Part shown: positions 1 through 64,000 of the stretch, piece by piece
How positions within the stretch are numbered: position 1 is the first letter of the stretch
Layout: every line of letters starts with the position of its first letter
Origin: Candidatus Acidiferrales bacterium
Lineage (GTDB): Bacteria > Bacteroidota > Ignavibacteria > Kryptoniales > JAKASW01
Direction: 5' to 3'
Assembly (NCBI GenBank): GCA_035515795.1
Contig: DATJAY010000026.1
Span: 1-64,000 of the forward strand
DNA: 64,000 bases
Position numbers and translations under genes: made by a program
Notes under the pieces: generated by a model
The model's database searches: none
Seen by the model: only the letters and a program-made list of their open reading frames with translations
What the model was told of the DNA's origin: nothing

Positions 1-48
1 CGTACAAAGCAACGCAAGGGCAGAAATAGACATTTGCAATTTAAACAT
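1..48 (-). CDS. Partial exported protein (N-terminus only)
   Basis: A reverse-strand frame opens with ATG at 48 and runs off the left edge after 16 codons (MFKLQMSISALALLCT). A perfect AGGAGG at 55-60 lies six bases upstream, which favours this ATG over the in-frame ATG at 54. One lysine followed by a hydrophobic run looks like the start of a Sec signal peptide, so export is likely. It lies 15 bases after the beta-helix gene on the same strand and is probably co-transcribed. Nothing can be said about the mature protein. Confidence 0.55.
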   Translation of the reverse strand, partial: MFKLQMSISALALLCT

Positions 49-63
49 TGCCATCCTCCTTTC

Positions 64-912
64 TTAGTACCTCGATTGCGCGGTTGCCTGCACGTTGACC
101 GAGCCGTCAGGGTTAAGATAGATGCGTAGATTTGTTACGACAGGGAAAACTGGTGCGTCCGGTCCGCCATAATAACCCATGTCGGAACGTGTTCCATCAG
201 GGTCGTAGATATCCGGCTTACCAGCATCAATGCAAGGAGATCCGCCCGAGAGAGTGAAATCGGTGGAGGATGCAAATTGCGGATTAGACGAAATGTTTCC
301 TGTTCCCACATACGTGCCGCCTGTCCCGACCACGCAATAAAGGTCATTGCTGGTGCCAGAGATATCTATGACAGAGTAAGCATTCGTATTACTGGCAGTA
401 TTTGCCCAAATTATGCAATTAATAAATGTGGCGGTTGTGCTTGAAGAGACATGGGCTTGAGAACCGTTTGAATTGCTATTTACCAAAACACAATTCTGAA
501 TGATTGCCGTGGTTCCACCGGTGGCGTCCAATCCATATTTGGCGCAATTCCATACCACACAATTCGTGAGTGTTCCACCGGACATCGCAACTCCGCGTCC
601 TGTGTTGCTCGAAATTGCAAACCACATCACCTTGCCCGATGACATACTGACGGCAGGATCGCTGTTCGAAACAATTTGCGTGTACTCGTATCCTGATCCT
701 TGTACCACAATGTTAGTTGAAATGTTTACCTGCTCATTGTAAACACCGGGATACACCTTGACTGTATCTCCGGCAAGAGCGGCGTTGACGCCGGCTTGAA
801 TGCTCGTATAAGAACCTAAGCCGGACTTGTCAACGATAAGAGTTCTTGCAAGTGTAATTTGTGTCGAAAGCATAATCACACATGCTGCAAGCAAATGAAT
901 TCTAATAGACAT
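64..912 (-). CDS. Secreted right-handed beta-helix protein
   Basis: A 282-residue protein with a Sec signal peptide (about residues 1-22, ending LSTQITLA). Residues about 25-60 (DKSGLGSYTSIQAGVNAA...DTVKVYPGVYNE) are the typical opening of pectate-lyase-like/NosD parallel beta-helix proteins. Short Asn/Thr/Ser-rich strands follow (TNCVVWNCAKYGL, IIQNCVLVNSNS, FINCIIWANTA), each a likely helix coil. The closing segment SGGSPCIDAGKPDIYDPDGTRSDMG matches the end motif of many such surface proteins (SPCIDAG, then DPDGTRxDMGxYGG). No type IX sorting domain follows it, which is unusual, so the protein may be periplasmic or end early. Substrate unknown. The family call is firm; function is not inferred. 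Confidence 0.8.
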   Translation of the reverse strand: MSIRIHLLAACVIMLSTQITLARTLIVDKSGLGSYTSIQAGVNAALAGDTVKVYPGVYNEQVNISTNIVVQGSGYEYTQIVSNSDPAVSMSSGKVMWFAISSNTGRGVAMSGGTLTNCVVWNCAKYGLDATGGTTAIIQNCVLVNSNSNGSQAHVSSSTTATFINCIIWANTASNTNAYSVIDISGTSNDLYCVVGTGGTYVGTGNISSNPQFASSTDFTLSGGSPCIDAGKPDIYDPDGTRSDMGYYGGPDAPVFPVVTNLRIYLNPDGSVNVQATAQSRY

Positions 913-1071
913 TTTTAACTCCTTTTAAAAGTTTTAAACTTTGTCATTTTCAATTGCCAAAAATGCGGGTGACCAGGACTGTGCCATGGTCACCTAACAT
1001 TACCCCATCCGTATCTTAACTGACCTTCTATTAATGGCTTTATCCAGATCTGTGCTTCTTGAAGCAAGCAA

Positions 1072-1425
1072 TCAAAATGCCTTTTGATACCTGTGAGTCT
1101 TAACGGTTCCAGAGGCTTTGTCGAAGGTCACAGTAAGTTCGTTGCACTTTTCTACACTCTTCGTCTGTCCGAAGTAGCCTGTATATAAACCTGAGCCGCT
1201 AGTTTTGCAGTACTTATAGATATACAAGACATTATCGCCAAGTTGCGATGTGGTTGTAGGGGCACCGAACCATGAGATGATTTGATCTTCGGTAGTTTGT
1301 CCATCCACGATCTTGGTGACCGCTGTTTCATCTATCGGATTGCCAGTAACTGCCTCCGATGTGGCACAAGATGAAATCGCCATCGATATAGATGTGGCGA
1401 ATACGATGATAAGTAAGTATTTCAT
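1072..1425 (-). CDS. Lipoprotein with a SmpA/BamE-like fold
   Basis: A 117-residue protein with a lipoprotein signal peptide (MKYLLIIVFATSISMAISSC; lipobox ending at Cys20). The segment VDGQTTEDQIISWFGAPTTTS is the hallmark of the SmpA/OmlA (BamE-like) fold: a 'G.T...I...FG.P' pattern followed by two strands (LYIYKYCK, ELTVTFDKASGTVKTHRYQ). Such small lipoproteins sit on the periplasmic side of a membrane and often help outer-membrane assembly or act as inhibitors. Two further cysteines (YCKTSG, EKCNEL) may form a disulfide. It sits between two envelope-protein genes on the same strand. The exact partner is unknown. Confidence 0.75.
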   Translation of the reverse strand: MKYLLIIVFATSISMAISSCATSEAVTGNPIDETAVTKIVDGQTTEDQIISWFGAPTTTSQLGDNVLYIYKYCKTSGSGLYTGYFGQTKSVEKCNELTVTFDKASGTVKTHRYQKAF

Positions 1426-1464
1426 TATTAATTCTCCATGTTTTTTGTTTTTAAAAGATTTGAC

Positions 1465-2022
1465 TTAAAGTCTGAACGACAGTCCCACCCTGATCACCGC
1501 AGTATTGCCATAGCCGACTTCGCCGTTCAATCCAAAGCCATGAGAGAGGTAATAGGTGGCACCGAAAAAGCCGCCGTAAGTTGCAAAATCAGATTGTGTA
1601 CCGAAGTTCTCTGAGCCTAATCCAAACGATGAAGCGGACACTATCGCATAGCCAAGATATACTCTTCCATATAAATCCAGATTGGGCGAGTCTGGGTTGA
1701 AATGATCTGACAAACTAATGCCGATCAACATATATCCATAGTCCAAGCCATAGTCACCGTTGAACTGCCCTATTACATCATGGTATTGAGCATATCCTGC
1801 ATATGCACCGACTGCCAAATTGTCGCTGATCGCTCTCTCGATTGACATGTCGATTGGTGGAACCGACATGGTTCCATCGAAACCGTTACTGATGAATCCG
1901 ATTCCGGTTTGTACAAGCCAATCATTTGAAGTGAAAGAATGGTCCTGCTCCTGTGAAAATGCTGGTGCGGTTGAAAGCAGGAAAAAAGCTATTGGAAGAA
2001 ATCTGAACATAATCCTTTTCAT
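1465..2022 (-). CDS. Small outer-membrane beta-barrel protein
   Basis: A 185-residue protein with a signal peptide (about 1-23, ending STAPAFSQ). The rest consists of short alternating strands rich in Gly, Tyr and Phe, ending in the aromatic strand AVIRVGLSFRL with a terminal hydrophobic/aromatic pattern recognised by the BAM machinery. The architecture and length fit the OmpW/OmpX-like 'outer membrane beta-barrel' class common in Bacteroidota. Forms such as VGAYAGYAQYHDVIG and GFGLNGEVGYGNTAVIRVGLSFRL are typical barrel hairpins. Function (adhesion, passive pore, structural) cannot be read from the sequence. It is the last core-type gene before the accessory island that begins near 2.05 kb. 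Confidence 0.75.
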   Translation of the reverse strand: MKRIMFRFLPIAFFLLSTAPAFSQEQDHSFTSNDWLVQTGIGFISNGFDGTMSVPPIDMSIERAISDNLAVGAYAGYAQYHDVIGQFNGDYGLDYGYMLIGISLSDHFNPDSPNLDLYGRVYLGYAIVSASSFGLGSENFGTQSDFATYGGFFGATYYLSHGFGLNGEVGYGNTAVIRVGLSFRL

Positions 2023-2129
2023 GGATCGTACTCCTTTTTCCCGATAAAGCGTTCGGGAACGACGTTTTGTTATGTTTGTTGATAGTGTTCTTCATGCAAA
2101 AAAGCTACTTTCCCAAAATGGCCGCTCTA

Positions 2130-2381
2130 TCACTTGCTTTTACTCGCTCCTCGTTTCCGTGCATCATTCGCAATGCGAAGCTTAGCTTCTTTGCAGCGCT
2201 GTCGGGCAAAGCGGAATTCTTGGAGTACCATATTTAAGATTTGCTTCATCCTTCTTGGATTGTCCTTATCGCCGCGTAGGAGAGAGTAAATATATCCTTG
2301 CGATAGATTTAGCCGCCGTGCCACCTCACCACAGTTGATTAGATGGTTTCGCGGTTTGATTTTTGCATTTTGGTTTTGCAT
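2130..2381 (-). CDS. Small helix-turn-helix DNA-binding protein
   Basis: An 83-residue basic protein when started at the ATG at 2381 (MQNQNAKIKPRN). The frame is open further upstream, but earlier starts would overlap the shared operator. Residues about 15-45 (NCGEVARRLNLSQGYIYSLLRGDKDNPRRM) form a helix-turn-helix of the phage-repressor/excisionase type, and the C-terminus is a basic helix (RFARQRCKEAKLRIANDARKRG). It is divergent from the next HTH gene, and the two share a 19-bp palindrome between their starts, as in a small regulatory switch. No Shine-Dalgarno is visible. It probably marks the left end of the accessory island. Confidence 0.65.
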   Translation of the reverse strand: MQNQNAKIKPRNHLINCGEVARRLNLSQGYIYSLLRGDKDNPRRMKQILNMVLQEFRFARQRCKEAKLRIANDARKRGASKSK

Positions 2382-2405
2382 TTTGAAGCCGTAAAGCAAA
2401 CGTAA

Positions 2406-2424
2406 AATAAACATATTGTTTATT
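2406..2424. promoter_or_regulatory. Palindromic operator candidate between divergent HTH genes
   Basis: A perfect inverted repeat with 8-bp arms and a 3-bp centre (AATAAACA-TAT-TGTTTATT). It lies 9 bases before the GTG start at 2433 and 24 bases before the start at 2381 of the divergent gene. Its symmetry and position fit an operator bound by one or both HTH products. Binding is inference. Confidence 0.5.
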
Positions 2425-2432
2425 ATTGTCAA

Positions 2433-2900
2433 GTGAAAGACAACAAATTTGTGGATATAGACAAAAACTTAGTTGCCGAGAGGCTCAAAGAGTTTGCCAG
2501 GCGATTCGATAGCTTGGCTGAGTTAGCGCGCCTACTCGAAATGGAGTATCCGCAGCAACTTCAACACTATCTTACCGGCAGATCACTGCCCGGCTTCGAG
2601 TTGCTAGTTAGGCTGAGGAACTTAGGGTGTGACCCCAACTGGCTTATGTCAGGGGAAACGAAGTCTCCTTCGGCCTCTGCACTTAACGAAGAGAATCTTA
2701 AATATGATGATGAGAAAATGAGGCTTGAAGTAGAAGAAGAAATTGATCGTGTTTCAACGATAATTCAGCTCTGGCGAGATGTGGAACCGATCTCGGCTCG
2801 CGAACTTCGTCAAATGTTACGACGCTGGTTCATTAGAGTTATACGCAAAGAGCGGGAGAAAGCTGGGAAAGCGAAGAAGAAAAAGGTCAGCACGAAGTAA
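2433..2900 (+). CDS. XRE-like HTH regulator with long C-terminal helix
   Basis: A 155-residue protein starting with GTG at 2433. The N-terminal 70 residues (VAERLKEFARRFDSLAELARLLEMEYPQQLQHYLTGRSLPGFELLVRLRNLGCDPNWLMSG) have the XRE/Cro fold: the recognition helix is near QQLQHYLTGRS, and the ending 'LRNLGCDPNWLMSGE' is typical of phage-type repressors. The C-terminal half is acidic, then strongly basic (RKEREKAGKAKKKKVSTK), and probably makes a helical dimer or nucleic-acid contact. It is divergent from the small HTH gene, with the palindrome at 2406-2424 just before its start, which suggests autoregulation. A role in controlling the surrounding island is inferred. Confidence 0.7.
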   Translation: MKDNKFVDIDKNLVAERLKEFARRFDSLAELARLLEMEYPQQLQHYLTGRSLPGFELLVRLRNLGCDPNWLMSGETKSPSASALNEENLKYDDEKMRLEVEEEIDRVSTIIQLWRDVEPISARELRQMLRRWFIRVIRKEREKAGKAKKKKVSTK

Positions 2901-2950
2901 AAGATGTTTCGGGGGATTCAAGTGTTAAAAGCCCTTGAGAAGGAGAATAT

Positions 2951-3375
2951 TTGACGTTTGGGGGCACTCGGAGAATATTCTTAACATTATTGATTGTCGA
3001 TGACAACGGGTTGAAGGTACAATTTCTTGCTGAGAAACTAAAGTTGTACAATGTTAGTGCGGTAGGAACCCCCATTTTTGCCACGGACACCTTGCGTACC
3101 CTGAAGTTCGACCTCATTTTTCTAGACTACGATTTGACTTCCACCCATCATTAAGCCTAATCGAAAATGGAACAGGTATCTACATTGCTAAACGATTGAG
3201 TGATACGATCAACGAGTCAACACTGGTTATTGTACATTTGATGAATATCAAAACTGCGGAGCACATGATAGGCCTGACGTAAAATGCTTGCATGATCCAT
3301 TTTGCAAGACTGCGGGAAGAACTTAGCATGAGAGACACAGACGAATTTCTTCGGAGCATTACCAAGAAGAGCTAA
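2951..3375 (+). pseudogene. Decayed receiver-domain gene (cREC-like)
   Basis: The first frame (TTG start at 2951) reads LTLLIVDDNGLKVQFLAEKL...FDLIFLDYDL, the beta1 acidic pair and the phospho-acceptor strand of a response-regulator receiver, and stops at 3154. The homology continues in the +1 frame from about 3150: ENGTGIYIAKRLSDTIN, LVIVHLMNIKTAEHMIGLT. It is then interrupted by a TAA at 3280-3282 and resumes in the same frame with IHFARLREELSMRDTDEF, ending at 3375. The pattern 'FLDYDL...ENGT.IA..L...VIVH.MN...A..M' is that of the stand-alone receivers called cyclic-phosphate-processing receivers (cREC). One frameshift plus one nonsense codon indicate a dead gene. It overlaps the convergent gene by 4 bases. 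Confidence 0.75.
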
Positions 3376-3716
3376 TGTGGATTCACTGTCGTTCTGAAGT
3401 AATCCATTATCATCATTCCGACTTCTTTGCGAGACGGCATCGGATCTTTCCGTGAAAGGTAAAGCTTCTGGACAATTCCCATAATTTGCGTATGAACTTC
3501 TGCACGCCGTGAGTTTGTGACGGGTATGCCCGCCGATTCAGCAGCTTCTTGCCTTACTCGTTCGGCATAATATTCTTTGCAGAGATTCAAAAATGCAAGT
3601 TTGGCATTTTCATTTACGAACAGCGCGAGAATATCTTTCAAATCCACGACGTCTCTCGACTTTTGACCAAGATACGTCCTCTTACTGGACAAACAAAGAG
3701 TGTCTAACAAATTCAT
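3372..3716 (-). CDS. Conserved-looking small helical protein after RuvC-like gene
   Basis: A 114-residue protein. The ATG at 3716 overlaps the stop of the RuvC-like gene as ATGA, which argues for translational coupling and against the longer frame that starts at 3749. I do not recognise a family. It is predicted largely helical (DLKDILALFVNENAKLAFLNLCKEYYAERVRQEAAESAG), with a basic middle (TNSRRAEVHTQIMGIVQKLYLSRKDPMPSRKEVGMMIMDYF) that could be a small DNA-binding bundle. Because of the coupling it may be a partner or specificity factor of the two RuvC-like proteins. It ends on the relics of the receiver pseudogene. Confidence 0.65.
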   Translation of the reverse strand: MNLLDTLCLSSKRTYLGQKSRDVVDLKDILALFVNENAKLAFLNLCKEYYAERVRQEAAESAGIPVTNSRRAEVHTQIMGIVQKLYLSRKDPMPSRKEVGMMIMDYFRTTVNPH

Positions 3717-4216
3717 TCGAGCCTTCTTAAAGCGGCTGCACCCAAGCATACCGCATCAAACATATTATAGAAGAACTCTTCCTTCCATCTCCGGTCCGAA
3801 TGCAAATAAGGCTTCAACTCCGGGAACTGTTCCACCATCTTTGTTGCTACCTCTTGTTTTCCTGCCATTCCATCGCCGCAGATTTCTTTTCTCACGGTGT
3901 TGGCTGACAATGTGAGAGTCTTGATCCGTTTCTTTCTGCCTATGGCGACAATTTCTTTAGTGAACTCATTTAGGACAGCGCTGTCCTTGTTGTTTGCGAA
4001 CAATGTTTTTTCGACAACGAGCAGACTCGGATGAAAATCATCCAAGAGTTCTTTAATGATTTTCCGTCCTTCCGTAAGGATTTCGCGGGAAGAATTTCTT
4101 TGCATGATCGTTGCCACGCCATAGTGTACCAGCGTCTTTCCGTTGAAGACGGCGAAACCCATGTTTTGCGTGCCAGGGTCTATCGCTAAGATCCTATCGG
4201 TTTTCTTTTTCGTCAT
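3713..4216 (-). CDS. RuvC-like Holliday-junction resolvase, catalytic residues intact
   Basis: A 167-residue protein of the RNase H-fold RuvC family (E. coli RuvC is 173). The first strand is RILAIDPGTQNMGFAVF with Asp13; the second acidic residue is Glu69 in LLVVEKTLFANN; the last is Asp154 in YNMFDAVCLGAAAL. In classical RuvC the last block reads H/D-x-x-D-A; here the first of these is Asn151, so three rather than four acids are seen. The basic segment RKKRIKTLTLSANTVRKEICG fits junction binding. The gene lies between a related but catalytically dead paralogue and a coupled small helical gene on the same strand. On a mobile island, resolution of recombination or replication intermediates is the likely role. 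The chromosomal ruvC is expected elsewhere. Confidence 0.8.
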   Translation of the reverse strand: MTKKKTDRILAIDPGTQNMGFAVFNGKTLVHYGVATIMQRNSSREILTEGRKIIKELLDDFHPSLLVVEKTLFANNKDSAVLNEFTKEIVAIGRKKRIKTLTLSANTVRKEICGDGMAGKQEVATKMVEQFPELKPYLHSDRRWKEEFFYNMFDAVCLGAAALRRLE

Positions 4217-4219
4217 TTC

Positions 4220-4741
4220 TTAATTGATGATTGATCGACCTTTTGATTTTCCTTCAAGCTTGGTAAGACATATCATCCCAAGAGCGACTGCCTCAAAGGC
4301 TCTGCCCAAATAGTAGCTTTTGCTTCTTCGTCCCTTTTCAAGTTCTGAATAGAGAATGGGATACCTTGCGGCCACTTCCTCCATTAGGTGGGTTTTGTTT
4401 AACCTTCCTGACGATAGAAGAAATGCTTCGATTTCCTTTATCGAGTACTCACATACTAAGAGCCCTTTTCTCGCCGCCCAGTTTTTCAATCTCTTTGTGA
4501 TTTCCATGAGGTTCTTGGAACTCCTTGCGGGATGCAGCTTCTTTATAGCGAGAACTTCTGATTTGTTGGTGTCCATGATGTCACTGATCATTGCGGTTAT
4601 ATCATGGTGCGCTTGATCGACTGTCTTTTGTCGCATTGATTTCACCCACCAGTCGTCCAGCTCCGACTCCCTAAATACCGCGATTCCTGTATGCCTCCAC
4701 CCGGGGTTAACCGCTATGATCCTCGTTGGTTTGCTTTGCAT
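4220..4741 (-). CDS. RuvC-like paralogue with all catalytic acids replaced
   Basis: A 173-residue protein when started at ATG 4741 (MQSKPTRIIAVNPG), the position that matches RuvC N-termini. The frame stays open to 4807, but that start would overlap the upstream gene by about 100 bases. It aligns along its length with the adjacent RuvC-like protein: RIIAVNPGWRHTGIAVF against RILAIDPGTQNMGFAVF, and GRAFEAVALGMICL against YNMFDAVCLGAAAL. The catalytic positions become Asn12 (for Asp), Lys67 in VLAIKKLHP (for Glu) and Glu150 (for Asp). Metal-dependent cleavage is therefore unlikely. The fold and basic surface (KRLKNWAARKG) are kept, so it may bind branched DNA or pair with the active copy. The spacing of 3 bases implies one operon. 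Confidence 0.75.
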   Translation of the reverse strand: MQSKPTRIIAVNPGWRHTGIAVFRESELDDWWVKSMRQKTVDQAHHDITAMISDIMDTNKSEVLAIKKLHPARSSKNLMEITKRLKNWAARKGLLVCEYSIKEIEAFLLSSGRLNKTHLMEEVAARYPILYSELEKGRRSKSYYLGRAFEAVALGMICLTKLEGKSKGRSIIN

Positions 4742-5381
4742 AGAATTTGACGAGATACCTGAACAATGCCACTCGACTTTTCCTGATTCTCGAATCAGGA
4801 GTAGCATTTGTCTCGGATAAGACGTGTCTCAGGAATTCTTCCGGATATTTTTGGGCATAAAAGAGATAACGCCCGAAGTGGCGTTCGTCGCCCAGTGCCT
4901 CCATCAGGTCGTTAGCCAACAGCTCCTCTCTTGCTCTTAAGTCATCCTGGTCAGGGGTATTCTTGGTGGAGTACGATTTCTTTACATAAACAATATTATT
5001 GGTATTATTTCTTGTTCCCTTATTGTTGTTTGTGTTCACTTTTGATACACCATGATTCCTTTCTTTCGACAGGTGTGTATCGTTATTCAACACGGTTACC
5101 GGCAAAAGGTGGTACACTGTGGATTTACCAGGAGTTTTCCACACACTTATTAACTTACTTTCCACAAGACTTTTTATAGCTTTGTTTACTGACCCTCGTG
5201 AGCAGCCTATCCGTTCTGCAATGTATTTTTGCGAAGGGTAACAGCTTTGGTTTTTGTCAGCCATACTGGCTAAGAAGTGATAGACACCCACGGATAAAAG
5301 ACCCATTTCTCTTGCATAAATTTGGATAATTGCCTTATCCAGCCAGTACCATTCGCCGTGTTTCATGGTTCGCTGTTCCAT
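4707..5381 (-). CDS. Winged-helix replication-type protein (HTH_36-like)
   Basis: A 224-residue protein. Residues about 10-95 (DKAIIQIYAREMGLLSVGVYHFLASMADKNQSCYPSQKYIAERIGCSRGSVNKAIKSLVESKLISVWKTPGKSTVYHLLP) form the winged helix found in phage/plasmid replication initiators and DnaD-like helicase loaders ('CYPSQ..IA..IGCSR..V.KAI..L...LI'). An Asn/Thr-rich linker follows, then a helical C-terminal domain (ELLANDLMEALGDERHFGRYLFYAQKYPEEFLRHVLSE) reminiscent of DnaD-type tails. An alternative start is Met6 (5366). It heads the minus-strand operon with the two RuvC-like genes, so a replication or recombination module of a mobile element is likely. Initiator versus transcription factor cannot be settled here. 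Confidence 0.7.
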   Translation of the reverse strand: MEQRTMKHGEWYWLDKAIIQIYAREMGLLSVGVYHFLASMADKNQSCYPSQKYIAERIGCSRGSVNKAIKSLVESKLISVWKTPGKSTVYHLLPVTVLNNDTHLSKERNHGVSKVNTNNNKGTRNNTNNIVYVKKSYSTKNTPDQDDLRAREELLANDLMEALGDERHFGRYLFYAQKYPEEFLRHVLSETNATPDSRIRKSRVALFRYLVKFYAKQTNEDHSG

Positions 5382-5385
5382 GATG

Positions 5386-5733
5386 TTAATTTCTTGAAAG
5401 ATGTTTCTCAGACGATCCTTTTAAACCAAAGAACTTCTCCTCTTGTTCTTTTATTTCCTCCTTCAGAGAACAAAAAAGATCAGGGAAGAGAGCGTCGAAC
5501 ATAAACACACGATACAGAACGGCAAGACGGAACAAATTTATGGCGCTTGGAAGGCAATGTCCTTTCTCCCATCTGGATATTCCGCTCTGGTCTTTGAACT
5601 TAAGTAATTTTGCGACATCCTTTTGCTTAAACCCCCTCACTCGCCGGTATTTCCTGAGAAGGTTTGGTATCCTACGTCTCGACCACTGCGTTGATTTAAC
5701 GTGAGTGATCCCCTTCCGAATTTTTTGGTGCAT
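5386..5733 (-). CDS. XRE-family regulator
   Basis: A 115-residue protein with a classical Cro/CI helix-turn-helix at about 28-80: LLRKYRRVRGFKQKDVAKLLKFKDQSGISRWEKGHCLPSAINLFRLAVLYRV. The recognition helix SGISRWEKG is textbook. The C-terminus is a charged helix (LKEEIKEQEEKF). It lies 4 bases upstream of the replication-type gene on the same strand and is probably the first gene of that operon. The upstream divergent region holds a 16-bp inverted repeat (5780-5795) that could be its operator. It presumably sets the on/off state of the island's minus-strand genes. Confidence 0.75.
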   Translation of the reverse strand: MHQKIRKGITHVKSTQWSRRRIPNLLRKYRRVRGFKQKDVAKLLKFKDQSGISRWEKGHCLPSAINLFRLAVLYRVFMFDALFPDLFCSLKEEIKEQEEKFFGLKGSSEKHLSRN

Positions 5734-5779
5734 ACTTTTAGAATATCAATCAGAGCCATTCACAATAAGGAGGGTAAAA

Positions 5780-5795
5780 TTGCCGGATTCGGCAA
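5780..5795. promoter_or_regulatory. Inverted repeat in divergent promoter region
   Basis: TTGCCG-GATT-CGGCAA, perfect 6-bp arms, sits 47 bases upstream of the XRE gene and about 155 bases before the membrane-protein gene. It is flanked by A-runs, so it could also act as a weak hairpin terminator for minus-strand transcripts. Operator use by the XRE protein is the simpler reading, but it is inference. The rest of 5734-5950 is AT-rich, with no other clear signal. Confidence 0.4.
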
Positions 5796-5950
5796 AAAAC
5801 CTGTTCAAAGCCTCCTAAACGCTACCAAGTAGATGCGTGTCGAGGTGTGCCATTTTAGTATTTGATTCGATTAAGTAAATTCATGAACGAGAGCTCCAAT
5901 ATTTAATCACTCAGTCATAATTAACACTCTTAAATTTTACGGAGGTTATA

Positions 5951-6628
5951 GTGGCACATTCGATACTTAGATTTATTTTCTGGGCTGGAATTCTGGTTCT
6001 TGTTTACGGCCTTTTCGTTGCTAGTCTTTTAGGATCCAATGCGGGCTCGTCGTACCTTACCTTTGGGTTTATCATCATTATTATCGCCATCGTGGTAGCC
6101 GCACTGCCTGATGTATTGAGAACTGACCAGGTCATTGACGTTTGGGCAACGCTCATTGAAAAAGCCAACGGCAAAGCAGACGAGGTGCTTGCCACCACTT
6201 GGGCATTCCTTAAGGAAAGCAAGGCGCCCGCTCTCAATATCGTGAAAAAGAAAATATCAACCAGTGTTTTAACGGGTTTAGTGGGAAACGAGAGGGAGTT
6301 CCTGGTCCTGACCGACAAACAGAGACTGAGTTTGCGGCAGTACCAGATTTTCATTAATTCAAAGGACTATGGAGAGAATTTGGACGTATCATGGTACCTC
6401 ACGCGCCGTCCCACAGTTGGACAAGCCATTGCATCGTTGATAATGAGATCCGCTTCTACAACTAAGGACATAAGCGATCTTAACGTCTTCGACCAACAGG
6501 ATTTGAGGGCATGCGTTACCAACGCCCACAATTGCTTGAGGAAAGCGGTCGAGAAAATAATGTTCGACACCGGCCAGGATCCTTCCAAGGTGGACTGGAA
6601 GTCGAAAGGTTTCTTGGGTATTTCCTAA
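5951..6628 (+). CDS. Two-helix membrane protein upstream of the VirD4/HerA-like ATPase
   Basis: A 225-residue protein. GTG start at 5951 with a good GGAGG seven bases upstream (5941-5945 region). Two membrane helices span about 8-28 (FIFWAGILVLVYGLFVASLLG) and 35-53 (YLTFGFIIIIIAIVVAALP), followed by a soluble domain of about 170 residues with mixed helices (TTWAFLKESKAPALNIVKKKIST; REFLVLTDKQRLSLRQYQIFINSKDYGE). I recognise no family. It is 43 bases upstream of the ATPase gene and surely shares its transcript. A membrane anchor or channel partner for that ATPase is a reasonable inference. Confidence 0.7.
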   Translation: MAHSILRFIFWAGILVLVYGLFVASLLGSNAGSSYLTFGFIIIIIAIVVAALPDVLRTDQVIDVWATLIEKANGKADEVLATTWAFLKESKAPALNIVKKKISTSVLTGLVGNEREFLVLTDKQRLSLRQYQIFINSKDYGENLDVSWYLTRRPTVGQAIASLIMRSASTTKDISDLNVFDQQDLRACVTNAHNCLRKAVEKIMFDTGQDPSKVDWKSKGFLGIS

Positions 6629-6671
6629 CTGGACCATTTGACGAAATGGAAACGGATCACGGAGAAATAGC

Positions 6672-8819
6672 TTGGGTTTTGTAGAAAGATTTCTTGACCT
6701 GTTGCTCGGCGAAGGAAGGCATAGCGAGCAAAGTACGACACCGGAAGAGGTTTCCTCTGAACCAAACATCCACTATGAAGAAACTGCGGGCGCTCTCGAT
6801 TTGGGCTGGAGGTATTCGGAGGATAAGAACGAATTCCAGATGGCGAAGATCGCCCAACGGGATCGTGGAACACACATGTACGTCATCGGCTCGACAGGTT
6901 CAGGCAAGACGAAGTTTCTCGAATTCCTCGTGAGCCAAGACATCAAGGAAAGACACGGTTTCGGAGTCATCGACCCCCACGGTGATCTTATCGAGGACAT
7001 CAAGGGATTCTTGGCAAACTCATATGAAGAAAACGAGCTTGCTGAAAGAGTCGTTCTCATTGATCCCACCGACAAGCAGTCCACCGTCACATTCAATCCA
7101 TTGGAGAAAATGGGCGATGTATCAATCGCCGATCAGGTGAACGAACTCATAAGTAGTTTCAGAAAAATATGGTCGGACTCATGGGGCGCCAGGATGGAAG
7201 ATTTGATGCGGAACTCCATGATAGCCCTCGGGGAATCAGGGTACACCCTGATTGATCTGCCTATCTTCCTCTCAAGACGGGCATTCAGAGAGATCGTAAT
7301 AAAGAAAGTAACTCATCCAATTACCTTGGAATACTTCACTCGTTTCGAAGCCATGACCGACCGGGCACAGGTAACATGGGTTGAGCCGGTGATGAACAAG
7401 ATAAATGCACTCCTCTCGGATGAACGAATACGGCAGATGTTTTCCGCCTCACAAAGCTCGTTCAATATAAAGGATGTTATTAATTCCAAGAAGATACTTC
7501 TCATTAAGCTCGATAAGGGAAAGCTGAAGGACTCCTCTGACCTTTTGGGTTCTCTGCTCCTGAGCAAAATCCAGATGGCAGCATTTTCGAGAGGGGATGT
7601 GCCACAGAGGAAAAGAACACCTTTCTACTTGTACATAGATGAATTCCAGAATTTCGCTTCGGAATCATTTTCAGTCATCCTTTCGGAGGCGAGGAAATAT
7701 GGTCTGTCGCTTATCATGGCACACCAGACGATGGCACAGATTCCTGATGAATTGAGAAGTCTCATTTTAGGAAACACCGGCTTACAGGTTTTCTTCAGGC
7801 TCAACCGCCAGGACGCCTCACTTCTGGCCAAGGAAGCTTTCTCCTATTCCGGCTACGAGGTTAAGGGCGTAAGAAATCTTAGTCCTATCTACTGGACACT
7901 CGGTGAGGAATGGGAGAAGAAAACCGAGGAGTTTCAAAGTCTCCAACCACGGTTCTGCTATGTGAAGCACAAGATTCAAGGCGGCTTGATCCTGATACAG
8001 ACAGCCGAGATAGAGGACTCTTGGGGCGTAGCTGACATGCCCGAGGAGGAGTTCTACGAGTTCATGGAACGACTCCCATTCGGAAAGAAATACCTGAAGC
8101 TGAGAGATGAGCTGTCCGCCTCTGTGAAACAAAGAACGGAACAAATATATGGCGAACTTCGGACTAAAGAGGAGGAACGGAAAAAGTATTTCGAAGCCAA
8201 ACCGGCGCCTGTGGGAACACCTGTTTCGGAGCCAGCATCAATTCGCGAAACACCTGTTCTATTGGAAAAGGAAGCCGTGTTAAATACCATGGAGGCTCCG
8301 AAAGAGAAGGCGGAGACGCAGCACAGATATTTGCAGAACCTCGTGAAAAACATAGCCGAGGGTGCCGGATACCGGGCCACGATTGAAGCCACGACACCGG
8401 ATGGCAATGGACGGGTTGACGTACTAATCGAAAAGGATAACGAGAAAATAGCGTGTGAAATCACCGTGACCACGGATGAAGTTCATGAACTCGAAAACAT
8501 AAAGAAATGTCTGTCATCAGGGTACAGCGAAGTCATGGTCTGCTCTGAGGATAAAAGGAAATTAGAGAAGATAAAAAAACTGGCATCAGATCAGGTTGAT
8601 GCAAAAGATCAGCCGAACATTCTTTTCTTCACCCCAGAGGATCTCGTGTCGTACTTCACTGGAAAAGGTACGAAAGATGTGGTCGAGGAAAAGAAAATCA
8701 AGGGTTACAGAGTCAAGGTTACGCATCCGGGTTACGATGATATGGAGAAAGCGAAGAAACGGCAGTCCGTAGCGGATGTGATACTCAAATCGTTTCAACG
8801 TCTTAAGGGCAAGAAATGA
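6672..8819 (+). CDS. VirD4/TraD/HerA-like ATPase with C-terminal nuclease-like domain
   Basis: A 715-residue protein starting with TTG at 6672, with GGAG seven bases upstream. The N-terminal third has Walker A GSTGSGKT (73-80) followed by FLVSQDIKERHGFGVIDPHGDLIEDI, the signature of type IV coupling/DUF87-like DNA translocases. Walker B is YLYIDEFQNFASESF (Asp323-Glu324), and GLSLIMAHQTMAQIP is the sensor segment of the same family. After a charged coiled linker (about 480-550) comes GNGRVDVLIEKDNEKIACEITVTT: Asp583 and Glu596 in a PD-(D/E)xK-like arrangement, with Thr598 where Lys would be expected. It may therefore be a degenerate or variant nuclease domain. No relaxase or mating-pore genes are nearby. 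DNA transfer or anti-invader defence are both possible. Confidence 0.75.
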   Translation: MGFVERFLDLLLGEGRHSEQSTTPEEVSSEPNIHYEETAGALDLGWRYSEDKNEFQMAKIAQRDRGTHMYVIGSTGSGKTKFLEFLVSQDIKERHGFGVIDPHGDLIEDIKGFLANSYEENELAERVVLIDPTDKQSTVTFNPLEKMGDVSIADQVNELISSFRKIWSDSWGARMEDLMRNSMIALGESGYTLIDLPIFLSRRAFREIVIKKVTHPITLEYFTRFEAMTDRAQVTWVEPVMNKINALLSDERIRQMFSASQSSFNIKDVINSKKILLIKLDKGKLKDSSDLLGSLLLSKIQMAAFSRGDVPQRKRTPFYLYIDEFQNFASESFSVILSEARKYGLSLIMAHQTMAQIPDELRSLILGNTGLQVFFRLNRQDASLLAKEAFSYSGYEVKGVRNLSPIYWTLGEEWEKKTEEFQSLQPRFCYVKHKIQGGLILIQTAEIEDSWGVADMPEEEFYEFMERLPFGKKYLKLRDELSASVKQRTEQIYGELRTKEEERKKYFEAKPAPVGTPVSEPASIRETPVLLEKEAVLNTMEAPKEKAETQHRYLQNLVKNIAEGAGYRATIEATTPDGNGRVDVLIEKDNEKIACEITVTTDEVHELENIKKCLSSGYSEVMVCSEDKRKLEKIKKLASDQVDAKDQPNILFFTPEDLVSYFTGKGTKDVVEEKKIKGYRVKVTHPGYDDMEKAKKRQSVADVILKSFQRLKGKK

Positions 8820-8906
8820 ATTCCTATTAGGCAGACCATAGTATTTGTTATGGACAAATAATCGCCGTTGTTAAATGAAACAATCAAAAAATAAGGAAAT
8901 ATTCTT

Positions 8907-9131
8907 ATGACACTTCAAAGAGCTACTCAGTATGCACTAACAGGAATGTGGGTTTATCTTATAATATCCCTTCTTCAGTCTGTCCTGACCTTCTGGGCCC
9001 CAGCTTTTTATTATGGGAACCTGACCCTTTTCAGAAGCCTCTGGATATTGACCATCATAGTCGAAGCTGTCCCCCTCATCATATTTTTCAATGCACTTCG
9101 GAGAGGACAGAGCGGGGAATCAGGTTCGTGA
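8907..9131 (+). CDS. Small two-helix membrane protein
   Basis: A 74-residue protein with two hydrophobic segments (MWVYLIISLLQSVLTFWAPAF and LWILTIIVEAVPLIIFFNAL) and a short polar tail. A weak AAGGAA lies about 10 bases before the ATG. No family recognised. It is 32 bases upstream of a methyltransferase-like membrane protein gene and may share its transcript. Small size keeps confidence moderate, though hydrophobicity and spacing look like a real gene. Confidence 0.55.
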   Translation: MTLQRATQYALTGMWVYLIISLLQSVLTFWAPAFYYGNLTLFRSLWILTIIVEAVPLIIFFNALRRGQSGESGS

Positions 9132-9163
9132 AAACTCCGTAGAGCCGTACTGGAAGATTCAAG

Positions 9164-9643
9164 ATGAATGACTTCAACCGGATTTTTGGATCAGGCCCCG
9201 TAGGTCTGTCTATAAGCATTATTTTACTTCTTCTATCAAATTACTTGAGAAACACATTCAACATTCCAGAAATATTCGCCGACCACTATGCCATTCGTCT
9301 CGCTATATTCATAATCCTGACTGCTGTTTCCATTGCGGTCGTTGGCTGGAGTTTCAAATCTTTGAATCCCATGTTGAGGGGAAGAAACTTGATAAGAACA
9401 GGAGCCTTCAAGTATTTTCGTCACCCACTATATGGAGCTTTCTTGACGTTTTTCGATTTCGGATTAGCGATCTTATTAAACAATTGGGTCTTTGTCTGTT
9501 GGGCTTTCCTGTTGCATCCGATATGGCACTTCCTTGTGAAGAGAGAAGAAAATGTATTAACGGAAGCTTTCCCGAATGACTATGAAGAATACTGCAAGGT
9601 CACGGGGAGGTTCTTCCCAAGGTTAATTACAAAAAAGCAATAG
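9164..9643 (+). CDS. Isoprenylcysteine/phospholipid methyltransferase-like membrane protein
   Basis: A 159-residue protein with four or five membrane helices (SISIILLLLSNYL; AIRLAIFIILTAVSIAVVGW; FLTFFDFGLAILLNNWVFVCWAFLLHPIWH). The C-terminal block is diagnostic of the ICMT/PEMT superfamily: RTGAFKYFRHPLYG (the 'RHP.Y' SAM/phosphate motif), then VKREENVLTEAFPNDYEEYCKVTGRFFP ('EE..L...F...Y..Y'). These enzymes methylate lipid or isoprenoid-type substrates using SAM within the membrane. The usual bacterial member is 150-200 residues. Substrate cannot be deduced. It is the last plus-strand gene of the island and is convergent with the tandem-HTH gene. Confidence 0.8.
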   Translation: MNDFNRIFGSGPVGLSISIILLLLSNYLRNTFNIPEIFADHYAIRLAIFIILTAVSIAVVGWSFKSLNPMLRGRNLIRTGAFKYFRHPLYGAFLTFFDFGLAILLNNWVFVCWAFLLHPIWHFLVKREENVLTEAFPNDYEEYCKVTGRFFPRLITKKQ

Positions 9644-9722
9644 TGAGATGACCGTCGCCCGTTTAGGCGATGAGCTTTACTACCTTTTCGGGGCAAATCG
9701 TTTCTTGTGACACGAATAAGCT

Positions 9723-10124
9723 TTACCTTAGTTCATCGAGCATTTCCATCATCGGGCCCAGCAATTCTTCGATCTTTTTCTTGCTGCCGCCCCTGGGTTC
9801 AACTACGTCCCTTTCCCAATGGCTCAATGCGCCTTGTGAAACTTTAAGTAGTAGCGCGAGTTTTTGCTGGCTCATTCCATGGATTAGGCGGTACGCTAAG
9901 ATCTTTTGCCCAGTGGTTTTTGTCGAGAAGAGGGGCGGGATATAGCCCAAAAAATTGATAATCCTGGGATAATGTATTGCAAGGATATCCAGTTTGCGGG
10001 CTTCCCATTCACAAAGGGTGTTTCTTGAAACCTTAAGGAGGCGAGCAGCTTTTGGAAGAGAGAGGCGTAATTTAAGTCGTCGATTTCTCAATTGATCAGC
10101 CCAAGTTTTGGGATTTTCAACCAT
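9723..10124 (-). CDS. Double XRE helix-turn-helix protein
   Basis: A 133-residue protein started at ATG 10124 (MVENPKTWADQLRNRR). The longer open frame to 10193 is only an antisense image of the sorting-domain relic. There are two HTH units in tandem: LRLSLPKAARLLKVSRNTLCEWEARKLDILAIHYPRIINFLGYIP and YRLIHGMSQQKLALLLKVSQGALSHWERDVVEPRGG. The recognition helices are SRNTLCEWE and SQGALSHWE. The first unit with 'P.I..FLGY.P' is typical of site-specific-recombination-linked or transfer-linked regulators in Bacteroidota. The start lies only some 30 bases from the truncated sorting domain, so this gene probably marks the right end of the island. Confidence 0.75.
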   Translation of the reverse strand: MVENPKTWADQLRNRRLKLRLSLPKAARLLKVSRNTLCEWEARKLDILAIHYPRIINFLGYIPPLFSTKTTGQKILAYRLIHGMSQQKLALLLKVSQGALSHWERDVVEPRGGSKKKIEELLGPMMEMLDELR

Positions 10125-10149
10125 TTTTGGTGCTCTTGAGGCATTGAGC

Positions 10150-10410
10150 GTGATCCCCACTTTGGTAACACGACCTAACCCCTTCAACCCCACAACGATG
10201 ATCGATTATCAATTGCCAGTAGTCAGCCATGTCACATTGAAAATCTTTGATGTGCTTGGGAGGGAAGTGGCGACAATCGTAGATGAGAAGAAGATGCCCG
10301 GAACATACGAAGTGAAATTCGACGGAAGCAAATTCGCGAGCGGAGTTTATTTCTGCCGGATGAACGCGGGGAATTATGTATCGACAAGGAAATTACTCCT
10401 TCTGAAGTAA
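10150..10410 (+). pseudogene. Orphan type IX secretion C-terminal sorting domain (truncated gene)
   Basis: The frame reads PNPFNPTTMIDYQLP, then VTLKIFDVLGREVATIVDE, GTYEVKFDGSKFASGVYFC and RKLLLLK, ending with TAA at 10408-10410. This is a complete type A T9SS sorting domain ('PNPFNP...GxxVxxLV...GxYxVxxDxSxxASGVYF...KLLLLK'). Such domains are the last ~80 residues of large secreted proteins. Here nothing that could be the cargo precedes it: homology ends abruptly just before PNPFN and the upstream DNA belongs to the HTH gene region. It is most simply the 3' stump of a secreted-protein gene cut off by an insertion or deletion. A strong terminator follows at 10426-10455. Confidence 0.8.
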
Positions 10411-10425
10411 ATTTATTCGTGCTTG

Positions 10426-10455
10426 AAAAACGGCGGACCAAGTGTCCGCCTTTTT
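10426..10455. terminator. Bidirectional rho-independent terminator
   Basis: AAAAA, then the stem GGCGGAC/GTCCGCC (10432-10438 and 10444-10450) with a 5-base loop, then TTTTT. It follows the sorting-domain stump by 15 bases on the plus strand. The leading A-run would also stop minus-strand transcripts coming from tRNA-Lys. Confidence 0.8.
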
Positions 10456-10504
10456 GTTCTTGCTGCGCGCCTTGTTTGAGCGAGTCGTGGTGGGTAAATT
10501 CCTG

Positions 10505-10577
10505 TGGATCACCGGGGACTCGAACCCCGAACCCACTGATTAAGAGTCAGTTGCTCTACCAATTGAGCTAGTGATCC
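10505..10577 (-). tRNA. tRNA-Lys (anticodon CTT)
   Basis: A 73-base cloverleaf on the minus strand. Acceptor stem GGATCAC (10577-10571) pairs with GTGATCC (10512-10506). The D arm is GCTC-AATTGGTA-GAGC. The anticodon arm is ACTGA-CTCTTAA-TCAGT, giving anticodon CTT. The T arm is CGGGG-TTCGAGT-CCCCG. The discriminator is A and CCA is not encoded. The 3' end points towards the island, but I found no direct repeat of it at the left side of the island. Confidence 0.95.
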
Positions 10578-10635
10578 TGAAGTCATAATATAAAATTCGG
10601 ACGCTCGAAAATCAACGTGAGAAGGGAGGCCTGTT

Positions 10636-12003
10636 ATGACGAAGCCGAATATCCCGCGCGCGGGAAAGAAAAAAATAAATCATATGAATCGGAATCATTC
10701 AGAAAAGAATCTTGAGAAAGATTATAGCACTGAGACTCATCTTATCTATGGAAAGTTTTACACCGAGAAGTGGGACTACTCTCATCATCTTGTCCCGCCG
10801 ATAACGGCCAGCGCGACATTCCGTCTCGAATCCGCGCAGCGCGGCGCGCAGGGTTTCATCGATTTCGCACATACGATCGAAGGCGAGGAAATTTCCAAGC
10901 AAACACCGATCTACATTTACGATCGACTTGGTGAACCCAACAAGGATATTCTCGAAGATAATCTCGCGCTTGCGGAATCTGGAGATGCCTGCGTGACGTT
11001 CGCGAGCGGAATGGGCGCCGTCTCAGCTGCACTGGGGATTCTTACCGCACCTGGAGATCAGGTAATTTCTCACAAGATGCTCTACGGCTGTACGTACGAG
11101 TTGCTGACTCTATGGTATCCGCGATACAGGATCGACGTAAAGTTTCTCGACCTGACCGATCCGAAAAACCTGGAGCGCACGATCACCTCGACAACTCGCG
11201 TCGTTTATTTCGAGACCCCTGTAAATCCGACACTGGATTTGATCGACATCGAGGCGATTTCGAAAATTGTCAAAGCCGAAAATATCAAGCGACGGAAGCA
11301 GAACCGGATCAGTATCGTCGTGGACAACACGTTTGCGACGCCGTTCTGCCAGCGCCCGATCGAGTTAGGTGCAGATTTCGTGGTACACTCGCTGACAAAG
11401 AACATCGGCGGCTTCGGCACCGACGTCGGCGGAGCGGTGGTCGGACCATCGTGGAGCCACGACAGGCTCTTGCTTTACAGAAAAGATTTCGGCGCAGTAT
11501 TGAGCACACGAAATGCATGGAACGCTCTCGTCTATGGATTGCCGACGCTCGCGACGAGGGTTCGTCAGCAGCAGGAAACGGCAGGCGAAATCGCGCGCTT
11601 CCTTTCTGGTCACCCGAAGATCAGCCGCGTAAATTATCCGGGGCTCGAGGAGTTCAGGCAGCATCCGTTAGCGAAGAGGCAGATGCATGATTTCGACGGG
11701 AACTTTGCACCGGGCTCAATGATTTATTTTGTCGTGAAGGGAAGAAATCCGGACGACAGCAAGTGTCGCGGAGAGAAATTGATAAATTTGCTTGCGAAAA
11801 ATGCCTACACGATAACGCTGGCCGTCAGCCTCGGAAACATCAGGACCCTTATCGAGCATCCGGGAAGCATGACGCACGCCGCCATTCCGGGTGCCGAGCA
11901 GATCAAAAAGGGAATCGACCCGGGCGGGATGAGACTTTCGATTGGACTTGAAAAAGTGGACGACATTTTGCGAGATTTGCAGGAAGCATTGAACCAGATT
12001 TGA
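10636..12003 (+). CDS. PLP-dependent Cys/Met metabolism enzyme (methionine gamma-lyase/cystathionine synthase family)
   Basis: A 455-residue fold-type I PLP enzyme. Features: ITASATFRLESAQ near the N-terminus; YIYDRLGEPNKDILEDNLALAESGDACVTFASGMGAVSAALGIL (substrate/PLP phosphate site with YxRxxxPT-like block); VVDNTFATPFCQRPIELGADFVVHSLTKNIGG with the Schiff-base Lys255; and the C-terminal SLGNIRTLIEHPGSMTHA. Members carry out gamma-elimination or replacement on methionine, cystathionine or O-acylhomoserine. Which reaction cannot be fixed by eye. The ~30-residue basic extension before 'STETHLIYGKFYTEKWDYSHH' is longer than usual; a start at a later Met is possible. It is coupled by a 4-base TTGA overlap to the PgeF-like gene. 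Confidence 0.85.
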   Translation: MTKPNIPRAGKKKINHMNRNHSEKNLEKDYSTETHLIYGKFYTEKWDYSHHLVPPITASATFRLESAQRGAQGFIDFAHTIEGEEISKQTPIYIYDRLGEPNKDILEDNLALAESGDACVTFASGMGAVSAALGILTAPGDQVISHKMLYGCTYELLTLWYPRYRIDVKFLDLTDPKNLERTITSTTRVVYFETPVNPTLDLIDIEAISKIVKAENIKRRKQNRISIVVDNTFATPFCQRPIELGADFVVHSLTKNIGGFGTDVGGAVVGPSWSHDRLLLYRKDFGAVLSTRNAWNALVYGLPTLATRVRQQQETAGEIARFLSGHPKISRVNYPGLEEFRQHPLAKRQMHDFDGNFAPGSMIYFVVKGRNPDDSKCRGEKLINLLAKNAYTITLAVSLGNIRTLIEHPGSMTHAAIPGAEQIKKGIDPGGMRLSIGLEKVDDILRDLQEALNQI

Positions 12004-12719
12004 CAAGAACCTTCATATCATCTGAAATACTTTTGAAAGCCGGAGTCGTGAATGCAGTCAGCCTTCGTGTGAAGGACAGGCCGAATTATTTCAGCATGAG
12101 ACGAACCTCCGAAAAAGTCGAGGCGGATAATCGGCGGGAATTCCTGGAGTCCATCGGATTCGATTCGTCATCAGTTGTGAGAGGTGAGCAGGTTCACGGA
12201 GACAACGTCAGCTTCGTCGAACACTCGGGGAATTATCCTGCCACCGATGCGCTCGTGACGAACAAACGAAATCTGCTTTTGGGAATCTCCGTGGCAGATT
12301 GCGTCCCGGTTTTGATTGTGGATAAGGCGTCGCGTACGATTGCCGCCGTACATGCAGGCTGGCGCGGAACGGCAAAAGGAATCGCCGCAAAAACTATCGA
12401 GTACATGATGAAGACAATTCATTCCGACCCGAAAAATATTTTCGCGTTTGTCGGACCTTCCGCGGGAGTATGCTGTTACGAAGTAGGAAAAGAAGTTGCC
12501 GGGAATTTCTCGCCGGAGTATTATATTAAGACCCATGAGGACGGAAAGTACATGCTGGATTTAAAGCGGATAAATTTTACACAGCTGAACGAAGCCGGAG
12601 TGCCGGCCGATAATGTCGAAGTCTCCGACGTGTGTACCATTTGCGATGAAAACTTTCATTCGTACCGGCGTGATGGTGCAGCGAGCGGACGAATGCTGGC
12701 CGTCATAGGATTAAAGTAG
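12000..12719 (+). CDS. pgeF: PgeF/YfiH-family (laccase-domain) protein
   Basis: A 239-residue protein. TTG start at 12000 overlaps the upstream stop as TTGA. The family's metal/active-site residues are visible: RGEQVHGDNV (His), ATDALVTNKRNLLLGISVADCVPVLIVD (Cys), AAVHAGWRGTAKGI (the invariant HAGWRG) and GPSAGVCCYEVG. YfiH/PgeF proteins are cytoplasmic. They have been linked to removal of miscoupled amino acids in peptidoglycan precursors and to purine nucleoside phosphorolysis. Size is normal. It ends 9 bases before the glmS start, so peptidoglycan-precursor genes PgeF and GlmS are adjacent here, which fits the editing role. Confidence 0.88.
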   Translation: MTRTFISSEILLKAGVVNAVSLRVKDRPNYFSMRRTSEKVEADNRREFLESIGFDSSSVVRGEQVHGDNVSFVEHSGNYPATDALVTNKRNLLLGISVADCVPVLIVDKASRTIAAVHAGWRGTAKGIAAKTIEYMMKTIHSDPKNIFAFVGPSAGVCCYEVGKEVAGNFSPEYYIKTHEDGKYMLDLKRINFTQLNEAGVPADNVEVSDVCTICDENFHSYRRDGAASGRMLAVIGLK

Positions 12720-12728
12720 GAGGTAATG

Positions 12729-14561
12729 ATGTGCGGAATAGTAGGCTATATCGGAGACAAGAATGCCAAGCGAATCCTGATCGAAGGACTGAAGCGTCTT
12801 GAATATCGTGGTTACGATTCTGCCGGCATCGCGCTGCTTGTGGATAATCATGTCGAGGTCTCCAAGACGCCCGGAAAAGTTTCGAAACTGGAGGATTTGA
12901 TTTCGAGATCCAGAGATTCGAAAATCGGGATCGGTCATACCCGGTGGGCGACTCATGGCGAGCCGAATTCGATTAACGCTCACCCGCACACGGACTGCAA
13001 CAATAAGATAGCTCTGATACATAACGGCATCATCGAAAACTTCGCTGCGCTGAAAACCAAACTGATCTCGCTGGGACACAAGTTTAAAAGCCAAACAGAC
13101 ACCGAAGTGCTCGTTCATCTCATCGAGGAATTTTACAAACGGCATAAGAATTTAGAAATCGCCGTAAGGCTCGCCCTCAGGGAGGTCGACGGCACATTCG
13201 GGATTGTCGTGATGTCCGCGGATGAACCCGGCGTTCTCGTTGCGGCGAGACGCGGGAGTCCGCTGGTCATCGGCCGCGGCGATTCGGAGAATTTGGTCGC
13301 ATCGGATGCTTCCGCATTGATCAGCCACACGAGGCAGGTCGTCTATCTCCAGGATAACGACATTGCGGTCATGACGTGCGATAACGTGGTGTTGAAAAAT
13401 CTCGACAACGAGCAGGTCCAGAGAGACACCGAAGAGATCACATTTGATATCGAGCAGATTGAGAAGGGCGGGTTTTCTCATTTCATGCTGAAGGAGATAC
13501 ATGAGCAGCCCGAGACGGTTTTGAATGCAATGCGCGGGCGGCTTATTCCCGAAGATGGAATTTCGAAGATGGGCGGAATCAGCGGAGTGATTGATTCGAT
13601 CCTCGGTGCAAAGAGGTTTATCATCACCGCCTGCGGAACGTCATGGCACGCTGCACTTGTCGGGAAATACGTAATCGAGCAATGCGCCAGGATTCCGGTC
13701 GAAGTCGACTACGCATCGGAGTTTCGCTATCGCAGTCCCGTACTTCTTGACGGCGACATTGTCTGGGCAATCAGCCAGAGCGGTGAAACCATTGATACTC
13801 TTGCCGCCATCCGGGAATCGAAGCAGGCTGGAATTCCTTCCTACGGAATTGTGAATGTCGTAGGCAGCACGATTGCGCGCGAGTCAGACGGAGGAATTTA
13901 TATTCACGCCGGCCCTGAAATTGGCGTAGCCTCGACGAAAGCATTCACCTCACAGCTCGTCGTCTTGAATCTTCTGAATCTTTTCGTCGCGCGGAGGAAC
14001 GGGATGTTAAGCGAGTCGCGCGGAAGAGAAATAGTGAAGGAAATGCAGGCGCTACCCGCAAAAATCGAATCTATTCTTAAAATGGACAGCGAAATCGAAA
14101 GTATCGCCGAACAGCTAAAAGAATCCCGCAACTTTTTGTATCTTGGGCGCGGCGTGAATTTCCCTGTGGCGCTCGAAGGTGCGTTGAAGCTGAAAGAAAT
14201 CTCTTATATCCACGCCGAAGGATACCCTGCTGCGGAAATGAAACACGGCCCGATTGCGCTCATCGATGAGAACATGCCGGTGGTGTTTATCGCTTTGAAA
14301 GATTCTACGTATGACAAAGTGCTCAGCAACATTCAGGAGGTCCGTGCGCGAAAGGGGAGAGTCCTTGCCATCGCGAACAAGGCAGACGACAGGTTGAAGA
14401 GTCTCGCCGACCACATTATCGAAATTCCGGAAACGCTCGAGATGCTGAGTCCTATACTTTCGGTTATCCCGCTCCAGCTTCTGGCGTACCACATTGCAGT
14501 CAAGCGCGGGTGCAACGTGGATCAGCCGAGAAATCTCGCGAAGAGCGTGACGGTGGAATAA
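12729..14561 (+). CDS. glmS: Glutamine-fructose-6-phosphate aminotransferase
   Basis: A 610-residue enzyme that makes glucosamine-6-phosphate from fructose-6-P and glutamine, the first step to UDP-GlcNAc. I chose the second of two tandem ATGs (12729) because the nucleophile must be the residue after Met: M-CGIVGYIGDKN. The preceding AGGAGG-like run (about 12718-12723) suits it. The N-terminal class II glutaminase domain covers 1-240 (GHTRWATHGEPNSINAHPH). Two SIS isomerase domains follow (ITACGTSWHAALVGKYVIEQ, VWAISQSGETIDTLAAIRESKQAG; YLGRGVNFPVALEGALKLKEISYIHAEGYPAAEMKHGPIALID). The terminal DQPRNLAKSVTVE is conserved. Length matches the family. Confidence 0.97.
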   Translation: MCGIVGYIGDKNAKRILIEGLKRLEYRGYDSAGIALLVDNHVEVSKTPGKVSKLEDLISRSRDSKIGIGHTRWATHGEPNSINAHPHTDCNNKIALIHNGIIENFAALKTKLISLGHKFKSQTDTEVLVHLIEEFYKRHKNLEIAVRLALREVDGTFGIVVMSADEPGVLVAARRGSPLVIGRGDSENLVASDASALISHTRQVVYLQDNDIAVMTCDNVVLKNLDNEQVQRDTEEITFDIEQIEKGGFSHFMLKEIHEQPETVLNAMRGRLIPEDGISKMGGISGVIDSILGAKRFIITACGTSWHAALVGKYVIEQCARIPVEVDYASEFRYRSPVLLDGDIVWAISQSGETIDTLAAIRESKQAGIPSYGIVNVVGSTIARESDGGIYIHAGPEIGVASTKAFTSQLVVLNLLNLFVARRNGMLSESRGREIVKEMQALPAKIESILKMDSEIESIAEQLKESRNFLYLGRGVNFPVALEGALKLKEISYIHAEGYPAAEMKHGPIALIDENMPVVFIALKDSTYDKVLSNIQEVRARKGRVLAIANKADDRLKSLADHIIEIPETLEMLSPILSVIPLQLLAYHIAVKRGCNVDQPRNLAKSVTVE

Positions 14562-14871
14562 GTTAGAAACAAGCCGCCACGAGGGGTGCAGCTACTAACA
14601 TCCAGTGCCCGATACCGAGAGACTGCAGCATGTCAGTTTCTCCTTTTCCGGATTGTGCAGATGAATGTTAGAGCGCATCTTGTCAGAAGTCACGTTACTG
14701 ACGCCTCCTAAAACATTTGCCACGTATCAATTTACTTTTCATGTACCACTTTGTCAAGATTTTGACGATCAGGTTTCATAAACCCGAAATAAAATTAAAC
14801 TTATTGCGGCCCGGCTATGTTATTAAATCGTACCACGAATCATCTGCCACAAATTGCAAGGACGTAACTCT
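14562..14871. other. Intergenic region without recognised gene
   Basis: About 310 bases between glmS and the BNR-protein gene. I see no open frame with coding character, no RNA gene and no strong hairpin. The last 100 bases are AT-rich and probably hold the promoter of the downstream gene; AAGGA at 14858-14862 is its likely ribosome-binding site. Confidence 0.5.
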
Positions 14872-17800
14872 TTGAATCACAGATACGGGTTCCTTTTCTC
14901 CATCACTCGCCTGATCGAGATAATGGTGCCGTTCTTTGTTTTATTCATATCATTCACATTTGCCAAATCCATTCCGCAAAGCGCCTATTCCGGGATGAAG
15001 TGGCGGCTGGTCGGGCCCTTTAGAGGAGGAAGGACACTTGCCGCTGCTGGTGTGCCGGGAAATCCATATTTATTTTACTTCGGTTCGGTTGATGGTGGAA
15101 TGTGGAAGACGGAGAACGCCGGGGTCACCTGGGAGTCGATCTCAGATGGGCTAACTAATTCCTCTGTGGGAGCGTTTGCCGTCGCGCCATCCGATCCGAA
15201 AGTAATTTATGTCGGAACAGGAGAAGCCGACATGCGCTCCGATATTACTTATGGAGATGGAGTTTATAAGTCAATCGATGGCGGTTCACACTGGCAGCAC
15301 ATCGGTCTTGAAGACACCAGGCAGATTGGGAAAATCCTTGTCGATCCCCATAATCCTGATTTAGTTCTTGTCGCAGCTCTAGGTCACGCCTACGGTCCGA
15401 ATATCGAACGAGGAGTCTTTCGAACTTCTGACGGCGGGAAGAGTTGGCAAAAAGTTCTCTATCAAAATCCCAACGTCGGCGTGATAGATCTCGGATGGGA
15501 TCCTGACTATCCGTCCGTTGTTTACGCTGCGATGTGGCAGGCGAGAAGAACGCCTTGGAGCCAGTATCCACCTGATGAAGGACCTGGGAGCGGAATCTAT
15601 AAATCAACTGACGAAGGTCTCACATGGACCGAAATTACCGGTTCGGGTCTTCCGGCAAAACCTTACGGCAGGATAGGTGTCGCGGTAGCAAACGGCTCGC
15701 GCGGCAGGATAGTTTATGCACTTGTTCAGGATTTGAAGAAGGGATCGGGTCTTTATCGCTCAGACGACGGAGGACAAAATTGGTATCTCACCGGAACGGA
15801 CAAGCGAATCACCAGAAGAATGTGGTACTTTGCTCACGTCTTTGTCGATCCTAAAAACTCCGATGCGGTTTATTGCCCGGGTATCGCGCTGATGCGGAGT
15901 ACGGATGGCGGAAAAACTTTCAGCGCGATCAAAGGTGCGCCGGGTGGAGACGACTATCATTATCTGTGGGTCGATCCGACAGATGACAGTCGGATGATTG
16001 TTGCGAGCGATCAGGGTACAGTGATCAGCGTGGACGGTGGGAAAAGCTGGTCAAGCTGGTACAACCAGCCGACAGGACAATTTTATCACGTTGCCACCGA
16101 CAATCGGTTTCCTTACCGGATATACGGCGCGCAGCAGGATGCTGGTACGGTTTCGATTGCCAGCAGGAGCGACTATGGATCAATAACATTCAGAGACTGG
16201 CATTCGATCGGCGCAGGTGAAAGCGGATATATCGCTCCCGATCCCATAAATCCCGACATCGTTTATGGTGGAGATGTCTACGGAGGCATGTTCAGATTCG
16301 ACCGGGCAACGGGGCAGTCGCAGGTTGTCTCTCCGGCGCTTCTTCCTGAATTCAGTAGACCAATCGCCGAGAGAAAGCTACGCTTCACCTGGACATCGCC
16401 GATCGTGTTCGATCCACACGGCTCGAACACGATTTACTTTGGCTCGCAGAAAGTGTTGAAGACAAACGACGGCGGGCTTCACTGGGAATCGGTCAGTCCT
16501 GATCTCACGAGACTCGACGCCGTTGGAGAAAACTCAGACTCCGCTCACAGCGGCTGGGGAGTCGTCTACACGATTGCTCCGTCGCCCATTGAGGCAGGAA
16601 TGATTTGGGCTGGCACCGACGACGGATACATTCAACTGACTCGTGACGGAGGAAAACACTGGAAGAATGTAACACCGGCAGATATATTGCCATGGAGCAG
16701 GATAAGTATGATCGAAGCATCTCCGTTCGACACAGGTGCCGCTTACGCCGCGGTGGATAGACACAGATTAGATGATATGAATCCATACATATATATGACG
16801 ACAGATTATGGTGAGCACTGGACGCGGGCCGATAATGGAATCCCGTCCGGATCGTACGTTCACGTCATTCGATCTGACTTGAGAACAAGAGGATTACTGT
16901 ATGCAGGAACAGAAACCGGAGTTTATGTTTCGTTCGATGACGGAACAAACTGGCAGCCTCTGCAGCTTAATCTTCCGGTCGTGTCCGTTCACGATCTTGC
17001 TGTCCACGGAAACGACCTTGTTGCGGCGACTCACGGACGCGCATTCTGGGTGCTGGATGATTTAACCCCGCTTCAGCAGATGACAAAGAATGTTCTTGAC
17101 TCGGACGTTCATCTTTTCAAGCCCGAGCCCGCGGTGCGGATAAGACGAAGCGAGAATACGGATACTCCGCTTCCGCCTGAAGAGCCTCAAGGAACAAATC
17201 CGCCTGCCGGTGCGATCATAGATTATTATTTCAAATCAACACCTCGCGGGCCGATCTCGCTAGAAATAGTCGATGCGTCGGGGAACGTGGTTCGTAAATA
17301 CTCAAGCTTGAGTGAAAAAATGCCTGGTCCAATTCCACAGGTTATAGCCGATTACTGGCTTCAGGAGCCGGAGCAGCTTGGCACAAATGCAGGTCACAAC
17401 CGGTTTGTGTGGGACCTCCATTACACGCCTCCTCCCGTTCACAACTATGATTACGGAATGAGCGTGGCGAATCTTCAGTCTGTCAGGGAACCGCAGGGAC
17501 CGCTTGTCCTGCCGGGGAAATACGAAGTCCGGTTGAGTTATGAAATGAAAACATATTCACAGCCGCTTGAAATCGCGATGGACCCTCGAGTGAAAATTTC
17601 AGGTGAAGCATTGAAAGAGCAACTAGAATTGTCGATCGAAGTCTGGAACACAATTTCAGATGCGAATTCGCTTCTGTCTACTCTTGACACGCTTGGGAAG
17701 GAGCTCGATGAAATTCGGAGTGAGACTGCAGCGGATTCGGGGTTGCTGTCGAGAGCCGCATCGCTTGTTGGGAAGATTTCTGCGCTGAAAGATTCTCTGG

Positions 17801-18042
17801 CAATCGACGACATGTCAGGTCTCGAAGTAGATTTAGCGAGGGCCGATCGAGAGCCGACGCAGGAGATGAAAGATGCTTGTCGAGCCATAGAGACAAATCT
17901 TTCAAGAACAGAAAACGAATGGAAGCGAATTGAAACCGGAGAGATGTCCGAATTGAACAAAGAATTAAGATCTGCAGGGATGACCGAGATTGAGATCTCG
18001 AATGAACCGGCCGTGGATTTGGCGGTTCCGTGGAATCGTTGA
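14872..18042 (+). CDS. Large secreted BNR-repeat/VPS10-type beta-propeller protein
   Basis: About 1056 residues, taking TTG 14872 as start (AAGGA nine bases upstream); the frame is open from 14854 and another candidate is ATG 14923. The N-terminal hydrophobic segment (MVPFFVLFISFTFA) is a signal peptide. The body holds at least ten Asp-box/BNR motifs, for example SIDGGSHWQ, TSDGGKSWQ, STDEGLTWT, SDDGGQNWY, STDGGKTFS, TNDGGLHWES, TRDGGKHWK and SFDDGTNWQ, which build one or two beta-propellers. A C-terminal part (about 730-1056) has a Pro-rich linker, a beta domain and coiled helices. These proteins are often annotated as glycosyl hydrolase or sortilin-like, but no sialidase Arg triad is evident. 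The enzyme activity is unproven. Confidence 0.8.
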   Translation: MNHRYGFLFSITRLIEIMVPFFVLFISFTFAKSIPQSAYSGMKWRLVGPFRGGRTLAAAGVPGNPYLFYFGSVDGGMWKTENAGVTWESISDGLTNSSVGAFAVAPSDPKVIYVGTGEADMRSDITYGDGVYKSIDGGSHWQHIGLEDTRQIGKILVDPHNPDLVLVAALGHAYGPNIERGVFRTSDGGKSWQKVLYQNPNVGVIDLGWDPDYPSVVYAAMWQARRTPWSQYPPDEGPGSGIYKSTDEGLTWTEITGSGLPAKPYGRIGVAVANGSRGRIVYALVQDLKKGSGLYRSDDGGQNWYLTGTDKRITRRMWYFAHVFVDPKNSDAVYCPGIALMRSTDGGKTFSAIKGAPGGDDYHYLWVDPTDDSRMIVASDQGTVISVDGGKSWSSWYNQPTGQFYHVATDNRFPYRIYGAQQDAGTVSIASRSDYGSITFRDWHSIGAGESGYIAPDPINPDIVYGGDVYGGMFRFDRATGQSQVVSPALLPEFSRPIAERKLRFTWTSPIVFDPHGSNTIYFGSQKVLKTNDGGLHWESVSPDLTRLDAVGENSDSAHSGWGVVYTIAPSPIEAGMIWAGTDDGYIQLTRDGGKHWKNVTPADILPWSRISMIEASPFDTGAAYAAVDRHRLDDMNPYIYMTTDYGEHWTRADNGIPSGSYVHVIRSDLRTRGLLYAGTETGVYVSFDDGTNWQPLQLNLPVVSVHDLAVHGNDLVAATHGRAFWVLDDLTPLQQMTKNVLDSDVHLFKPEPAVRIRRSENTDTPLPPEEPQGTNPPAGAIIDYYFKSTPRGPISLEIVDASGNVVRKYSSLSEKMPGPIPQVIADYWLQEPEQLGTNAGHNRFVWDLHYTPPPVHNYDYGMSVANLQSVREPQGPLVLPGKYEVRLSYEMKTYSQPLEIAMDPRVKISGEALKEQLELSIEVWNTISDANSLLSTLDTLGKELDEIRSETAADSGLLSRAASLVGKISALKDSLAIDDMSGLEVDLARADREPTQEMKDACRAIETNLSRTENEWKRIETGEMSELNKELRSAGMTEIEISNEPAVDLAVPWNR

Positions 18043-18087
18043 TTTAGATTCGTTGTGAGGTTGTTTTACAACCAAATGTGTTGGTGA

Positions 18088-18110
18088 GAATGCGCGAAGG
18101 CATTCTGTTT
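18088..18110 (+). terminator. Weak hairpin after the BNR-protein gene
   Basis: GAATGC-GCGAAG-GCATTC followed by TGTTT, 45 bases after the stop of the BNR-protein gene and before the next gene. A smaller GGTTG/CAACC hairpin lies just upstream. It may end or attenuate transcription. Confidence 0.4.
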
Positions 18111-18137
18111 AATAAAAACTAAAAAGGAGGAACAATC

Positions 18138-18701
18138 ATGACGCATATCCACGCGCTGTGGCTGCCGATTTTGTTGTCGTCGGTCGCGGTATTTATTTTG
18201 AGTTCAATAATCCACACGGTCTTACCATGGCACAAGGGTGATTATAAAAAGGTGCCGAATGAGGATAAAGTAAGGGACGCGATTCGTCCGCTCGCAATGC
18301 CACCGGGAGAATACATGATTCCGAGAGCATCGAGCGGCAAGGAGGTCCGCTCGCCTGAGTTTACGCAGAAGATCAAAGACGGACCGATTCTTCTTGTCAC
18401 CGTGAGGCCGAACGGTTTGATCCCTTCAATGACCCCGAGAATGATCTCATGGTTTATCTACAACATCGTCATCGGAATTTTCGTAGCATACATAGCGGGA
18501 CGCGCACTTCCGCCCGGCGCGCCTTATCTTCACGTGTTCAGGTTTGCCGGCGCCACTGCTTTCTTCTGCTACGTCGTCGCACAGTGGGAGATGCCGATCT
18601 GGTGGTGGCGCTCCATGAGCCTGACAATCAAGGGAACTGTCGACGGGCTGATCTACGCTTTGGTAATTGCTGGATTCTTCGGCTGGCTTTGGCCGAGATA
18701 G
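18138..18701 (+). CDS. Membrane protein of unknown function
   Basis: A 187-residue protein with an excellent AGGAGG site before the ATG. The membrane helices are about 9-28 ([21 protein letters not shown]), 105-125 ([20 protein letters not shown]), 133-150 ([16 protein letters not shown]) and 165-184 ([17 protein letters not shown]). Between the first two lies a soluble loop of about 75 residues with [14 protein letters not shown]. The pattern of N-terminal His-containing helix, PPGEYM loop and a [10 protein letters not shown] loop recurs in uncharacterised membrane proteins of this phylum, as far as I recall. No function can be assigned. It probably forms its own unit. Confidence 0.8.
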
Positions 18702-18887
18702 GGTAATAAGGCTTTGTCGCCCACCCGGTCTCTACTCGATCATCGAGCTGTTCCATAATAAGTTAGCTGAGTAGAACTTCGCCTGGCAGGATGCACATAA
18801 GAATTGGCTTCAGACTGAAGATCCCCTAAACCTCGAAGACGTCTTCATAAGTCAAAAGAAGTCTTTCCGAAACTATGGGAGGTGATT

Positions 18888-19271
18888 TTGGGGTTGCTGG
18901 AAACGATTACGGGCCTCCGGAAAGGGGTTGCGGAGTCACCGGAAGTGCCTGCGAGGTTGCGGAAAACGGTTCCGAAGTCAGCGAAAGCAGTCGAGAACCT
19001 CCGGAAAATGGATACGGAGCTGGCGGAAGCGGTTATGGAGTCGCGGAAAATGGTTTCAGACCTGCCGGAAGCGCTCACGAAGTCCCGGAAAATGATTGTC
19101 GGGTCGCCGGAAGTCCTTGCAACATCGAGGAAAATGGTCGTGGGATCAACCGGAGCGCATGAGAAGTCGCGGAAAATGATCACAGGTTCGCCGGAAACAC
19201 TTGTGGGGTCTTGGGAAATGGATGAGTCGAGTAAATCGTGTCTGGTTGGAAATGGGGAGTACGGGCGCTAA
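18888..19271 (+). CDS. Heptad-repeat protein encoded by a 21-bp minisatellite
   Basis: About 127 residues, starting with TTG at 18888 behind GGGAGG (18877-18882 region). The product is almost only 7-residue units of two alternating types: RKMVSDL-PEALTKS-RKMIVGS-PEVLATS and RKMITGS-PETLVGS. This would give an amphipathic helix or short coiled coil with positive (RKM) and Pro-Glu faces. The two other frames on this strand and one on the reverse strand are also open, as expected for a repeat whose period is a multiple of three, so coding status is uncertain. The ribosome-binding site and the regular heptads favour this frame. I recognise no family. Confidence 0.45.
   Translation: MGLLETITGLRKGVAESPEVPARLRKTVPKSAKAVENLRKMDTELAEAVMESRKMVSDLPEALTKSRKMIVGSPEVLATSRKMVVGSTGAHEKSRKMITGSPETLVGSWEMDESSKSCLVGNGEYGR
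18897..19232. repeat. Sixteen diverged 21-bp tandem repeats (42-bp higher-order period)
   Basis: Sixteen consecutive 21-base units. Odd and even units differ: one type begins CGGAAAATGG and the other CCGGAAG, so the true period is 42 bases. Units near the centre (19044-19190) are most alike; both ends are more diverged. Copy number and boundaries were counted by hand. Confidence 0.85.
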
Positions 19272-19441
19272 ATTTGTTACCAGTTTTGGAGCAAAAAGAG
19301 CGATCAGCATTGTCAAGCATCAAGCGTCCGTCAGGTGAGCTCATTTACAACAGGAGGCAGAATTCTTGAGCGCATGTATAGGTAAGGTCGTACCATTCAT
19401 TTTTCTCGTTCTACTAACACAAATCATCCTCTGATTGCGCT

Positions 19442-20101
19442 GTGATCGAGCGTGACTACATATTACGAATGTTCAAGCTGCTTGGCCAGGCTCTGTCGCG
19501 GATTTTATTCTTCAAGGAAATAAAAAGGTACGATGAAGCGCTCGCCGAAGTAGACAATGCAGTGAAATCAATTCTCGGTTTGAACATCGACATGATCGAA
19601 CGGATGCCAATCGCCGGACTCAAGGATATTCTCGGATCCGACCCCGCACTTCTCCATTCGAAGCTCTGTGCCGCCGGCGCCCTGTTAAAAGAAAAGGGAG
19701 AGATCTCGGAGATTCAAGGGAAAGTAGACGAGAGCATGAGACTGTACATGAAATCGCTGTCCCTTTTCATGGAAGAGCTGCCGGTGTTTGAAGATCTTGA
19801 GGAAGAAAAAGGGATTCGGGCAATTGACTTTGTCATAGATAAGTTGAAAGAATATGAACTTTCACCTGAGATGAAGAAACGACTCGCAGCATACTTCGAA
19901 AAGATGGGAAGGTACGACAAGCTGGAGGATATCTTATTCGAGATTACCGAAGAGGACAGAAGCTTTCTCCAGAACGGCATATCGTTCTACGAGAGACTTC
20001 TTTTGAAATCCGACAGGGAGCTTGAGGAAGGTCACCTGCCGAGGAACGAAGTCCAGGATGGTATTACGGAGCTGCAGAAGAAACTGATCGCAAATACTTG
20101 A
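19442..20101 (+). CDS. DUF6483-like helical protein
   Basis: A 219-residue, almost entirely helical protein with GTG start at 19442 and only a weak ribosome-binding site. The N-terminus (MIERDYILRMFKLLGQALSRILFFKEIKRYDEALAEVDNAVKSILGL) matches the pattern I associate with the DUF6483 family: 'RDYI.RM...L...L..IL' and TPR-like helices. The later helices (LLKEKGEISEIQGKVDESMRLYMKSLSLFMEELP; RLAAYFEKMGRYDKLEDILFEI) also look like degenerate tetratricopeptide units, so protein binding is likely. No membrane segment and no catalytic motif. Neighbours give no functional hint. The family name is from memory and should be treated as tentative. Confidence 0.7.
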   Translation: MIERDYILRMFKLLGQALSRILFFKEIKRYDEALAEVDNAVKSILGLNIDMIERMPIAGLKDILGSDPALLHSKLCAAGALLKEKGEISEIQGKVDESMRLYMKSLSLFMEELPVFEDLEEEKGIRAIDFVIDKLKEYELSPEMKKRLAAYFEKMGRYDKLEDILFEITEEDRSFLQNGISFYERLLLKSDRELEEGHLPRNEVQDGITELQKKLIANT

Positions 20102-20247
20102 ACATTCGTTTTGCATGGCGCTATCAAGATTTGCGTGGTTTTCAAGTCCATAATGGTTAGATTCAAAAAGATTCTGTTGAACGGGCATTGCGACGCGAAC
20201 TAATGCCCGATGTCCGAAGTTCAAATTGAAAACATAAAGGAGGAGGT

Positions 20248-20652
20248 ATGGAAGTACATGTGAATTATTTGGCCGTGATTCTCGCGGCAATCGCAAGTTA
20301 TGTCATCGCCATCATCTGGTATGCCGTCATATTCGGAAAAGCATGGCAGAAGCTCACCGGAGTAACCGATATGAAGCCGGCGCCGATGAACATAGTCCTT
20401 TCTCTCATCGGTTCGCTCTTGATGAGCTATGTTCTCTACCACTCGATCGCATTCGGAGATTATTACGTTCGAATGTCCGGAATCGGCGGCGGGTTGATGG
20501 GAGGATTTTTCAGCTGGATCGGTTTCATTGCTCCCGTCACCTTGATGACCAAACTCTACGAGAAGAAACCGTGGGGGCTCTGGCTCCTCGATAACGGGTT
20601 CTGGCTGGTGTCACTGCTGGTTATGGGAATAATCCTTTCGATCTGGATGTAA
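20248..20652 (+). CDS. DUF1761 membrane protein
   Basis: A 134-residue protein with AGGAGG upstream and four membrane helices: YLAVILAAIASYVIAIIWYAVIFG, IVLSLIGSLLMSYVLYHSIAF, GGLMGGFFSWIGFIAPVTLM and LWLLDNGFWLVSLLVMGIILSIW. The N-terminal 'NYLAVILAAIASYVIAIIWYAVIFGKAW' and the glycine-rich third helix are characteristic of the DUF1761 family. Function is unknown. It is monocistronic between DUF6483 and the convergent Memo gene. Confidence 0.85.
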   Translation: MEVHVNYLAVILAAIASYVIAIIWYAVIFGKAWQKLTGVTDMKPAPMNIVLSLIGSLLMSYVLYHSIAFGDYYVRMSGIGGGLMGGFFSWIGFIAPVTLMTKLYEKKPWGLWLLDNGFWLVSLLVMGIILSIWM

Positions 20653-20713
20653 AGCACCGGTTGTGGCTGTGGAGGAGGACGCCTTAATGATGACGACGTC
20701 TTCTTCCAAACTT

Positions 20714-21775
20714 TCATTTCAAATAATACGCGGCTGAAAGCCATCCGCACCAGTGTTTGTACGAAGCGGGCGCGGTCGTCCCCATGCCGGTATTTTTCAG
20801 CGGCAGTACACCTTCGCTGTACGAGTCGGAGTATCTGAGCACCTTTCCATCGAGGGATTTGCCGGTCAATCTCTCGATAACTTTCTTCGTTGTAATCAGT
20901 CCGAACGGGACCGAATATTTCCCGCACCACAATGTGTTCTTCATCTCCGCAGTCAGGTCTTCTACTTTCCCGGCTGAAAGAATTCCATCCAGATCGTTAT
21001 GAGCGATGCGCAAATCGTTTTCGGTCGCTTCTTTATGTGCCTTCGCGTCTTCACCGTATGGAATGTTGTTGAAGTCGCGCCCATAATGGTCCGCGTCGGA
21101 CGACATGAGAAAGGCGATATCCTTCCCGGGAACGAGATGATTTTGTCTAATGTATTCCGAAATGATCGATGACAATTGATTTGAGATCGTATCCATTCTT
21201 CCGAAAGGCATCTGTGTGACCATGATAGGAGTGATCTTGATATCCGGATTGTAATACTGGATGAACGGAAGCAATGCCTCGATTGAATGCTCGAGCGCGT
21301 GCGCCTTGTTACTGACGATGCAGTATGATGTGTCTAATTTGCTTTTTATGAATTCACGGAGAGGCGAGATTGAGATGTTTTGTCGAGGGCCGCGCCAGAA
21401 TTGGAAGCTGTCGAGTATAACGATGTTGTGCGGGTCGCCAATTTCCGGGCGGACGTCGCCGTGCGTAACTCCAAAGATGACGACCTCCTTTGTCCGAAGC
21501 ACTCTGTATAGCGGATAGTAAACTCTTGCTGCGTACAAATAATCGTCGTGTGGAGATATGGCCGCAATGACCCGGGAAGGTGGTGCCGGTGTTTTATCGA
21601 CACTCCTTAGGTAATTGATGAGTCTTTTCATTTGGATTGAATCCCAGCAATAGCCTACATTGTCTCTCACCGGCCGGAGATTTCCAAGCGCGGTATCCGC
21701 GACCTGTGCCGAGACCATGGAGGTCGGGGATGAAATCATGAATGACAATGCTGCGGCTAAGATAAGGCGTTTCAT
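20714..21775 (-). CDS. Exported Memo-family protein (AmmeMemoRadiSam system protein B-like)
   Basis: A 353-residue protein with a signal peptide (MKRLILAAALSFMISS...VSAQ). The Memo-domain features are visible: RVIAAISPHDDYLYAARVYYPLYRVLRTKEVVIFGVTHGD (His in SPHDDY and the GVTHGD loop), HALEHSIEALLPFIQYYNPDIKITPIMVTQM (the conserved ALEHSIE.LPF.Q segment) and LMSSDADHYGRDF. Memo proteins are related to class III extradiol dioxygenases and bind a metal. The bacterial form is normally cytoplasmic and accompanies AMMECR1 and radical-SAM genes; neither is next to it here. The signal peptide suggests a periplasmic variant. It is divergent from the sigma-factor gene. Confidence 0.85.
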   Translation of the reverse strand: MKRLILAAALSFMISSPTSMVSAQVADTALGNLRPVRDNVGYCWDSIQMKRLINYLRSVDKTPAPPSRVIAAISPHDDYLYAARVYYPLYRVLRTKEVVIFGVTHGDVRPEIGDPHNIVILDSFQFWRGPRQNISISPLREFIKSKLDTSYCIVSNKAHALEHSIEALLPFIQYYNPDIKITPIMVTQMPFGRMDTISNQLSSIISEYIRQNHLVPGKDIAFLMSSDADHYGRDFNNIPYGEDAKAHKEATENDLRIAHNDLDGILSAGKVEDLTAEMKNTLWCGKYSVPFGLITTKKVIERLTGKSLDGKVLRYSDSYSEGVLPLKNTGMGTTAPASYKHWCGWLSAAYYLK

Positions 21776-21881
21776 TGTACCTCGCTCTTTCTGTAAATGT
21801 AAAAGAATTGACCTAAATCTTCATGATTCATTCGGTTGGTGCCACAATATTTTCAGCAGTCGTTCGTCTTAACTATTAAAA

Positions 21882-22463
21882 GTGCAATTAAGCTTAGTGA
21901 CAGAAAACTCGACACAGATAGAAGCCACTATCGAGAAAGAAAAAGGAAGGCTTTATAACTTCATCAGGCGAAATGTGCCTAATAAAGAAGATGCAGAGGA
22001 TATTTTGCAGGACGTTCTTTACCAATTTGCGAGCAGTTTCGAAAGCATTCGGTTGATGGACAGAGTTTCATCGTGGCTGATGCACGTGGCGAAGAATAGA
22101 ATCATCGATTCACGAAGAAAGAAGAAGCCGAAGGCATTTGGCGACATAAAAATAAGCATTCCGAATGACGAATCGGACAGCAAGCTTTCGTTGGAGGAAA
22201 TTATTCCAAATCTCGGAGAGCTTCCTGACGAAGAGTACTGGAAGAACCAGTTTTGGGATGCAATAGAAGACGCGCTTGACGAAATGCCGGACGAGCAGCG
22301 CGAGGTATTTGAAATGAACGAGTTTGAAGATATGAGCTTTAAAGAAATATCTGAAATAAAAAATGAACCGATCAACACCCTTCTTTCACGGAAACGTTAT
22401 GCGGTTCTATTTTTGAGGAAACGTTTAAAAGATTTATATGAGGAGTTAAAAAACAATGTGTAG
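21882..22463 (+). CDS. ECF-type RNA polymerase sigma factor
   Basis: A 193-residue protein, GTG start at 21882. Sigma region 2 is NFIRRNVPNKEDAEDILQDVLYQFASSFESIRLMDRVSSWLMHVAKNRIIDSRRKKKP (core-binding and -10 reading). An acidic linker follows, and region 4 is DALDEMPDEQREVFEMNEFEDMSFKEISEIKNEPINTLLSRKRYAVLFLRKRL (-35 reading HTH). The linker between the two regions (about 55 residues) is longer than in most ECF factors. Its stop overlaps the start of the small membrane-protein gene by 8 bases, a layout seen for sigma/anti-sigma or sigma/sensor pairs. Autoregulation from the short region 21776-21881 is plausible. Confidence 0.9.
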   Translation: MQLSLVTENSTQIEATIEKEKGRLYNFIRRNVPNKEDAEDILQDVLYQFASSFESIRLMDRVSSWLMHVAKNRIIDSRRKKKPKAFGDIKISIPNDESDSKLSLEEIIPNLGELPDEEYWKNQFWDAIEDALDEMPDEQREVFEMNEFEDMSFKEISEIKNEPINTLLSRKRYAVLFLRKRLKDLYEELKNNV

Positions 22464-22785
22464 CAGATATGGACATTGGCGCGGACCGAGGAAGCCATGG
22501 TGGTTTATCTTTGGTTTGCCGTTTGTGTTATTGTTTCTTGCAATCGGGACTTTTGTACTGATGTGGCTGTGGAATTTGCTTCTCCCTGAAATATTCGGGA
22601 TAAAGATGATCACTTTTTGGCAGGCTCTCGGATTGCTGATTCTCTCGAAGCTCTTGTTCGGTGGAGTTCACAGGAGACCGAGACCTTTTTACGGCCACCC
22701 GCGACATTGGGACCGCTGGAAGAAATGGCATGAAGAAGAGGAGGAGGGCCACGAAGGTGCCTCCGGTGAAGAGAAGACAGTGTAA
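22456..22785 (+). CDS. His/Trp-rich small membrane protein coupled to the sigma factor
   Basis: A 109-residue protein translated from an ATG inside the end of the sigma-factor gene. There are two membrane helices (FIFGLPFVLLFLAIGTFVLMWLW and TFWQALGLLILSKLLFGG). The tail VHRRPRPFYGHPRHWDRWKKWHEEEEEGHEG is rich in His, Trp, Arg and Glu and could bind metal. The N-terminus MCSRYGHWRGPRKPWW also carries His/Cys. From its position it may act as the anti-sigma or sensing partner, although it lacks a recognisable zinc-binding anti-sigma domain. Similar short proteins next to sigma genes exist in Bacteroidota as far as I recall. Function not established. Confidence 0.8.
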   Translation: MCSRYGHWRGPRKPWWFIFGLPFVLLFLAIGTFVLMWLWNLLLPEIFGIKMITFWQALGLLILSKLLFGGVHRRPRPFYGHPRHWDRWKKWHEEEEEGHEGASGEEKTV

Positions 22786-22795
22786 ATGAAATTGA

Positions 22796-22842
22796 CCGAC
22801 GATTGGTGGAGGCGAAAGATGTCGTGCCTCCACACCGGTCGG
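22796..22842 (+). promoter_or_regulatory. Two-tier hairpin between sigma operon and next gene
   Basis: Outer stem CCGAC/GTCGG (22796-22800, 22838-22842) and inner perfect stem GTGGAGGC/GCCTCCAC (22806-22813, 22826-22833), with a 12-base loop. It has no T-run after it, so it is more likely an RNA-processing or attenuation structure than a simple terminator. The next gene starts 31 bases downstream. Confidence 0.5.
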
Positions 22843-22873
22843 CGGCGCGAGAGATTGATGGAGGAGCAGCACA

Positions 22874-23341
22874 ATGTTTTACCGATTGGTTCTAGATCTT
22901 CATTCATGGATCAGGTGGCTCGTCTTATTGACGCTTATTTTTGCCGTATATCGGAGCTTCAAAGGATGGATTACTGCTTCAGAGTTCAAGAGAACAGATA
23001 GAATCGCGAGGAATCTCGCGTCGATTACTGTACGAGTTCAGTTCGTTATCGGAGTTCTCCTTTATGTGATAAGCCCCATCACGCAGTATTTTATCTCAAA
23101 TATCAAGCAGGCCTGGGGGATACCGCAGGTTGCTATGTTTGGATGGATGCACCCGGTCGGCATGATTATCGCGATTGCGCTCATCTCAATCGGAGAAGTG
23201 AGATCGAAGAAAGCGGCCGATGATCATAAGAAGTTCACAAGGGTTGCAATTTTCTATACAATTGCTTTGGTAATCATCTTTCTAAGTATCCCGTGGCCAT
23301 TTATGTCGAACGTCTCGAGGCCGCTCTTCAGAACGTTTTGA
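22874..23341 (+). CDS. Four-helix membrane protein
   Basis: A 155-residue protein with helices at about 12-30 (SWIRWLVLLTLIFAVYRSF), 52-74 (VRVQFVIGVLLYVISPITQYFI), 88-107 (MFGWMHPVGMIIAIALISIGE) and 123-142 (AIFYTIALVIIFLSIPWPF). His10 in 'LDLHSWIRW' and His94 in 'GWMHPVGM', plus one in the last loop, are placed like haem-ligating or metal residues of small cytochrome b-like proteins, but no clear family match is visible. GGAGG precedes the ATG. It may share a transcript with the sigma operon through the hairpin region. Confidence 0.75.
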   Translation: MFYRLVLDLHSWIRWLVLLTLIFAVYRSFKGWITASEFKRTDRIARNLASITVRVQFVIGVLLYVISPITQYFISNIKQAWGIPQVAMFGWMHPVGMIIAIALISIGEVRSKKAADDHKKFTRVAIFYTIALVIIFLSIPWPFMSNVSRPLFRTF

Positions 23342-23399
23342 CGGAACGGACTGCCTGACCATGAAAGCCAATCACAAAAAGAAAAAAATAGAGGAACAA

Positions 23400-23777
23400 A
23401 TGAAATACTTAATCGCATCGGAAGGCAACTCAATTGATAACAAGGTAAGCGGTCATTTCGGCAGGGCACCCTTCTTTCTAACTTATGATGATGAAACTAA
23501 AACTCTGGCCGCGAAAGCAAACGATGGTTCGCTCGACCCTCATCTTGTAATCAGAGACGAGGCAAAAGCCGGAATGAAAACTATGATCTGTGGGGGAATT
23601 GGCCCGCACGCTTATCAGGTTGCCGAGAAATTTAATGTCAAGGTCTGTATTGCTTCGGATATCAGTGTGGCTGAAGCAGTGAAGCTGGCCGGCGATGGAA
23701 GGCTTCAAGTGACTTCAGGGCCTACTGCTCATCACCACCACGAGCAGGGACAACACCATCATGGCACGCAGGGCTGA
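23400..23777 (+). CDS. NifX/NifB-type dinitrogenase iron-molybdenum cofactor domain protein
   Basis: A 125-residue protein. I start it at ATG 23400 (MKYLIASEGNSIDNKVSGHFGRAPFF), where family members begin and where GAGG lies seven bases upstream; the frame is open to 23361. The 'NSIDNKVSGHFGRAPFFLTYD' and 'AGMKTMICGGIGPHAYQVAEKFNVKVCIA' blocks are typical of the NifX/NafY/MTH1175 fold that binds iron-sulfur or FeMo-cofactor precursors. The tail (HHHHEQGQHHHG) is strongly His-rich and could bind nickel or iron. No nif genes are nearby, so a general Fe-S or metal-handling role is more likely than nitrogen fixation. Confidence 0.85.
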   Translation: MKYLIASEGNSIDNKVSGHFGRAPFFLTYDDETKTLAAKANDGSLDPHLVIRDEAKAGMKTMICGGIGPHAYQVAEKFNVKVCIASDISVAEAVKLAGDGRLQVTSGPTAHHHHEQGQHHHGTQG

Positions 23778-23949
23778 ATCCTGTTACGATGGATGAGTTC
23801 ATTGCTGCCTTATATGCCATGGTGCCCGAGCTTCATGCTTCCAAGGAGTTTAGTCTGCACTTGGGAATAAGTTGCCGGGTTCAAGTCCCCCTATCAACGG
23901 CGGCATTGCATATTTGGCAGAGAGGAGGATCTCCGGTGACTCAACATGG

Positions 23950-25671
23950 TTAGAATATGCTTATCTTACTTTCGGGATCGATGTAATATCTGTAAACCTT
24001 TACGTTGCAGAAGAATTCATCTTCGTCTACTCGAAAATCTTTCGGGTCAAAGTTTTTAAGTTTCATAGTCTGCCACTCTGTCGTGGGTCTTATAAACTCG
24101 AAATGATTTTTCTTTGTAGCGACCTTTATTGGCATCCTGAAATCTTTCACGTCGGCGTTCCACTTGTAGCGAAGGGCGGTGCTGTCTCCCTTTTGCGTGA
24201 CGAAAACGAGCAGCTGCGGCAAAGTCGAGTATCGCAGATATTGCTCGAAGAGATAATTGTAGTCGCCACCAGTTCTCTGGTTGATATAACTAATTATGTC
24301 GTTGGCATAGACCGTTTGGTACGCAAACTTCTCCTGGATCCCCTTCAAAATTGAAAACCATAGTCTGTCATTTGCGATGACATCGCGAAGCGTGTTCAAT
24401 GCGAGCTGTCCTTTGTCGTACATGTCGCCAGAGCCTTCCTGGTTCACATTATACGGCCCGATTATCGGCTTGTCGTTTTTGACATTTTGTTTTTTTGCGT
24501 TGATGTATTCCAGAGCCGCTTTGTGTCCCCAATTATATTCCACGTAAAGGGCTTCTGCGTAAGCACCAAAGCTTTCATGTATCCACATGTCGGCAATGTC
24601 TTTCGATGTTACGCTGTTGCCCCACCATTCATGAGCGCTCTCATGTATAATTATGAAATCGAATGTCAACCCGACTGACGAGCTGGCTCTTCCTTCGTAA
24701 CCGAGCTGATAATGGTTGCCGTAGGCGATGGCGGTCTGGTGTTCCATGCCGTTGTGCGACGATTCGATGAGTTTGTAGCCATCCCGGTAGAACGGATATT
24801 TGCCGAAATATTTTTCATAGCATGCCAGCATTGTCTTCACTTCTCTGAATTGCTTTTTCGCTTCCCTTAAATTTTCTGGCATCACGTAATAGTCCAGGGT
24901 TAGTTTGGTTCCATCTCTGCTTTTGTAGACGTCACTGAAGTGCGCATACTTGCCAACATTGATTGTAACGTCGTAGTTATTAATGGGATAGCTGATGAAC
25001 CAGTTGTACTGAGATTCACCGTCAGGCAAATCGACTTTGCTTCTCAATCTTCCATTCGAAACATCTTCGAGTCCTTTCGGAACGGTGACGCTGAGCAGCA
25101 TGCTGTCCGGCTTGGCAGTTTGATGGTCTTTGTTCGGCCACCAAAGGCTCGCGCCCGTTCCCTGGCATGTGACCATCACCCATGGATTACCATGCGCGTC
25201 TTTTTTCCAGATGAAGCCGCCGTCCCACGGCGGATTCGCAGCCACCTGAGGTTCTCCGGAGTAATAGAAAATGAGCTGATGCAATGTGTTCTGCGCCAGC
25301 GCCTTTGGCATATCGATAAACACCGCCCCAAATTCACGCGAGTATTTCAGAAGTGTACCGTTTTCGAACTTTATCGAATCAACCGCCATGTTGGCGAAGA
25401 GATCAACCTGCATTCTGTCGAATGGAGTTACCACTTTGAATCGAATTGTATTCGAACCTTCTATCGATTCGGAGTCGGGATTTATCGCGACGTTGAGGTG
25501 ATAATAAGTCACGTCGTAGCATGTTCTCAGAGGGGACAAATACCCGCGAAGCGAATCGGCCCTCGTAAACGGTACCCAATTGTAATGAGAAGGTTCCTGA
25601 CCGGATACAATCAGTGCAGAGCTCAGGATCGAAAGGGAAAAGAACAGGATATGTTTTGTCATGGTCGTCAC
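23950..25671 (-). CDS. Exported M1-family metallopeptidase
   Basis: A 573-residue protein with a signal peptide (about 1-24). The gluzincin motif is HESAH (343-347), with the third zinc ligand Glu366 in MWIHESFGAYAEALYVE. NGMEHQTAIAYG (about 307-318) replaces the GAMEN exopeptidase motif, so the N-terminal residue recognition differs (His for the Asn). The beta-domain before it (LRGYLSPLRTCYDVTYYHLNVAINPDSESIEGSNTIRF) is typical of bacterial M1 proteins that act in the periplasm or outer membrane. It lacks the C-terminal ERAP-like half, but this length is normal for short bacterial members. It lies apart from the exporter operon that follows. Confidence 0.9.
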   Translation of the reverse strand: MTTMTKHILFFSLSILSSALIVSGQEPSHYNWVPFTRADSLRGYLSPLRTCYDVTYYHLNVAINPDSESIEGSNTIRFKVVTPFDRMQVDLFANMAVDSIKFENGTLLKYSREFGAVFIDMPKALAQNTLHQLIFYYSGEPQVAANPPWDGGFIWKKDAHGNPWVMVTCQGTGASLWWPNKDHQTAKPDSMLLSVTVPKGLEDVSNGRLRSKVDLPDGESQYNWFISYPINNYDVTINVGKYAHFSDVYKSRDGTKLTLDYYVMPENLREAKKQFREVKTMLACYEKYFGKYPFYRDGYKLIESSHNGMEHQTAIAYGNHYQLGYEGRASSSVGLTFDFIIIHESAHEWWGNSVTSKDIADMWIHESFGAYAEALYVEYNWGHKAALEYINAKKQNVKNDKPIIGPYNVNQEGSGDMYDKGQLALNTLRDVIANDRLWFSILKGIQEKFAYQTVYANDIISYINQRTGGDYNYLFEQYLRYSTLPQLLVFVTQKGDSTALRYKWNADVKDFRMPIKVATKKNHFEFIRPTTEWQTMKLKNFDPKDFRVDEDEFFCNVKVYRYYIDPESKISIF

Positions 25672-25786
25672 TGGATTTGCTGGTTTTTTAAAAACGATGG
25701 AAGAAATTTAGTTTCTTTGCAACAAGCTTGCAACAATATCAGGACGATTTAGATTATTTTTTTATCGGGATCCGATGGGGATGGAA

Positions 25787-26536
25787 TTACGCCTGAATTC
25801 TCTCGAAGAAATAGCTTCCGACACCAAGGAGTGCAACCGTGAGCACGATCAGAACGGTGAAATCTGTCGCCATTCCGAAGGTTGTTGCCGAGTACAGGAA
25901 TGAATAGCGGAGTCCATCGACACCATAGGTGAGCGGGTCAAGAGTCGCCACAATGTCTAGAGCTTTCGGCGCACCTTCCAACGGGAAGAGCGCACCGGAA
26001 AGGAAGAAAGTAGGCATAACGAGAAAGTTTATTATCAGCTGAAATCCCTGCATATCTTCCATGGTTGAAGCGAGAGCTATCCCAAGTGAAGTGAAAAGTA
26101 GAGCTACCAGAAAAACAACCATGAGACCCGCCGGCAGCATGTATAAATTTTGAGGACGAAAGCCAACGAGGAGAGTCATTACAAAGACAATGATTCCCTG
26201 TACGGTCGCCACTGTCGCTCCGCCGAGCGTCTTGCCAAACATGATTTGCAATCTCGATACGGGTGCAACCATGGTCTCTTTCAAAAATCCGAATTGTCTA
26301 TCCCAGATGAGATCTATGCCGGAGAAAATAGCAGTGAAGAGCACGCTCATCAGAACAATTCCCGGAGCTAAGAATTGCATGTAATTTCCGGCGCCTGCTC
26401 TCTTGTAGATTGATCCGAAACCGAATCCGAAGGCGAGAAGGAATAGAAGGGGTTGGCCCAGCGAGCCGATTATTCTTGACCTTGACCTGAAGTATTTCTT
26501 GACTTGTCTGAGCCACATTATGTAGATGACACTCAT
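25787..26536 (-). CDS. ABC-2 type permease
   Basis: A 249-residue membrane protein with six predicted helices. It begins VIYIMWLRQVKKYFRSRSRIIGSLGQPLLFLLAFGFGFGSIY and contains 'FLAPGIVLMSVLFTAIFSGIDLIWDRQFGFLKETMVAPVSRLQIMFGKTLGGA', the amphipathic segment common to DrrB/NodJ-type ABC-2 permeases. 'FLSGALFPLEGAPKALDIVATLDPLTYGVDGLRY' is the second family signature. Its start overlaps the end of the ATPase gene by 4 bases, so the two form one exporter, probably for a hydrophobic compound, lipid or drug. Substrate unknown. Confidence 0.9.
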   Translation of the reverse strand: MSVIYIMWLRQVKKYFRSRSRIIGSLGQPLLFLLAFGFGFGSIYKRAGAGNYMQFLAPGIVLMSVLFTAIFSGIDLIWDRQFGFLKETMVAPVSRLQIMFGKTLGGATVATVQGIIVFVMTLLVGFRPQNLYMLPAGLMVVFLVALLFTSLGIALASTMEDMQGFQLIINFLVMPTFFLSGALFPLEGAPKALDIVATLDPLTYGVDGLRYSFLYSATTFGMATDFTVLIVLTVALLGVGSYFFERIQA

Positions 26537-27396
26537 CTTCTTCTCCCTCTCCAGAGTTGTCCCATCCTTCTCAAGCGATCCAGGCTGCTCGCTTCTTCTT
26601 CTCGAATCTTGTGCCCCGTCAGATTGAGAAAAGCATCTTCGAGAGTTTCGGAGTTAGTACGGCTTTTGAGCTCATTTGAAGTGCCGGTTGCAATGATCTT
26701 ACCATGGTCGATAATGGCAATCCGGTCTGCCACTCTGTCTGCTTCCTCCATGTAATGCGTCGTGAAGAAAACCGTCATGTTTTCCTTTTTGTTTATCTCT
26801 TTCACATAGCTCCACATGTGGTTCCTTGTTTGAGGGTCGAGACCGAGCGTGGGCTCATCGAGGAAGAGGATGGTCGGGTGATGCAGCAATCCGCGGGCAA
26901 TTTCCAGCCTTCGCTTCATGCCGCCTGAGAAAGTCTTGACCATGTCCTCTCTTCTATCCCAGAGTTCAACGAACTTCAGAAGCTCCTCGATTCTTTTAGC
27001 CCTGATGTCCTTCCGGACATTATAGCAGACGGCATGGAACTGCATATTTTCCAGCACCGTCAAGTCTTCGTCAAGGCTTGGATCCTGGAACACGATCCCG
27101 AGGGATTTCCGCACGCCGTCTTTGTCATGAACCGGATCGTGTCCATTCAAGATTATTTTTCCGCTTGTTGGATGAAGCAGCGTAGTGAGCATCTTGATGG
27201 TGGTCGATTTTCCGGCTCCATTAGGTCCAAGAAAAGCGAACGTCTCGCCTCTCTTCACTTCAAAAGAAATGTCGTCGACTGCGACCAGCTCGCCGAATTT
27301 CTTTACCAGGTTCGAAACCATGATTATGTTTGCGTGATCGATATTCAAACTCAAATTCGTTTCTTTCTCAATCACATCGGGAGTTTCGGTTCGCAT
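26533..27396 (-). CDS. ABC-2 exporter ATPase (DrrA-like)
   Basis: A 287-residue ATPase. Walker A is GPNGAGKST, the signature is FSGGMKRRLEIARGL, Walker B is ILFLDEPTLGLDPQTRNHMW and the switch is TTHYMEEADR. The C-terminal 70 residues carry the DrrA-type extension (ATGTSNELKSRTNSETLEDAFLNLTGHKI). The first about 25 residues (MRTETPDVIEKETNLSLNIDHAN) are an unusual N-terminal extension before the 'IIMVSNLVKKFGELVAVDDISFEVKRGE' start; a later initiation is possible. It overlaps the ABC-2 permease downstream and follows the MacB-type permease by 3 bases, so the two exporters belong to one transcript. Confidence 0.93.
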   Translation of the reverse strand: MRTETPDVIEKETNLSLNIDHANIIMVSNLVKKFGELVAVDDISFEVKRGETFAFLGPNGAGKSTTIKMLTTLLHPTSGKIILNGHDPVHDKDGVRKSLGIVFQDPSLDEDLTVLENMQFHAVCYNVRKDIRAKRIEELLKFVELWDRREDMVKTFSGGMKRRLEIARGLLHHPTILFLDEPTLGLDPQTRNHMWSYVKEINKKENMTVFFTTHYMEEADRVADRIAIIDHGKIIATGTSNELKSRTNSETLEDAFLNLTGHKIREEEASSLDRLRRMGQLWRGRRR

Positions 27397-27399
27397 GGA

Positions 27400-28575
27400 T
27401 TATTCTCCGCGCAGAGCGTTTACGATATTCAACCGCGACGCCCGTGCCGAAGGGAAGAAACCCCCGAATATTCCCATCAGGATGGCAAATATCAGCGAAG
27501 CCGCAATAGACGATGGAGAAAGAGCAAAGCCGAAAGTCAAATCGGCGAAGGAGTTAAAGTTCATCGTCGATACGGAGACGAACTGAAGCGACGAGGCGAT
27601 CAAGATTCCGACAATTCCGCCGGCGACCGAGATAAGAATGGCTTCGAAGAGAAATACGGTAAGTATGCTCCTCCTGCTGAAGCCGAGCGCTCGCAAGGTT
27701 CCTATTTCTTTTGTGCGATTCGCAACCTCGGCATACATGGTAATCATCGCACCTATCGCTGCACCCACACTGAATATCACCGTGACGAAGATGCCTATCA
27801 CTCTTATGAATGTGGAAAGCGTTTCAGACTGCTCCGCGAAATATTCCTGCTCCCGCTTCGGCTCGAATTCCTGAAGACGCCTATCCGCAAGGAATGCCTG
27901 TTTGAATTTGTCGAAGTCGGAAGGATTATCCAGCTTTAATGTAATGGTCGAGCAGCTGCTTCCTCTGTGGAATGCGTCTTGAATCTGGCGGTAATCACAC
28001 CATATTTCGGAATCGAAGCCGCTTCCATCGGTTGAAAAAATGCCGACCACTTTCCAATAGTCTCCTGCCAATTTAATGGAGCCGCCCATGCGAGCTTCCG
28101 GAAATCTCTTTGCAATCGACTGGCCTACGATCACTTCTCTTAGAGAAGGGTTGAACATCCTTCCTTCGATTATTTTGACGTTCGGATGAATGTATAAGGT
28201 CTGTTGAGTGACTCCACGGACCGTGACATTGGTGAGACCGCCGTCGGGCAGGGTAATGCTTATGACCACAACGGGCTGATATGAAATTGCCTGGCCGCCG
28301 TCCGGTGTTTTTGCGATGTACGGCAAAGTTGCCACGACATTTTGTGTTGCGCCGAGAATTATGCTTGAAATTTCGCCGTTAGACCCCTTCCTCGATATGA
28401 CAACATTGTCCGGCGAACCGGTCGCGACAAGAGTTTTCCTTACGCCGTTGGCCATCATCAGAACTGCCGTGAATACAAATATGACAAGCGCAATTCCGGC
28501 AAGTGTGATGACAGTTGAGAGCCTTCTTCTGCCAAAATTTTTTATCATGTATTTGAACGGTACACTCATTTTCAA
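27400..28575 (-). CDS. MacB/FtsX-type ABC permease (first copy)
   Basis: A 391-residue protein. It has an N-terminal helix (RLSTVITLAGIALVIFVFTAVLMMANGV), a periplasmic MacB-like core domain of about 220 residues, and three C-terminal helices (IGIFVTVIFSVGAAIGAMITMYAEVANRTKEIGTLRALGFSRRSILTVFLFEAILISVAGGIVGILIA) with the FtsX coupling segment 'RTKEIGTLRALGFSRRSI'. It ends PSARASRLNIVNALRGE as in LolC/MacB-like permeases. It forms a heterodimer candidate with the neighbouring permease (28636-29796), both served by the ATPase at 29793-30476. An efflux, lipoprotein or mechanotransduction role cannot be separated by sequence alone. Confidence 0.9.
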   Translation of the reverse strand: MKMSVPFKYMIKNFGRRRLSTVITLAGIALVIFVFTAVLMMANGVRKTLVATGSPDNVVISRKGSNGEISSIILGATQNVVATLPYIAKTPDGGQAISYQPVVVISITLPDGGLTNVTVRGVTQQTLYIHPNVKIIEGRMFNPSLREVIVGQSIAKRFPEARMGGSIKLAGDYWKVVGIFSTDGSGFDSEIWCDYRQIQDAFHRGSSCSTITLKLDNPSDFDKFKQAFLADRRLQEFEPKREQEYFAEQSETLSTFIRVIGIFVTVIFSVGAAIGAMITMYAEVANRTKEIGTLRALGFSRRSILTVFLFEAILISVAGGIVGILIASSLQFVSVSTMNFNSFADLTFGFALSPSSIAASLIFAILMGIFGGFFPSARASRLNIVNALRGE

Positions 28576-28635
28576 ATCCTGGATTTTAAGTTTACAATTC
28601 TGAATTGTGAATCGTTGGTCGAAAATTGTTCGAGG

Positions 28636-29796
28636 TCATCCCACGAACCTTAATCCGTCGGCAATCCTCGTTGTCAAAGCACGTCTTATCGGGAAAACCG
28701 CCGCCGCTATTCCAACAACGATCACTGCGATCACAGCGAGGATCAAATTTTTCGGCTCGACCTCAAAGACGGGGAAGAAGCTTCTCGGGATACTATCTCC
28801 CATTCCGTTCACCGCACCGAAAGTCAGGAAAATTCCAAGTGCACCGCCGATCGCAGAGATAAAAAGTGACTCTCCAAGGATCAAACCGATCAGATGCTTT
28901 GCAGAAAAACCCAGCGCCTTGAATACGGCATATTCTCTCGTCCGCTCTCTTGCAGACATTATCATGGTGTTGCCGAGAACGAGCATTATAATTCCGACGA
29001 TTATGAACGACATGTATTGCATCCCGTCGACAATCGCACTTGAAGCAGATACGAATCCTTGTTGAAATGCCCGCTCCGTCTCCGTCTTTGTCTCTGCAGG
29101 CGAATTAGCGAACAAGTCGTCGATGTTTTTTGAAACTGCGCTTGCATCGGCAGAATTATCAATTCTCACAATGTACCAACCAACCTGGTCCCCGCGTGTG
29201 GGGAAATCCTGCTTGACTTTTTCATTCAGATAATTCCATTGGAAAAACATTTGTGTGGCATCGGTCGATTTGAATTTTGGTGTGTAGATGCCTCGAACGA
29301 CAAATTGCCATTTCCCGGGATAAATATCGCCGTCAAGCGTGATCATGTCGCCGAGCTTGAAGTTGTATTCCTTTGCGAGGGCGCTCCCGACAACGCAGGC
29401 GTCGCCTTCTTTTTGGAAATCTTCCAGTTCGTTTTTGCTGATCAAGTATTCCGGATAAACATCAAAGACGGTATTCGGATCGGCAGCCATGCGGGCAAAG
29501 AAATGGCTCTGGTCGATGTATGTGCCGCCAAACCAGTTCATGTAAGTCACTTCTTTCACACCGGGTACTTGTTTTATCTTCTCCAGATAGGAATAGGGAA
29601 GCGGATTGATAATCGTTACCGCGTCGCGCGTTACAAGCCTGTCAACTTCCGATGCCTCGACGCCGGAATTCCAGCTTGACACGGCGGTTTGAATCAAGCC
29701 GAATGCGGTGACGGCGATTGCCAGGCCCAGAACGGTCAACGTTGTTCGCAACTTGTGTCGGAATACGTTCTTTATGATGAGCTTTAGTACTCTCAT
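28636..29796 (-). CDS. MacB/FtsX-type ABC permease (second copy)
   Basis: A 386-residue paralogue of the preceding permease. It starts [38 protein letters not shown] and ends with the FtsX block 'SARERTREYAVFKALGFSAKHLIGLILGESLFISAIGGALGIFLTFG' and 'FPIRRALTTRIADGLRFVG'. The periplasmic domain differs from the first copy (VKEVTYMNWFGGTYIDQSHFFARMAADPN), which fits a heterodimeric exporter. Its ATG overlaps the ATPase stop by 4 bases. The gap of 60 bases to the next permease contains no terminator. Confidence 0.9.
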   Translation of the reverse strand: MRVLKLIIKNVFRHKLRTTLTVLGLAIAVTAFGLIQTAVSSWNSGVEASEVDRLVTRDAVTIINPLPYSYLEKIKQVPGVKEVTYMNWFGGTYIDQSHFFARMAADPNTVFDVYPEYLISKNELEDFQKEGDACVVGSALAKEYNFKLGDMITLDGDIYPGKWQFVVRGIYTPKFKSTDATQMFFQWNYLNEKVKQDFPTRGDQVGWYIVRIDNSADASAVSKNIDDLFANSPAETKTETERAFQQGFVSASSAIVDGMQYMSFIIVGIIMLVLGNTMIMSARERTREYAVFKALGFSAKHLIGLILGESLFISAIGGALGIFLTFGAVNGMGDSIPRSFFPVFEVEPKNLILAVIAVIVVGIAAAVFPIRRALTTRIADGLRFVG

Positions 29797-30476
29797 GGTT
29801 GCTCCTTCACCAGGTCGCCCTTTTCAAGATGACGCAGAGATTTAGCTTTCTGTGCAGTGTGAGGGTCGTGTGTTACCATCACAATTGTTTTCTTGAATTC
29901 GGAATTCAGCCTTTGCATAAGCGTCATGATTTCTTCCGCCGAATTCTTGTCGAGGTCCCCCGTCGGTTCATCTGCAATAAGAAGTACGGGATCCGTAACG
30001 ATTGCCCGCGCGATCGCGACTCTTTGTTCCTGTCCGCCGGAAAGCTGTTTGGGATAGAAGTCCATCCGATCTGCGAGGCCTACGATTGTGAGGGCACTTT
30101 CAACGTGATTTTTTCTTTCGGATTTTGAGAGGTTTGTCAGGAGAAGCGGGAGCTCGACGTTTTCGAATGCCGTCAGCACGGGGATCAGGTTATAGAACTG
30201 AAAGATGAAGCCGATATTTGTCGAGCGCCACTTTGCAAGGGCAGATTCGTTAAGCTTTGAAATGTCGGTGCCGTTTATGACAATCTCACCGGAGCTCGGT
30301 TTGTCGATTCCCGCAATCATGTTCAGCAGGGTTGTCTTGCCGGATCCCGATGGTCCCATAAGTGCGAGGAATTCTCCGTCTGGAACATCGAGGTCGATAT
30401 TATTCAGAACCGGGACTTCGATGCTGTCGCGCCGGTAAGATTTCGTTACATTATTTATCTCGATAAGGTTTTTCAT
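29793..30476 (-). CDS. MacB/LolD-type ABC ATPase
   Basis: A 227-residue ATPase of the LolD/MacB class. Walker A is GPSGSGKTT, the Q-loop is [23 protein letters not shown], the signature is [16 protein letters not shown], Walker B is [12 protein letters not shown] and the switch is MVTHD. The '[18 protein letters not shown]' segment is diagnostic of this sub-family, which works with FtsX-type permeases. It sits between the adaptor and the two permeases, so the order adaptor, ATPase, permease, permease matches a tripartite MacAB-like system. An outer-membrane TolC partner is not in the window. Confidence 0.94.
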
Positions 30477-30534
30477 GCTATCCTTTCTCCCGAGTCTCTT
30501 TTTGAAAAGTCGATTGTTGGTAAATGGTTTTTGT

Positions 30535-31734
30535 TCATTGTTTCACGGTGACCTTTGCACCGTTTTTTATTTGCCCGCCCGGTGAATCGATAATTTGGTC
30601 GCCGTCGGCCAAGCCGGATTTTATTTCAGTGTAACTTCCGAAATTTCTTACAACGGTGATTGCAGTTTCGACAGCGTCGCCGTCTTTTATTTTGAATACA
30701 ACATTTTGATCGTCTCTTGTCACGATAGCAGACGATGGAATAACCACGGCCGGTTTGTCGTTGTTTATACCACTGGCATTTGTTCCATTATTCTTCATGA
30801 ACAAGACTTTAGCACTCATCTCCGGCAAGACACGGCTATCATATTTCTTGAAAGCAACTTTTACCGTTACCGTGGCCTTGCCGCGATCTGCGGTCGGGAC
30901 GATCTTAGCTACGTAACCATCGTAGTGCACATCCGGGTATGCATCGAGAGTAATTTGACAATCCTGATTAATCTTTACTTTTTCGATGTTCGATTCGGAA
31001 ACGTCTGCTTCGACTTGAAGCGAGCTCATGTCTGCGATCGTGACGACAGCTCCGCGTGAGTTAACACCGCCGGCCATAGGAGCGAGGATCTCACCGACGT
31101 CGGCATCTTTCGTCAGGACCGTGCCGTCGAATGGTGCACGAACTAAAGTATTCTCGTCGGCCACTTCTGCCGACTCAACATTTGCCTTCGCTACGTCGAC
31201 GGAAGCCAGTGCTTTCTTGTATTGGGTCTCGGAATTTTCAAAAGTCGACTCGGTAATTGATCCGGATTTCAATAGCTTCTGATTTCTCTCATAATTCCAT
31301 TTCGCATCTGCGAGCGTGACTTCACTCACCTCGAGATTAGCTTTCGCCTCGTCTAATTGTGCCTTAACGTCGCTGTCTTCGAGTCTCGCAATGATTTGAT
31401 CTTTTTTTACTTTGTCGCCCTCCACGACTCCGAGATAAACGAGTCGCCCGGTTGCTTTCGATGCGACGGCGGCCTTTCTTTGTGCCACGACATAACCGCT
31501 CGCAGTGAGCAATGCGTCAGTCTGTGACGCTGACTGCACGACCGCGGTTGCCACCTTTATGTTCACAGGCGGATCCAAGACCGTTCTCGAGAGGGCAACC
31601 ATTACGCCTGCAATCAGTACCAGTGGAACACCAATGGTAAATAGCCTCTTGATTCCACTTCCCCGTGCGGGGTTCGACTGGCTTCTCGATCTATCTATTT
31701 TCAGGCCCGATAGATCAGCATTTTTCGTTTCCAC
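30535..31734 (-). CDS. Periplasmic adaptor (HlyD/RND-MFP family)
   Basis: A 399-residue protein anchored by a helix at about 31-50 (LFTIGVPLVLIAGVMVALSRTVL). It has the family layout: lipoyl half-motifs TGRLVYLGVVEGDKVKKDQIIARLEDSDVKAQLDEAK and VRAPFDGTVLTKDADVGEIL around an alpha-hairpin (KANLEVSEVTLADAKWNYERNQKLLKSGSITESTFENSETQYKKALASVDVAKANVES), then a beta-barrel (VEADVSESNIEKVKINQDCQITLDAYPD) and a membrane-proximal domain (VVIPSSAIVTRDDQNVVFKIKDG). It would join the inner-membrane permeases to an outer-membrane channel. It probably leads the exporter operon after the HMA-like gene. Confidence 0.92.
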   Translation of the reverse strand: METKNADLSGLKIDRSRSQSNPARGSGIKRLFTIGVPLVLIAGVMVALSRTVLDPPVNIKVATAVVQSASQTDALLTASGYVVAQRKAAVASKATGRLVYLGVVEGDKVKKDQIIARLEDSDVKAQLDEAKANLEVSEVTLADAKWNYERNQKLLKSGSITESTFENSETQYKKALASVDVAKANVESAEVADENTLVRAPFDGTVLTKDADVGEILAPMAGGVNSRGAVVTIADMSSLQVEADVSESNIEKVKINQDCQITLDAYPDVHYDGYVAKIVPTADRGKATVTVKVAFKKYDSRVLPEMSAKVLFMKNNGTNASGINNDKPAVVIPSSAIVTRDDQNVVFKIKDGDAVETAITVVRNFGSYTEIKSGLADGDQIIDSPGGQIKNGAKVTVKQ

Positions 31735-31769
31735 ATTTGCCTCTATTAGTTTTTTAATTCACAGAAGGA

Positions 31770-31786
31770 GTCCGCTTGAGGCGGAC
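31770..31786 (-). promoter_or_regulatory. Hairpin between HMA-like gene and adaptor
   Basis: A GTCCGC/GCGGAC stem with a 5-base loop, 27 bases after the HMA-like stop and about 35 bases before the adaptor start. It has no T-run on the transcribed strand, so attenuation or RNA processing is more likely than full termination. Weak evidence. Confidence 0.3.
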
Positions 31787-31812
31787 AAAATTCAAAAATT
31801 AGGATTTCCTGT

Positions 31813-32076
31813 TTAGTCTTCGAGCTCCTCGCAAAGGAACCCGTGCCTCGTCACTTCTTCAACAATTTTGTTCATGGTAATGTTCTCACATTCGACACGT
31901 AAAACTTTGTCGCAATCTTCAAGATCTATGGTACAGGAGCGAATCCCTTGCTCCTTCTCCAAATTGCCTTTCAAACGCGAGAAATCTGATTTTTTGGCTA
32001 TATTCGTCCGAAAAATGAACAAATCTGTCAACTGAGTTTCTGCAGCATGGTCTCCGGTTATCATGGTTGTTCTCAC
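31813..32076 (-). CDS. HMA-fold-like small protein without CxxC
   Basis: An 87-residue protein. Residues about 20-85 (FIFRTNIAKKSDFSRLKGNLEKEQGIRSCTIDLEDCDKVLRVECENITMNKIVEEVTRHGFLCEELED) follow the beta-alpha-beta-beta-alpha-beta order of heavy-metal-associated domains: 'L...L....GI....IDLED.DKVLRVE' is the familiar ferredoxin-like repeat. The N-terminal metal loop lacks the CxxC of copper chaperones. Three cysteines are present elsewhere (SCTID, EDCDK, VECEN), so another metal or no metal may be bound. It precedes the exporter adaptor by about 80 bases on the same strand and may act as a small regulator or chaperone of that system. Confidence 0.65.
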   Translation of the reverse strand: MRTTMITGDHAAETQLTDLFIFRTNIAKKSDFSRLKGNLEKEQGIRSCTIDLEDCDKVLRVECENITMNKIVEEVTRHGFLCEELED

Positions 32077-32302
32077 TTAGGATTTATATTTTAACGTTTA
32101 TTCCGTCAATACGGTAGTCGTTCGGCTAAGTCAAAATTCGACACCGATATGAGATGTACACACAAGGTTGATTTCTCCGGTGAAATCCGGTCGAAGATTG
32201 ACTCCCTCAACTTATAATGACGAACGGAAAGTGTCCAATATTGTTTCGTTAACTTATTGCTAAGTAATGAAGAAGCGGATGTTTCTTTAATACATGAAGA
32301 TA

Positions 32303-33067
32303 TCAAGATCGGATCCTCTTTTTTTCCTTCACGGTGGATCTCCCGTTGATTCGACATGCGTCCTCATATTCTAACAGGTCTATTTCGCATCCATCTCCTA
32401 TCATGACGTTTTTCCCTCGGACTATTTTTGCTTTTGTGTCCTCCAGCTGTAACTCGTCGCCCTCGATGCTGTCCGCAATCAATTTTCCCTTGAAAAAGTC
32501 TGGGGGCATGAAAAGCGATTTTAGCATGTTTGCCAGCTTGGAGTGATGTCCTCGCCTTATACTGACCCTTTCACCGCCGATTTCGGCGACTTTACAACGG
32601 CTATGGATTCGGATGTCTATGTCATCGGCGCTGAGCAATCCGCCTATCGTGAGGGGACCCTCTGATCTGAACGTCTCAGCCTCACAATTCTTTCTTATCG
32701 TTGCGTAACCAGTCATCCTTAAGTCATCCGATTTCACGCCGCCTTTTATGTCAACGCCGCCGCGCAGGACAAGATCTCCGGCGTTGACGTCACCGTTTGT
32801 TTCTACATTTCCGTCGATCCGGACTTCCTCGGTTTCCAACGAGCCTGTGATTGAGACAGAGCCGACTATTCTCACGTGCTTAGACCTTAAGTTGCCCTCG
32901 ATCCGGGAATTTCCAATAGACTTAAAGTTTATGCAGTCTAAGTTTCCATTAATGATGCTGTCGCCGATTATTTTTGCATTTCTATAGAGTCCACCGGATG
33001 CACTATTGTCTCCGATGATCTTAAGATCTGCCCTCGCGCTGTTTGTTGAATGAGTTTTCATTTCCAC
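32303..33067 (-). CDS. Bactofilin-like polymer-forming protein (BacF/YhbF-like)
   Basis: A 254-residue protein made of short beta-strand turns: KIIGDSIINGNLDCINFKSIGNSRIEGNLRSKHVRIVGSVSITGSLETEEVRIDGNVETNGDVNAGDLVLRGGVDIKGGVKSDDLRMTG. The 'G...I.G.....' periodicity is that of bactofilins and of the B. subtilis YhbE/YhbF proteins. These assemble into filaments of right-handed beta-helices and help place envelope or motility structures. GTG start at 33067 shares a base with the upstream stop; ATG 33061 is an alternative. It is the third gene of a DUF4004-bactofilin-bactofilin set, so it probably co-polymerises with its neighbour. Confidence 0.8.
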   Translation of the reverse strand: MEMKTHSTNSARADLKIIGDNSASGGLYRNAKIIGDSIINGNLDCINFKSIGNSRIEGNLRSKHVRIVGSVSITGSLETEEVRIDGNVETNGDVNAGDLVLRGGVDIKGGVKSDDLRMTGYATIRKNCEAETFRSEGPLTIGGLLSADDIDIRIHSRCKVAEIGGERVSIRRGHHSKLANMLKSLFMPPDFFKGKLIADSIEGDELQLEDTKAKIVRGKNVMIGDGCEIDLLEYEDACRINGRSTVKEKKRIRS

Positions 33068-33753
33068 TAAACTTTCTTGTTTTCCTTTACGGAGGAGTCG
33101 CGATCTTTGTAAAAAGTATTCTTGTATTCAACCTTATCGATTTGGCATCCCGGTCCGACCTTCACATTTCCGCCACGAACCACTTTCACCGTTACATTTT
33201 CTAGATAGATGTTGTCACCCTCGATAGTCTCGACAGACAAATAACGATTCATTTGCCACATCGGGAAGAGCGAGCTAAGAAACTTTTTGAAGCCGAACGC
33301 GCTGCCGGCTTTGATTTCAATTTCCTGACCGCCAATTTCTCTTGCTCTAGACGCAACATACATCTCGATGTCTATTTTGTCGGCGTTTAGCAGGCCGCCG
33401 ATCGTAAATCCTCCTTGCGACCTGAAGGTTTCTGCGCCGCAGTCTTTGTTCACCTTTAACATGCCGCGGTTCTCGATCCGGTCTGCCGATACTGCTCCAC
33501 CAATTTCCGTCATCCCATCTATGATAAGGTCTTCTGCTTTGACACTCCCGTTAATTTCTGATTTGCCCGCCACTCTGGCTGTTCTGGTTTTGACATTTCC
33601 ATGGATGCATCCAAGTCCGTTTATCTGGAGCTCAACACAGTCTAGGTCCCCATTGATGTCTCCTTTGCCGTTTATCTGCACGTAATTGTAGTTCCCGCCC
33701 GAAGAGTTCCCGAGCCCGTTTATGCGCAAATCATTTTTCATATTTTTAACCAT
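33067..33753 (-). CDS. Bactofilin-like polymer-forming protein (BacE/YhbE-like)
   Basis: A 228-residue paralogue of the next gene: NYNYVQINGKGDINGDLDCVELQINGLGCIHGNVKTRTARVAGKSEINGSVKAEDLIIDGMTEIGGAVSADRIENRGMLKVNKDCGAETFRSQGGFTIGGLLNADKIDIEMY. The strand spacing is the same and the closing block is shared ('GGxxxKVVRGGNVKVGPGCQIDKVEYKNTF'). Two filament-type paralogues in tandem, after a DUF4004 regulator, match the yhbD-yhbE-yhbF order of Bacillus as I recall it. The 8-base overlap with the upstream gene indicates translational coupling. Confidence 0.8.
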   Translation of the reverse strand: MVKNMKNDLRINGLGNSSGGNYNYVQINGKGDINGDLDCVELQINGLGCIHGNVKTRTARVAGKSEINGSVKAEDLIIDGMTEIGGAVSADRIENRGMLKVNKDCGAETFRSQGGFTIGGLLNADKIDIEMYVASRAREIGGQEIEIKAGSAFGFKKFLSSLFPMWQMNRYLSVETIEGDNIYLENVTVKVVRGGNVKVGPGCQIDKVEYKNTFYKDRDSSVKENKKV

Positions 33754-34390
33754 TTGTTATCTCTACGTTGGACAACTTTTGTTTTAGTTCCTCTATGCAG
33801 CCTGTAATATTTTGCCTGCCAACGATCTTGGTGGCCGATTCAAAATGAATTTGATTCGGTGCGGTGACAATAAGGCAGCTCGAGACGCCGAGCTTTCGAA
33901 TAAATATTAGATCGCAGTTCTTTCCCTCGAAGGAAGCGTAATGTTCGTCGAGGGTTCTGATAAGAATCTTTCCTTCATCAGAATTTATCTCGCCTGACTG
34001 GAGCATTTTGTCGAGGATATAAACGAAGAGTATCTTTTCAAAGTCGAATGAGCCGGGCTCTCCAGAAGTCTCAACAAAAATGTCCACAGCTACTGCCGAG
34101 ACAATCTTCTCCTGGGTCAATTTGTCTTTGTCGGAGTGGACGTCTGCGGGATTTGGTGAGAGGATGTCCGCGACCTCGTCGAGCGAAGCGTCTTCTTTCA
34201 TGTTTTTGATCTTGTCGATCCGAGACAGAATCTTGTCGCGCGGGAAGAAGGTTTCCTGTCCGGTAAAAGTTGACTTGCGGATGAACCAATCTTCGGGTAT
34301 CAGTGCCTTTCTTTTCCACCTGTAGAGCTGTCCGTATGATATCCCGGTCAATTCGAGCAGGTCCTTCTTCGATATTAGATCATTTTCCAT
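33746..34390 (-). CDS. DUF4004/YhbD-like regulator
   Basis: A 214-residue protein. The N-terminal MerR-type winged HTH is LISKKDLLELTGISYGQLYRWKRKALIPEDWFIRKSTFTGQETFFPRDKILSRIDKI, where 'GISYGQLYRWKRK.LIPE.WF....T..GQET.FP...IL.RI..I' is the YhbD/DUF4004 signature. A C-terminal ligand/oligomerisation part follows. The genes downstream encode bactofilin-like proteins, exactly the partners expected, so this is probably their regulator or a factor controlling filament placement. It starts the operon; the 150-base gap to the ArsR-like gene holds no gene but is AT-rich. Confidence 0.85.
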   Translation of the reverse strand: MENDLISKKDLLELTGISYGQLYRWKRKALIPEDWFIRKSTFTGQETFFPRDKILSRIDKIKNMKEDASLDEVADILSPNPADVHSDKDKLTQEKIVSAVAVDIFVETSGEPGSFDFEKILFVYILDKMLQSGEINSDEGKILIRTLDEHYASFEGKNCDLIFIRKLGVSSCLIVTAPNQIHFESATKIVGRQNITGCIEELKQKLSNVEITNG

Positions 34391-34548
34391 TTTCTTCAGC
34401 CTCTGACATAATATAACATAACATTGTTACGTTGTCAAGAGTCAATTTCATTACATATACGTCGATTTGCCATTCTTGTTTCGTTATATGTAATAATCTC
34501 CAAATTTTCCGTGAAAACAGGTTGTTATTCTTGCGAGGTCTTCGAAGA

Positions 34549-34845
34549 TCACTTTTTTATCAACTTCTCAAGGACATTGATATGTTCTTCCAATGCGCGC
34601 TTTCCTTTTTCAGTGATCCTGTATTTTGTCTGTGGTTTTCTGTCGACGAATTTTTTCTTCATTGAGACATAGCCTGCGTCTTCTAATTTGCGCAGGTGAG
34701 TGCTCAGGTTGCCGTCCGTGGTCTTTACCATACCTTTCAGGAAATTGAAATCCGCTTCAATCACGCTTACCAACGCGGCGATGATTGCAACTCTTATTCT
34801 AGACTGGAGCGTGTCATTGAGTTGTTTGTAGTCGAAATCGGTCAT
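34549..34845 (-). CDS. ArsR/PadR-like winged-helix regulator
   Basis: A 98-residue protein. The long open frame reaching 35370 is an artefact; the true start is ATG 34845 (MTDFDYKQLNDTLQSRIRVAIIAALVSV), which overlaps the upstream stop as ATGA. The winged helix is visible: FNFLKGMVKTTDGNLSTHLRKLEDAGYVSMKKKFVDRKPQTKYRITEKGKRALEEHI ('TDGNLSTHLRKLE.AGYV' recognition helix, then the wing with TKYR.TEKG). This HTH_27-type family usually controls the adjacent membrane protein. Lacks the usual ArsR cysteine metal motif, so the effector is not a soft metal. Confidence 0.85.
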   Translation of the reverse strand: MTDFDYKQLNDTLQSRIRVAIIAALVSVIEADFNFLKGMVKTTDGNLSTHLRKLEDAGYVSMKKKFVDRKPQTKYRITEKGKRALEEHINVLEKLIKK

Positions 34846-35441
34846 TTCGTATCTGGATGCGCTTGTTGGTCTCGCCATTGTTTGCGGAACAGCATTCCCG
34901 GGATGACCATGAAAAGAATTATCATAACGCCGAAAATGGGCATTGTCTCGAGACCTCTTACGAGAAACATCAAAAGCGAGCCTACCCACCATGCGACGGC
35001 TACGTATAGCACCCAATTCAGTTTTTGAACCAAGGCAGTGACGGCGAAACTCACCCCCATGATGGTCGCGAATACCGGGGCAATTGCCCAGTCTTCGAGC
35101 CCTCCGGAAATTGTTCCAGCGAATCCAAGGATTGTCATGGCAATTCCACAGCTTGTCCACACGTAGGAGAGGATCTTGACCCCCAGGTTTTCCATGGATG
35201 GCCTCTTGCGTATCCCCATGACGATGGAGAATATCCATCCTGATCCGATTATCACGACCCAAATCCAGATTGCCAGATGACCGTAACCCGCAATTATCGC
35301 TCCGTAAGATGCGAAGACCGCTATGCTTATTAAGATCCCCCAGGTAATTATTTCTTTCCCGCTGTTGCACGTAAATTCCCTGCTTTCTTCGATAACCCTT
35401 TTTATGAGGGCTATCTCCTCAATCGCGCTTTGTTGATCCAT
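34842..35441 (-). CDS. Membrane protein paired with winged-helix regulator
   Basis: A 199-residue protein with five or six membrane helices (ITWGILISIAVFASYGAIIAGY; IWIWVVIIGSGWIFSIVMGI; VWTSCGIAMTILGFAGTISGG; VLYVAVAWWVGSLLMFLVRG; MPIFGVMIILFMVIPGMLF). A soluble N-terminal helix (MDQQSAIEEIALIKRVIEESREF) may carry the signal to the cytoplasm. It is translationally coupled to the regulator (ATGA overlap), a two-gene cassette I recall as common in Bacteroidota. Substrate or signal unknown. The operon starts at 35441. Confidence 0.8.
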   Translation of the reverse strand: MDQQSAIEEIALIKRVIEESREFTCNSGKEIITWGILISIAVFASYGAIIAGYGHLAIWIWVVIIGSGWIFSIVMGIRKRPSMENLGVKILSYVWTSCGIAMTILGFAGTISGGLEDWAIAPVFATIMGVSFAVTALVQKLNWVLYVAVAWWVGSLLMFLVRGLETMPIFGVMIILFMVIPGMLFRKQWRDQQAHPDTK

Positions 35442-35591
35442 TTATCCTCCGTTTATAAAGTACTTTGTATTACAGAGTAAGTTACATAATCGCGAGTAAT
35501 TTGTCAAGAAAAAAGTGAATGATCTTTTGGGTCGCCATTGTACAACTCAGTCTCATTTGTTAACTTGATTATAACGAAATCAGGCTGCTGA

Positions 35592-37085
35592 ATGAATATA
35601 CTTCTTGTCTATCCGGAATATCCCGACACGTTCTGGAGTTTCAAACATGCGTTAAAATTTGTCTCGAAGAAAGCGGCATTCCCACCGCTCGGCCTCCTGA
35701 CGGTTGCCGCGATGTTACCTGAAGAATGGGAAAAAAGGGTGGTCGACGTAAATGTCCGGCCGTTGCGAGACGATGACATACTCTGGGCTGATTATGTTTT
35801 CGTAAGTGCGATGTCGGTTCAGAAAGAATCTGCCAAAGCAATCATAGCGCGCTCCAAGAAACTCGATAGGAAAATAGTTGCCGGCGGACCGCTGTTTACA
35901 GCATTGCACGACGAGTTTGGGAACGTTGACTACCTTGTCCTGAACGAAGCGGAGATCACACTGAAGCCTTTCCTAGCCGATCTCGCTGCAGGGAAGGCAA
36001 AGCACATCTACACTACCACCGAATGGGCTGACATAACTCAGACTCCGATTCCTAGATGGGACTTGATAAATCTCAAGAATTATGCGTCGATGAATCTCCA
36101 GTACTCGCGGGGGTGTCCATACGATTGCGAGTTTTGTGATATTACTGTCCTGTACGGCAGGATTCCGCGCACAAAGACCAAGGAGCAGGTGATTTCCGAA
36201 CTTGACAGCCTCCGTGAACGAGGCTGGAGAGCTAGCGTCTTTTTTGTGGACGATAATTTTTTGGGAAACAAGAGCAAATTGAAGAAGGAGATACTCCCTT
36301 CAATAATCGAATGGATGGACGAAAAACGCCATCCTTTCTTTTTCAATACCGAGGTGTCACTTAACTCAGCCGATGATGAAGAGCTCATGACGCTCATGGC
36401 CAGAGCGGGCTTTAATGCAGTTTTTGTCGGGATCGAATCGCCGAACGAAGAAAGTCTGGAAGAGTGCAAGAAGATTCCAAATAAGAAACGCGATCTTGCC
36501 GCGAGTGTAAGGAAAATTCAGAAGTTTGGAATGGAAGTTCAAGGAGGATTCATTTTAGGTTTCGATATGGATCCGGCGTCGATTTTCGATAAGATGACCT
36601 CGTTCATCCAGGAAACAGGAATTGTCACGGCGATGGTTGGTTTGCTGAATGCGCCGCGAGGCACGAAACTTTATAAAAGGTTGATGAAGGAGGGAAGACT
36701 TCTTCACGTCTTTTCTGGGGACAACACTGATTTTTCCATGAACTTTATTCCCAAGATGAACAGGGACGTTCTCGTTAAAGGATACAAGAGTGTAGTTAAG
36801 AGAATCTATTCGCCGAAACAATATTATGAGCGCGTGAAAAAATTCATGAAGAATTACAATCCGCCTCAGGTGAAAGTCTTCCGCATGAACCCCGGTTATA
36901 CAAGAGCTCTTTTCAAATCGATTGTGCGTCTCGGCATGGTTGAGAAGGAGAGGGTTTATTACTGGCGGCTGTTTTTCTGGTCACTTTTCACGAGGCCGAA
37001 ACTTTTCCCGCTGGCCATAACTTTCTGCATTTACGGTTTCCATTTCAGAAAGATATTTGAAGACCACATAATGAATTTGAAATAA
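35592..37085 (+). CDS. B12-binding radical SAM protein (DUF4070 family)
   Basis: A 497-residue protein. The N-terminal cobalamin-binding domain is MNILLVYPEYPDTFWSFKHALKFVSKKAAFPPLGLLTVAAMLP. The radical SAM cluster motif is YSRGCPYDCEFCDITVLYGRIPRTKT (CxxxCxxC), followed by the TIM-barrel segments FFVDDNFLGNKSKLKKEILPSIIEWM and GFNAVFVGIESPNEESLEECKK. The C-terminal DUF4070 part (LLHVFSGDNTDFSMNFIPKMNRDVLVKGYKSVVKRIYSPKQYYERVKKF) is typical of B12-radical SAM methylases that act on lipids or terpenoids (HpnP-like hopanoid methylase and relatives). The neighbours give no substrate. Length is normal. Confidence 0.88.
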   Translation: MNILLVYPEYPDTFWSFKHALKFVSKKAAFPPLGLLTVAAMLPEEWEKRVVDVNVRPLRDDDILWADYVFVSAMSVQKESAKAIIARSKKLDRKIVAGGPLFTALHDEFGNVDYLVLNEAEITLKPFLADLAAGKAKHIYTTTEWADITQTPIPRWDLINLKNYASMNLQYSRGCPYDCEFCDITVLYGRIPRTKTKEQVISELDSLRERGWRASVFFVDDNFLGNKSKLKKEILPSIIEWMDEKRHPFFFNTEVSLNSADDEELMTLMARAGFNAVFVGIESPNEESLEECKKIPNKKRDLAASVRKIQKFGMEVQGGFILGFDMDPASIFDKMTSFIQETGIVTAMVGLLNAPRGTKLYKRLMKEGRLLHVFSGDNTDFSMNFIPKMNRDVLVKGYKSVVKRIYSPKQYYERVKKFMKNYNPPQVKVFRMNPGYTRALFKSIVRLGMVEKERVYYWRLFFWSLFTRPKLFPLAITFCIYGFHFRKIFEDHIMNLK

Positions 37086-37205
37086 TCAAAGACAGAGGCG
37101 AATGCCGTGTTTCCGAGGAGCGCCTTTGTGTCATGGATAGGTACTGATTAGCGGTGGTATCAAGGGGCGGTGGGCAGCGTCCGGAACTTGCATATCGAAT
37201 ACTCA

Positions 37206-37619
37206 TCATCTCAGAAACAGACTATATGTCAACACGACGAATACAATTGCCGTGAACGTAGTGTATTTATAATTCCGTTCCGCGAATGCGAAGAAGAGCA
37301 TAGAAGCTGCAACGCGGACATACGGTGTGAGCATCAGGGCCGCGATGCCGAGATTGACAAGGAGTCGAGGTCTGAGGTGAAGCCGTGTAAACTGATGAAT
37401 TTCGGTCAGCACGAATTGAAACAAGTTCATCCCCGCGATTGAGTAATCAAGCCCGATATGTCCCGTGTCGACATAATGCCAAATTACTCCTGACACGATC
37501 AACGTGATGCTTGTGAGGACGCCGACAAGAAGAATATACCCAACGAGTGCGTCCATCTTATATTCGATTGACTTTTCTTTCTCCTTTTTTGACTTCGTTT
37601 CTTGCGTCGTATTAGTCAT
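37206..37619 (-). CDS. DUF1634 membrane protein
   Basis: A 137-residue protein with three helices (LVGYILLVGVLTSITLIVSGVIWHYV; LVNLGIAALMLTPYVRVAASMLFFAFAE; TAIVFVVLTYSLFL). The N-terminus is charged (SKKEKEKSIEYKMD). 'IEY..D.LVGYILL.GVL.SI.LI..G..WH' and 'LGIAALMLTPYVRVAAS' are the DUF1634 signature. This family is nearly always beside a TauE/SafE exporter, as here: its start overlaps the TauE stop by 4 bases. It is probably an accessory subunit. Confidence 0.9.
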   Translation of the reverse strand: MTNTTQETKSKKEKEKSIEYKMDALVGYILLVGVLTSITLIVSGVIWHYVDTGHIGLDYSIAGMNLFQFVLTEIHQFTRLHLRPRLLVNLGIAALMLTPYVRVAASMLFFAFAERNYKYTTFTAIVFVVLTYSLFLR

Positions 37620-38446
37620 GCGATAGCTCCTATCCCGCGAATTATCATCTCTACGCCAAGAATTGCGAGGATCACAAGAAAGAAAAGCCTGACCGTCTGG
37701 TTGGTTAAACGAACGAGGATCCTTGTTCCGATAAAAGCACCGCAGACGATGCCGAGTATCACAGGCGCAGCAAGTGCCGGATCGATCATGCCGGCCGCTA
37801 GGTAAACGCTTGTCCCCGCGAGGGCAGTGACGCCAATAATCAAGTTGCTCGTGGTGGTAGATACTTTAGGCGGAAGTCCCATCACAAGATCGTGGATCAA
37901 AACCTTTAGAGCTCCTGCCCCAATGCCGAGCAGACCTGCGATGAGTCCGGCACCGAACATAAGTGGTCCCCCGAAATAAGCCCGGCATCCGCGATAGTTG
38001 ATCGTCTCCTTGGATGCATTATCGTAATACTCGCCCTCGAGTTCTAACCACTTTGAAAACTTGTCCTGATGCTCGATCGGGCGCCACATTTCATGTCGCT
38101 GTATCAGTAAGGTCAACCATGATCCGAGGAGGACCAGACCGAAAATTATGAACAGCGGTCCGCGGGAGGAGATAAGGGTAATCGCCGCGCCGGCGAGGGC
38201 ACCCACTATGGTAAACATTTCTAGAAACATTCCGACCTTAAGATTCGTAATCCGGTCGCGCACATATGCGGACGCCGATCCGGATGAGGTGGCAATTACC
38301 GAGACTATGCTGATGGCAATCGCATGTTTTATATCCATTCCGAACAGCGTCAATGCCGGTATGAGTATCACACCGCCTCCCATACCGCTCATTGCACCTA
38401 CAAAGCCGGCAACAACTGAGACTACCAACAATATTTCAAACGACAT
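37616..38446 (-). CDS. TauE/SafE (TSUP) family anion exporter
   Basis: A 276-residue membrane protein with about eight helices. The two diagnostic repeats are VVAGFVGAMSGMGGGVILIPALTLFGMDIKHAIAISIVSVIATSSGSASAY and GLIAGLLGIGAGALKVLIHDLVMGLPPKVSTTTSNLIIGVTALAG ('G.G(G/A)G...P...' loops). TSUP proteins export sulfite, sulfoacetate or other organic anions. The fused loop GPLMFGAGLIAG lies between. A DUF1634 gene is coupled downstream. The upstream region 38447-38617 leads instead into the Kdp box A of the divergent PII-like gene. Confidence 0.9.
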   Translation of the reverse strand: MSFEILLVVSVVAGFVGAMSGMGGGVILIPALTLFGMDIKHAIAISIVSVIATSSGSASAYVRDRITNLKVGMFLEMFTIVGALAGAAITLISSRGPLFIIFGLVLLGSWLTLLIQRHEMWRPIEHQDKFSKWLELEGEYYDNASKETINYRGCRAYFGGPLMFGAGLIAGLLGIGAGALKVLIHDLVMGLPPKVSTTTSNLIIGVTALAGTSVYLAAGMIDPALAAPVILGIVCGAFIGTRILVRLTNQTVRLFFLVILAILGVEMIIRGIGAIA

Positions 38447-38530
38447 TCAATTGACTTTCAATCATTGGACACGATTTAGTGCATGGCGCCCCTAATCTAC
38501 ACACAAATTAAATTAGACTCAATTTGCGGG

Positions 38531-38582
38531 TTTTATAATTGCTTTACGTCTTTTCAGTCTCTTTTTATGCTTCCTTGATTGC
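38531..38582 (+). promoter_or_regulatory. Kdp-type box A (upstream of PII-like gene)
   Basis: A 52-base segment aligns without gaps with 40126-40177 and 50226-50277; by hand count about 31 of 52 columns are the same in all three. It begins TTATAATTGCTTTACG, a direct repeat of TTTA-type half-sites 11 bases apart, with a further CTTTTTATG about 20 bases on and TTGATTGC at the end. It lies 35 bases before the ATG of the PII-like gene. The half-site pattern recalls the T-rich KdpE operator of E. coli (from memory). Binding by the KdpE in this window is inference. Confidence 0.65.
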
Positions 38583-38617
38583 ACCAAGCACCATGAAGTG
38601 ATCATATTTTCCCCGTT

Positions 38618-38971
38618 ATGAAAAAGATAGAAATTTTTATACCACCTGAAAAGGTCTATGACGTCTGTGAAGGGCTCCATGGTATGGGCATTTATGGGAT
38701 CGTCCTAAGTGAATCAAGAATTATTGACAAAGCGATCGAGGAGGATTCAGAAAAATTGGACGACAAAATCATAATCCCGCCCAAGATCGCACTGGTACTT
38801 ACGCTGACATCCTCGCTGGTTGAGCCAGTTGTATTTACCGTTCTTTCCATCATGAAGGCTGGTTCTCCGGCAAACGGGAGAATTACCATTTCATCATTCG
38901 AAGAGGTAATTGACACGGACGACGAAGAAACAGATACGGATATGCTTCAGTGGTATCAACTCGCAAAGTGA
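38618..38971 (+). CDS. PII-superfamily regulatory protein with short acidic T-loop
   Basis: A 117-residue protein with the PII fold: KKIEIFIPPEKVYDVCEGLHGMGIYGIVLSES (beta1-alpha1-beta2), KIALVLTLTSSLVEPVVFTVLSIMKAG (beta3-alpha2) and GRITISSFEEVIDTDDEET (beta4, the position of the GDGKIF..V block in GlnB). The loop between beta2 and beta3 (RIIDKAIEEDSEKLDDKIIIPP) replaces the long T-loop of GlnB, has no uridylylatable Tyr and is acidic. It is not next to nitrogen genes; a porin and the Kdp operon follow. A role as nucleotide or second-messenger sensor for potassium uptake is inference, by analogy with SbtB and PstA/DarA PII-like proteins. Confidence 0.75.
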   Translation: MKKIEIFIPPEKVYDVCEGLHGMGIYGIVLSESRIIDKAIEEDSEKLDDKIIIPPKIALVLTLTSSLVEPVVFTVLSIMKAGSPANGRITISSFEEVIDTDDEETDTDMLQWYQLAK

Positions 38972-38982
38972 GGTATCAATTT

Positions 38983-40107
38983 ATGAAAAACTTTTACATC
39001 TGGACAATCATATTTGCAGTACTTATTACTTCATCATCTGCTCTTGGCGCGGATTCAACTTCGGTTGCTGCACAAATTCTCTCTAAAGTTTCCTGGAGTG
39101 GATTCGTCGATGTCTATTACAGTAAGAACTTCAATGGTCCGTCAAATCAGTGGAACCAACTTCGCAACTTCGACTTTTATGAAAACCAGTTTGCATTAAA
39201 CCTTGCAAAACTGACAATCCAAGAGCAGGCTCAGCCTGTCGGCTTTCGCGTCGACCTTGGTATCGGGACCGGCAACGATATCGTTCAAGGTCTGCTGAAT
39301 CCATTGACGGGAGCCACGACACCGTCCATGAGCACATTGAATCTTGTCGAGCAGGCTTATCTCACGGCGGTCATTCCTGTCGGCTCCGGTTTAACTGTCG
39401 ACATCGGAAAATTTGCGACGATGATGGGTTATGAGGTAATCGAATCCAACGGCAACTGGAACTACAGCAGATCGCTGATGTTTGCATGGGCAATTCCGTA
39501 TTATCACATGGGAATGAGGCTCACATATCCGGTCACAAGCAGTTTCACGGTTGCTCTCCATATCGTCAACAGCTGGAATACCGTTGTAGATAACAACAAA
39601 TCAAAATCGGTCGGACTGGAATTCAGCTACTCTCCAACACCTACGACATCGATCACGGTGAACGGCATGAGCGGGTTTGAACAGCCAACCGGTGTTCCAT
39701 ACGGGAAGAGAGATGTTGCCGAACTTATTGCCACCCAGCAGGTCGGAGATAATCTTTCGTTTGCACTTGATGTCACCTACGGGCGGGAGAGATATCTTGG
39801 CTCCCTGCAAATCTGGAAAGGGACAGCGGTCTACGCGAAGTATAATCTCGACTCGAAATCAGACATCGCCCTGCGCGGTGAGGTCTATTACGATCCGAAT
39901 GACTACACCACTTTCGTGACATTTCCCAAGGCGACATTCAAAGAGATCACCGCGACATACGAATACCGTCCGTGGGATCCGATAATCTTGCGCCTCGAAG
40001 CACGAGACGATTTTGCGAATGGGAATGCATTCGTATCCGCAAGCACGGCGGCTCCAACAAGAGCTTCGCAGCCAACGCTTCTGGTCGGAGTTATTGCAAC
40101 GTTTTGA
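38983..40107 (+). CDS. Outer-membrane porin (BBP2-like)
   Basis: A 374-residue protein started at ATG 38983 (MKNFYIWTIIF); the frame extends upstream, but that would overlap the PII-like gene. The signal peptide ends near SSSALGADS. The mature protein begins ILSKVSWSGFVDVYYSKNFNGPSNQWNQLRNFDFYENQFALNLAKLTIQEQAQPVGFRVDLGIGTG and continues as amphipathic strands to YRPWDPIILRLEARDDF and a final LVGVIATF with terminal Phe, as recognised by BAM. This matches the 'putative beta-barrel porin 2' class. It is 11 bases after the PII-like gene and just upstream of Kdp box B, so it is probably an outer-membrane entry route for K+ or another cation. Confidence 0.8.
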   Translation: MKNFYIWTIIFAVLITSSSALGADSTSVAAQILSKVSWSGFVDVYYSKNFNGPSNQWNQLRNFDFYENQFALNLAKLTIQEQAQPVGFRVDLGIGTGNDIVQGLLNPLTGATTPSMSTLNLVEQAYLTAVIPVGSGLTVDIGKFATMMGYEVIESNGNWNYSRSLMFAWAIPYYHMGMRLTYPVTSSFTVALHIVNSWNTVVDNNKSKSVGLEFSYSPTPTTSITVNGMSGFEQPTGVPYGKRDVAELIATQQVGDNLSFALDVTYGRERYLGSLQIWKGTAVYAKYNLDSKSDIALRGEVYYDPNDYTTFVTFPKATFKEITATYEYRPWDPIILRLEARDDFANGNAFVSASTAAPTRASQPTLLVGVIATF

Positions 40108-40125
40108 AAATTTTATGAAATCGAC

Positions 40126-40177
40126 CGTTATGATTTCTTTATGTTTTCACGGCTTCTCTTTACGGTTTCTTAATTGC
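40126..40177 (+). promoter_or_regulatory. Kdp-type box B (upstream of micropeptide/kdpF)
   Basis: The second gapless copy of the 52-base box, starting 18 bases after the porin stop. It has TTATGATTTCTTTATG, CTCTTTACGG and TTAATTGC at the same offsets as in the other copies. The downstream ATG of the micropeptide is 69 bases away, leaving room for a promoter. Its presence inside the cluster suggests that kdpF-kdpC transcription can start independently of the PII-porin genes. Confidence 0.65.
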
Positions 40178-40246
40178 TCTTGCATAGTGGAACAGTGACA
40201 TTGATGCCGTAAGGATTTAAAAATTTGAAATTTGGAGAAATGTAAA

Positions 40247-40348
40247 ATGGAAATGAATCTTCTGATATGGTTACCAGCGATGTTTCTGTTGCTGATCTGC
40301 CTGATGGGACTATGCTATCTCTTCATGGAAGCTTGTGACAAGATCTAA
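40247..40348 (+). CDS. Single-helix micropeptide upstream of kdpF (cluster 1)
   Basis: A 33-residue frame from ATG 40247 (a second ATG at 40253 is possible), with GGAG about nine bases upstream. Nearly all of it is one membrane helix (NLLIWLPAMFLLLICLMGLC), ending MEACDKI. Cluster 2 has an analogous single-helix peptide in the same place, which argues that both are real. Similar peptides ending in a Cys-acidic motif before kdpF are, as far as I recall, present in other phyla but rarely annotated. Confidence 0.6.
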   Translation: MEMNLLIWLPAMFLLLICLMGLCYLFMEACDKI

Positions 40349-40371
40349 CCAAACACACGAGGTATGAGGAA

Positions 40372-40452
40372 ATGATTTATTTAACAATCGTCGTAACAGT
40401 GCTCCTGTTTGTCTATTTAGTCGTTGCGCTTCTAAGACCGGAAAAGTTTTAA
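40372..40452 (+). CDS. kdpF: KdpF small subunit (cluster 1)
   Basis: A 26-residue peptide, MIYLTIVVTVLLFVYLVVAL then LRPEKF. The 'YL..ALL.PE.F' ending is the KdpF hallmark (E. coli KdpF has 29 residues). It is a single membrane helix that stabilises the KdpFABC complex. GAGG lies upstream. It precedes the kdpA relic by 38 bases. Confidence 0.9.
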   Translation: MIYLTIVVTVLLFVYLVVALLRPEKF

Positions 40453-40490
40453 GCGAAACGGCAGAGGTTTAGCTAAAAGGAGATTAAGAA

Positions 40491-41254
40491 ATGACTTTTC
40501 AAATTTGGTTCTTACCGTTCCTCCTGCTCGCCACGGCGACACTCGTCGCGTTTCCGTTGAGCCGTTATATGGCGTGGATCATGGAGGGGAATTATCGTCC
40601 ACCCCGAATATTTGTATGGTTCGAGAAACGATTGGACAGCGGCCATCAGAACTGGAAACAATATCTTGTAGCGCTGCTTGTTTTCAATACCGCACTCGGA
40701 ATCTTCGGATTCCTTGTCCTTGCGCTTCAAGAATACTTGCCGCTGAACCCATTGCATAGACCGATGGTTGCACCGAGCACGATATTCAACAGCGTGATAT
40801 CGTTCATGACAAACACGAACCTGCAGCATTATTCCGGCGACCAGCATTTTTCGAACTTCAGTCAGATTTTCTTCGACATATCGAACATGTTTATGTCTGC
40901 CGCAATCGGGTTGTGCGCCTTGACAGCCATAATCAGAGCCCTGCGCAGCGATTCTCATCTTGGAAATTTCTTCCTCGACATGTGTGGCGCGTGCTGATTT
41001 ACATGTTCATCCCTGCTGCATTTATCTTTAGCCTGATTTTCATCACGCAAGGCAGTCCAATGACTCTCCAGAGCATTTATCATCTTACTGCTCTTGAAGG
41101 AGGACCTCAGTCGATAATAGTAGGGCCGGTTGCTGCACTTGAATCGATCAAAATGCTCGGAACGATTCTCATTGTCGGTGCATTGCTTTTTCTCCCGATA
41201 GCCGTTCTTGGACCGATAGCTGAACATGTTGGGCCGATCCCATTTGGCGGATAA
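40491..41254 (+). pseudogene. kdpA: Broken kdpA (frameshift and internal deletion)
   Basis: The first 164 residues are a normal KdpA N-terminus (MTFQIWFLPFLLLATATLVAFPLSRYMAWIMEG). The frame is then lost by a 2-base TG insertion at about 40981-40986 (ATGTGTGGCGC, where the intact copy has ATGTGGCGC). Homology continues in the shifted frame (IFITQGSPMTLQSIYHLTALEGG, IVGPVAALESIKMLGT) and then jumps straight to the C-terminus (ILIVGALLFLPIAVLGPIAEHVGPIPFGG). Compared with the intact kdpA at 44733-46529, 1035 bases are missing between two CTCGGAAC repeats. The K+ filter segment (GTNGGGFYGMNSAHP) is part of the missing piece. It cannot make a working subunit. Confidence 0.92.
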
Positions 41255-41318
41255 CGAGAAACTAAATGTTCGAAAATGCTCTGAGAATTTTGAATAAGAA
41301 ATCTTTAAGGAGTTAAAC

Positions 41319-43487
41319 ATGAACGAAGTGCAAGACATAGCGAGTGAAGTGGAGGACATGAAGAATATGTCGACTTCAAAATCAAAGAAGCCCCTCCGCC
41401 GCGTGCGAGCAAGAAAACTGCTTGAAAGAGAAACGGCAATGGCGGCATTGAAACAGTCTTTTGTCATGCTTCGCCCGGACATACAATGGAAAAATCCGGT
41501 GATGTTCACAGTAGAAGTCGGAGCAATATTGACATTACTGTATGTTTTTGACGCAGCATTCGGCGGTCACGTGAGCATCGTACCGGTCTCTTACTTCATA
41601 GCATTAACCGTCTGGCTTTTTCTTACAGTGTGGTTCGCGAATTTCGCGACCGCACTTGCGGAAGCTCGCGGTAAAGCTCAAGCCGAGTCGTTGAGAAAGG
41701 CTCGACACGACACGATGGCATATCGAATGACTTCGACGGGATCAATTGAAGGAGTTTCGTCGAGCGTACTTAAGCTCGGCGATCGCGTAGTGGTCCAGGC
41801 CGGACAGATGATCCCTATGGATGGCGAGATCATCGAAGGAATTGCTTCTGTGGACGAATCCGCGATCACGGGTGAATCAGCACCGGTAATCCGGGCTGCA
41901 CACAGTGATGCTTCAGGTGTTACCGGCGGGACTTATGTTCTCTCCGACAAGATAACGGTCGAAATCACAAGCAATCCCGGCGAATCGTTTCTCGACAAAA
42001 TGATAGGATTGGTAGAGGGTGCGATCAGACAGCGAAGTCCTAACGAAATTGCGTTGACCTTGGTTCTCTCTGCCTTCACGCTGATTTTCTTGATCGTCGT
42101 CGTTCCACTCTGGCCAATGGCGTGGAACGCCGAGCAATATATGGCCGGCTATCTCGGGATTTCAGAACCTCTCAAGAGTCTCGGTACGGATGTGCCTACG
42201 TTAGTTGCGCTTATTGTCTGTCTAATCCCGACTACCATTGGCGCTTTGCTCGCAGCCATCGGAATCGCCGGGATGGACCGCGCACTTCAATCTAACATAA
42301 TCGCAAAGAGCGGAAAGTCTGTCGAGATGGCCGGTGATATAGATGTCGTACTACTCGACAAGACTGGGACGATCACGCTTGGAAACAGACACGCCACCGG
42401 GTTTTTCCCGGTAGGTGCTTATAAAGAAGCCGACTTAGCCCGGCTTGCGGCGTTGTCCTCAATTGCTGATGAGACCCCTGAAGGGAAAAGCATTGTAAGG
42501 CTTTATGAAAAACACAGCAAAGACCCTATCAAGGCTCCGAATGATGTGACATTCGTTCCTTTTACGGCCCAGACCCGCATGAGCGGTATAGACTTTTCAG
42601 GAGGACGCGAGGTTCGAAAGGGTGCACCCGATGCCGTGATTAAATTTGTCCAGGAAAATAACGGTACGATACCTTCTGAACTTAATTCAATAGTCAATGA
42701 CGTTGCAAAGAAAGGTGCTACACCATTGGTCGTTGCGGATGATTCTCACGTGGTCGGCGTGATTTCGCTTGAAGACATCTTGAAGCCGAATACCAAAGAG
42801 CGCTTTGACCAGCTGAGAAAGATGGGATTGAGGACCGTCATGATTACAGGCGACAATCCTGTCACAGCCGCGGCTATTGCCGCGCAGGCAGGAGTCGATG
42901 ATTATATTGCACAAGCGACTCCAGAGACGAAGCTTGAGTTTATCCGGAATGAGCAAGCTGACGGAAAGCTCATTGCCATGATGGGAGATGGTACTAACGA
43001 CGCTCCCGCGCTTGCCCAGGCAGATGTAGCACTCGCAATGAATGCCGGTACACAGGCGGCGAAAGAGGCGGCTAACATGGTCGATCTCGACAGCGATCCG
43101 ACGAAATTGCTCGAAGTCGTTCATGTCGGGAAGCAGCTCCTTATAACCCGTGGAGCCCTGACTACTTTTTCGATAGCCAACGACGTCGCGAAATACTTTG
43201 CAATTATTCCGGCACTTTTTGCCGGTACATTGCCGTGGCTTAAAGCAGTTGACATTATGAACTTGCATTCTCCGACATCGGCAATCCTGTCGGCAGTGAT
43301 ATTTAATGCTTTGATCATTCCGGCTTTGATTCCTGTCGCATTAAAAGGAGTTAAGTATCGGATCATGGGCGCGGACGATTTGCTGAAGAGGAACCTGTTT
43401 AACTGGGGACTCGGCGGCGTTATCCTCCCGTTCATCGGTATCAAGCTGATCGACATGATCATGGTCGCTCTGCATTTTGTGAATTAA
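41319..43487 (+). CDS. kdpB: KdpB, P-type ATPase subunit (cluster 1)
   Basis: A 722-residue P-type ATPase. Features: [15 protein letters not shown] (A-domain TGES at 184-187), [56 protein letters not shown] (phosphorylated Asp347 in DKTGT), RKGAPDAV (nucleotide site) and [43 protein letters not shown] (TGDG-like hinge). The N-terminal about 45 residues form a long charged extension (EVEDMKNMSTSKSKKPLRRVRARK), not seen in the second copy. It follows the kdpA relic, and an intact kdpA lies downstream, so the complex can still be assembled. Confidence 0.97.
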   Translation: MNEVQDIASEVEDMKNMSTSKSKKPLRRVRARKLLERETAMAALKQSFVMLRPDIQWKNPVMFTVEVGAILTLLYVFDAAFGGHVSIVPVSYFIALTVWLFLTVWFANFATALAEARGKAQAESLRKARHDTMAYRMTSTGSIEGVSSSVLKLGDRVVVQAGQMIPMDGEIIEGIASVDESAITGESAPVIRAAHSDASGVTGGTYVLSDKITVEITSNPGESFLDKMIGLVEGAIRQRSPNEIALTLVLSAFTLIFLIVVVPLWPMAWNAEQYMAGYLGISEPLKSLGTDVPTLVALIVCLIPTTIGALLAAIGIAGMDRALQSNIIAKSGKSVEMAGDIDVVLLDKTGTITLGNRHATGFFPVGAYKEADLARLAALSSIADETPEGKSIVRLYEKHSKDPIKAPNDVTFVPFTAQTRMSGIDFSGGREVRKGAPDAVIKFVQENNGTIPSELNSIVNDVAKKGATPLVVADDSHVVGVISLEDILKPNTKERFDQLRKMGLRTVMITGDNPVTAAAIAAQAGVDDYIAQATPETKLEFIRNEQADGKLIAMMGDGTNDAPALAQADVALAMNAGTQAAKEAANMVDLDSDPTKLLEVVHVGKQLLITRGALTTFSIANDVAKYFAIIPALFAGTLPWLKAVDIMNLHSPTSAILSAVIFNALIIPALIPVALKGVKYRIMGADDLLKRNLFNWGLGGVILPFIGIKLIDMIMVALHFVN

Positions 43488-43513
43488 AGTCTAAGAAATT
43501 GGAGAATACTAAG

Positions 43514-44533
43514 ATGGCTAAAATTATATCAAAAAGTTTTCTGCTCCTGTTCTTTGCAGTCGTTATATGCTGCGTACTTTATCCGCTCGTATTGTTGGCA
43601 ATAGGGCAGACGTTATTCCCATTCCAATCTAATGGGAGCATCGTAAAGGGAGAGGACGGTCAACCCGTCGGTTCCTTGCTCATTGCGCAGCCGTTTACGA
43701 AGGATGAATATTTTCAGCCCCGTCCGTCTGCCGCGGGATATGATGGTACCGCCTCGGCCTCATCTGCGTTGGCTTCTTCCAACTATGTCCTGCGTGACCG
43801 GGTAGCACACGTCCTCGGCCCAATAGTAAAATATGCTGCCGGACCGAAAGCCGGCCAGTTAGTCGGTTCAGATATCGAAACGTGGTTCCAGCATGATGTT
43901 TACCAGGGAAGTCGGCACATTGTTGCTCAGTGGGCATCGATGCATCCTGGAGATGCTCTGGCTTGGGTGAACACTGATTCATTGCACACCGCGTACGTTG
44001 CCGATTGGGCGAAGACTCATCCAGATGTCGTCGCTCAATTCATAAGGAGCAACCCGGCTATCTCTCAGCCAGCGCCGTCCGATCTCGCGGTGACATTCTT
44101 TCAGAATTTTTCTAATGAAAATCCCGGTAAGTTTGTTTCTGCCGTAGCTGATACCGGTGCTGATGGCAAGACCATAGTAACTGTGATCAAGCCGGTAAGC
44201 ACCGGTACAGATATTCAGTCCGATTTCTTCGACATGTGGAGACTGGATCATCCGAACGACTCCCTGCAGGATATTCCCGGTGATATGGTTACGACGTCCG
44301 CTTCAGGATTAGACCCGGACATAACGATGGAAAATGCCGAATATCAGCTTGATCGCGTCTCGGCAAAATGGGCGACAGACTTAAAGCGCAACCCTGCAGA
44401 TGTGCGAAGGCAGATTGAAGACCTTCTCCAGAAGGATTCTTTTGCTCCTCTCGATGGACTCGCCGGAGAAAAAATGATAAATGTTCTTCAGGTGAACCTT
44501 GAACTCCGCGGCATGTTCGGAGCACCGCAGTAA
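43514..44533 (+). CDS. kdpC: KdpC with a large central insertion (cluster 1)
   Basis: A 339-residue protein from ATG 43514 (GGAG nine bases upstream); the frame is open from TTG 43499. The N-terminal helix is followed by the KdpC blocks ALGQTLFPFQSNGS-like, GSLLIAQPFTKDEYFQPRPSAAGYDGTASASSALASSNYVLRDRV. The C-terminal block (VTTSASGLDPDITMENAEYQLDRVSAKWATDLKRNPADVRRQIEDLL) is also standard. Between them lie about 140 extra residues (about 95-235; HVLGPIVKYAAGPKAG...DIPGDM) that classical KdpC (about 190 residues) lacks. The insertion contains repeated 'WA..HP' and 'W..THPD' segments. A periplasmic regulatory function is inferred. Confidence 0.9.
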   Translation: MAKIISKSFLLLFFAVVICCVLYPLVLLAIGQTLFPFQSNGSIVKGEDGQPVGSLLIAQPFTKDEYFQPRPSAAGYDGTASASSALASSNYVLRDRVAHVLGPIVKYAAGPKAGQLVGSDIETWFQHDVYQGSRHIVAQWASMHPGDALAWVNTDSLHTAYVADWAKTHPDVVAQFIRSNPAISQPAPSDLAVTFFQNFSNENPGKFVSAVADTGADGKTIVTVIKPVSTGTDIQSDFFDMWRLDHPNDSLQDIPGDMVTTSASGLDPDITMENAEYQLDRVSAKWATDLKRNPADVRRQIEDLLQKDSFAPLDGLAGEKMINVLQVNLELRGMFGAPQ

Positions 44534-44544
44534 GATTTAAAAAT

Positions 44545-44577
44545 TGAGGCGTGCTCGACAGCTCGCGACACGCCTCA
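44545..44577 (+). terminator. Hairpin after cluster 1 kdpC
   Basis: A TGAGGCGTG/CACGCCTCA perfect 9-bp stem (44545-44553 and 44569-44577) with a 15-base loop, 12 bases after the kdpC stop, followed only by GGATTTT. It separates the intact kdpA from the rest of the cluster and may reduce read-through. Confidence 0.6.
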
Positions 44578-44732
44578 GGATTTTAGTCCTCTCTTCGGTT
44601 CCATCTGTTGGGAGGCGGATGGAAAAACCAACTCGCAGAGATCACTTCAGAGCCAACCAATTGGAATAGCTTCGTTAGGTAGTGACCGATAATGTTGTCG
44701 AAAAACTGTTTAAGCAGAATGGAGTTTAGAAA

Positions 44733-46529
44733 ATGGCTATTCAAATTTGGTTGTTACCGGTTCTTCTTCTCGCCACAGCTGCAGCGGTAGCATTTCCGCT
44801 AAGCAAATACATGGCATGGATCATGGACGGAGAATATCGTCCGATCCGAATCTTTGCATGGTTTGAGAAAAAATTGGACAGCGGACATCAGGATTGGAAA
44901 AAGTATCTGATCGCGCTGCTTGTCTTCAACGTGGCACTCGGCATATTCGGTTTTCTCGTACTGGTTCTTCAACAGTACTTGCCTCTCAACCCGTTAAACC
45001 GCCCCATGCTGGCGCCGAGCACAATATTGCACACCGTCATTTCGTTTATGACGAATACGGACCTACAGCATTATTCCGGCGACCAGCATTTTTCAAACTT
45101 CAGCCAGCTCGTCTTCGATTCAATTAACTGGTTTTTGTCTGCCGCAATCGGCTTATGCTCACTGACAGCAATCATCAGAGCATTGCGCAGCGACTCGCAT
45201 CTCGGGAATTTCTTCGTCGACATGTGGCGCGTGATGGTTTACATATTCATCCCCGCTTCATTCGTCTTCAGCTTCATATTCATCACGCAGGGAGTTCCGA
45301 TGACGCTCCAGAGCGTTTACCATCTTACCACTCTTGAATCAGGGCGGCAGTCGATAATCGTCGGCCCGGTTGCCGCGCTGGAATCGATTAAGATGCTCGG
45401 AACAAACGGTGGAGGCTTCTACGGAATGAACTCGGCGCATCCGTTCGAGAATCCAACGGGTTTATCAAATTTCTTCAACAGTTTGACGATGCTTCTTTTC
45501 CCGTTCTCTCTTGTATTCATGTTCGGCAGAATGCTCAAGAAGATGCGCCATGCCTATGTGATTTTCTCCGTAATGCTCTTTCTTATGGTTGTCACGATCG
45601 TGTGGACGATCGCATTCGATACATATCAGCCGAACCCGGCTTTCACCAGTCATCCTATGGCGAGAACTTATTCGGTGCCAAGTGCAACGGCGCAAGGCGG
45701 AACACAGGCCGTGACGCTTCCCGCGGTTGGAGGCTTGCCCGTGGATCAGCATCTCGGCAACCTCGAAGGCAAAGAAATGCGGTTCGGAACATCCGCAGGC
45801 GCTACATTTGCAGCACTGACTGTCGACGTCACCTGTGGTGCTGTAAATTCGGAGCATGACAGCTTGAACCCGCTCGCGGCATTGTCGCCGATGGTCGGGA
45901 TGTGGCTGAACTGCATCTTCGGCGGAAAGGGAGTCGGCATGATAAACATGCTGCTGTTCATTATCATCGGAATATTCGTGGCCGGTATGATGGTCGGCAG
46001 GAGTCCGGAATATCTAGGCAAGAAGATCGGCGCACGGGAAATTAAACTGGCAATAATAGCTCTCTTGGTTCATCCGCTGATGATACTTATGCCGACAGGA
46101 TTGTTTGCCGCCACCGATTGGGGGATGAAGGCTGTAAGCAATCCAGGTCCGCATGGACTCTCGCAAATGTTTTATCAATTCTCCTCGGCTTCAGCAAATA
46201 ATGGTTCTGCTTTCGATGGGCTTGGCGTGACTTACGGTTTTTACAATAACCCGAATCCTGCATCGGAAGCCGCGGCATGGGATATCGCAACGGCAATCGT
46301 GATAGTGATCAGCCGGTTCATCCCTATCATTGCACCAGTTGCCATGGCTGCATTTCTTGGAAGAAAAAAATCGAGTCCGTTTAGTCTCGGCACTTTGCGC
46401 ACGGATACTCCGACGTTCGGATACCTGCTTCTCGGAACCATCCTCATCGTCGGCGCATTGCTTTTTCTCCCGATAGCCGTGCTTGGGCCGATCGCAGAAC
46501 ATCTCGGCCCAATTCCGTTCGGCGGATAA
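44733..46529 (+). CDS. kdpA: KdpA, potassium-binding subunit, intact copy (cluster 1)
   Basis: A 598-residue channel-like subunit that selects K+. The N-terminus is AIQIWLLPVLLLATAAAVAFPLSKYMAWIMDGEY. Selectivity-filter segments are visible: SFMTNTDLQHYSGD, LGTNGGGFYGMNSAHPFENP, TCGAVNSEHDSLNPLAALSP and SASANNGSAFDGLG. The C-terminus is LGTILIVGALLFLPIAVLGPIAEHLGPIPFGG. It resembles the broken copy upstream at roughly 80 percent or more of the bases that I compared, so it is a paralogue that replaces it, not a very recent copy. It lies 200 bases after kdpC and its hairpin, with no KdpE-type box of its own, and is followed by a strong terminator. Confidence 0.96.
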   Translation: MAIQIWLLPVLLLATAAAVAFPLSKYMAWIMDGEYRPIRIFAWFEKKLDSGHQDWKKYLIALLVFNVALGIFGFLVLVLQQYLPLNPLNRPMLAPSTILHTVISFMTNTDLQHYSGDQHFSNFSQLVFDSINWFLSAAIGLCSLTAIIRALRSDSHLGNFFVDMWRVMVYIFIPASFVFSFIFITQGVPMTLQSVYHLTTLESGRQSIIVGPVAALESIKMLGTNGGGFYGMNSAHPFENPTGLSNFFNSLTMLLFPFSLVFMFGRMLKKMRHAYVIFSVMLFLMVVTIVWTIAFDTYQPNPAFTSHPMARTYSVPSATAQGGTQAVTLPAVGGLPVDQHLGNLEGKEMRFGTSAGATFAALTVDVTCGAVNSEHDSLNPLAALSPMVGMWLNCIFGGKGVGMINMLLFIIIGIFVAGMMVGRSPEYLGKKIGAREIKLAIIALLVHPLMILMPTGLFAATDWGMKAVSNPGPHGLSQMFYQFSSASANNGSAFDGLGVTYGFYNNPNPASEAAAWDIATAIVIVISRFIPIIAPVAMAAFLGRKKSSPFSLGTLRTDTPTFGYLLLGTILIVGALLFLPIAVLGPIAEHLGPIPFGG

Positions 46530-46548
46530 AGTAAGATTTAGATCGCAA

Positions 46549-46596
46549 GGCGGCCGTATCCTGGATTTTCTCCCTGGGTGCGGTCGCCCTTTTTTA
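46549..46596 (+). terminator. Rho-independent terminator after kdpA
   Basis: An 8-bp stem GGCGGCCG/CGGTCGCC (46549-46556, 46581-46588; one G-T wobble) with a 24-base loop, followed by CTTTTTT. It closes Kdp cluster 1. Confidence 0.8.
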
Positions 46597-46972
46597 GTTT
46601 AGGCTGCTTTTCTGTCCGTTGTTGCTTGGTTGTCGATTCAGGAAAATGTCAAGTCTGTATTTTGATGCTCCTCTCCTGAATTTCTTCCGATGTCATACCG
46701 AATATCGGAGGCGTTTTTACTTTCAGAAGGTTAAGGTATACATATGATTGTGCGTGATGATGAATCTCGTGTTCCACCATTCCACGAATGCATCTTTTCC
46801 AAATGTCAGCAATAGGCTGTTATGCGACGTATCGTGCCTCCAGACTCAGACAGCGCCATGGAGGGCGCCGCCTTAGACATAGCAATTAACACCTGAATCA
46901 CAAAATAAGAATCAGCGGAAGTTTGGTTAAGGCCTGATTCATACAATTGATACTCTTTCCTATTCCCCTGCT
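46597..46972. other. Intergenic region with a GCGCC...GGCGC palindromic motif
   Basis: About 375 bases between the kdpA terminator and the 3' end of the PEP synthase gene. No coding frame stands out. At 46853-46871 lies a GC-rich motif (GCGCCATGGAGGGCGCCGC) that recurs, with two changes, at 50010-50028 on the other side of the PEP synthase gene. The remainder is featureless. Confidence 0.5.
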
Positions 46973-50225
<3,253 letters not shown>

Positions 50226-50277
50226 TTTTATGATTTCTTTATGTCTTTGCTCCCGCTCTTTATATCCCCTTAATTGC
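50226..50277 (+). promoter_or_regulatory. Kdp-type box C (upstream of cluster 2 kdpC)
   Basis: The third gapless copy of the 52-base box: TTATGATTTCTTTATG, CTCTTTATAT and TTAATTGC at the same spacing as in A and B. The first half differs from box B by only a few bases. It lies 71 bases before the ATG of kdpC and serves the only upstream region of cluster 2, which carries its own kdpD and kdpE. This makes autoregulation by KdpE plausible. Confidence 0.7.
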
Positions 50278-50348
50278 ACAACATATCCGGCATTGACAAT
50301 ATTTATCCCGATGAAAAAAGTATATCTCTACAACTACGAGGATGAAAA

Positions 50349-50948
50349 ATGTTTTTGAAAAATCTCCGCATTGCCGGGATCAGCATCCTGCTGTTCACCG
50401 TCCTCACCGGTCTACTTTATCCGTTAGCAATTACCGGCATTTCACAATTAATCTTCCCATCCCAGGCTAATGGAAGCCTGATCACGAAGGATGGAAAAGT
50501 GGTCGGCTCGACCTTGATCGGACAGCCTTTCAGCGATCCGAAATATTTTTGGAGCCGTCTTTCGCCGACGAGTCCGTACCAGTATAACGCCGCGGCATCG
50601 ACGGGCTCGAATTACGGGCCGCTGAATCCCGCGCTCCTTGCCGAAGTGAACCAAAGGATCGGCGATCTTAAAAAGGTCGATCCTTTGAATACGCAGCCTA
50701 TCCCGGTAGATCTTGTTACTTCGTCCGGAAGCGGGCTCGATCCGCATATAAGCATAGCGGCGGCGCTGTACCAGCTTCCGAGAGTCGCAAGAGTCCGCGG
50801 GTTGAAGGCCGATCAGGTTCGTGACCTCATCGACAAATATACCGAGGGAAGATTTCTAGGATTTATCGGCGAGCCCGGAGTCGATGTGCTTAAGTTGAAT
50901 TTGGCACTGGATGAATTGTCTTCCGGAAAGGGAGAATACCAACATTAA
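50349..50948 (+). CDS. kdpC: KdpC subunit, standard length (cluster 2)
   Basis: A 199-residue protein with one N-terminal helix ([26 protein letters not shown]) and the family blocks [61 protein letters not shown] and [30 protein letters not shown] ('[14 protein letters not shown]'), then [20 protein letters not shown]. Length is classical. It comes before kdpF, kdpA and kdpB, the reverse of the usual FABC order, and is separated from the micropeptide by a 77-bp inverted-repeat element. Confidence 0.95.
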
Positions 50949-50949
50949 G

Positions 50950-51026
50950 TGTCATTCCCGCGCGATCTTGGCGGGAATCCAGGCTGCGCTTGACCAGATC
51001 CCCGATAGAAACATTCGGGAATGACA
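50950..51026. repeat. 77-bp terminal-inverted-repeat element
   Basis: Begins TGTCATTCCCG (50950-50960) and ends CGGGAATGACA (51016-51026), perfect 11-bp inverted ends. A second internal palindrome pairs ATTCCCGC with GCGGGAAT near the left end. This is the style of the short ATTCCC...GGGAAT repeat found in many bacterial genomes. It sits between kdpC and the micropeptide and may fold as a hairpin in their transcript. Confidence 0.75.
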
Positions 51027-51066
51027 AAAAGAGGAAAATGAAAACTGAAGGTTTGGAGAAATAACA

Positions 51067-51201
51067 ATGGATCTAATTTATCTTGGCATCACTGCTGCGC
51101 TTCTTCTATTGACATGGGGACTCATGAAAATATGCGAGCTTCCTCCCGAGGGTGCGAAATCTTCTTCGGAGGAAGAACAGAAATTTGGAGGAAAATCATG
51201 A
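51067..51201 (+). CDS. Single-helix micropeptide upstream of kdpF (cluster 2)
   Basis: A 44-residue peptide: MDLIYLGITAALLLLTWGLM, then KICELPPEGAKSSSEEEQKF. One membrane helix ends in a Cys-Glu, followed by an acidic tail. GGAG lies upstream and its stop overlaps the kdpF ATG as ATGA. Cluster 1 has a similar peptide before its kdpF. It may assemble with the Kdp complex. No known function. Confidence 0.7.
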   Translation: MDLIYLGITAALLLLTWGLMKICELPPEGAKSSSEEEQKFGGKS

Positions 51202-51290
51202 ACTGGCTCTATTTGGTTGCAGGAGTCATATCACTAGCTCTGTTTGTCTATTTGTTTATCGCACTTCTTAATCCGGAGAGATTCGAATGA
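51198..51290 (+). CDS. kdpF: KdpF small subunit (cluster 2)
   Basis: A 30-residue peptide: MNWLYLVAGVISLALFVYLF, then IALLNPERFE. 'YLF.ALL.PE.F' is the KdpF signature. It overlaps both neighbours by ATGA, so micropeptide, kdpF and kdpA are translationally coupled. It stabilises the KdpFABC complex in the membrane. Confidence 0.93.
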   Translation: MNWLYLVAGVISLALFVYLFIALLNPERFE

Positions 51291-53029
51291 CACTTGAAGG
51301 CATATTTCAAATAATTTTTTACCTGCTCGTTCTGGTGTTTCTCGCCAAACCGCTGGGCGAATTCATGGCCAGGATATTCGAAGGAAAGAAAACATTTCTT
51401 CATCCGATTTTCGGGCCGGTAGAGAAATTTATCTATCGTGTTTCGGGAATCAACCCTGATGAGGAGATGGATTGGAAGCAGAATGCAATAGCGATGATGA
51501 TCTTCAATGTCTTCGGAATCGCAATCGTCTATGCCCTGCAGCGGCTTCAACAATTTCTCCCGTTGAATCCAATGCATTTTGGTGCTGTAAGTCCTGATTC
51601 GTCGTTTAATACCGCGGTTAGCTTCGGGACTAACACCAACTGGCAGGGATATGGCGGCGAGACGACAATGAGCTATCTGACGCAGATGCTGGCGCTGACG
51701 ACACAAAATTTTGTCTCAGCAGCAACTGGAATTGCGGTGCTTGTTCTTTTTATTCGCGGGCTTGTTCGTCATTCCGCGAAGACACTTGGAAATTTCTGGG
51801 TTGACCTGACGCGAAGTACCTTATATGTGTTGCTGCCGTTGTCGGTGATTCTTGCTTTACTCCTCGTGTCGCAAGGTACTGTACAAACATTCTCGTCATA
51901 CGCAACGGCGAAATTTGTTCAGCCGACGGCAGACACCAGCGGAGCCGCAGTCACTGAACAGGTCATAGCCGTCGGTCCCGCCGCTTCACAAATTGCCATC
52001 AAGCAGCTTGGCACGAACGGCGGCGGGTTCTTCAACGTAAACTCTGCGCATCCTTATGAAAATCCGACTCCATTCTCAAATTTTCTTGAGATGATCGCAA
52101 TCCTGCTTATCGGGGCTGCACTTTGCTTCACGTTTGGGAGGATGGTTGGCGACACGAGGCAGGGATGGGCTCTGATTTCTGCGATGCTGATAATATTAGT
52201 AGCAATGTTGTTTGTATGCTATCCGGCAGAACAAGGTGGAAATCCTCTCCTCGCAAAACTTGGAGTGGATCAGACTGCCAGTGTCTTCCAGTCTGGCGGA
52301 AATATGGAAGGAAAAGAGGTTAGATTCGGGATTGCTAATTCGGCTTTGTGGGCGACGATAACAACCTCGGCCTCGAATGGCTCGGTTAATTCGATGCACG
52401 ATTCTTACACGCCGCTCGGAGGATTAATTCCTTTGGTCGCGATGCACCTCGGCGAAGTTGTTTTCGGCGGCGTTGGCTCAGGTTTATATGGAATGCTGGT
52501 GTTTGTAATTGTCGCGGTCTTTGTTGCAGGGCTTCTCGTCGGCAGGACACCTGAATATTTGGGACATAAGATTGAAGCGTATGATATGAAGATGGCATCC
52601 CTTCTCATTCTCATCATGCCGATCCTAGTCTTGATATTCACTGCATTGGCAGTTGTACTTCCAGCAGGGATGGCCGGAATAGCCAATCCTGGTCCGCACG
52701 GCTTTAGCGAAATTCTGTATTGCTTTACCTCCCAAGGCAACAACAATGGAAGCGCATTCGCGGGAATAGGTGCCAACACACCATTCTATAATATCACCGG
52801 CGCTATCGATATGTTTGTTTCCCGTTATTGGCTAGCAATTCCTACGTTGGCACTAGCTGGTTCGCTGGTCCGCAAGAAGAAAGTGCCGCCAAGCGAGGGA
52901 ACTTTACCGACCTACACTCCTCTGTTCGTTTTCTGGCTGATCTCGGTAATCTTAATTGTCGGTGCGCTAAATTTTTTCCCCGCGCTTGCACTTGGCCCGG
53001 TTGTCGAACATTTAATGATGGTACACTGA
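51287..53029 (+). CDS. kdpA: KdpA, potassium-binding subunit (cluster 2)
   Basis: A 580-residue subunit, clearly distinct from the cluster 1 copy. The filter segments are SFGTNTNWQGYGGE, LGTNGGGFFNVNSAHPYENPT, SASNGSVNSMHDSYTPLGG and SQGNNNGSAFAGIG. The N-terminus (LEGIFQIIFYLLVLVFLAKPLGEFMARIFEG) and the length resemble the E. coli type (557 residues) more than the cluster 1 copy does. The C-terminus ends LIVGALNFFPALALGPVVEHL. Together with the classic-length KdpC this looks like a canonical Kdp set, whereas cluster 1 is the variant one. Confidence 0.97.
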   Translation: MTLEGIFQIIFYLLVLVFLAKPLGEFMARIFEGKKTFLHPIFGPVEKFIYRVSGINPDEEMDWKQNAIAMMIFNVFGIAIVYALQRLQQFLPLNPMHFGAVSPDSSFNTAVSFGTNTNWQGYGGETTMSYLTQMLALTTQNFVSAATGIAVLVLFIRGLVRHSAKTLGNFWVDLTRSTLYVLLPLSVILALLLVSQGTVQTFSSYATAKFVQPTADTSGAAVTEQVIAVGPAASQIAIKQLGTNGGGFFNVNSAHPYENPTPFSNFLEMIAILLIGAALCFTFGRMVGDTRQGWALISAMLIILVAMLFVCYPAEQGGNPLLAKLGVDQTASVFQSGGNMEGKEVRFGIANSALWATITTSASNGSVNSMHDSYTPLGGLIPLVAMHLGEVVFGGVGSGLYGMLVFVIVAVFVAGLLVGRTPEYLGHKIEAYDMKMASLLILIMPILVLIFTALAVVLPAGMAGIANPGPHGFSEILYCFTSQGNNNGSAFAGIGANTPFYNITGAIDMFVSRYWLAIPTLALAGSLVRKKKVPPSEGTLPTYTPLFVFWLISVILIVGALNFFPALALGPVVEHLMMVH

Positions 53030-53246
53030 ACGACAATGAGCGCGGGCACATTTCGTCTGTTTAGACATCGTTTGCCGTACAGATTTCAGATTACAGTTGA
53101 ATGGGATAATTTGCACAGTTCGCGAATTTTCATTCAACATTCTTATGGTTTGTCTGCGCTTATCTTTATGAGACATGTTGTTCATTCTCTTCTCTTTGTC
53201 TCGAGGTTGAGACGAAAGACTTCGCTTGAAAAAGGAAAACTTGTTT

Positions 53247-55367
53247 ATGATTACAGAAACTTCACAGCTTAGAAGACCTTTAGGTTTAACAAAGGAAATA
53301 TTTAAGCGCGCGCTTCTTGATTCGTTCCTGAAATTGAATCCGAAGAACATGATGCGCAACCCCGTCATGTTTGTGGTTGAAGTCGGAAGCGTCCTGACGA
53401 CAGGATTATGGATGCAGGCACTTGTCGGCCATGGCGAGGCTCCTGCATGGTACATTGGAACGGTCTCTTTATGGCTCTGGTTCACGGTTCTCTTTGCCAA
53501 TTTTTCAGAGGCACTCGCTGAAGGGCGAGGTAAAGCGCAGGCCGAGGGCCTTCGAAAGGCGCGTCGTGAAACGATGGCGAAGCTTCTTCACCAGCCGCGC
53601 CACGGAGCGAAATTCGAACTGGTTCCTTCCGCTTCGCTTCATAAAGGAGATTGTTTTATTGCCGAAGCGGGCGACGTAATTCCCGCTGACGGCGAAGTGA
53701 TTGAAGGTATTGCATCGGTAGATGAGAGTGCAATAACGGGTGAGAGCGCTCCGGTAATCCGCGAATCCGGCGGAGACCGCAGTGCGGTCACTGGAGGAAC
53801 GCGTGTGCTCTCAGATTGGCTGGTGATACGAATGACTGCCGATCCGGGTGCGGGGTTCCTCGATAAGATGATTCACCTGATCGAGGGAGCGAAAAGGCAG
53901 AAGACTCCGAACGAAATTGCGCTCGACATATTGTTGGCTGCGTTCACGATAATCTTCTTGATGGTTTGTGTCACGCTTCTCCCGTATTCTCTTTTCTGTG
54001 TTCAGGCTGCCGGACAGGGAACGCCTGTCACCGTGACCGTTCTCGTCGCACTTCTTGTGTGTCTCATCCCTACGACGATCGGAGGACTTTTATCTGCCAT
54101 AGGAATAGCGGGGATGGACCGGATGATACGCCATAACGTTATTGCAACTTCAGGCCGCGCCGTTGAAGCTGCCGGTGATGTCGATGTTTTGCTGTTGGAT
54201 AAGACCGGCACCGTGACGCTTGGCAATCGTATGGCGACCGAGTTCGTCCCCGCCTCCGGAATTTCAGCGGAACGTCTGGCAGATGCGGCGCAGCTGGCGT
54301 CGCTCGCCGATGAAACTCCGGAGGGGAGGTCAATCGTCGTACTTGCGAAAGAAAAATACGGTTTGCGAGGACGCGACATACAACAAATTGCGGCGCAGTT
54401 TGTCCCGTTCAGCGCACAGACGCGGATGAGTGGAGTGGATATTCAACCCGTCGAAGATTCCGCTCGCGGGGAAAGCAAAGCGTCTTTCAGAAGTATCCGT
54501 AAGGGTGCGGCAGATTCAATCAAGAAATTTGTCGAGGAGCAGAACGGAAAGTATCCTGGTCAAATAGAGCAAATTGTTCAGGATATCGGGCGTAAGGGTG
54601 GAACACCGCTAGTAGTTGCGGAGAACGGTGAAGTGCTCGGTGTAATTCATTTGAAGGACATCGTCAAGGGAGGAATTAAGGAACGGTTTGCCCAGCTCAG
54701 GAGCATGGGAATTAAGACCGTCATGATAACCGGCGACAATCCGCTGACGGCAACTGCGATTGCAGCCGAAGCAGGCGTGGACGACTTTCTCGCCGAGGCT
54801 AAACCCGAAGACAAGCTGAAGCTGATCCGCGATTATCAAAGCGGCGGACGACTTGTGGCAATGACTGGCGACGGCACAAACGATGCACCTGCACTTGCCC
54901 AAGCCGATGTGGCGGTAGCAATGAACACGGGCACTCAATCCGCACGTGAGGCTGCGAACATGATCGATCTCGACAGCAATCCTACGAAACTTATGGAAAT
55001 CGTTGAGATAGGCAAACAGCTCTTGATGACGCGCGGAACTCTAACCACATTCAGCATCGCAAATGATGTCGCAAAGTACTTCGCAATCATTCCGGCAGCG
55101 TTTGCGACAACTTATCCCGTTCTAAATGCTTTGAACATCATGAAACTGGCTACACCTGAAAGCGCAATTTTGTCTGCAGTTATCTTCAACGCTCTCATAA
55201 TAGTCACATTGATTCCGCTTGCTTTGAAAGGAGTTAAGTACAGGGCGGTGAGTGCGGTACATCTTTTGCGAAGACATCTCTTGATTTACGGTGTCGGCGG
55301 AGTAATTGCTCCCTTCATTGGCATCAAGCTCATCGATATGCTGTTGATGGCGCTAAGGGTAATATAA
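53247..55367 (+). CDS. kdpB: KdpB, P-type ATPase subunit (cluster 2)
   Basis: A 706-residue P-type ATPase started at ATG 53247; the frame extends to a TTG at 53226. The gap of about 217 bases after kdpA is larger than usual and contains no clear gene. Motifs: TGES in [27 protein letters not shown] with phosphorylated Asp318; [54 protein letters not shown]. It lacks the charged N-terminal extension of the first copy. The subunit couples ATP hydrolysis to K+ transport through KdpA. Confidence 0.97.
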
Positions 55368-55422
55368 AAATGGTGCGATGTATTTTCATTTGTAATTAAA
55401 GCGATAACTGGAATGGACAGAA

Positions 55423-55746
55423 ATGAAAAACCTCATTGCCTTATTCATCTTTCTTGCCGCGGCCGTGCTTGAAGTTGGCGGCGATGCTCTCATTCGAAAA
55501 GGTATGCGAGGAATGGGAATCGGCTTCATCGTCGCGGGACTTGCGGCAATCAGCTCATATGGTATAGTAGTCAACACGGTTAAGATGGATTTTTCAAAAA
55601 TGCTAGGCGTGTATATATCCGTTTTTGTGATTGTGACTGCACTTTTTGGCAGATTCATCTTCAAGGAAACCATTCCTGGGGCAAGATTGATTGGAATAGC
55701 CATGATTGTCATAGGCGGGTTGGTCATCCAATTCTGGGCAAAATAA
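55423..55746 (+). CDS. SMR/DMT-like four-helix membrane protein in the kdp operon
   Basis: A 107-residue protein with four helices: LIALFIFLAAAVLEVGGDALIRKGM, GIGFIVAGLAAISSYGIVVN, MLGVYISVFVIVTALFGRFIF and LIGIAMIVIGGLVIQFWA. 'AAAVLEVGGDALIRKGM' carries the Glu in the first helix as in small multidrug resistance transporters, and the last helix is of the GGLVIQ type. It sits between kdpB and kdpD, an unusual place. It could export a cation or act as an accessory of the potassium system. I am confident of the fold class, not of the function. Confidence 0.8.
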   Translation: MKNLIALFIFLAAAVLEVGGDALIRKGMRGMGIGFIVAGLAAISSYGIVVNTVKMDFSKMLGVYISVFVIVTALFGRFIFKETIPGARLIGIAMIVIGGLVIQFWAK

Positions 55747-55793
55747 GACCGTCCCTCTTTTTCTTTCCATAATCTGGTTAAATTACTGATGCA

Positions 55794-58499
55794 ATGTCAG
55801 AAATAAACGATAACCGTCCAGATCCCGATGCACTTCTTAACCTTATAAAAAAGGAAGAAGAGCGGAGCGAGAAAGGCAAGCTGAAAATATTTTTCGGCAT
55901 GTGCGCCGGGGTTGGGAAAACGTACACAATGTTGAGTGAAGCACGGGATGTGGTTGCCAAAGGAATAGATGTAGTTATCGGGTATGTCGAAACTCATAAA
56001 CGCATGGAGACCGCCGAACTTGTTTTGGGCCTCGAAGTGATTCCAAGGAAAAAGCTGGAATATCGAGGTACATATCTCGAAGAGATGGACATTGATGCCG
56101 TCCTGGCGAGAAAACCGAAACTAGTTCTGGTCGATGAACTCGCGCACACGAACGCTCCAGGGAGCCGTCATGCAAAGAGATACCAAGACGTTCTGGAGTT
56201 GTTGGATGCGGGAATCGATGTATATACTACATTGAACGTTCAGCATCTTGAAAGCAGGGCAGATGCAGTTGCACAGATAACCGGCACCACTGTCAGGGAA
56301 ACGGTTCCCGACTCGATTTTTGAGTCCGCTGACGAAGTAAAAGTGATCGATATTTCTCCGGAGGATTTGCTCAAACGGCTCAGCGAAGGAAAGGTTTACA
56401 CTCCAGATCGCTCCAGGCAGGCGGTCGCGAATTTCTTCAGAGAAGGAAACTTAGCTGCCCTTAGGGAAATGTCGCTGCGTCTCACGGCCGAAAGAGTTGA
56501 TCGTGAACTCCGGGAATACATGCGAGGGAAACGGATTGCCGGACCATGGAAGTCCGGACAGAGGTTGATAGCGGCAATAAGTCCCAGTCCGCATTCGGTA
56601 TCGGTCATTAGATGGGCGCGAAGAGTTTCTTACACTATGGATGCATCGTGGGTGGTTGTTTATGTGGAGCGGTCTGCCAAGTTGACCGTCGAGGAGAAAG
56701 ATCAGCTTGCAAAAAACATGAAGCTGGCTAAAGAGCTCGGCGCAGAGGTGGTGACGACTTCGGATGAAAACATAGCGGATGCACTGATGCGGGTTGCCCA
56801 CGAACAGAACGCCGGCCTGATGCTTGTCGGTAAGCCGGATCGAACTGTTTTCTCGCGGGCAGGCCGTCTCGTCGATGAAGTGATCCAAAAGAGCAAAGAT
56901 TTAGATATATATATAGTCGGGCAGGAAGCGGGGGCAGGAAACAAAGTTAGACGAATGCTCTTCCCCGGACTTCAATCGAGTGGAGCGCAGTATTCTACGG
57001 CAATTGCGCTAGTTTTCCTGACTGCGCTCCTTTGCTATCCTTTGACACCGTTCATGGGATATAGAACCGTATCGTTCATTATTCTTTTAGTTGTGTCGCT
57101 TCTTCCGCTCAGGATGGGGCCCGGTCCAACTCTTCTCGGTGCAGCAATCGGCGTGCTTGCGTGGGATTTCCTCTTCATCCCTCCAAGGTTTACCTTTTCA
57201 GTAGGAAATCTTGAAGACGCGCTTTTGTTGAGTTTATACTTTCTAGTGGCCTCTGTTACCGGTGTCCTTTCCGCAAGGGTACGAAAAAGAGAGAAACTAC
57301 TTCGGCAGCGTGAAGAAAAGACTTCGGCGTTGTTTTCCCTGACGAAGGACCTTTCATCGGCTCACTCTCAGGACGAAGTCATGCGGGCCGCCGTCTCCAA
57401 TCTGAAAAAATACTTCAATGCCGACGTGGCGGTTATTCTCGGAGACACAGCGGGAGAAATTTTTCGAACCGCACATGATGCCAGCACCTTTTTCCCGGAT
57501 GCGAAAGAAATGGGGGTAGCCGAATGGGTCTATTGGAATGAGAAGCGCGCTGGCAAAAACACTGACACCCTGCCGTCATCACACGCGACTTATTTCCCGA
57601 TGTCCGGACCGCGTTATCCATTGGGAGTTATTGGAGTAAAGTTCTCCGACGATACCAGACTGTCTCTTGATCAGGAATCGCTTCTGGAAAATTTCATTTC
57701 CCAAATAACTTCTGCAATCGAAAGAGAGTTGCTGAATGAGGTAAACAAGAAATCGATCGTCCTCGCAGAATCGGAGCGACTTTACAAAACGCTTTTCAAT
57801 TCCATCTCACACGAATTTAGAACTCCCATTGCCACAATCATGGGAATGTCGGAGAACCTTCTCTCAGCCGAGCCTGACACTCGGGACCGCAAATCTCAAA
57901 TAAGTAAAGCGAAGGAAATCCACATTGCTGCAGAAAGGTTGAACCGCCTCGTCGCCAACTTGTTGGATATGACTCGGCTCGAATCAGGAATGATCCAGCC
58001 AAAATTGGACTGGTGTGATGTCAGGGACATAGTAAGCCAATCGATAAGAGGGCTCGAGAGAGAATTGATGCAGCGTACTGTAAGTATTAAAGTCGAGGAT
58101 GATGTCCCTCTTCTCAGACTGGATTTTGTCTTGATCGAGCAGGCTTTGACGAATTTGATTCACAATTCAGCACTTTATACTCCGAAAGGTACTGAGATTC
58201 TTGTAAGAAGTTTTCTCGAAGAAGGGAAATGCGCAATTTCGGTGGCAGACTGCGGGCCGGGTCTGCAAGAAAAAGATACGGAGAAAGTCTTTGAGAAGTT
58301 TTATCGGGCTGCTAATGGCGGATCGGGTGGTACGGGGCTTGGGCTGACAATTGCGAAAGGATTCGTCGAAGCGCACCACGGCAAGATCACAGCGAGGAAT
58401 CGACCTGAAGGTGGAGCAGAGTTTACGATCTATCTCCCTATCGATTCAAAAAATGGAATCAAGTACGATGGAATAACAAAAGAGGAGAGGACCTCTTGA
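55794..58499 (+). CDS. kdpD: KdpD sensor histidine kinase
   Basis: A 901-residue sensor. The N-terminal KdpD domain has Walker A GMCAGVGKTYTM (about 35-46) and VLVDELAHTNAPGSRHAKRYQDV. A universal-stress domain follows (RLIAAISPSPHSVSVIRWARRVSYTMDA...LVGKPDRTVF), then four membrane helices (YSTAIALVFLTALLCYPLTPFMGYRTVSFIILLVVSLLPL...GAAIGVLAWDFLFI), a GAF-like domain, and the kinase core: phosphorylated His673 in SISHEFRTPIATIMG, N box EQALTNLIHNSALYTP, GGTGLGLTIAKGF. It overlaps kdpE by TTGA. It senses low K+ or turgor and drives the kdp boxes through KdpE. Confidence 0.97.
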   Translation: MSEINDNRPDPDALLNLIKKEEERSEKGKLKIFFGMCAGVGKTYTMLSEARDVVAKGIDVVIGYVETHKRMETAELVLGLEVIPRKKLEYRGTYLEEMDIDAVLARKPKLVLVDELAHTNAPGSRHAKRYQDVLELLDAGIDVYTTLNVQHLESRADAVAQITGTTVRETVPDSIFESADEVKVIDISPEDLLKRLSEGKVYTPDRSRQAVANFFREGNLAALREMSLRLTAERVDRELREYMRGKRIAGPWKSGQRLIAAISPSPHSVSVIRWARRVSYTMDASWVVVYVERSAKLTVEEKDQLAKNMKLAKELGAEVVTTSDENIADALMRVAHEQNAGLMLVGKPDRTVFSRAGRLVDEVIQKSKDLDIYIVGQEAGAGNKVRRMLFPGLQSSGAQYSTAIALVFLTALLCYPLTPFMGYRTVSFIILLVVSLLPLRMGPGPTLLGAAIGVLAWDFLFIPPRFTFSVGNLEDALLLSLYFLVASVTGVLSARVRKREKLLRQREEKTSALFSLTKDLSSAHSQDEVMRAAVSNLKKYFNADVAVILGDTAGEIFRTAHDASTFFPDAKEMGVAEWVYWNEKRAGKNTDTLPSSHATYFPMSGPRYPLGVIGVKFSDDTRLSLDQESLLENFISQITSAIERELLNEVNKKSIVLAESERLYKTLFNSISHEFRTPIATIMGMSENLLSAEPDTRDRKSQISKAKEIHIAAERLNRLVANLLDMTRLESGMIQPKLDWCDVRDIVSQSIRGLERELMQRTVSIKVEDDVPLLRLDFVLIEQALTNLIHNSALYTPKGTEILVRSFLEEGKCAISVADCGPGLQEKDTEKVFEKFYRAANGGSGGTGLGLTIAKGFVEAHHGKITARNRPEGGAEFTIYLPIDSKNGIKYDGITKEERTS

Positions 58500-59248
58500 G
58501 CAACGAGCCCGGACTAGGCGGGGTCGGCCCGCTCCGCCAAAGTGAGGACGAGGCGAGCAAGCCTGTAATCTTGGTCATCGATGATGAGACGCAGATCCGC
58601 AAGCTTCTTGAATTGACCTTGGAATCAAACGGATATCTCGTTCGTTCGGCAATGAAAGCAAACGAGGGGTTGGCGAAAGTCGCATCGGAACGACCTGAGC
58701 TCGTAATTCTTGACTTGGGATTGCCTGATATGGATGGATTGGAAGTATTGAAGAAGGTGCGGGAGTGGTCTTCGGTGCCGATCCTGATCCTTTCGGTTCG
58801 CAGCTTAGAGAAGGATATAATCGCCTGCCTGGATGCAGGTGCAGATGATTATCTCGTCAAGCCCTTTCGCACTGGTGAACTTCTCGCGCGCGTGAGAGCG
58901 GCGGTCAGACACCACCAGACTGCGCAAGGAAAAAATATTTTCTCTTTGTACGATTTGCAGGTTGACCTTTCGGCGCGGGTCGTGAAAAAGGGGAACGAAA
59001 TCTTAAAATTAACGGCCACCGAATACGCGCTTCTGTCCCTCTTTGTCAAAAATGCAGGAAGGGTCTTGACGCACAAGTATATACTGGAACAAGTTTGGGG
59101 TCCGTCTTTTTCCGAAGAAACTCAGTACACGCGCGTTTATATCGGTCAACTTCGGAAAAAAATAGAAGACGATCCGACGACTCCCAAAATTATCATAACT
59201 GAATCTGGAATTGGATATAGATTTAGTTCAGAAGAATTTCAACCCTGA
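58496..59248 (+). CDS. kdpE: KdpE response regulator
   Basis: A 250-residue OmpR-type regulator, TTG start at 58496 overlapping the kdpD stop. The receiver has the acidic pocket VIDDETQIRK, phospho-acceptor Asp73 in VILDLGLPDMDG, SVRSLEKD and the Lys in DYLVKPF. The C-terminal winged helix is LTATEYALLSLFVKNAGRVLTHKYILEQVWGPSFSEETQYTRVYIGQLRKKIEDDPTTPKIIITESGIGYRF. An extra 20 residues at the N-terminus (NEPGLGGVGPLRQSEDEASK) are not needed for the fold. It is the only KdpE-type regulator in the window, so it is the candidate binder of boxes A, B and C. Confidence 0.96.
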   Translation: MSNEPGLGGVGPLRQSEDEASKPVILVIDDETQIRKLLELTLESNGYLVRSAMKANEGLAKVASERPELVILDLGLPDMDGLEVLKKVREWSSVPILILSVRSLEKDIIACLDAGADDYLVKPFRTGELLARVRAAVRHHQTAQGKNIFSLYDLQVDLSARVVKKGNEILKLTATEYALLSLFVKNAGRVLTHKYILEQVWGPSFSEETQYTRVYIGQLRKKIEDDPTTPKIIITESGIGYRFSSEEFQP

Positions 59249-59295
59249 CACGCTTTGATACAGCTTAAGACTGCTGCCCCTTCGCTATATCTCAC

Positions 59296-60501
59296 TTACT
59301 TAGCTTCCTTTACGATGCGGAATCCTGCCGAGTTAACCCAGCCGCTGGTGCCGTCGTTACGGACAGAGACGCGGCAATTGTCAGAGCTGGCGTTCCATGA
59401 TCCTCCTCTTACGACATGGTACGGTGTCTGAAGATTCTCGTCGCCCCATGCCGTACCGTCCGTAGGCGCTCCATCATAAGTGTTGTGGTACCAATCCATG
59501 CACCACTCCCAGGTGTTGCCGCTCAGGTCGTAAATCCCAAGTTCATTTGCCATTCTGCCGCCGACTTCGTGCGGCCTCCCTTTTGAATTTCCGACAAACC
59601 AACCGACGTCTTCCAGATAGTCGCTTCCACTGAACTTGTCTCCCTTCGTTAGGTTTCCACCGCGAGCGGCAAATTCATACTCGGCTTCAGTCGGCAGACG
59701 TACCGCATCTCCAAGTTGTGCCGAAAGCCATTGGCAATATGCCATGGCGTCGTCCCATGTTACATTGGTCACCGGCATTTTGCCTCGTCCCCATCCGTTG
59801 TCGTCCGCTCTCGGCCTGCCCGTGGCATCACAGAACGCGTCATACTGGTCGAAAGACACTTCGGTGGCACTCATATTAAAAGATTTTACATGAACCCGGT
59901 GAACGGGACGCTCGTCGCCGTACCCTTCACTGCTTCCCATCTGAAAGGAGCCGCTGTCGACGAGTACCCAGGTAACATTGCCGACGTTTACATAGTCGGT
60001 TTGTACGTTCTCGCGAAACAATCTGGCCGCGTCGTCGATCGCAGTCGATTTACCTGTGTTGAAGAAAGAGTGAGTGTATGCTTTGCTCCCGTCTGTTCCC
60101 ACCAGGCGCAACTCAAATCCATTGTTGATCGCCTTGCCGGTCGCAACAATATTGACATTTAACTGATCCCTTAGCTGACTCAGCGTATGCGGGTCATTCG
60201 GATCCAGCGAAGTCAAACCAAGCGCATCCATCTGCGCTTTGAGAACATTATAAGGAAATATGGTGAACCTTTTCAAAACGGTCGTGTCCTGCTTAAGGAC
60301 ATTGAATAACTTAATATCCAATAAGGCATCACCCTCGAATCTCAAAATTGCCAAACCTATCGGCGGACTGTATCTGCTGAAAGGGCTATTGTAAGTTAAG
60401 CCTGTATACTTAGGAACTGCGACTTGGGAAAATGCACGGTTACTGACAGTCAAGCTGAGAACAATTAGAGTTGCCGAAAGGATGACTGCCTTTAGTTTCA
60501 C
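59296..60501 (-). CDS. Exported formylglycine-generating-enzyme-like (SUMF1) protein
   Basis: A 401-residue protein with a signal peptide (MKLKAVILSATLIVLSLTVSN). The first half (about 40-180) is a beta domain with 'YSPPIGLAILRFEGDALLDIKLFNVLKQ', of a family I cannot name. The second half (about 185-400) is the SUMF1/FGE-sulfatase domain: DSGSFQMGSSEGYGDERPVHRVHVKSFNMSATEVSFDQYDAFCDATG, PVTNVTWDDAMAYCQWLS, RLPTEAEYEFAARGG, YDLSGNTWEWCMDWY and VVRGGSWNASSDNCRVSVRNDG. The C-terminal pair of cysteines needed for copper-dependent FGE activity is not obvious, so this may be a binding or structural version. Its start overlaps the kinase-like gene by 4 bases. Confidence 0.85.
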   Translation of the reverse strand: MKLKAVILSATLIVLSLTVSNRAFSQVAVPKYTGLTYNSPFSRYSPPIGLAILRFEGDALLDIKLFNVLKQDTTVLKRFTIFPYNVLKAQMDALGLTSLDPNDPHTLSQLRDQLNVNIVATGKAINNGFELRLVGTDGSKAYTHSFFNTGKSTAIDDAARLFRENVQTDYVNVGNVTWVLVDSGSFQMGSSEGYGDERPVHRVHVKSFNMSATEVSFDQYDAFCDATGRPRADDNGWGRGKMPVTNVTWDDAMAYCQWLSAQLGDAVRLPTEAEYEFAARGGNLTKGDKFSGSDYLEDVGWFVGNSKGRPHEVGGRMANELGIYDLSGNTWEWCMDWYHNTYDGAPTDGTAWGDENLQTPYHVVRGGSWNASSDNCRVSVRNDGTSGWVNSAGFRIVKEAK

Positions 60502-62333
60502 TTCGATCCTACTATCAAGTTAACGGTTGAGCCTTTTTTGAGCTGTGTACCTGGTTTAGGTACCTGCCTGATGACTATTCCATCATTTGCCGGATCCGGT
60601 ATCGTGCTGACTGCACCTACGGAGAGTCCGTTCAAGGACAAAATGCTTTTTGCCGTATTGAGCTGCGTGCCTGTAAGGTCGGGCACGGAGACAGTCGAAA
60701 CGGCCGGCGGCGGCGTCACTATCTGTTCTTTTTGTGCTTCTTTTGAAGAGCTGACTTTGCTCCTCGCAGATGCCTTCAATGAACTGGGTTTTCGTGTCTC
60801 AGATGAAGATGCTTCTTGATCAGTGGATGTAGTCGGAGGCGGTACAGGTTTAGTTATCTCCGTCGAAGGAGCCTGTTGAGTTGGCCGGGCTGCGTTATTA
60901 TTGATGTTTTCTCGGGACGGAAGAGAGTTTTCCTCGGTTCGCATCTGCCTTGTGTTCCCGCTGGGCGCGAGCAATCCATTAGAATTTCCGTTGCCGCTCT
61001 TCATCATCAATGTTATCCCTACGGCCAAAACTGCTACCATAGCGAAAGCTGCTATCAATAGCAACGCCTTGCTTTTTCCTTTTCCTTCGCCCTTCACTTC
61101 ATATCCGGCCGGTTCCTCAATAACAGCCGGAGGCTTGACCCTTGGATGCTCGATTATGGAGGGCTCTCTTTCAATTGGCTGTTCAACGACTGGTGATGTT
61201 TTGATCTTCGCCGCCGGTTGTTCCTTTGGCAGCTCTGCTGGCAGAATTTCTCTCTCAAGCTGCTCGGACGATTTGGCGCTCGTCGATGAAGCGGTCGCGC
61301 TGGCATTGAATAGTCCGACAAGTTCGCCGCAGCTCTGGATTCTCTTCATGACATCCTTCTGCAAGCACTTGTCCACTATTCGTTCATACCATTGTGGCAA
61401 CGGCCTTAGCCTGTTAATAGGTGTATACTGTCCGGTAGTTATCGCGTTGATCGTGATAGCAGAATTTGATCCACTGTAGGGAAATCTACCGGTAAGAGAG
61501 TAATACATCACTATTCCTAGAGAATATATGTCGCTTCTTCCATCCGCGACTTTTCCACTTGCTTCTTCAGGGCTTAAGTATTCAAAAGAATTTTGATCGC
61601 GATTGAACGAAAGTTGATTACCACTGGTCAATCGCTGAGTTCCAAAGCCGAACAAAATAATTCTTCCATCGTCATGAATGAATATACTTGAGCATTTGAT
61701 ATTGCCGTGCACTATGCCATGGCGGTGTGCATGGCCAAGGGCGTTGATTATCGGCATCAAAATACTGGTCATCTCGTCCGGCGATAGCGTACCATGCCGT
61801 GCGATTCTTCCTTCCAGGTTAATGCCTTTCAAGAATTCCATGGCCATATAGTGTATGCCGCTATCGACTCCCTCGTCATAGATTCTGATTATATTACTCT
61901 GTGAAAGCTTGTCGATTGCCCGTGCCCTTCGATGAAACCTATCTGTATAGTCGCGGTCCTGTGCCACACTCCGCAGCAATACTTTCAATGCGACTTCTTT
62001 TCCCAATGCCAGGTGAATTGCCCGGAAAATATTCGACGTGTCGGTCTTAACAACTTCTTCCAATACCTCGTACTTCGATGCGAGCGCACTCTTAACGTAA
62101 CCGAGCGAATCGAAATTTACAGCTCCGCTTGACGATGCCTTTTCGGCAGCCTCACTGGAGGTCGCAAGTGATTTTCCGCAGTGTTCACACTTTCCAGCAT
62201 CGCTCGCTACTTCACCTCCGCAATATGGGCACTTACCCTCTTTCTGTGCCCTTGCTTCGTCCGTCAAGTAAATAATCTTTGGGGCGTCTCCGGCAGCTGT
62301 TTGCCTTTTCTCATTTGCAGCGTTCGGTTCCAT
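60498..62333 (-). CDS. Zinc-ribbon/PASTA transmembrane protein with a degenerate Ser/Thr kinase domain
   Basis: A 611-residue protein: zinc ribbon (CPYCGGEVASDAGKCEHC, about 35-57), kinase domain (about 88-345), membrane helix (LLLIAAFAMVAVLAVGITLM) and a PASTA repeat at the end (VSVPDLTGTQLNTAKSILSLNGLSVGAVSTIPDPANDGIVIRQVPKPGTQLKKGSTVNLIVG). The kinase keeps ATP-binding Lys in VALKVLL but has HGNIKCSSI in place of HRDIKPxN and LFGFG in place of the DFG segment. Catalytic Asp, metal-binding Asn and DFG-Asp are all lost, so this is a pseudokinase. A Pro/Ser/Thr-rich linker precedes the PASTA part. Coupling to the SUMF1 gene suggests envelope signalling without phosphotransfer. Confidence 0.85.
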   Translation of the reverse strand: MEPNAANEKRQTAAGDAPKIIYLTDEARAQKEGKCPYCGGEVASDAGKCEHCGKSLATSSEAAEKASSSGAVNFDSLGYVKSALASKYEVLEEVVKTDTSNIFRAIHLALGKEVALKVLLRSVAQDRDYTDRFHRRARAIDKLSQSNIIRIYDEGVDSGIHYMAMEFLKGINLEGRIARHGTLSPDEMTSILMPIINALGHAHRHGIVHGNIKCSSIFIHDDGRIILFGFGTQRLTSGNQLSFNRDQNSFEYLSPEEASGKVADGRSDIYSLGIVMYYSLTGRFPYSGSNSAITINAITTGQYTPINRLRPLPQWYERIVDKCLQKDVMKRIQSCGELVGLFNASATASSTSAKSSEQLEREILPAELPKEQPAAKIKTSPVVEQPIEREPSIIEHPRVKPPAVIEEPAGYEVKGEGKGKSKALLLIAAFAMVAVLAVGITLMMKSGNGNSNGLLAPSGNTRQMRTEENSLPSRENINNNAARPTQQAPSTEITKPVPPPTTSTDQEASSSETRKPSSLKASARSKVSSSKEAQKEQIVTPPPAVSTVSVPDLTGTQLNTAKSILSLNGLSVGAVSTIPDPANDGIVIRQVPKPGTQLKKGSTVNLIVGSK

Positions 62334-63029
62334 TTTATCCCTCCATTATCTTTGAGTACCAGCCTTGCAACTTGCATGGCTCGCATACTGCAACCCTGTG
62401 AGTCCAACCATCAAAGACTCGCGCAAGTTTTCTGCTCATCCAGATACTAGAAGCCATTGTCATGAGTTCCTGTTTAAGCCTGTTCACAGGACGCATTCTC
62501 ATTTATCATTATCAGTTCCAGCCCACACTCAACGCCATATAAATCCTGGATTACATCATTCCCAAGGTACGGCTCGTCTATGAAAAAGTCAAGTTTCTCT
62601 TTTGGAAAAAATAACTTTTTGTCGGGCTACTCTTATTTCAGCGATTTGTCCTAAATGGAGTGTTTTCGCAGTTTATTTGACGTCAAATATGAGTCACCAT
62701 TTTTATTGAAAAACGAATTAATGAATTTGACTCATTTGTGCAATCAATCCTTGGGCGTTTCACTCACAGGCAAACGGGATTACTCTGTCATTAGAGATAG
62801 TTCGCCAGGCGCTCGCCTTCGAAATGAGCACGTTTTTGGGAGAACTCGTCTTGCTTCTGACAGGCTTTGCATGATTTCAAAGGTCTTGAGAAATGCATAG
62901 CCATCAAAATACTGTCTCTTTTTCTTATGCTAATGTGATTAAATTCCTATTTGATCATTTTCGCTTCTGAGAGTTGAAAATTCTTGAAAGAAGGCAGTTG
63001 AAGACCCGGGAATATTTTAGAGATATTTA
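62334..63029. other. Non-coding-looking stretch between divergent genes
   Basis: About 700 bases between the pseudokinase gene (minus) and the Sel1 protein gene (plus). Several short frames exist, but none has a ribosome-binding site, codon character or recognisable protein features. The part 62900-63029 is AT-rich and probably carries the promoter of the Sel1 gene. I see no RNA gene or strong hairpin. Confidence 0.5.
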
Positions 63030-64000
63030 ATGAATAATAGTGTTTATCATGCATCCGTCTTTCTAACTTTCATTGTCTTATCCATTTCGCGTTTTTCCCT
63101 TGTTTACGGGCAGGACACGACGCGCTCCTCTGTATTCAAAGACTACAGACCACCGAATTCGACGCAATTGATCAGGGCGTCTGATATTGAATACCAGCTT
63201 TGGGAAGGCTTCATGGTAGTCCACAAAGCGAACGAGGGTGACCCTGCGGCCCAACAGGAACTTGGACTCCGATATTTCCTCGGCAAGGGGTTTCCTGCGG
63301 ACACGACAAAAGCCGCATACTGGATCGAAAAGGCAGCGAGGCAGAACATGTCCATTGCTCAATATAATTTCGGCGTTTTTCTCGACAATGGTTGGGGAGT
63401 AAAGTGGAATCCGTTCGAAGCCTACCGCTGGTTTAAAACCGCGGCAGATTACCACCTCCCCGAAGCTGAGTTTGTCATGGGTTTATTTTATACAGATAAC
63501 CTGGTCGTGGCGCGCGACTGGGTAGAGGCATACAATTACGTGAAAGCTGCTGCTGATGCAAATTACGAACCCGCGCGTAAAGTGCTCCAGGAATTTATCA
63601 ATAGGGGAATCACTGTTTCGAACGAGGCGGCCTCAATGCCTCCACGTGATTCGTCTTCTGCGAGGGTGTCCGCGGAGTCATTCAGCTCTGTCGAACCCGT
63701 TTACATTGACTTTGGAAAAGACACGACCACCCATGTGGATGACTTGACGCTCTTAAACGAAGCCTTCCACCAAGGAGATGAAGAATTCCGAAAAGCGCTC
63801 GGTGTGTCTAGAATGTTTGAGCCACAAGGTGATACAACGGGTATCGGTATAATCGAACGAGCTGCACAAAGCGGGATCCCCGAAGCGCTTGCGGTGCTCG
63901 GCCGCTGTTACGAAAAAGGTGTTGGTGTGCCGCGCGATAGAATTCTTGCTGCGGAACAATATCTTCGGGCGGCACGCTTAGATTCTCGTCGTGCTCCACT
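63030..64000 (+). CDS. Sel1-repeat (TPR-like) exported protein, partial
   Basis: A frame from ATG 63030 runs past the right edge (about 323 codons seen). A signal peptide (about 1-26) ends SLVYGQ. Then at least four Sel1 repeats are visible: GDPAAQQELGLRYFLGKGFPADTTKAAYWIEKAA, QNMSIAQYNFGVFLDNGWGVKWNPFEAYRWFKTAAD, HLPEAEFVMGLFYTDNLVVARDWVEAYNYVKAAAD and, after a linker, GIPEALAVLGRCYEKGVGVPRDRILAAEQYLRAA. Sel1 proteins mediate protein-protein contacts in envelope signalling or secretion. The neighbour on the other strand is the pseudokinase/SUMF1 pair, so a scaffold for that system is possible, but this is inference. Confidence 0.85.
   Translation, partial: MNNSVYHASVFLTFIVLSISRFSLVYGQDTTRSSVFKDYRPPNSTQLIRASDIEYQLWEGFMVVHKANEGDPAAQQELGLRYFLGKGFPADTTKAAYWIEKAARQNMSIAQYNFGVFLDNGWGVKWNPFEAYRWFKTAADYHLPEAEFVMGLFYTDNLVVARDWVEAYNYVKAAADANYEPARKVLQEFINRGITVSNEAASMPPRDSSSARVSAESFSSVEPVYIDFGKDTTTHVDDLTLLNEAFHQGDEEFRKALGVSRMFEPQGDTTGIGIIERAAQSGIPEALAVLGRCYEKGVGVPRDRILAAEQYLRAARLDSRRAP

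What the first reader, a model, noticed from the sequence alone, without database searches (positions are those of the whole stretch)
3372..4741. Active and catalytically dead RuvC-like proteins in tandem with a coupled third gene
The protein at 3713-4216 keeps Asp13, Glu69 and Asp154. Its aligned neighbour at 4220-4741 has Asn, Lys and Glu at those places. The 114-residue helical protein is ATGA-coupled. A resolvase pair in which one subunit only binds (a pseudo-resolvase) is not something I know in this setting. It could give asymmetric cleavage, control the active subunit, or bind branched DNA as a sensor.
Basis: partly seen in the sequence, partly recalled or inferred. Interest (0 to 1): 0.7.

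Follow-up and report, generated by a model that had tools for sequence, protein, structure and literature searches.

The report
Conserved dead–active RuvC gene pair
In mobile DNA elements of Bacteroidota-type bacteria, two neighbouring genes make two versions of a DNA-junction-cutting enzyme, one of which has kept a disabled cutting site across many species, so it was probably repurposed to hold or sense DNA rather than cut it.

Summary
In detail: 4220-4741(-) is a RuvC-fold protein with Asn/Lys/Glu where its neighbour 3713-4216(-) has Asp/Glu/Asp. It is not private decay. I found 11 such disabled proteins, including a second copy in this genome, others across the phylum and one on a viral/plasmid-like contig. 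They form one clade (support 100/99). Lys replaces the Glu and Glu replaces the last Asp in 11/11; the first Asp is Asn, Val, Ser or Ile. dN/dS is about 0.14 (near saturation). The acid-bearing partner was found seven times, always with the disabled one; four disabled genes stand without it. All 11 follow an XRE regulator gene. A sister XRE–RuvC-like operon reaching Bradyrhizobium plasmids has lost acids in 3 of 4. So cleavage seems dispensable and the XRE link constant. The module lies near a VirD4/TraG-like ATPase and often a recombinase; a candidate operator precedes most XRE genes. Two corrections: the 'active' protein keeps three of four RuvC carboxylates (N151 replaces one), and the third gene is chromosomal (beside sbcCD, without RuvC genes, in a sister species). 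Heterodimerisation, DNA binding and cleavage are untested. I found no published description in the literature held here.

The parts
5779..5796 (-). candidate XRE operator, 18-bp imperfect palindrome (TTTGCC-N6-GGCAAT read towards the XRE gene), 45 bp before the XRE start
   Evidence: Similar TTTGYC-N6-GRCAAA-like site 37-48 bp upstream of XRE in about 9 of 11 dead-RuvC loci; weak individually in some. Window search.
5386..5733 (-). XRE-type helix-turn-helix regulator, first gene of the operon
   Evidence: Pfam HTH_3 E 1.3e-7; orthologues upstream of all 11 dead RuvC genes and of 4/4 sister RuvC-like genes
4707..5381 (-). winged-helix (HTH_36) phage-type replication-initiator/helicase-loader-like protein with a conserved small C-terminal domain
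   Evidence: Pfam HTH_36 E 1.9e-14; PHROG DnaD-like/replication initiation E about 1e-15; C-terminal domain alone in three lone-dead loci
4220..4741 (-). catalytically disabled RuvC-fold protein (N12, K67, E150 at the positions of the catalytic Asp, Glu, Asp)
3713..4216 (-). RuvC-like protein with D13, E69, D154 kept (N151 replaces one carboxylate); probable active resolvase
6672..8819 (+). VirD4/TraG-type coupling ATPase, divergent from the operon; recurring neighbour of the module
   Evidence: Pfam TrwB_AAD_bind E 1.6e-12; same cluster in most of the loci compared
3372..3716 (-). 114-aa ORF overlapping the RuvC stop by ATGA; judged NOT part of the module (chromosomal neighbour)
   Evidence: Homologue beside sbcCD and a receiver gene in G009, which has no RuvC pair; absent from the other paired loci

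Best explanation
The second protein is an old, selected RuvC-fold pseudonuclease that belongs to an XRE-controlled core module of integrative mobile elements. Shown: its catalytic acids are lost in all relatives found, it is under purifying selection, it always follows an XRE gene, and it does not need the active paralog. Inferred: it binds duplex or branched DNA (or the XRE/replication proteins) without cutting, and serves as a structural or sensing partner of the XRE switch that sets when the element replicates or moves. The acid-bearing paralog is an optional resolvase, always found together with the dead protein, which probably targets or restrains it at the element's own branched DNA.
For: 11 dead homologues in one clade (100/99), Lys at the catalytic Glu and Glu at the last Asp in 11/11. 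dN/dS 0.14 (window vs C3) and 0.15 (G145 vs G081), dS near saturation. XRE directly upstream in 11/11, and the dead start overlaps the upstream gene by 11-35 bp in all 10 loci that have that gene. Dead without active in four loci. A sister XRE-RuvC-like operon in G388, G219, G473 and Bradyrhizobium plasmids lost acids in 3 of 4 and shares with the dead clade the Trp at position 31 (10/11 dead; W/F/W/W in the sister group), which is Tyr/Cys/His in the active proteins. Palindromic site at a near-fixed distance before XRE in most loci. ATPase and recombinase neighbours.
Against: No binding, regulation or mobility was measured. The position of the dead clade next to the sister XRE-RuvC group rather than the active clade is not resolved (support 81/16; the alternative is not rejected, p-AU 0.455). 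The active protein is always paired with the dead one, which also fits a heteromeric resolvase. The operator motif was derived from the same loci it was scored on.
Confidence: 0.55

Rival explanations
1. The two proteins form an obligate heterodimeric resolvase: the dead subunit supplies half of the junction-binding surface, so that the complex nicks only one strand or stays off until needed. A variant: the dead subunit is a brake on a toxic fork-nicking nuclease.
For: Active never found without dead, 7/7, among several hundred genomes; tight gene spacing of -14 to +46 bp in 6 of 7; RuvC works as a dimer through helices A/B and phage RuvC overexpression nicks forks (PMC3834835, PMC3864405).
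Against: Four loci have the dead gene alone, with only canonical RuvC found elsewhere in the genomes searched (G081, G145, G292); a methyltransferase-like gene separates the two in G538. No co-folding could be run.
Confidence: 0.25
2. The dead and active genes are simply neighbours in a replication/recombination cassette and work independently; the pairing reflects shared transfer of the cassette, not interaction.
For: The winged-helix domain and the active gene come and go together (7/7 vs 0/4); phage-type replication genes often lie next to RuvC-like genes (own knowledge).
Against: Pairing persists through deep divergence of both proteins, with overlap or near-overlap of genes.
Confidence: 0.13
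3. The second protein is a private or recent decay product of a resolvase gene in this genome.
For: Weak Pfam score alone.
Against: 11 homologues with the same Lys and Glu substitutions, all open frames, purifying selection.
Confidence: 0.02
4. The dead protein keeps a changed catalytic chemistry using the conserved Lys67 and Glu150.
For: Lys67 and Glu150 are invariant in 11/11.
Against: The first-acid position varies freely (N/V/S/I), so the usual two-metal site cannot be formed; no known RNase H-fold nuclease uses this set (own knowledge).
Confidence: 0.05

Closest known systems
RuvC Holliday-junction resolvase (PF02075; E. coli, T. thermophilus, phage bIL67 RuvC)
   Same: Fold; size; helix order; conserved Lys of the RuvC K118 position in both proteins; Asp/Glu/Asp kept in the active paralog
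   Different: Dead paralog lacks the acids; active paralog has Asn at one carboxylate; the genes sit in a mobile-element operon after XRE and winged-helix genes
TEFM and the YqgF domain of Tex/Spt6
   Same: RuvC/YqgF fold reused; both appear among the structure hits of the dead model. That TEFM is non-cutting is own knowledge
   Different: Other proteins, eukaryotic or transcription-linked; not a tandem with an active paralog
TldR, nuclease-dead TnpB-derived regulators of phages
   Same: RuvC nuclease domain of mobile origin reused in regulation (PMC13418256 abstract; nuclease loss is own knowledge)
   Different: RNA-guided and much larger; no sequence link tested here
Mus81-Eme1 / XPF-ERCC1
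   Same: Active plus dead paralogous nuclease subunits acting on branched DNA (own knowledge)
   Different: Different nuclease fold; heterodimer known there, untested here
XRE + RuvC-like two-gene operon of Bradyrhizobium plasmids (annotated HTH regulator + hypothetical protein)
   Same: Homologous RuvC-like protein coupled directly to XRE, acids also lost (Y/Q/D)
   Different: No winged-helix gene, no active paralog; not described in the literature found

Membership tests
RuvC resolvase (active paralog, 3713-4216) | RuvC/RNase H-like fold | tested here: met
   Model pLDDT 86; best hits all RuvC; Pfam RuvC E 2e-12
RuvC resolvase (active paralog, 3713-4216) | Four catalytic carboxylates | tested here: not met
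   Three kept (D13, E69, D154) in 7/7; the fourth is Asn in 7/7. T. thermophilus has His there and is active (PMC3834835), so activity remains plausible; the NCBIfam RuvC equivalog cut-off is also not reached
RuvC resolvase (active paralog, 3713-4216) | Cleaves Holliday junctions as a dimer | not testable with these tools
   Needs protein
RuvC resolvase (dead protein, 4220-4741) | RuvC fold and common ancestry | tested here: met
RuvC resolvase (dead protein, 4220-4741) | Catalytic Asp, Glu, Asp | tested here: not met
   N/V/S/I, K (11/11), E (11/11)
RuvC resolvase (dead protein, 4220-4741) | Conserved junction-contact lysines (E. coli K107 and K118) | tested here: inconclusive
   K118 position kept 11/11 as K116; K107 position is Glu or Lys in about equal numbers, read from the HMM and family alignments
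Active/dead heterodimeric nuclease (Mus81-Eme1-like arrangement) | Active subunit always accompanied by dead paralog | tested here: met
   7/7
Active/dead heterodimeric nuclease (Mus81-Eme1-like arrangement) | Physical heterodimer | not tested
XRE-coupled RuvC-like operon | XRE gene directly upstream of a RuvC-fold gene (in paired loci with the winged-helix gene between) | tested here: met
   15/15 loci
Integrative/conjugative element | Coupling ATPase | tested here: met
   window 6672-8819 and relatives
Integrative/conjugative element | Recombinase next to the module | tested here: inconclusive
   Tyrosine or serine recombinase at G081, G145, G292, L045, L115 (and sister loci G219, G388); none seen near the window or C3 copies

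The most novel reading that the evidence does not exclude
A bacterial RuvC-family heteromeric resolvase with a dedicated, conserved non-cutting subunit, controlled by an XRE switch of a mobile element, that senses or half-cuts branched DNA to decide replication or transfer.
Probability: 0.25. Interest if true: 0.78.

Novelty: new variant of a known kind. Interest (0 to 1): 0.58.

Why it matters
RuvC is a textbook homodimeric enzyme. A clade in which the cutting site has been lost and replaced by a fixed Lys and Glu, kept under selection beside an active paralog and always behind a regulator, would show that RuvC folds are also used as non-cutting DNA-binding or sensing parts in mobile elements. 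It gives a small, testable two-protein system for asking whether resolvase symmetry can be controlled by a dead subunit.

Tried and rejected
Private decay: rejected. Third gene as a component: rejected. Phage or plasmid collections as the main home of the dead gene: tblastn of two dead proteins in plasmids gave nothing; viral contigs gave one complete module. tRNA attachment site: no tRNA in the eight flanking loci scanned; one tRNA-Lys at window 10504-10577, not followed. Defence-system label: only a mad8-like hit of the ATPase, no hit of the RuvC proteins beyond weak Cas12c RuvC matches. A search with the broad dead alignment in viral contigs was not possible (too divergent). Literature searches found no description of such a pair.

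Full report
WHAT IS THERE. On the minus strand the window holds an operon: XRE regulator (5386-5733), winged-helix HTH_36 protein (4707-5381), disabled RuvC-fold protein (4220-4741), acid-bearing RuvC-like protein (3713-4216), with a divergent VirD4/TraG-like ATPase at 6672-8819. The two RuvC proteins align over their length at 25% identity. AlphaFold models of both are confident (dead pLDDT 88, acid-bearing 86) and match RuvC structures best. Where the acid-bearing protein has the catalytic Asp, Glu and Asp, the disabled one has Asn, Lys and Glu. The acid-bearing protein and its six relatives have Asn where canonical RuvC in these genomes has Asp, so they keep three of four carboxylates; T. 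thermophilus RuvC carries His at that site and is active (PMC3834835). Cleavage by it is therefore likely but not shown.

NOT DECAY. The same genome has a second copy of XRE + winged-helix + dead + active on another contig. Relatives occur in the same genus (Candidatus Kryptoniota isolate Ww171, G010), in Ignavibacteria (G145), in G081, G497, G538, G556 and G292, in a Bacteroidetes MAG (L045) and on a 58.7-kb IMG/VR contig (L115). Eleven dead proteins form one clade (100/99) and seven active ones another (99/97) in a 42-row tree with canonical and phage RuvC. In the dead clade the catalytic Glu is Lys in 11/11 and the last Asp is Glu in 11/11, while the first Asp is N, V, S or I. dN/dS is 0.14 and 0.15 in two pairs, with dS near saturation.

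WHAT GOES WITH WHAT. Active without dead: none found in several hundred genomes (197, 395 and 391 searched, overlapping) or in viral contigs. Dead without active: four loci (G145, G081, G292, L045). XRE upstream: 11/11. The dead start overlaps the end of the upstream gene by 11-35 bp in all 10 loci that have it; dead and active are -14 to +46 bp apart in six of seven, and in G538 a methyltransferase-like gene lies between them. All seven paired loci have a full winged-helix protein (in L115 with a diverged N-terminal part); three lone loci have only its 79-aa C-terminal domain and one has neither (7/7 against 0/4, not phylogenetically independent). The winged-helix protein resembles phage replication initiators and DnaD-like helicase loaders.

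WIDER FAMILY. A sister group of RuvC-like genes follows homologous XRE genes in G388, G219, G473 and Bradyrhizobium plasmids, where they are annotated as hypothetical. Acids there are D/E/D, Y/L/D, Y/E/S and Y/Q/D. So XRE-coupled RuvC-like proteins have lost acids in 14 of 15 cases. The dead clade and this group share an aromatic (mostly Trp) at position 31, where the active proteins have Tyr, Cys or His. The tree puts dead with this group, but weakly (81/16), and dead+active is not rejected (p-AU 0.455).

ELEMENT AND REGULATION. The ATPase family and a small conserved membrane-type protein recur beside the module, and tyrosine or serine recombinases lie near five dead loci and two sister loci. 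None was seen near the window or C3 copies, so those may be immobile remnants. An imperfect 18-bp palindrome (TTTGYC-N6-GRCAAA) lies 37-48 bp before the XRE start in about nine of the 11 dead loci, including window 5779-5796; several single sites are not significant by themselves, the near-constant distance is the stronger point, and the motif was derived from the same loci.

THIRD GENE. The 114-aa ORF overlaps the RuvC stop (ATGA), but no other paired locus has it. In G009, which has no RuvC pair, its homologue (70% identity, 86 aa) lies between sbcCD and a receiver gene; the window keeps a broken copy of that receiver at 2951-3369. The first 23-24 residues of the window ORF have no counterpart there. 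The coupling is most simply a by-product of the module lying against a chromosomal gene.

MECHANISM. Shown by sequence: fold, loss of acids, selection, gene order, occurrence of dead without active, and no occurrence of active without dead. Inferred: the dead protein binds DNA without cutting (net charge +6 to +14 in the seven computed; the RuvC K118-position Lys kept 11/11, the K107 position not) and is a part of the XRE-controlled switch of the element; where present, the active paralog is its resolvase partner. Heterodimerisation through helix B (the main dimer contact in phage RuvC, PMC3864405) is possible and untested. Phage RuvC is harmful when overexpressed (same paper), so a restraining role is also plausible.

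KNOWN OR NEW. The fold and the idea of reused dead RuvC folds are known (TEFM, YqgF domains, TldR). No family model covers the dead protein above cut-off and no paper found describes an XRE-coupled dead RuvC with an active paralog (the library holds open-access papers only). I rate it a new variant of a known kind.

Noticed in passing
L006:2610-8505 (G000 C3) and window 3713-8819: Two diverged copies of the same module (dead proteins 62% identical) sit in one genome.
   Followed up: yes
window 6672-8819, C-terminal part: The coupling ATPase has a C-terminal region with a restriction-endonuclease-like look (GRVDVLIEKDNEKIACEIT), also in the C3 copy; not tested with a profile.
   Followed up: no
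L091:905-1531 (G538): A methyltransferase-like gene with a DPPY motif is inserted between the dead and active RuvC genes.
   Followed up: no
L082 and L083, about 100-200 bp before XRE: Repeated TTTCCACA/TATCCACAA words resembling DnaA boxes, possibly a replication origin.
   Followed up: no
L080:4698-6430 (G219): An element with the sister XRE-RuvC-like operon carries two genes that look like an E2-like / JAB-domain pair typical of defence operons (by eye only).
   Followed up: no
window 2951-3369: Broken response-regulator receiver gene, syntenic with an intact one beside sbcCD in G009.
   Followed up: yes
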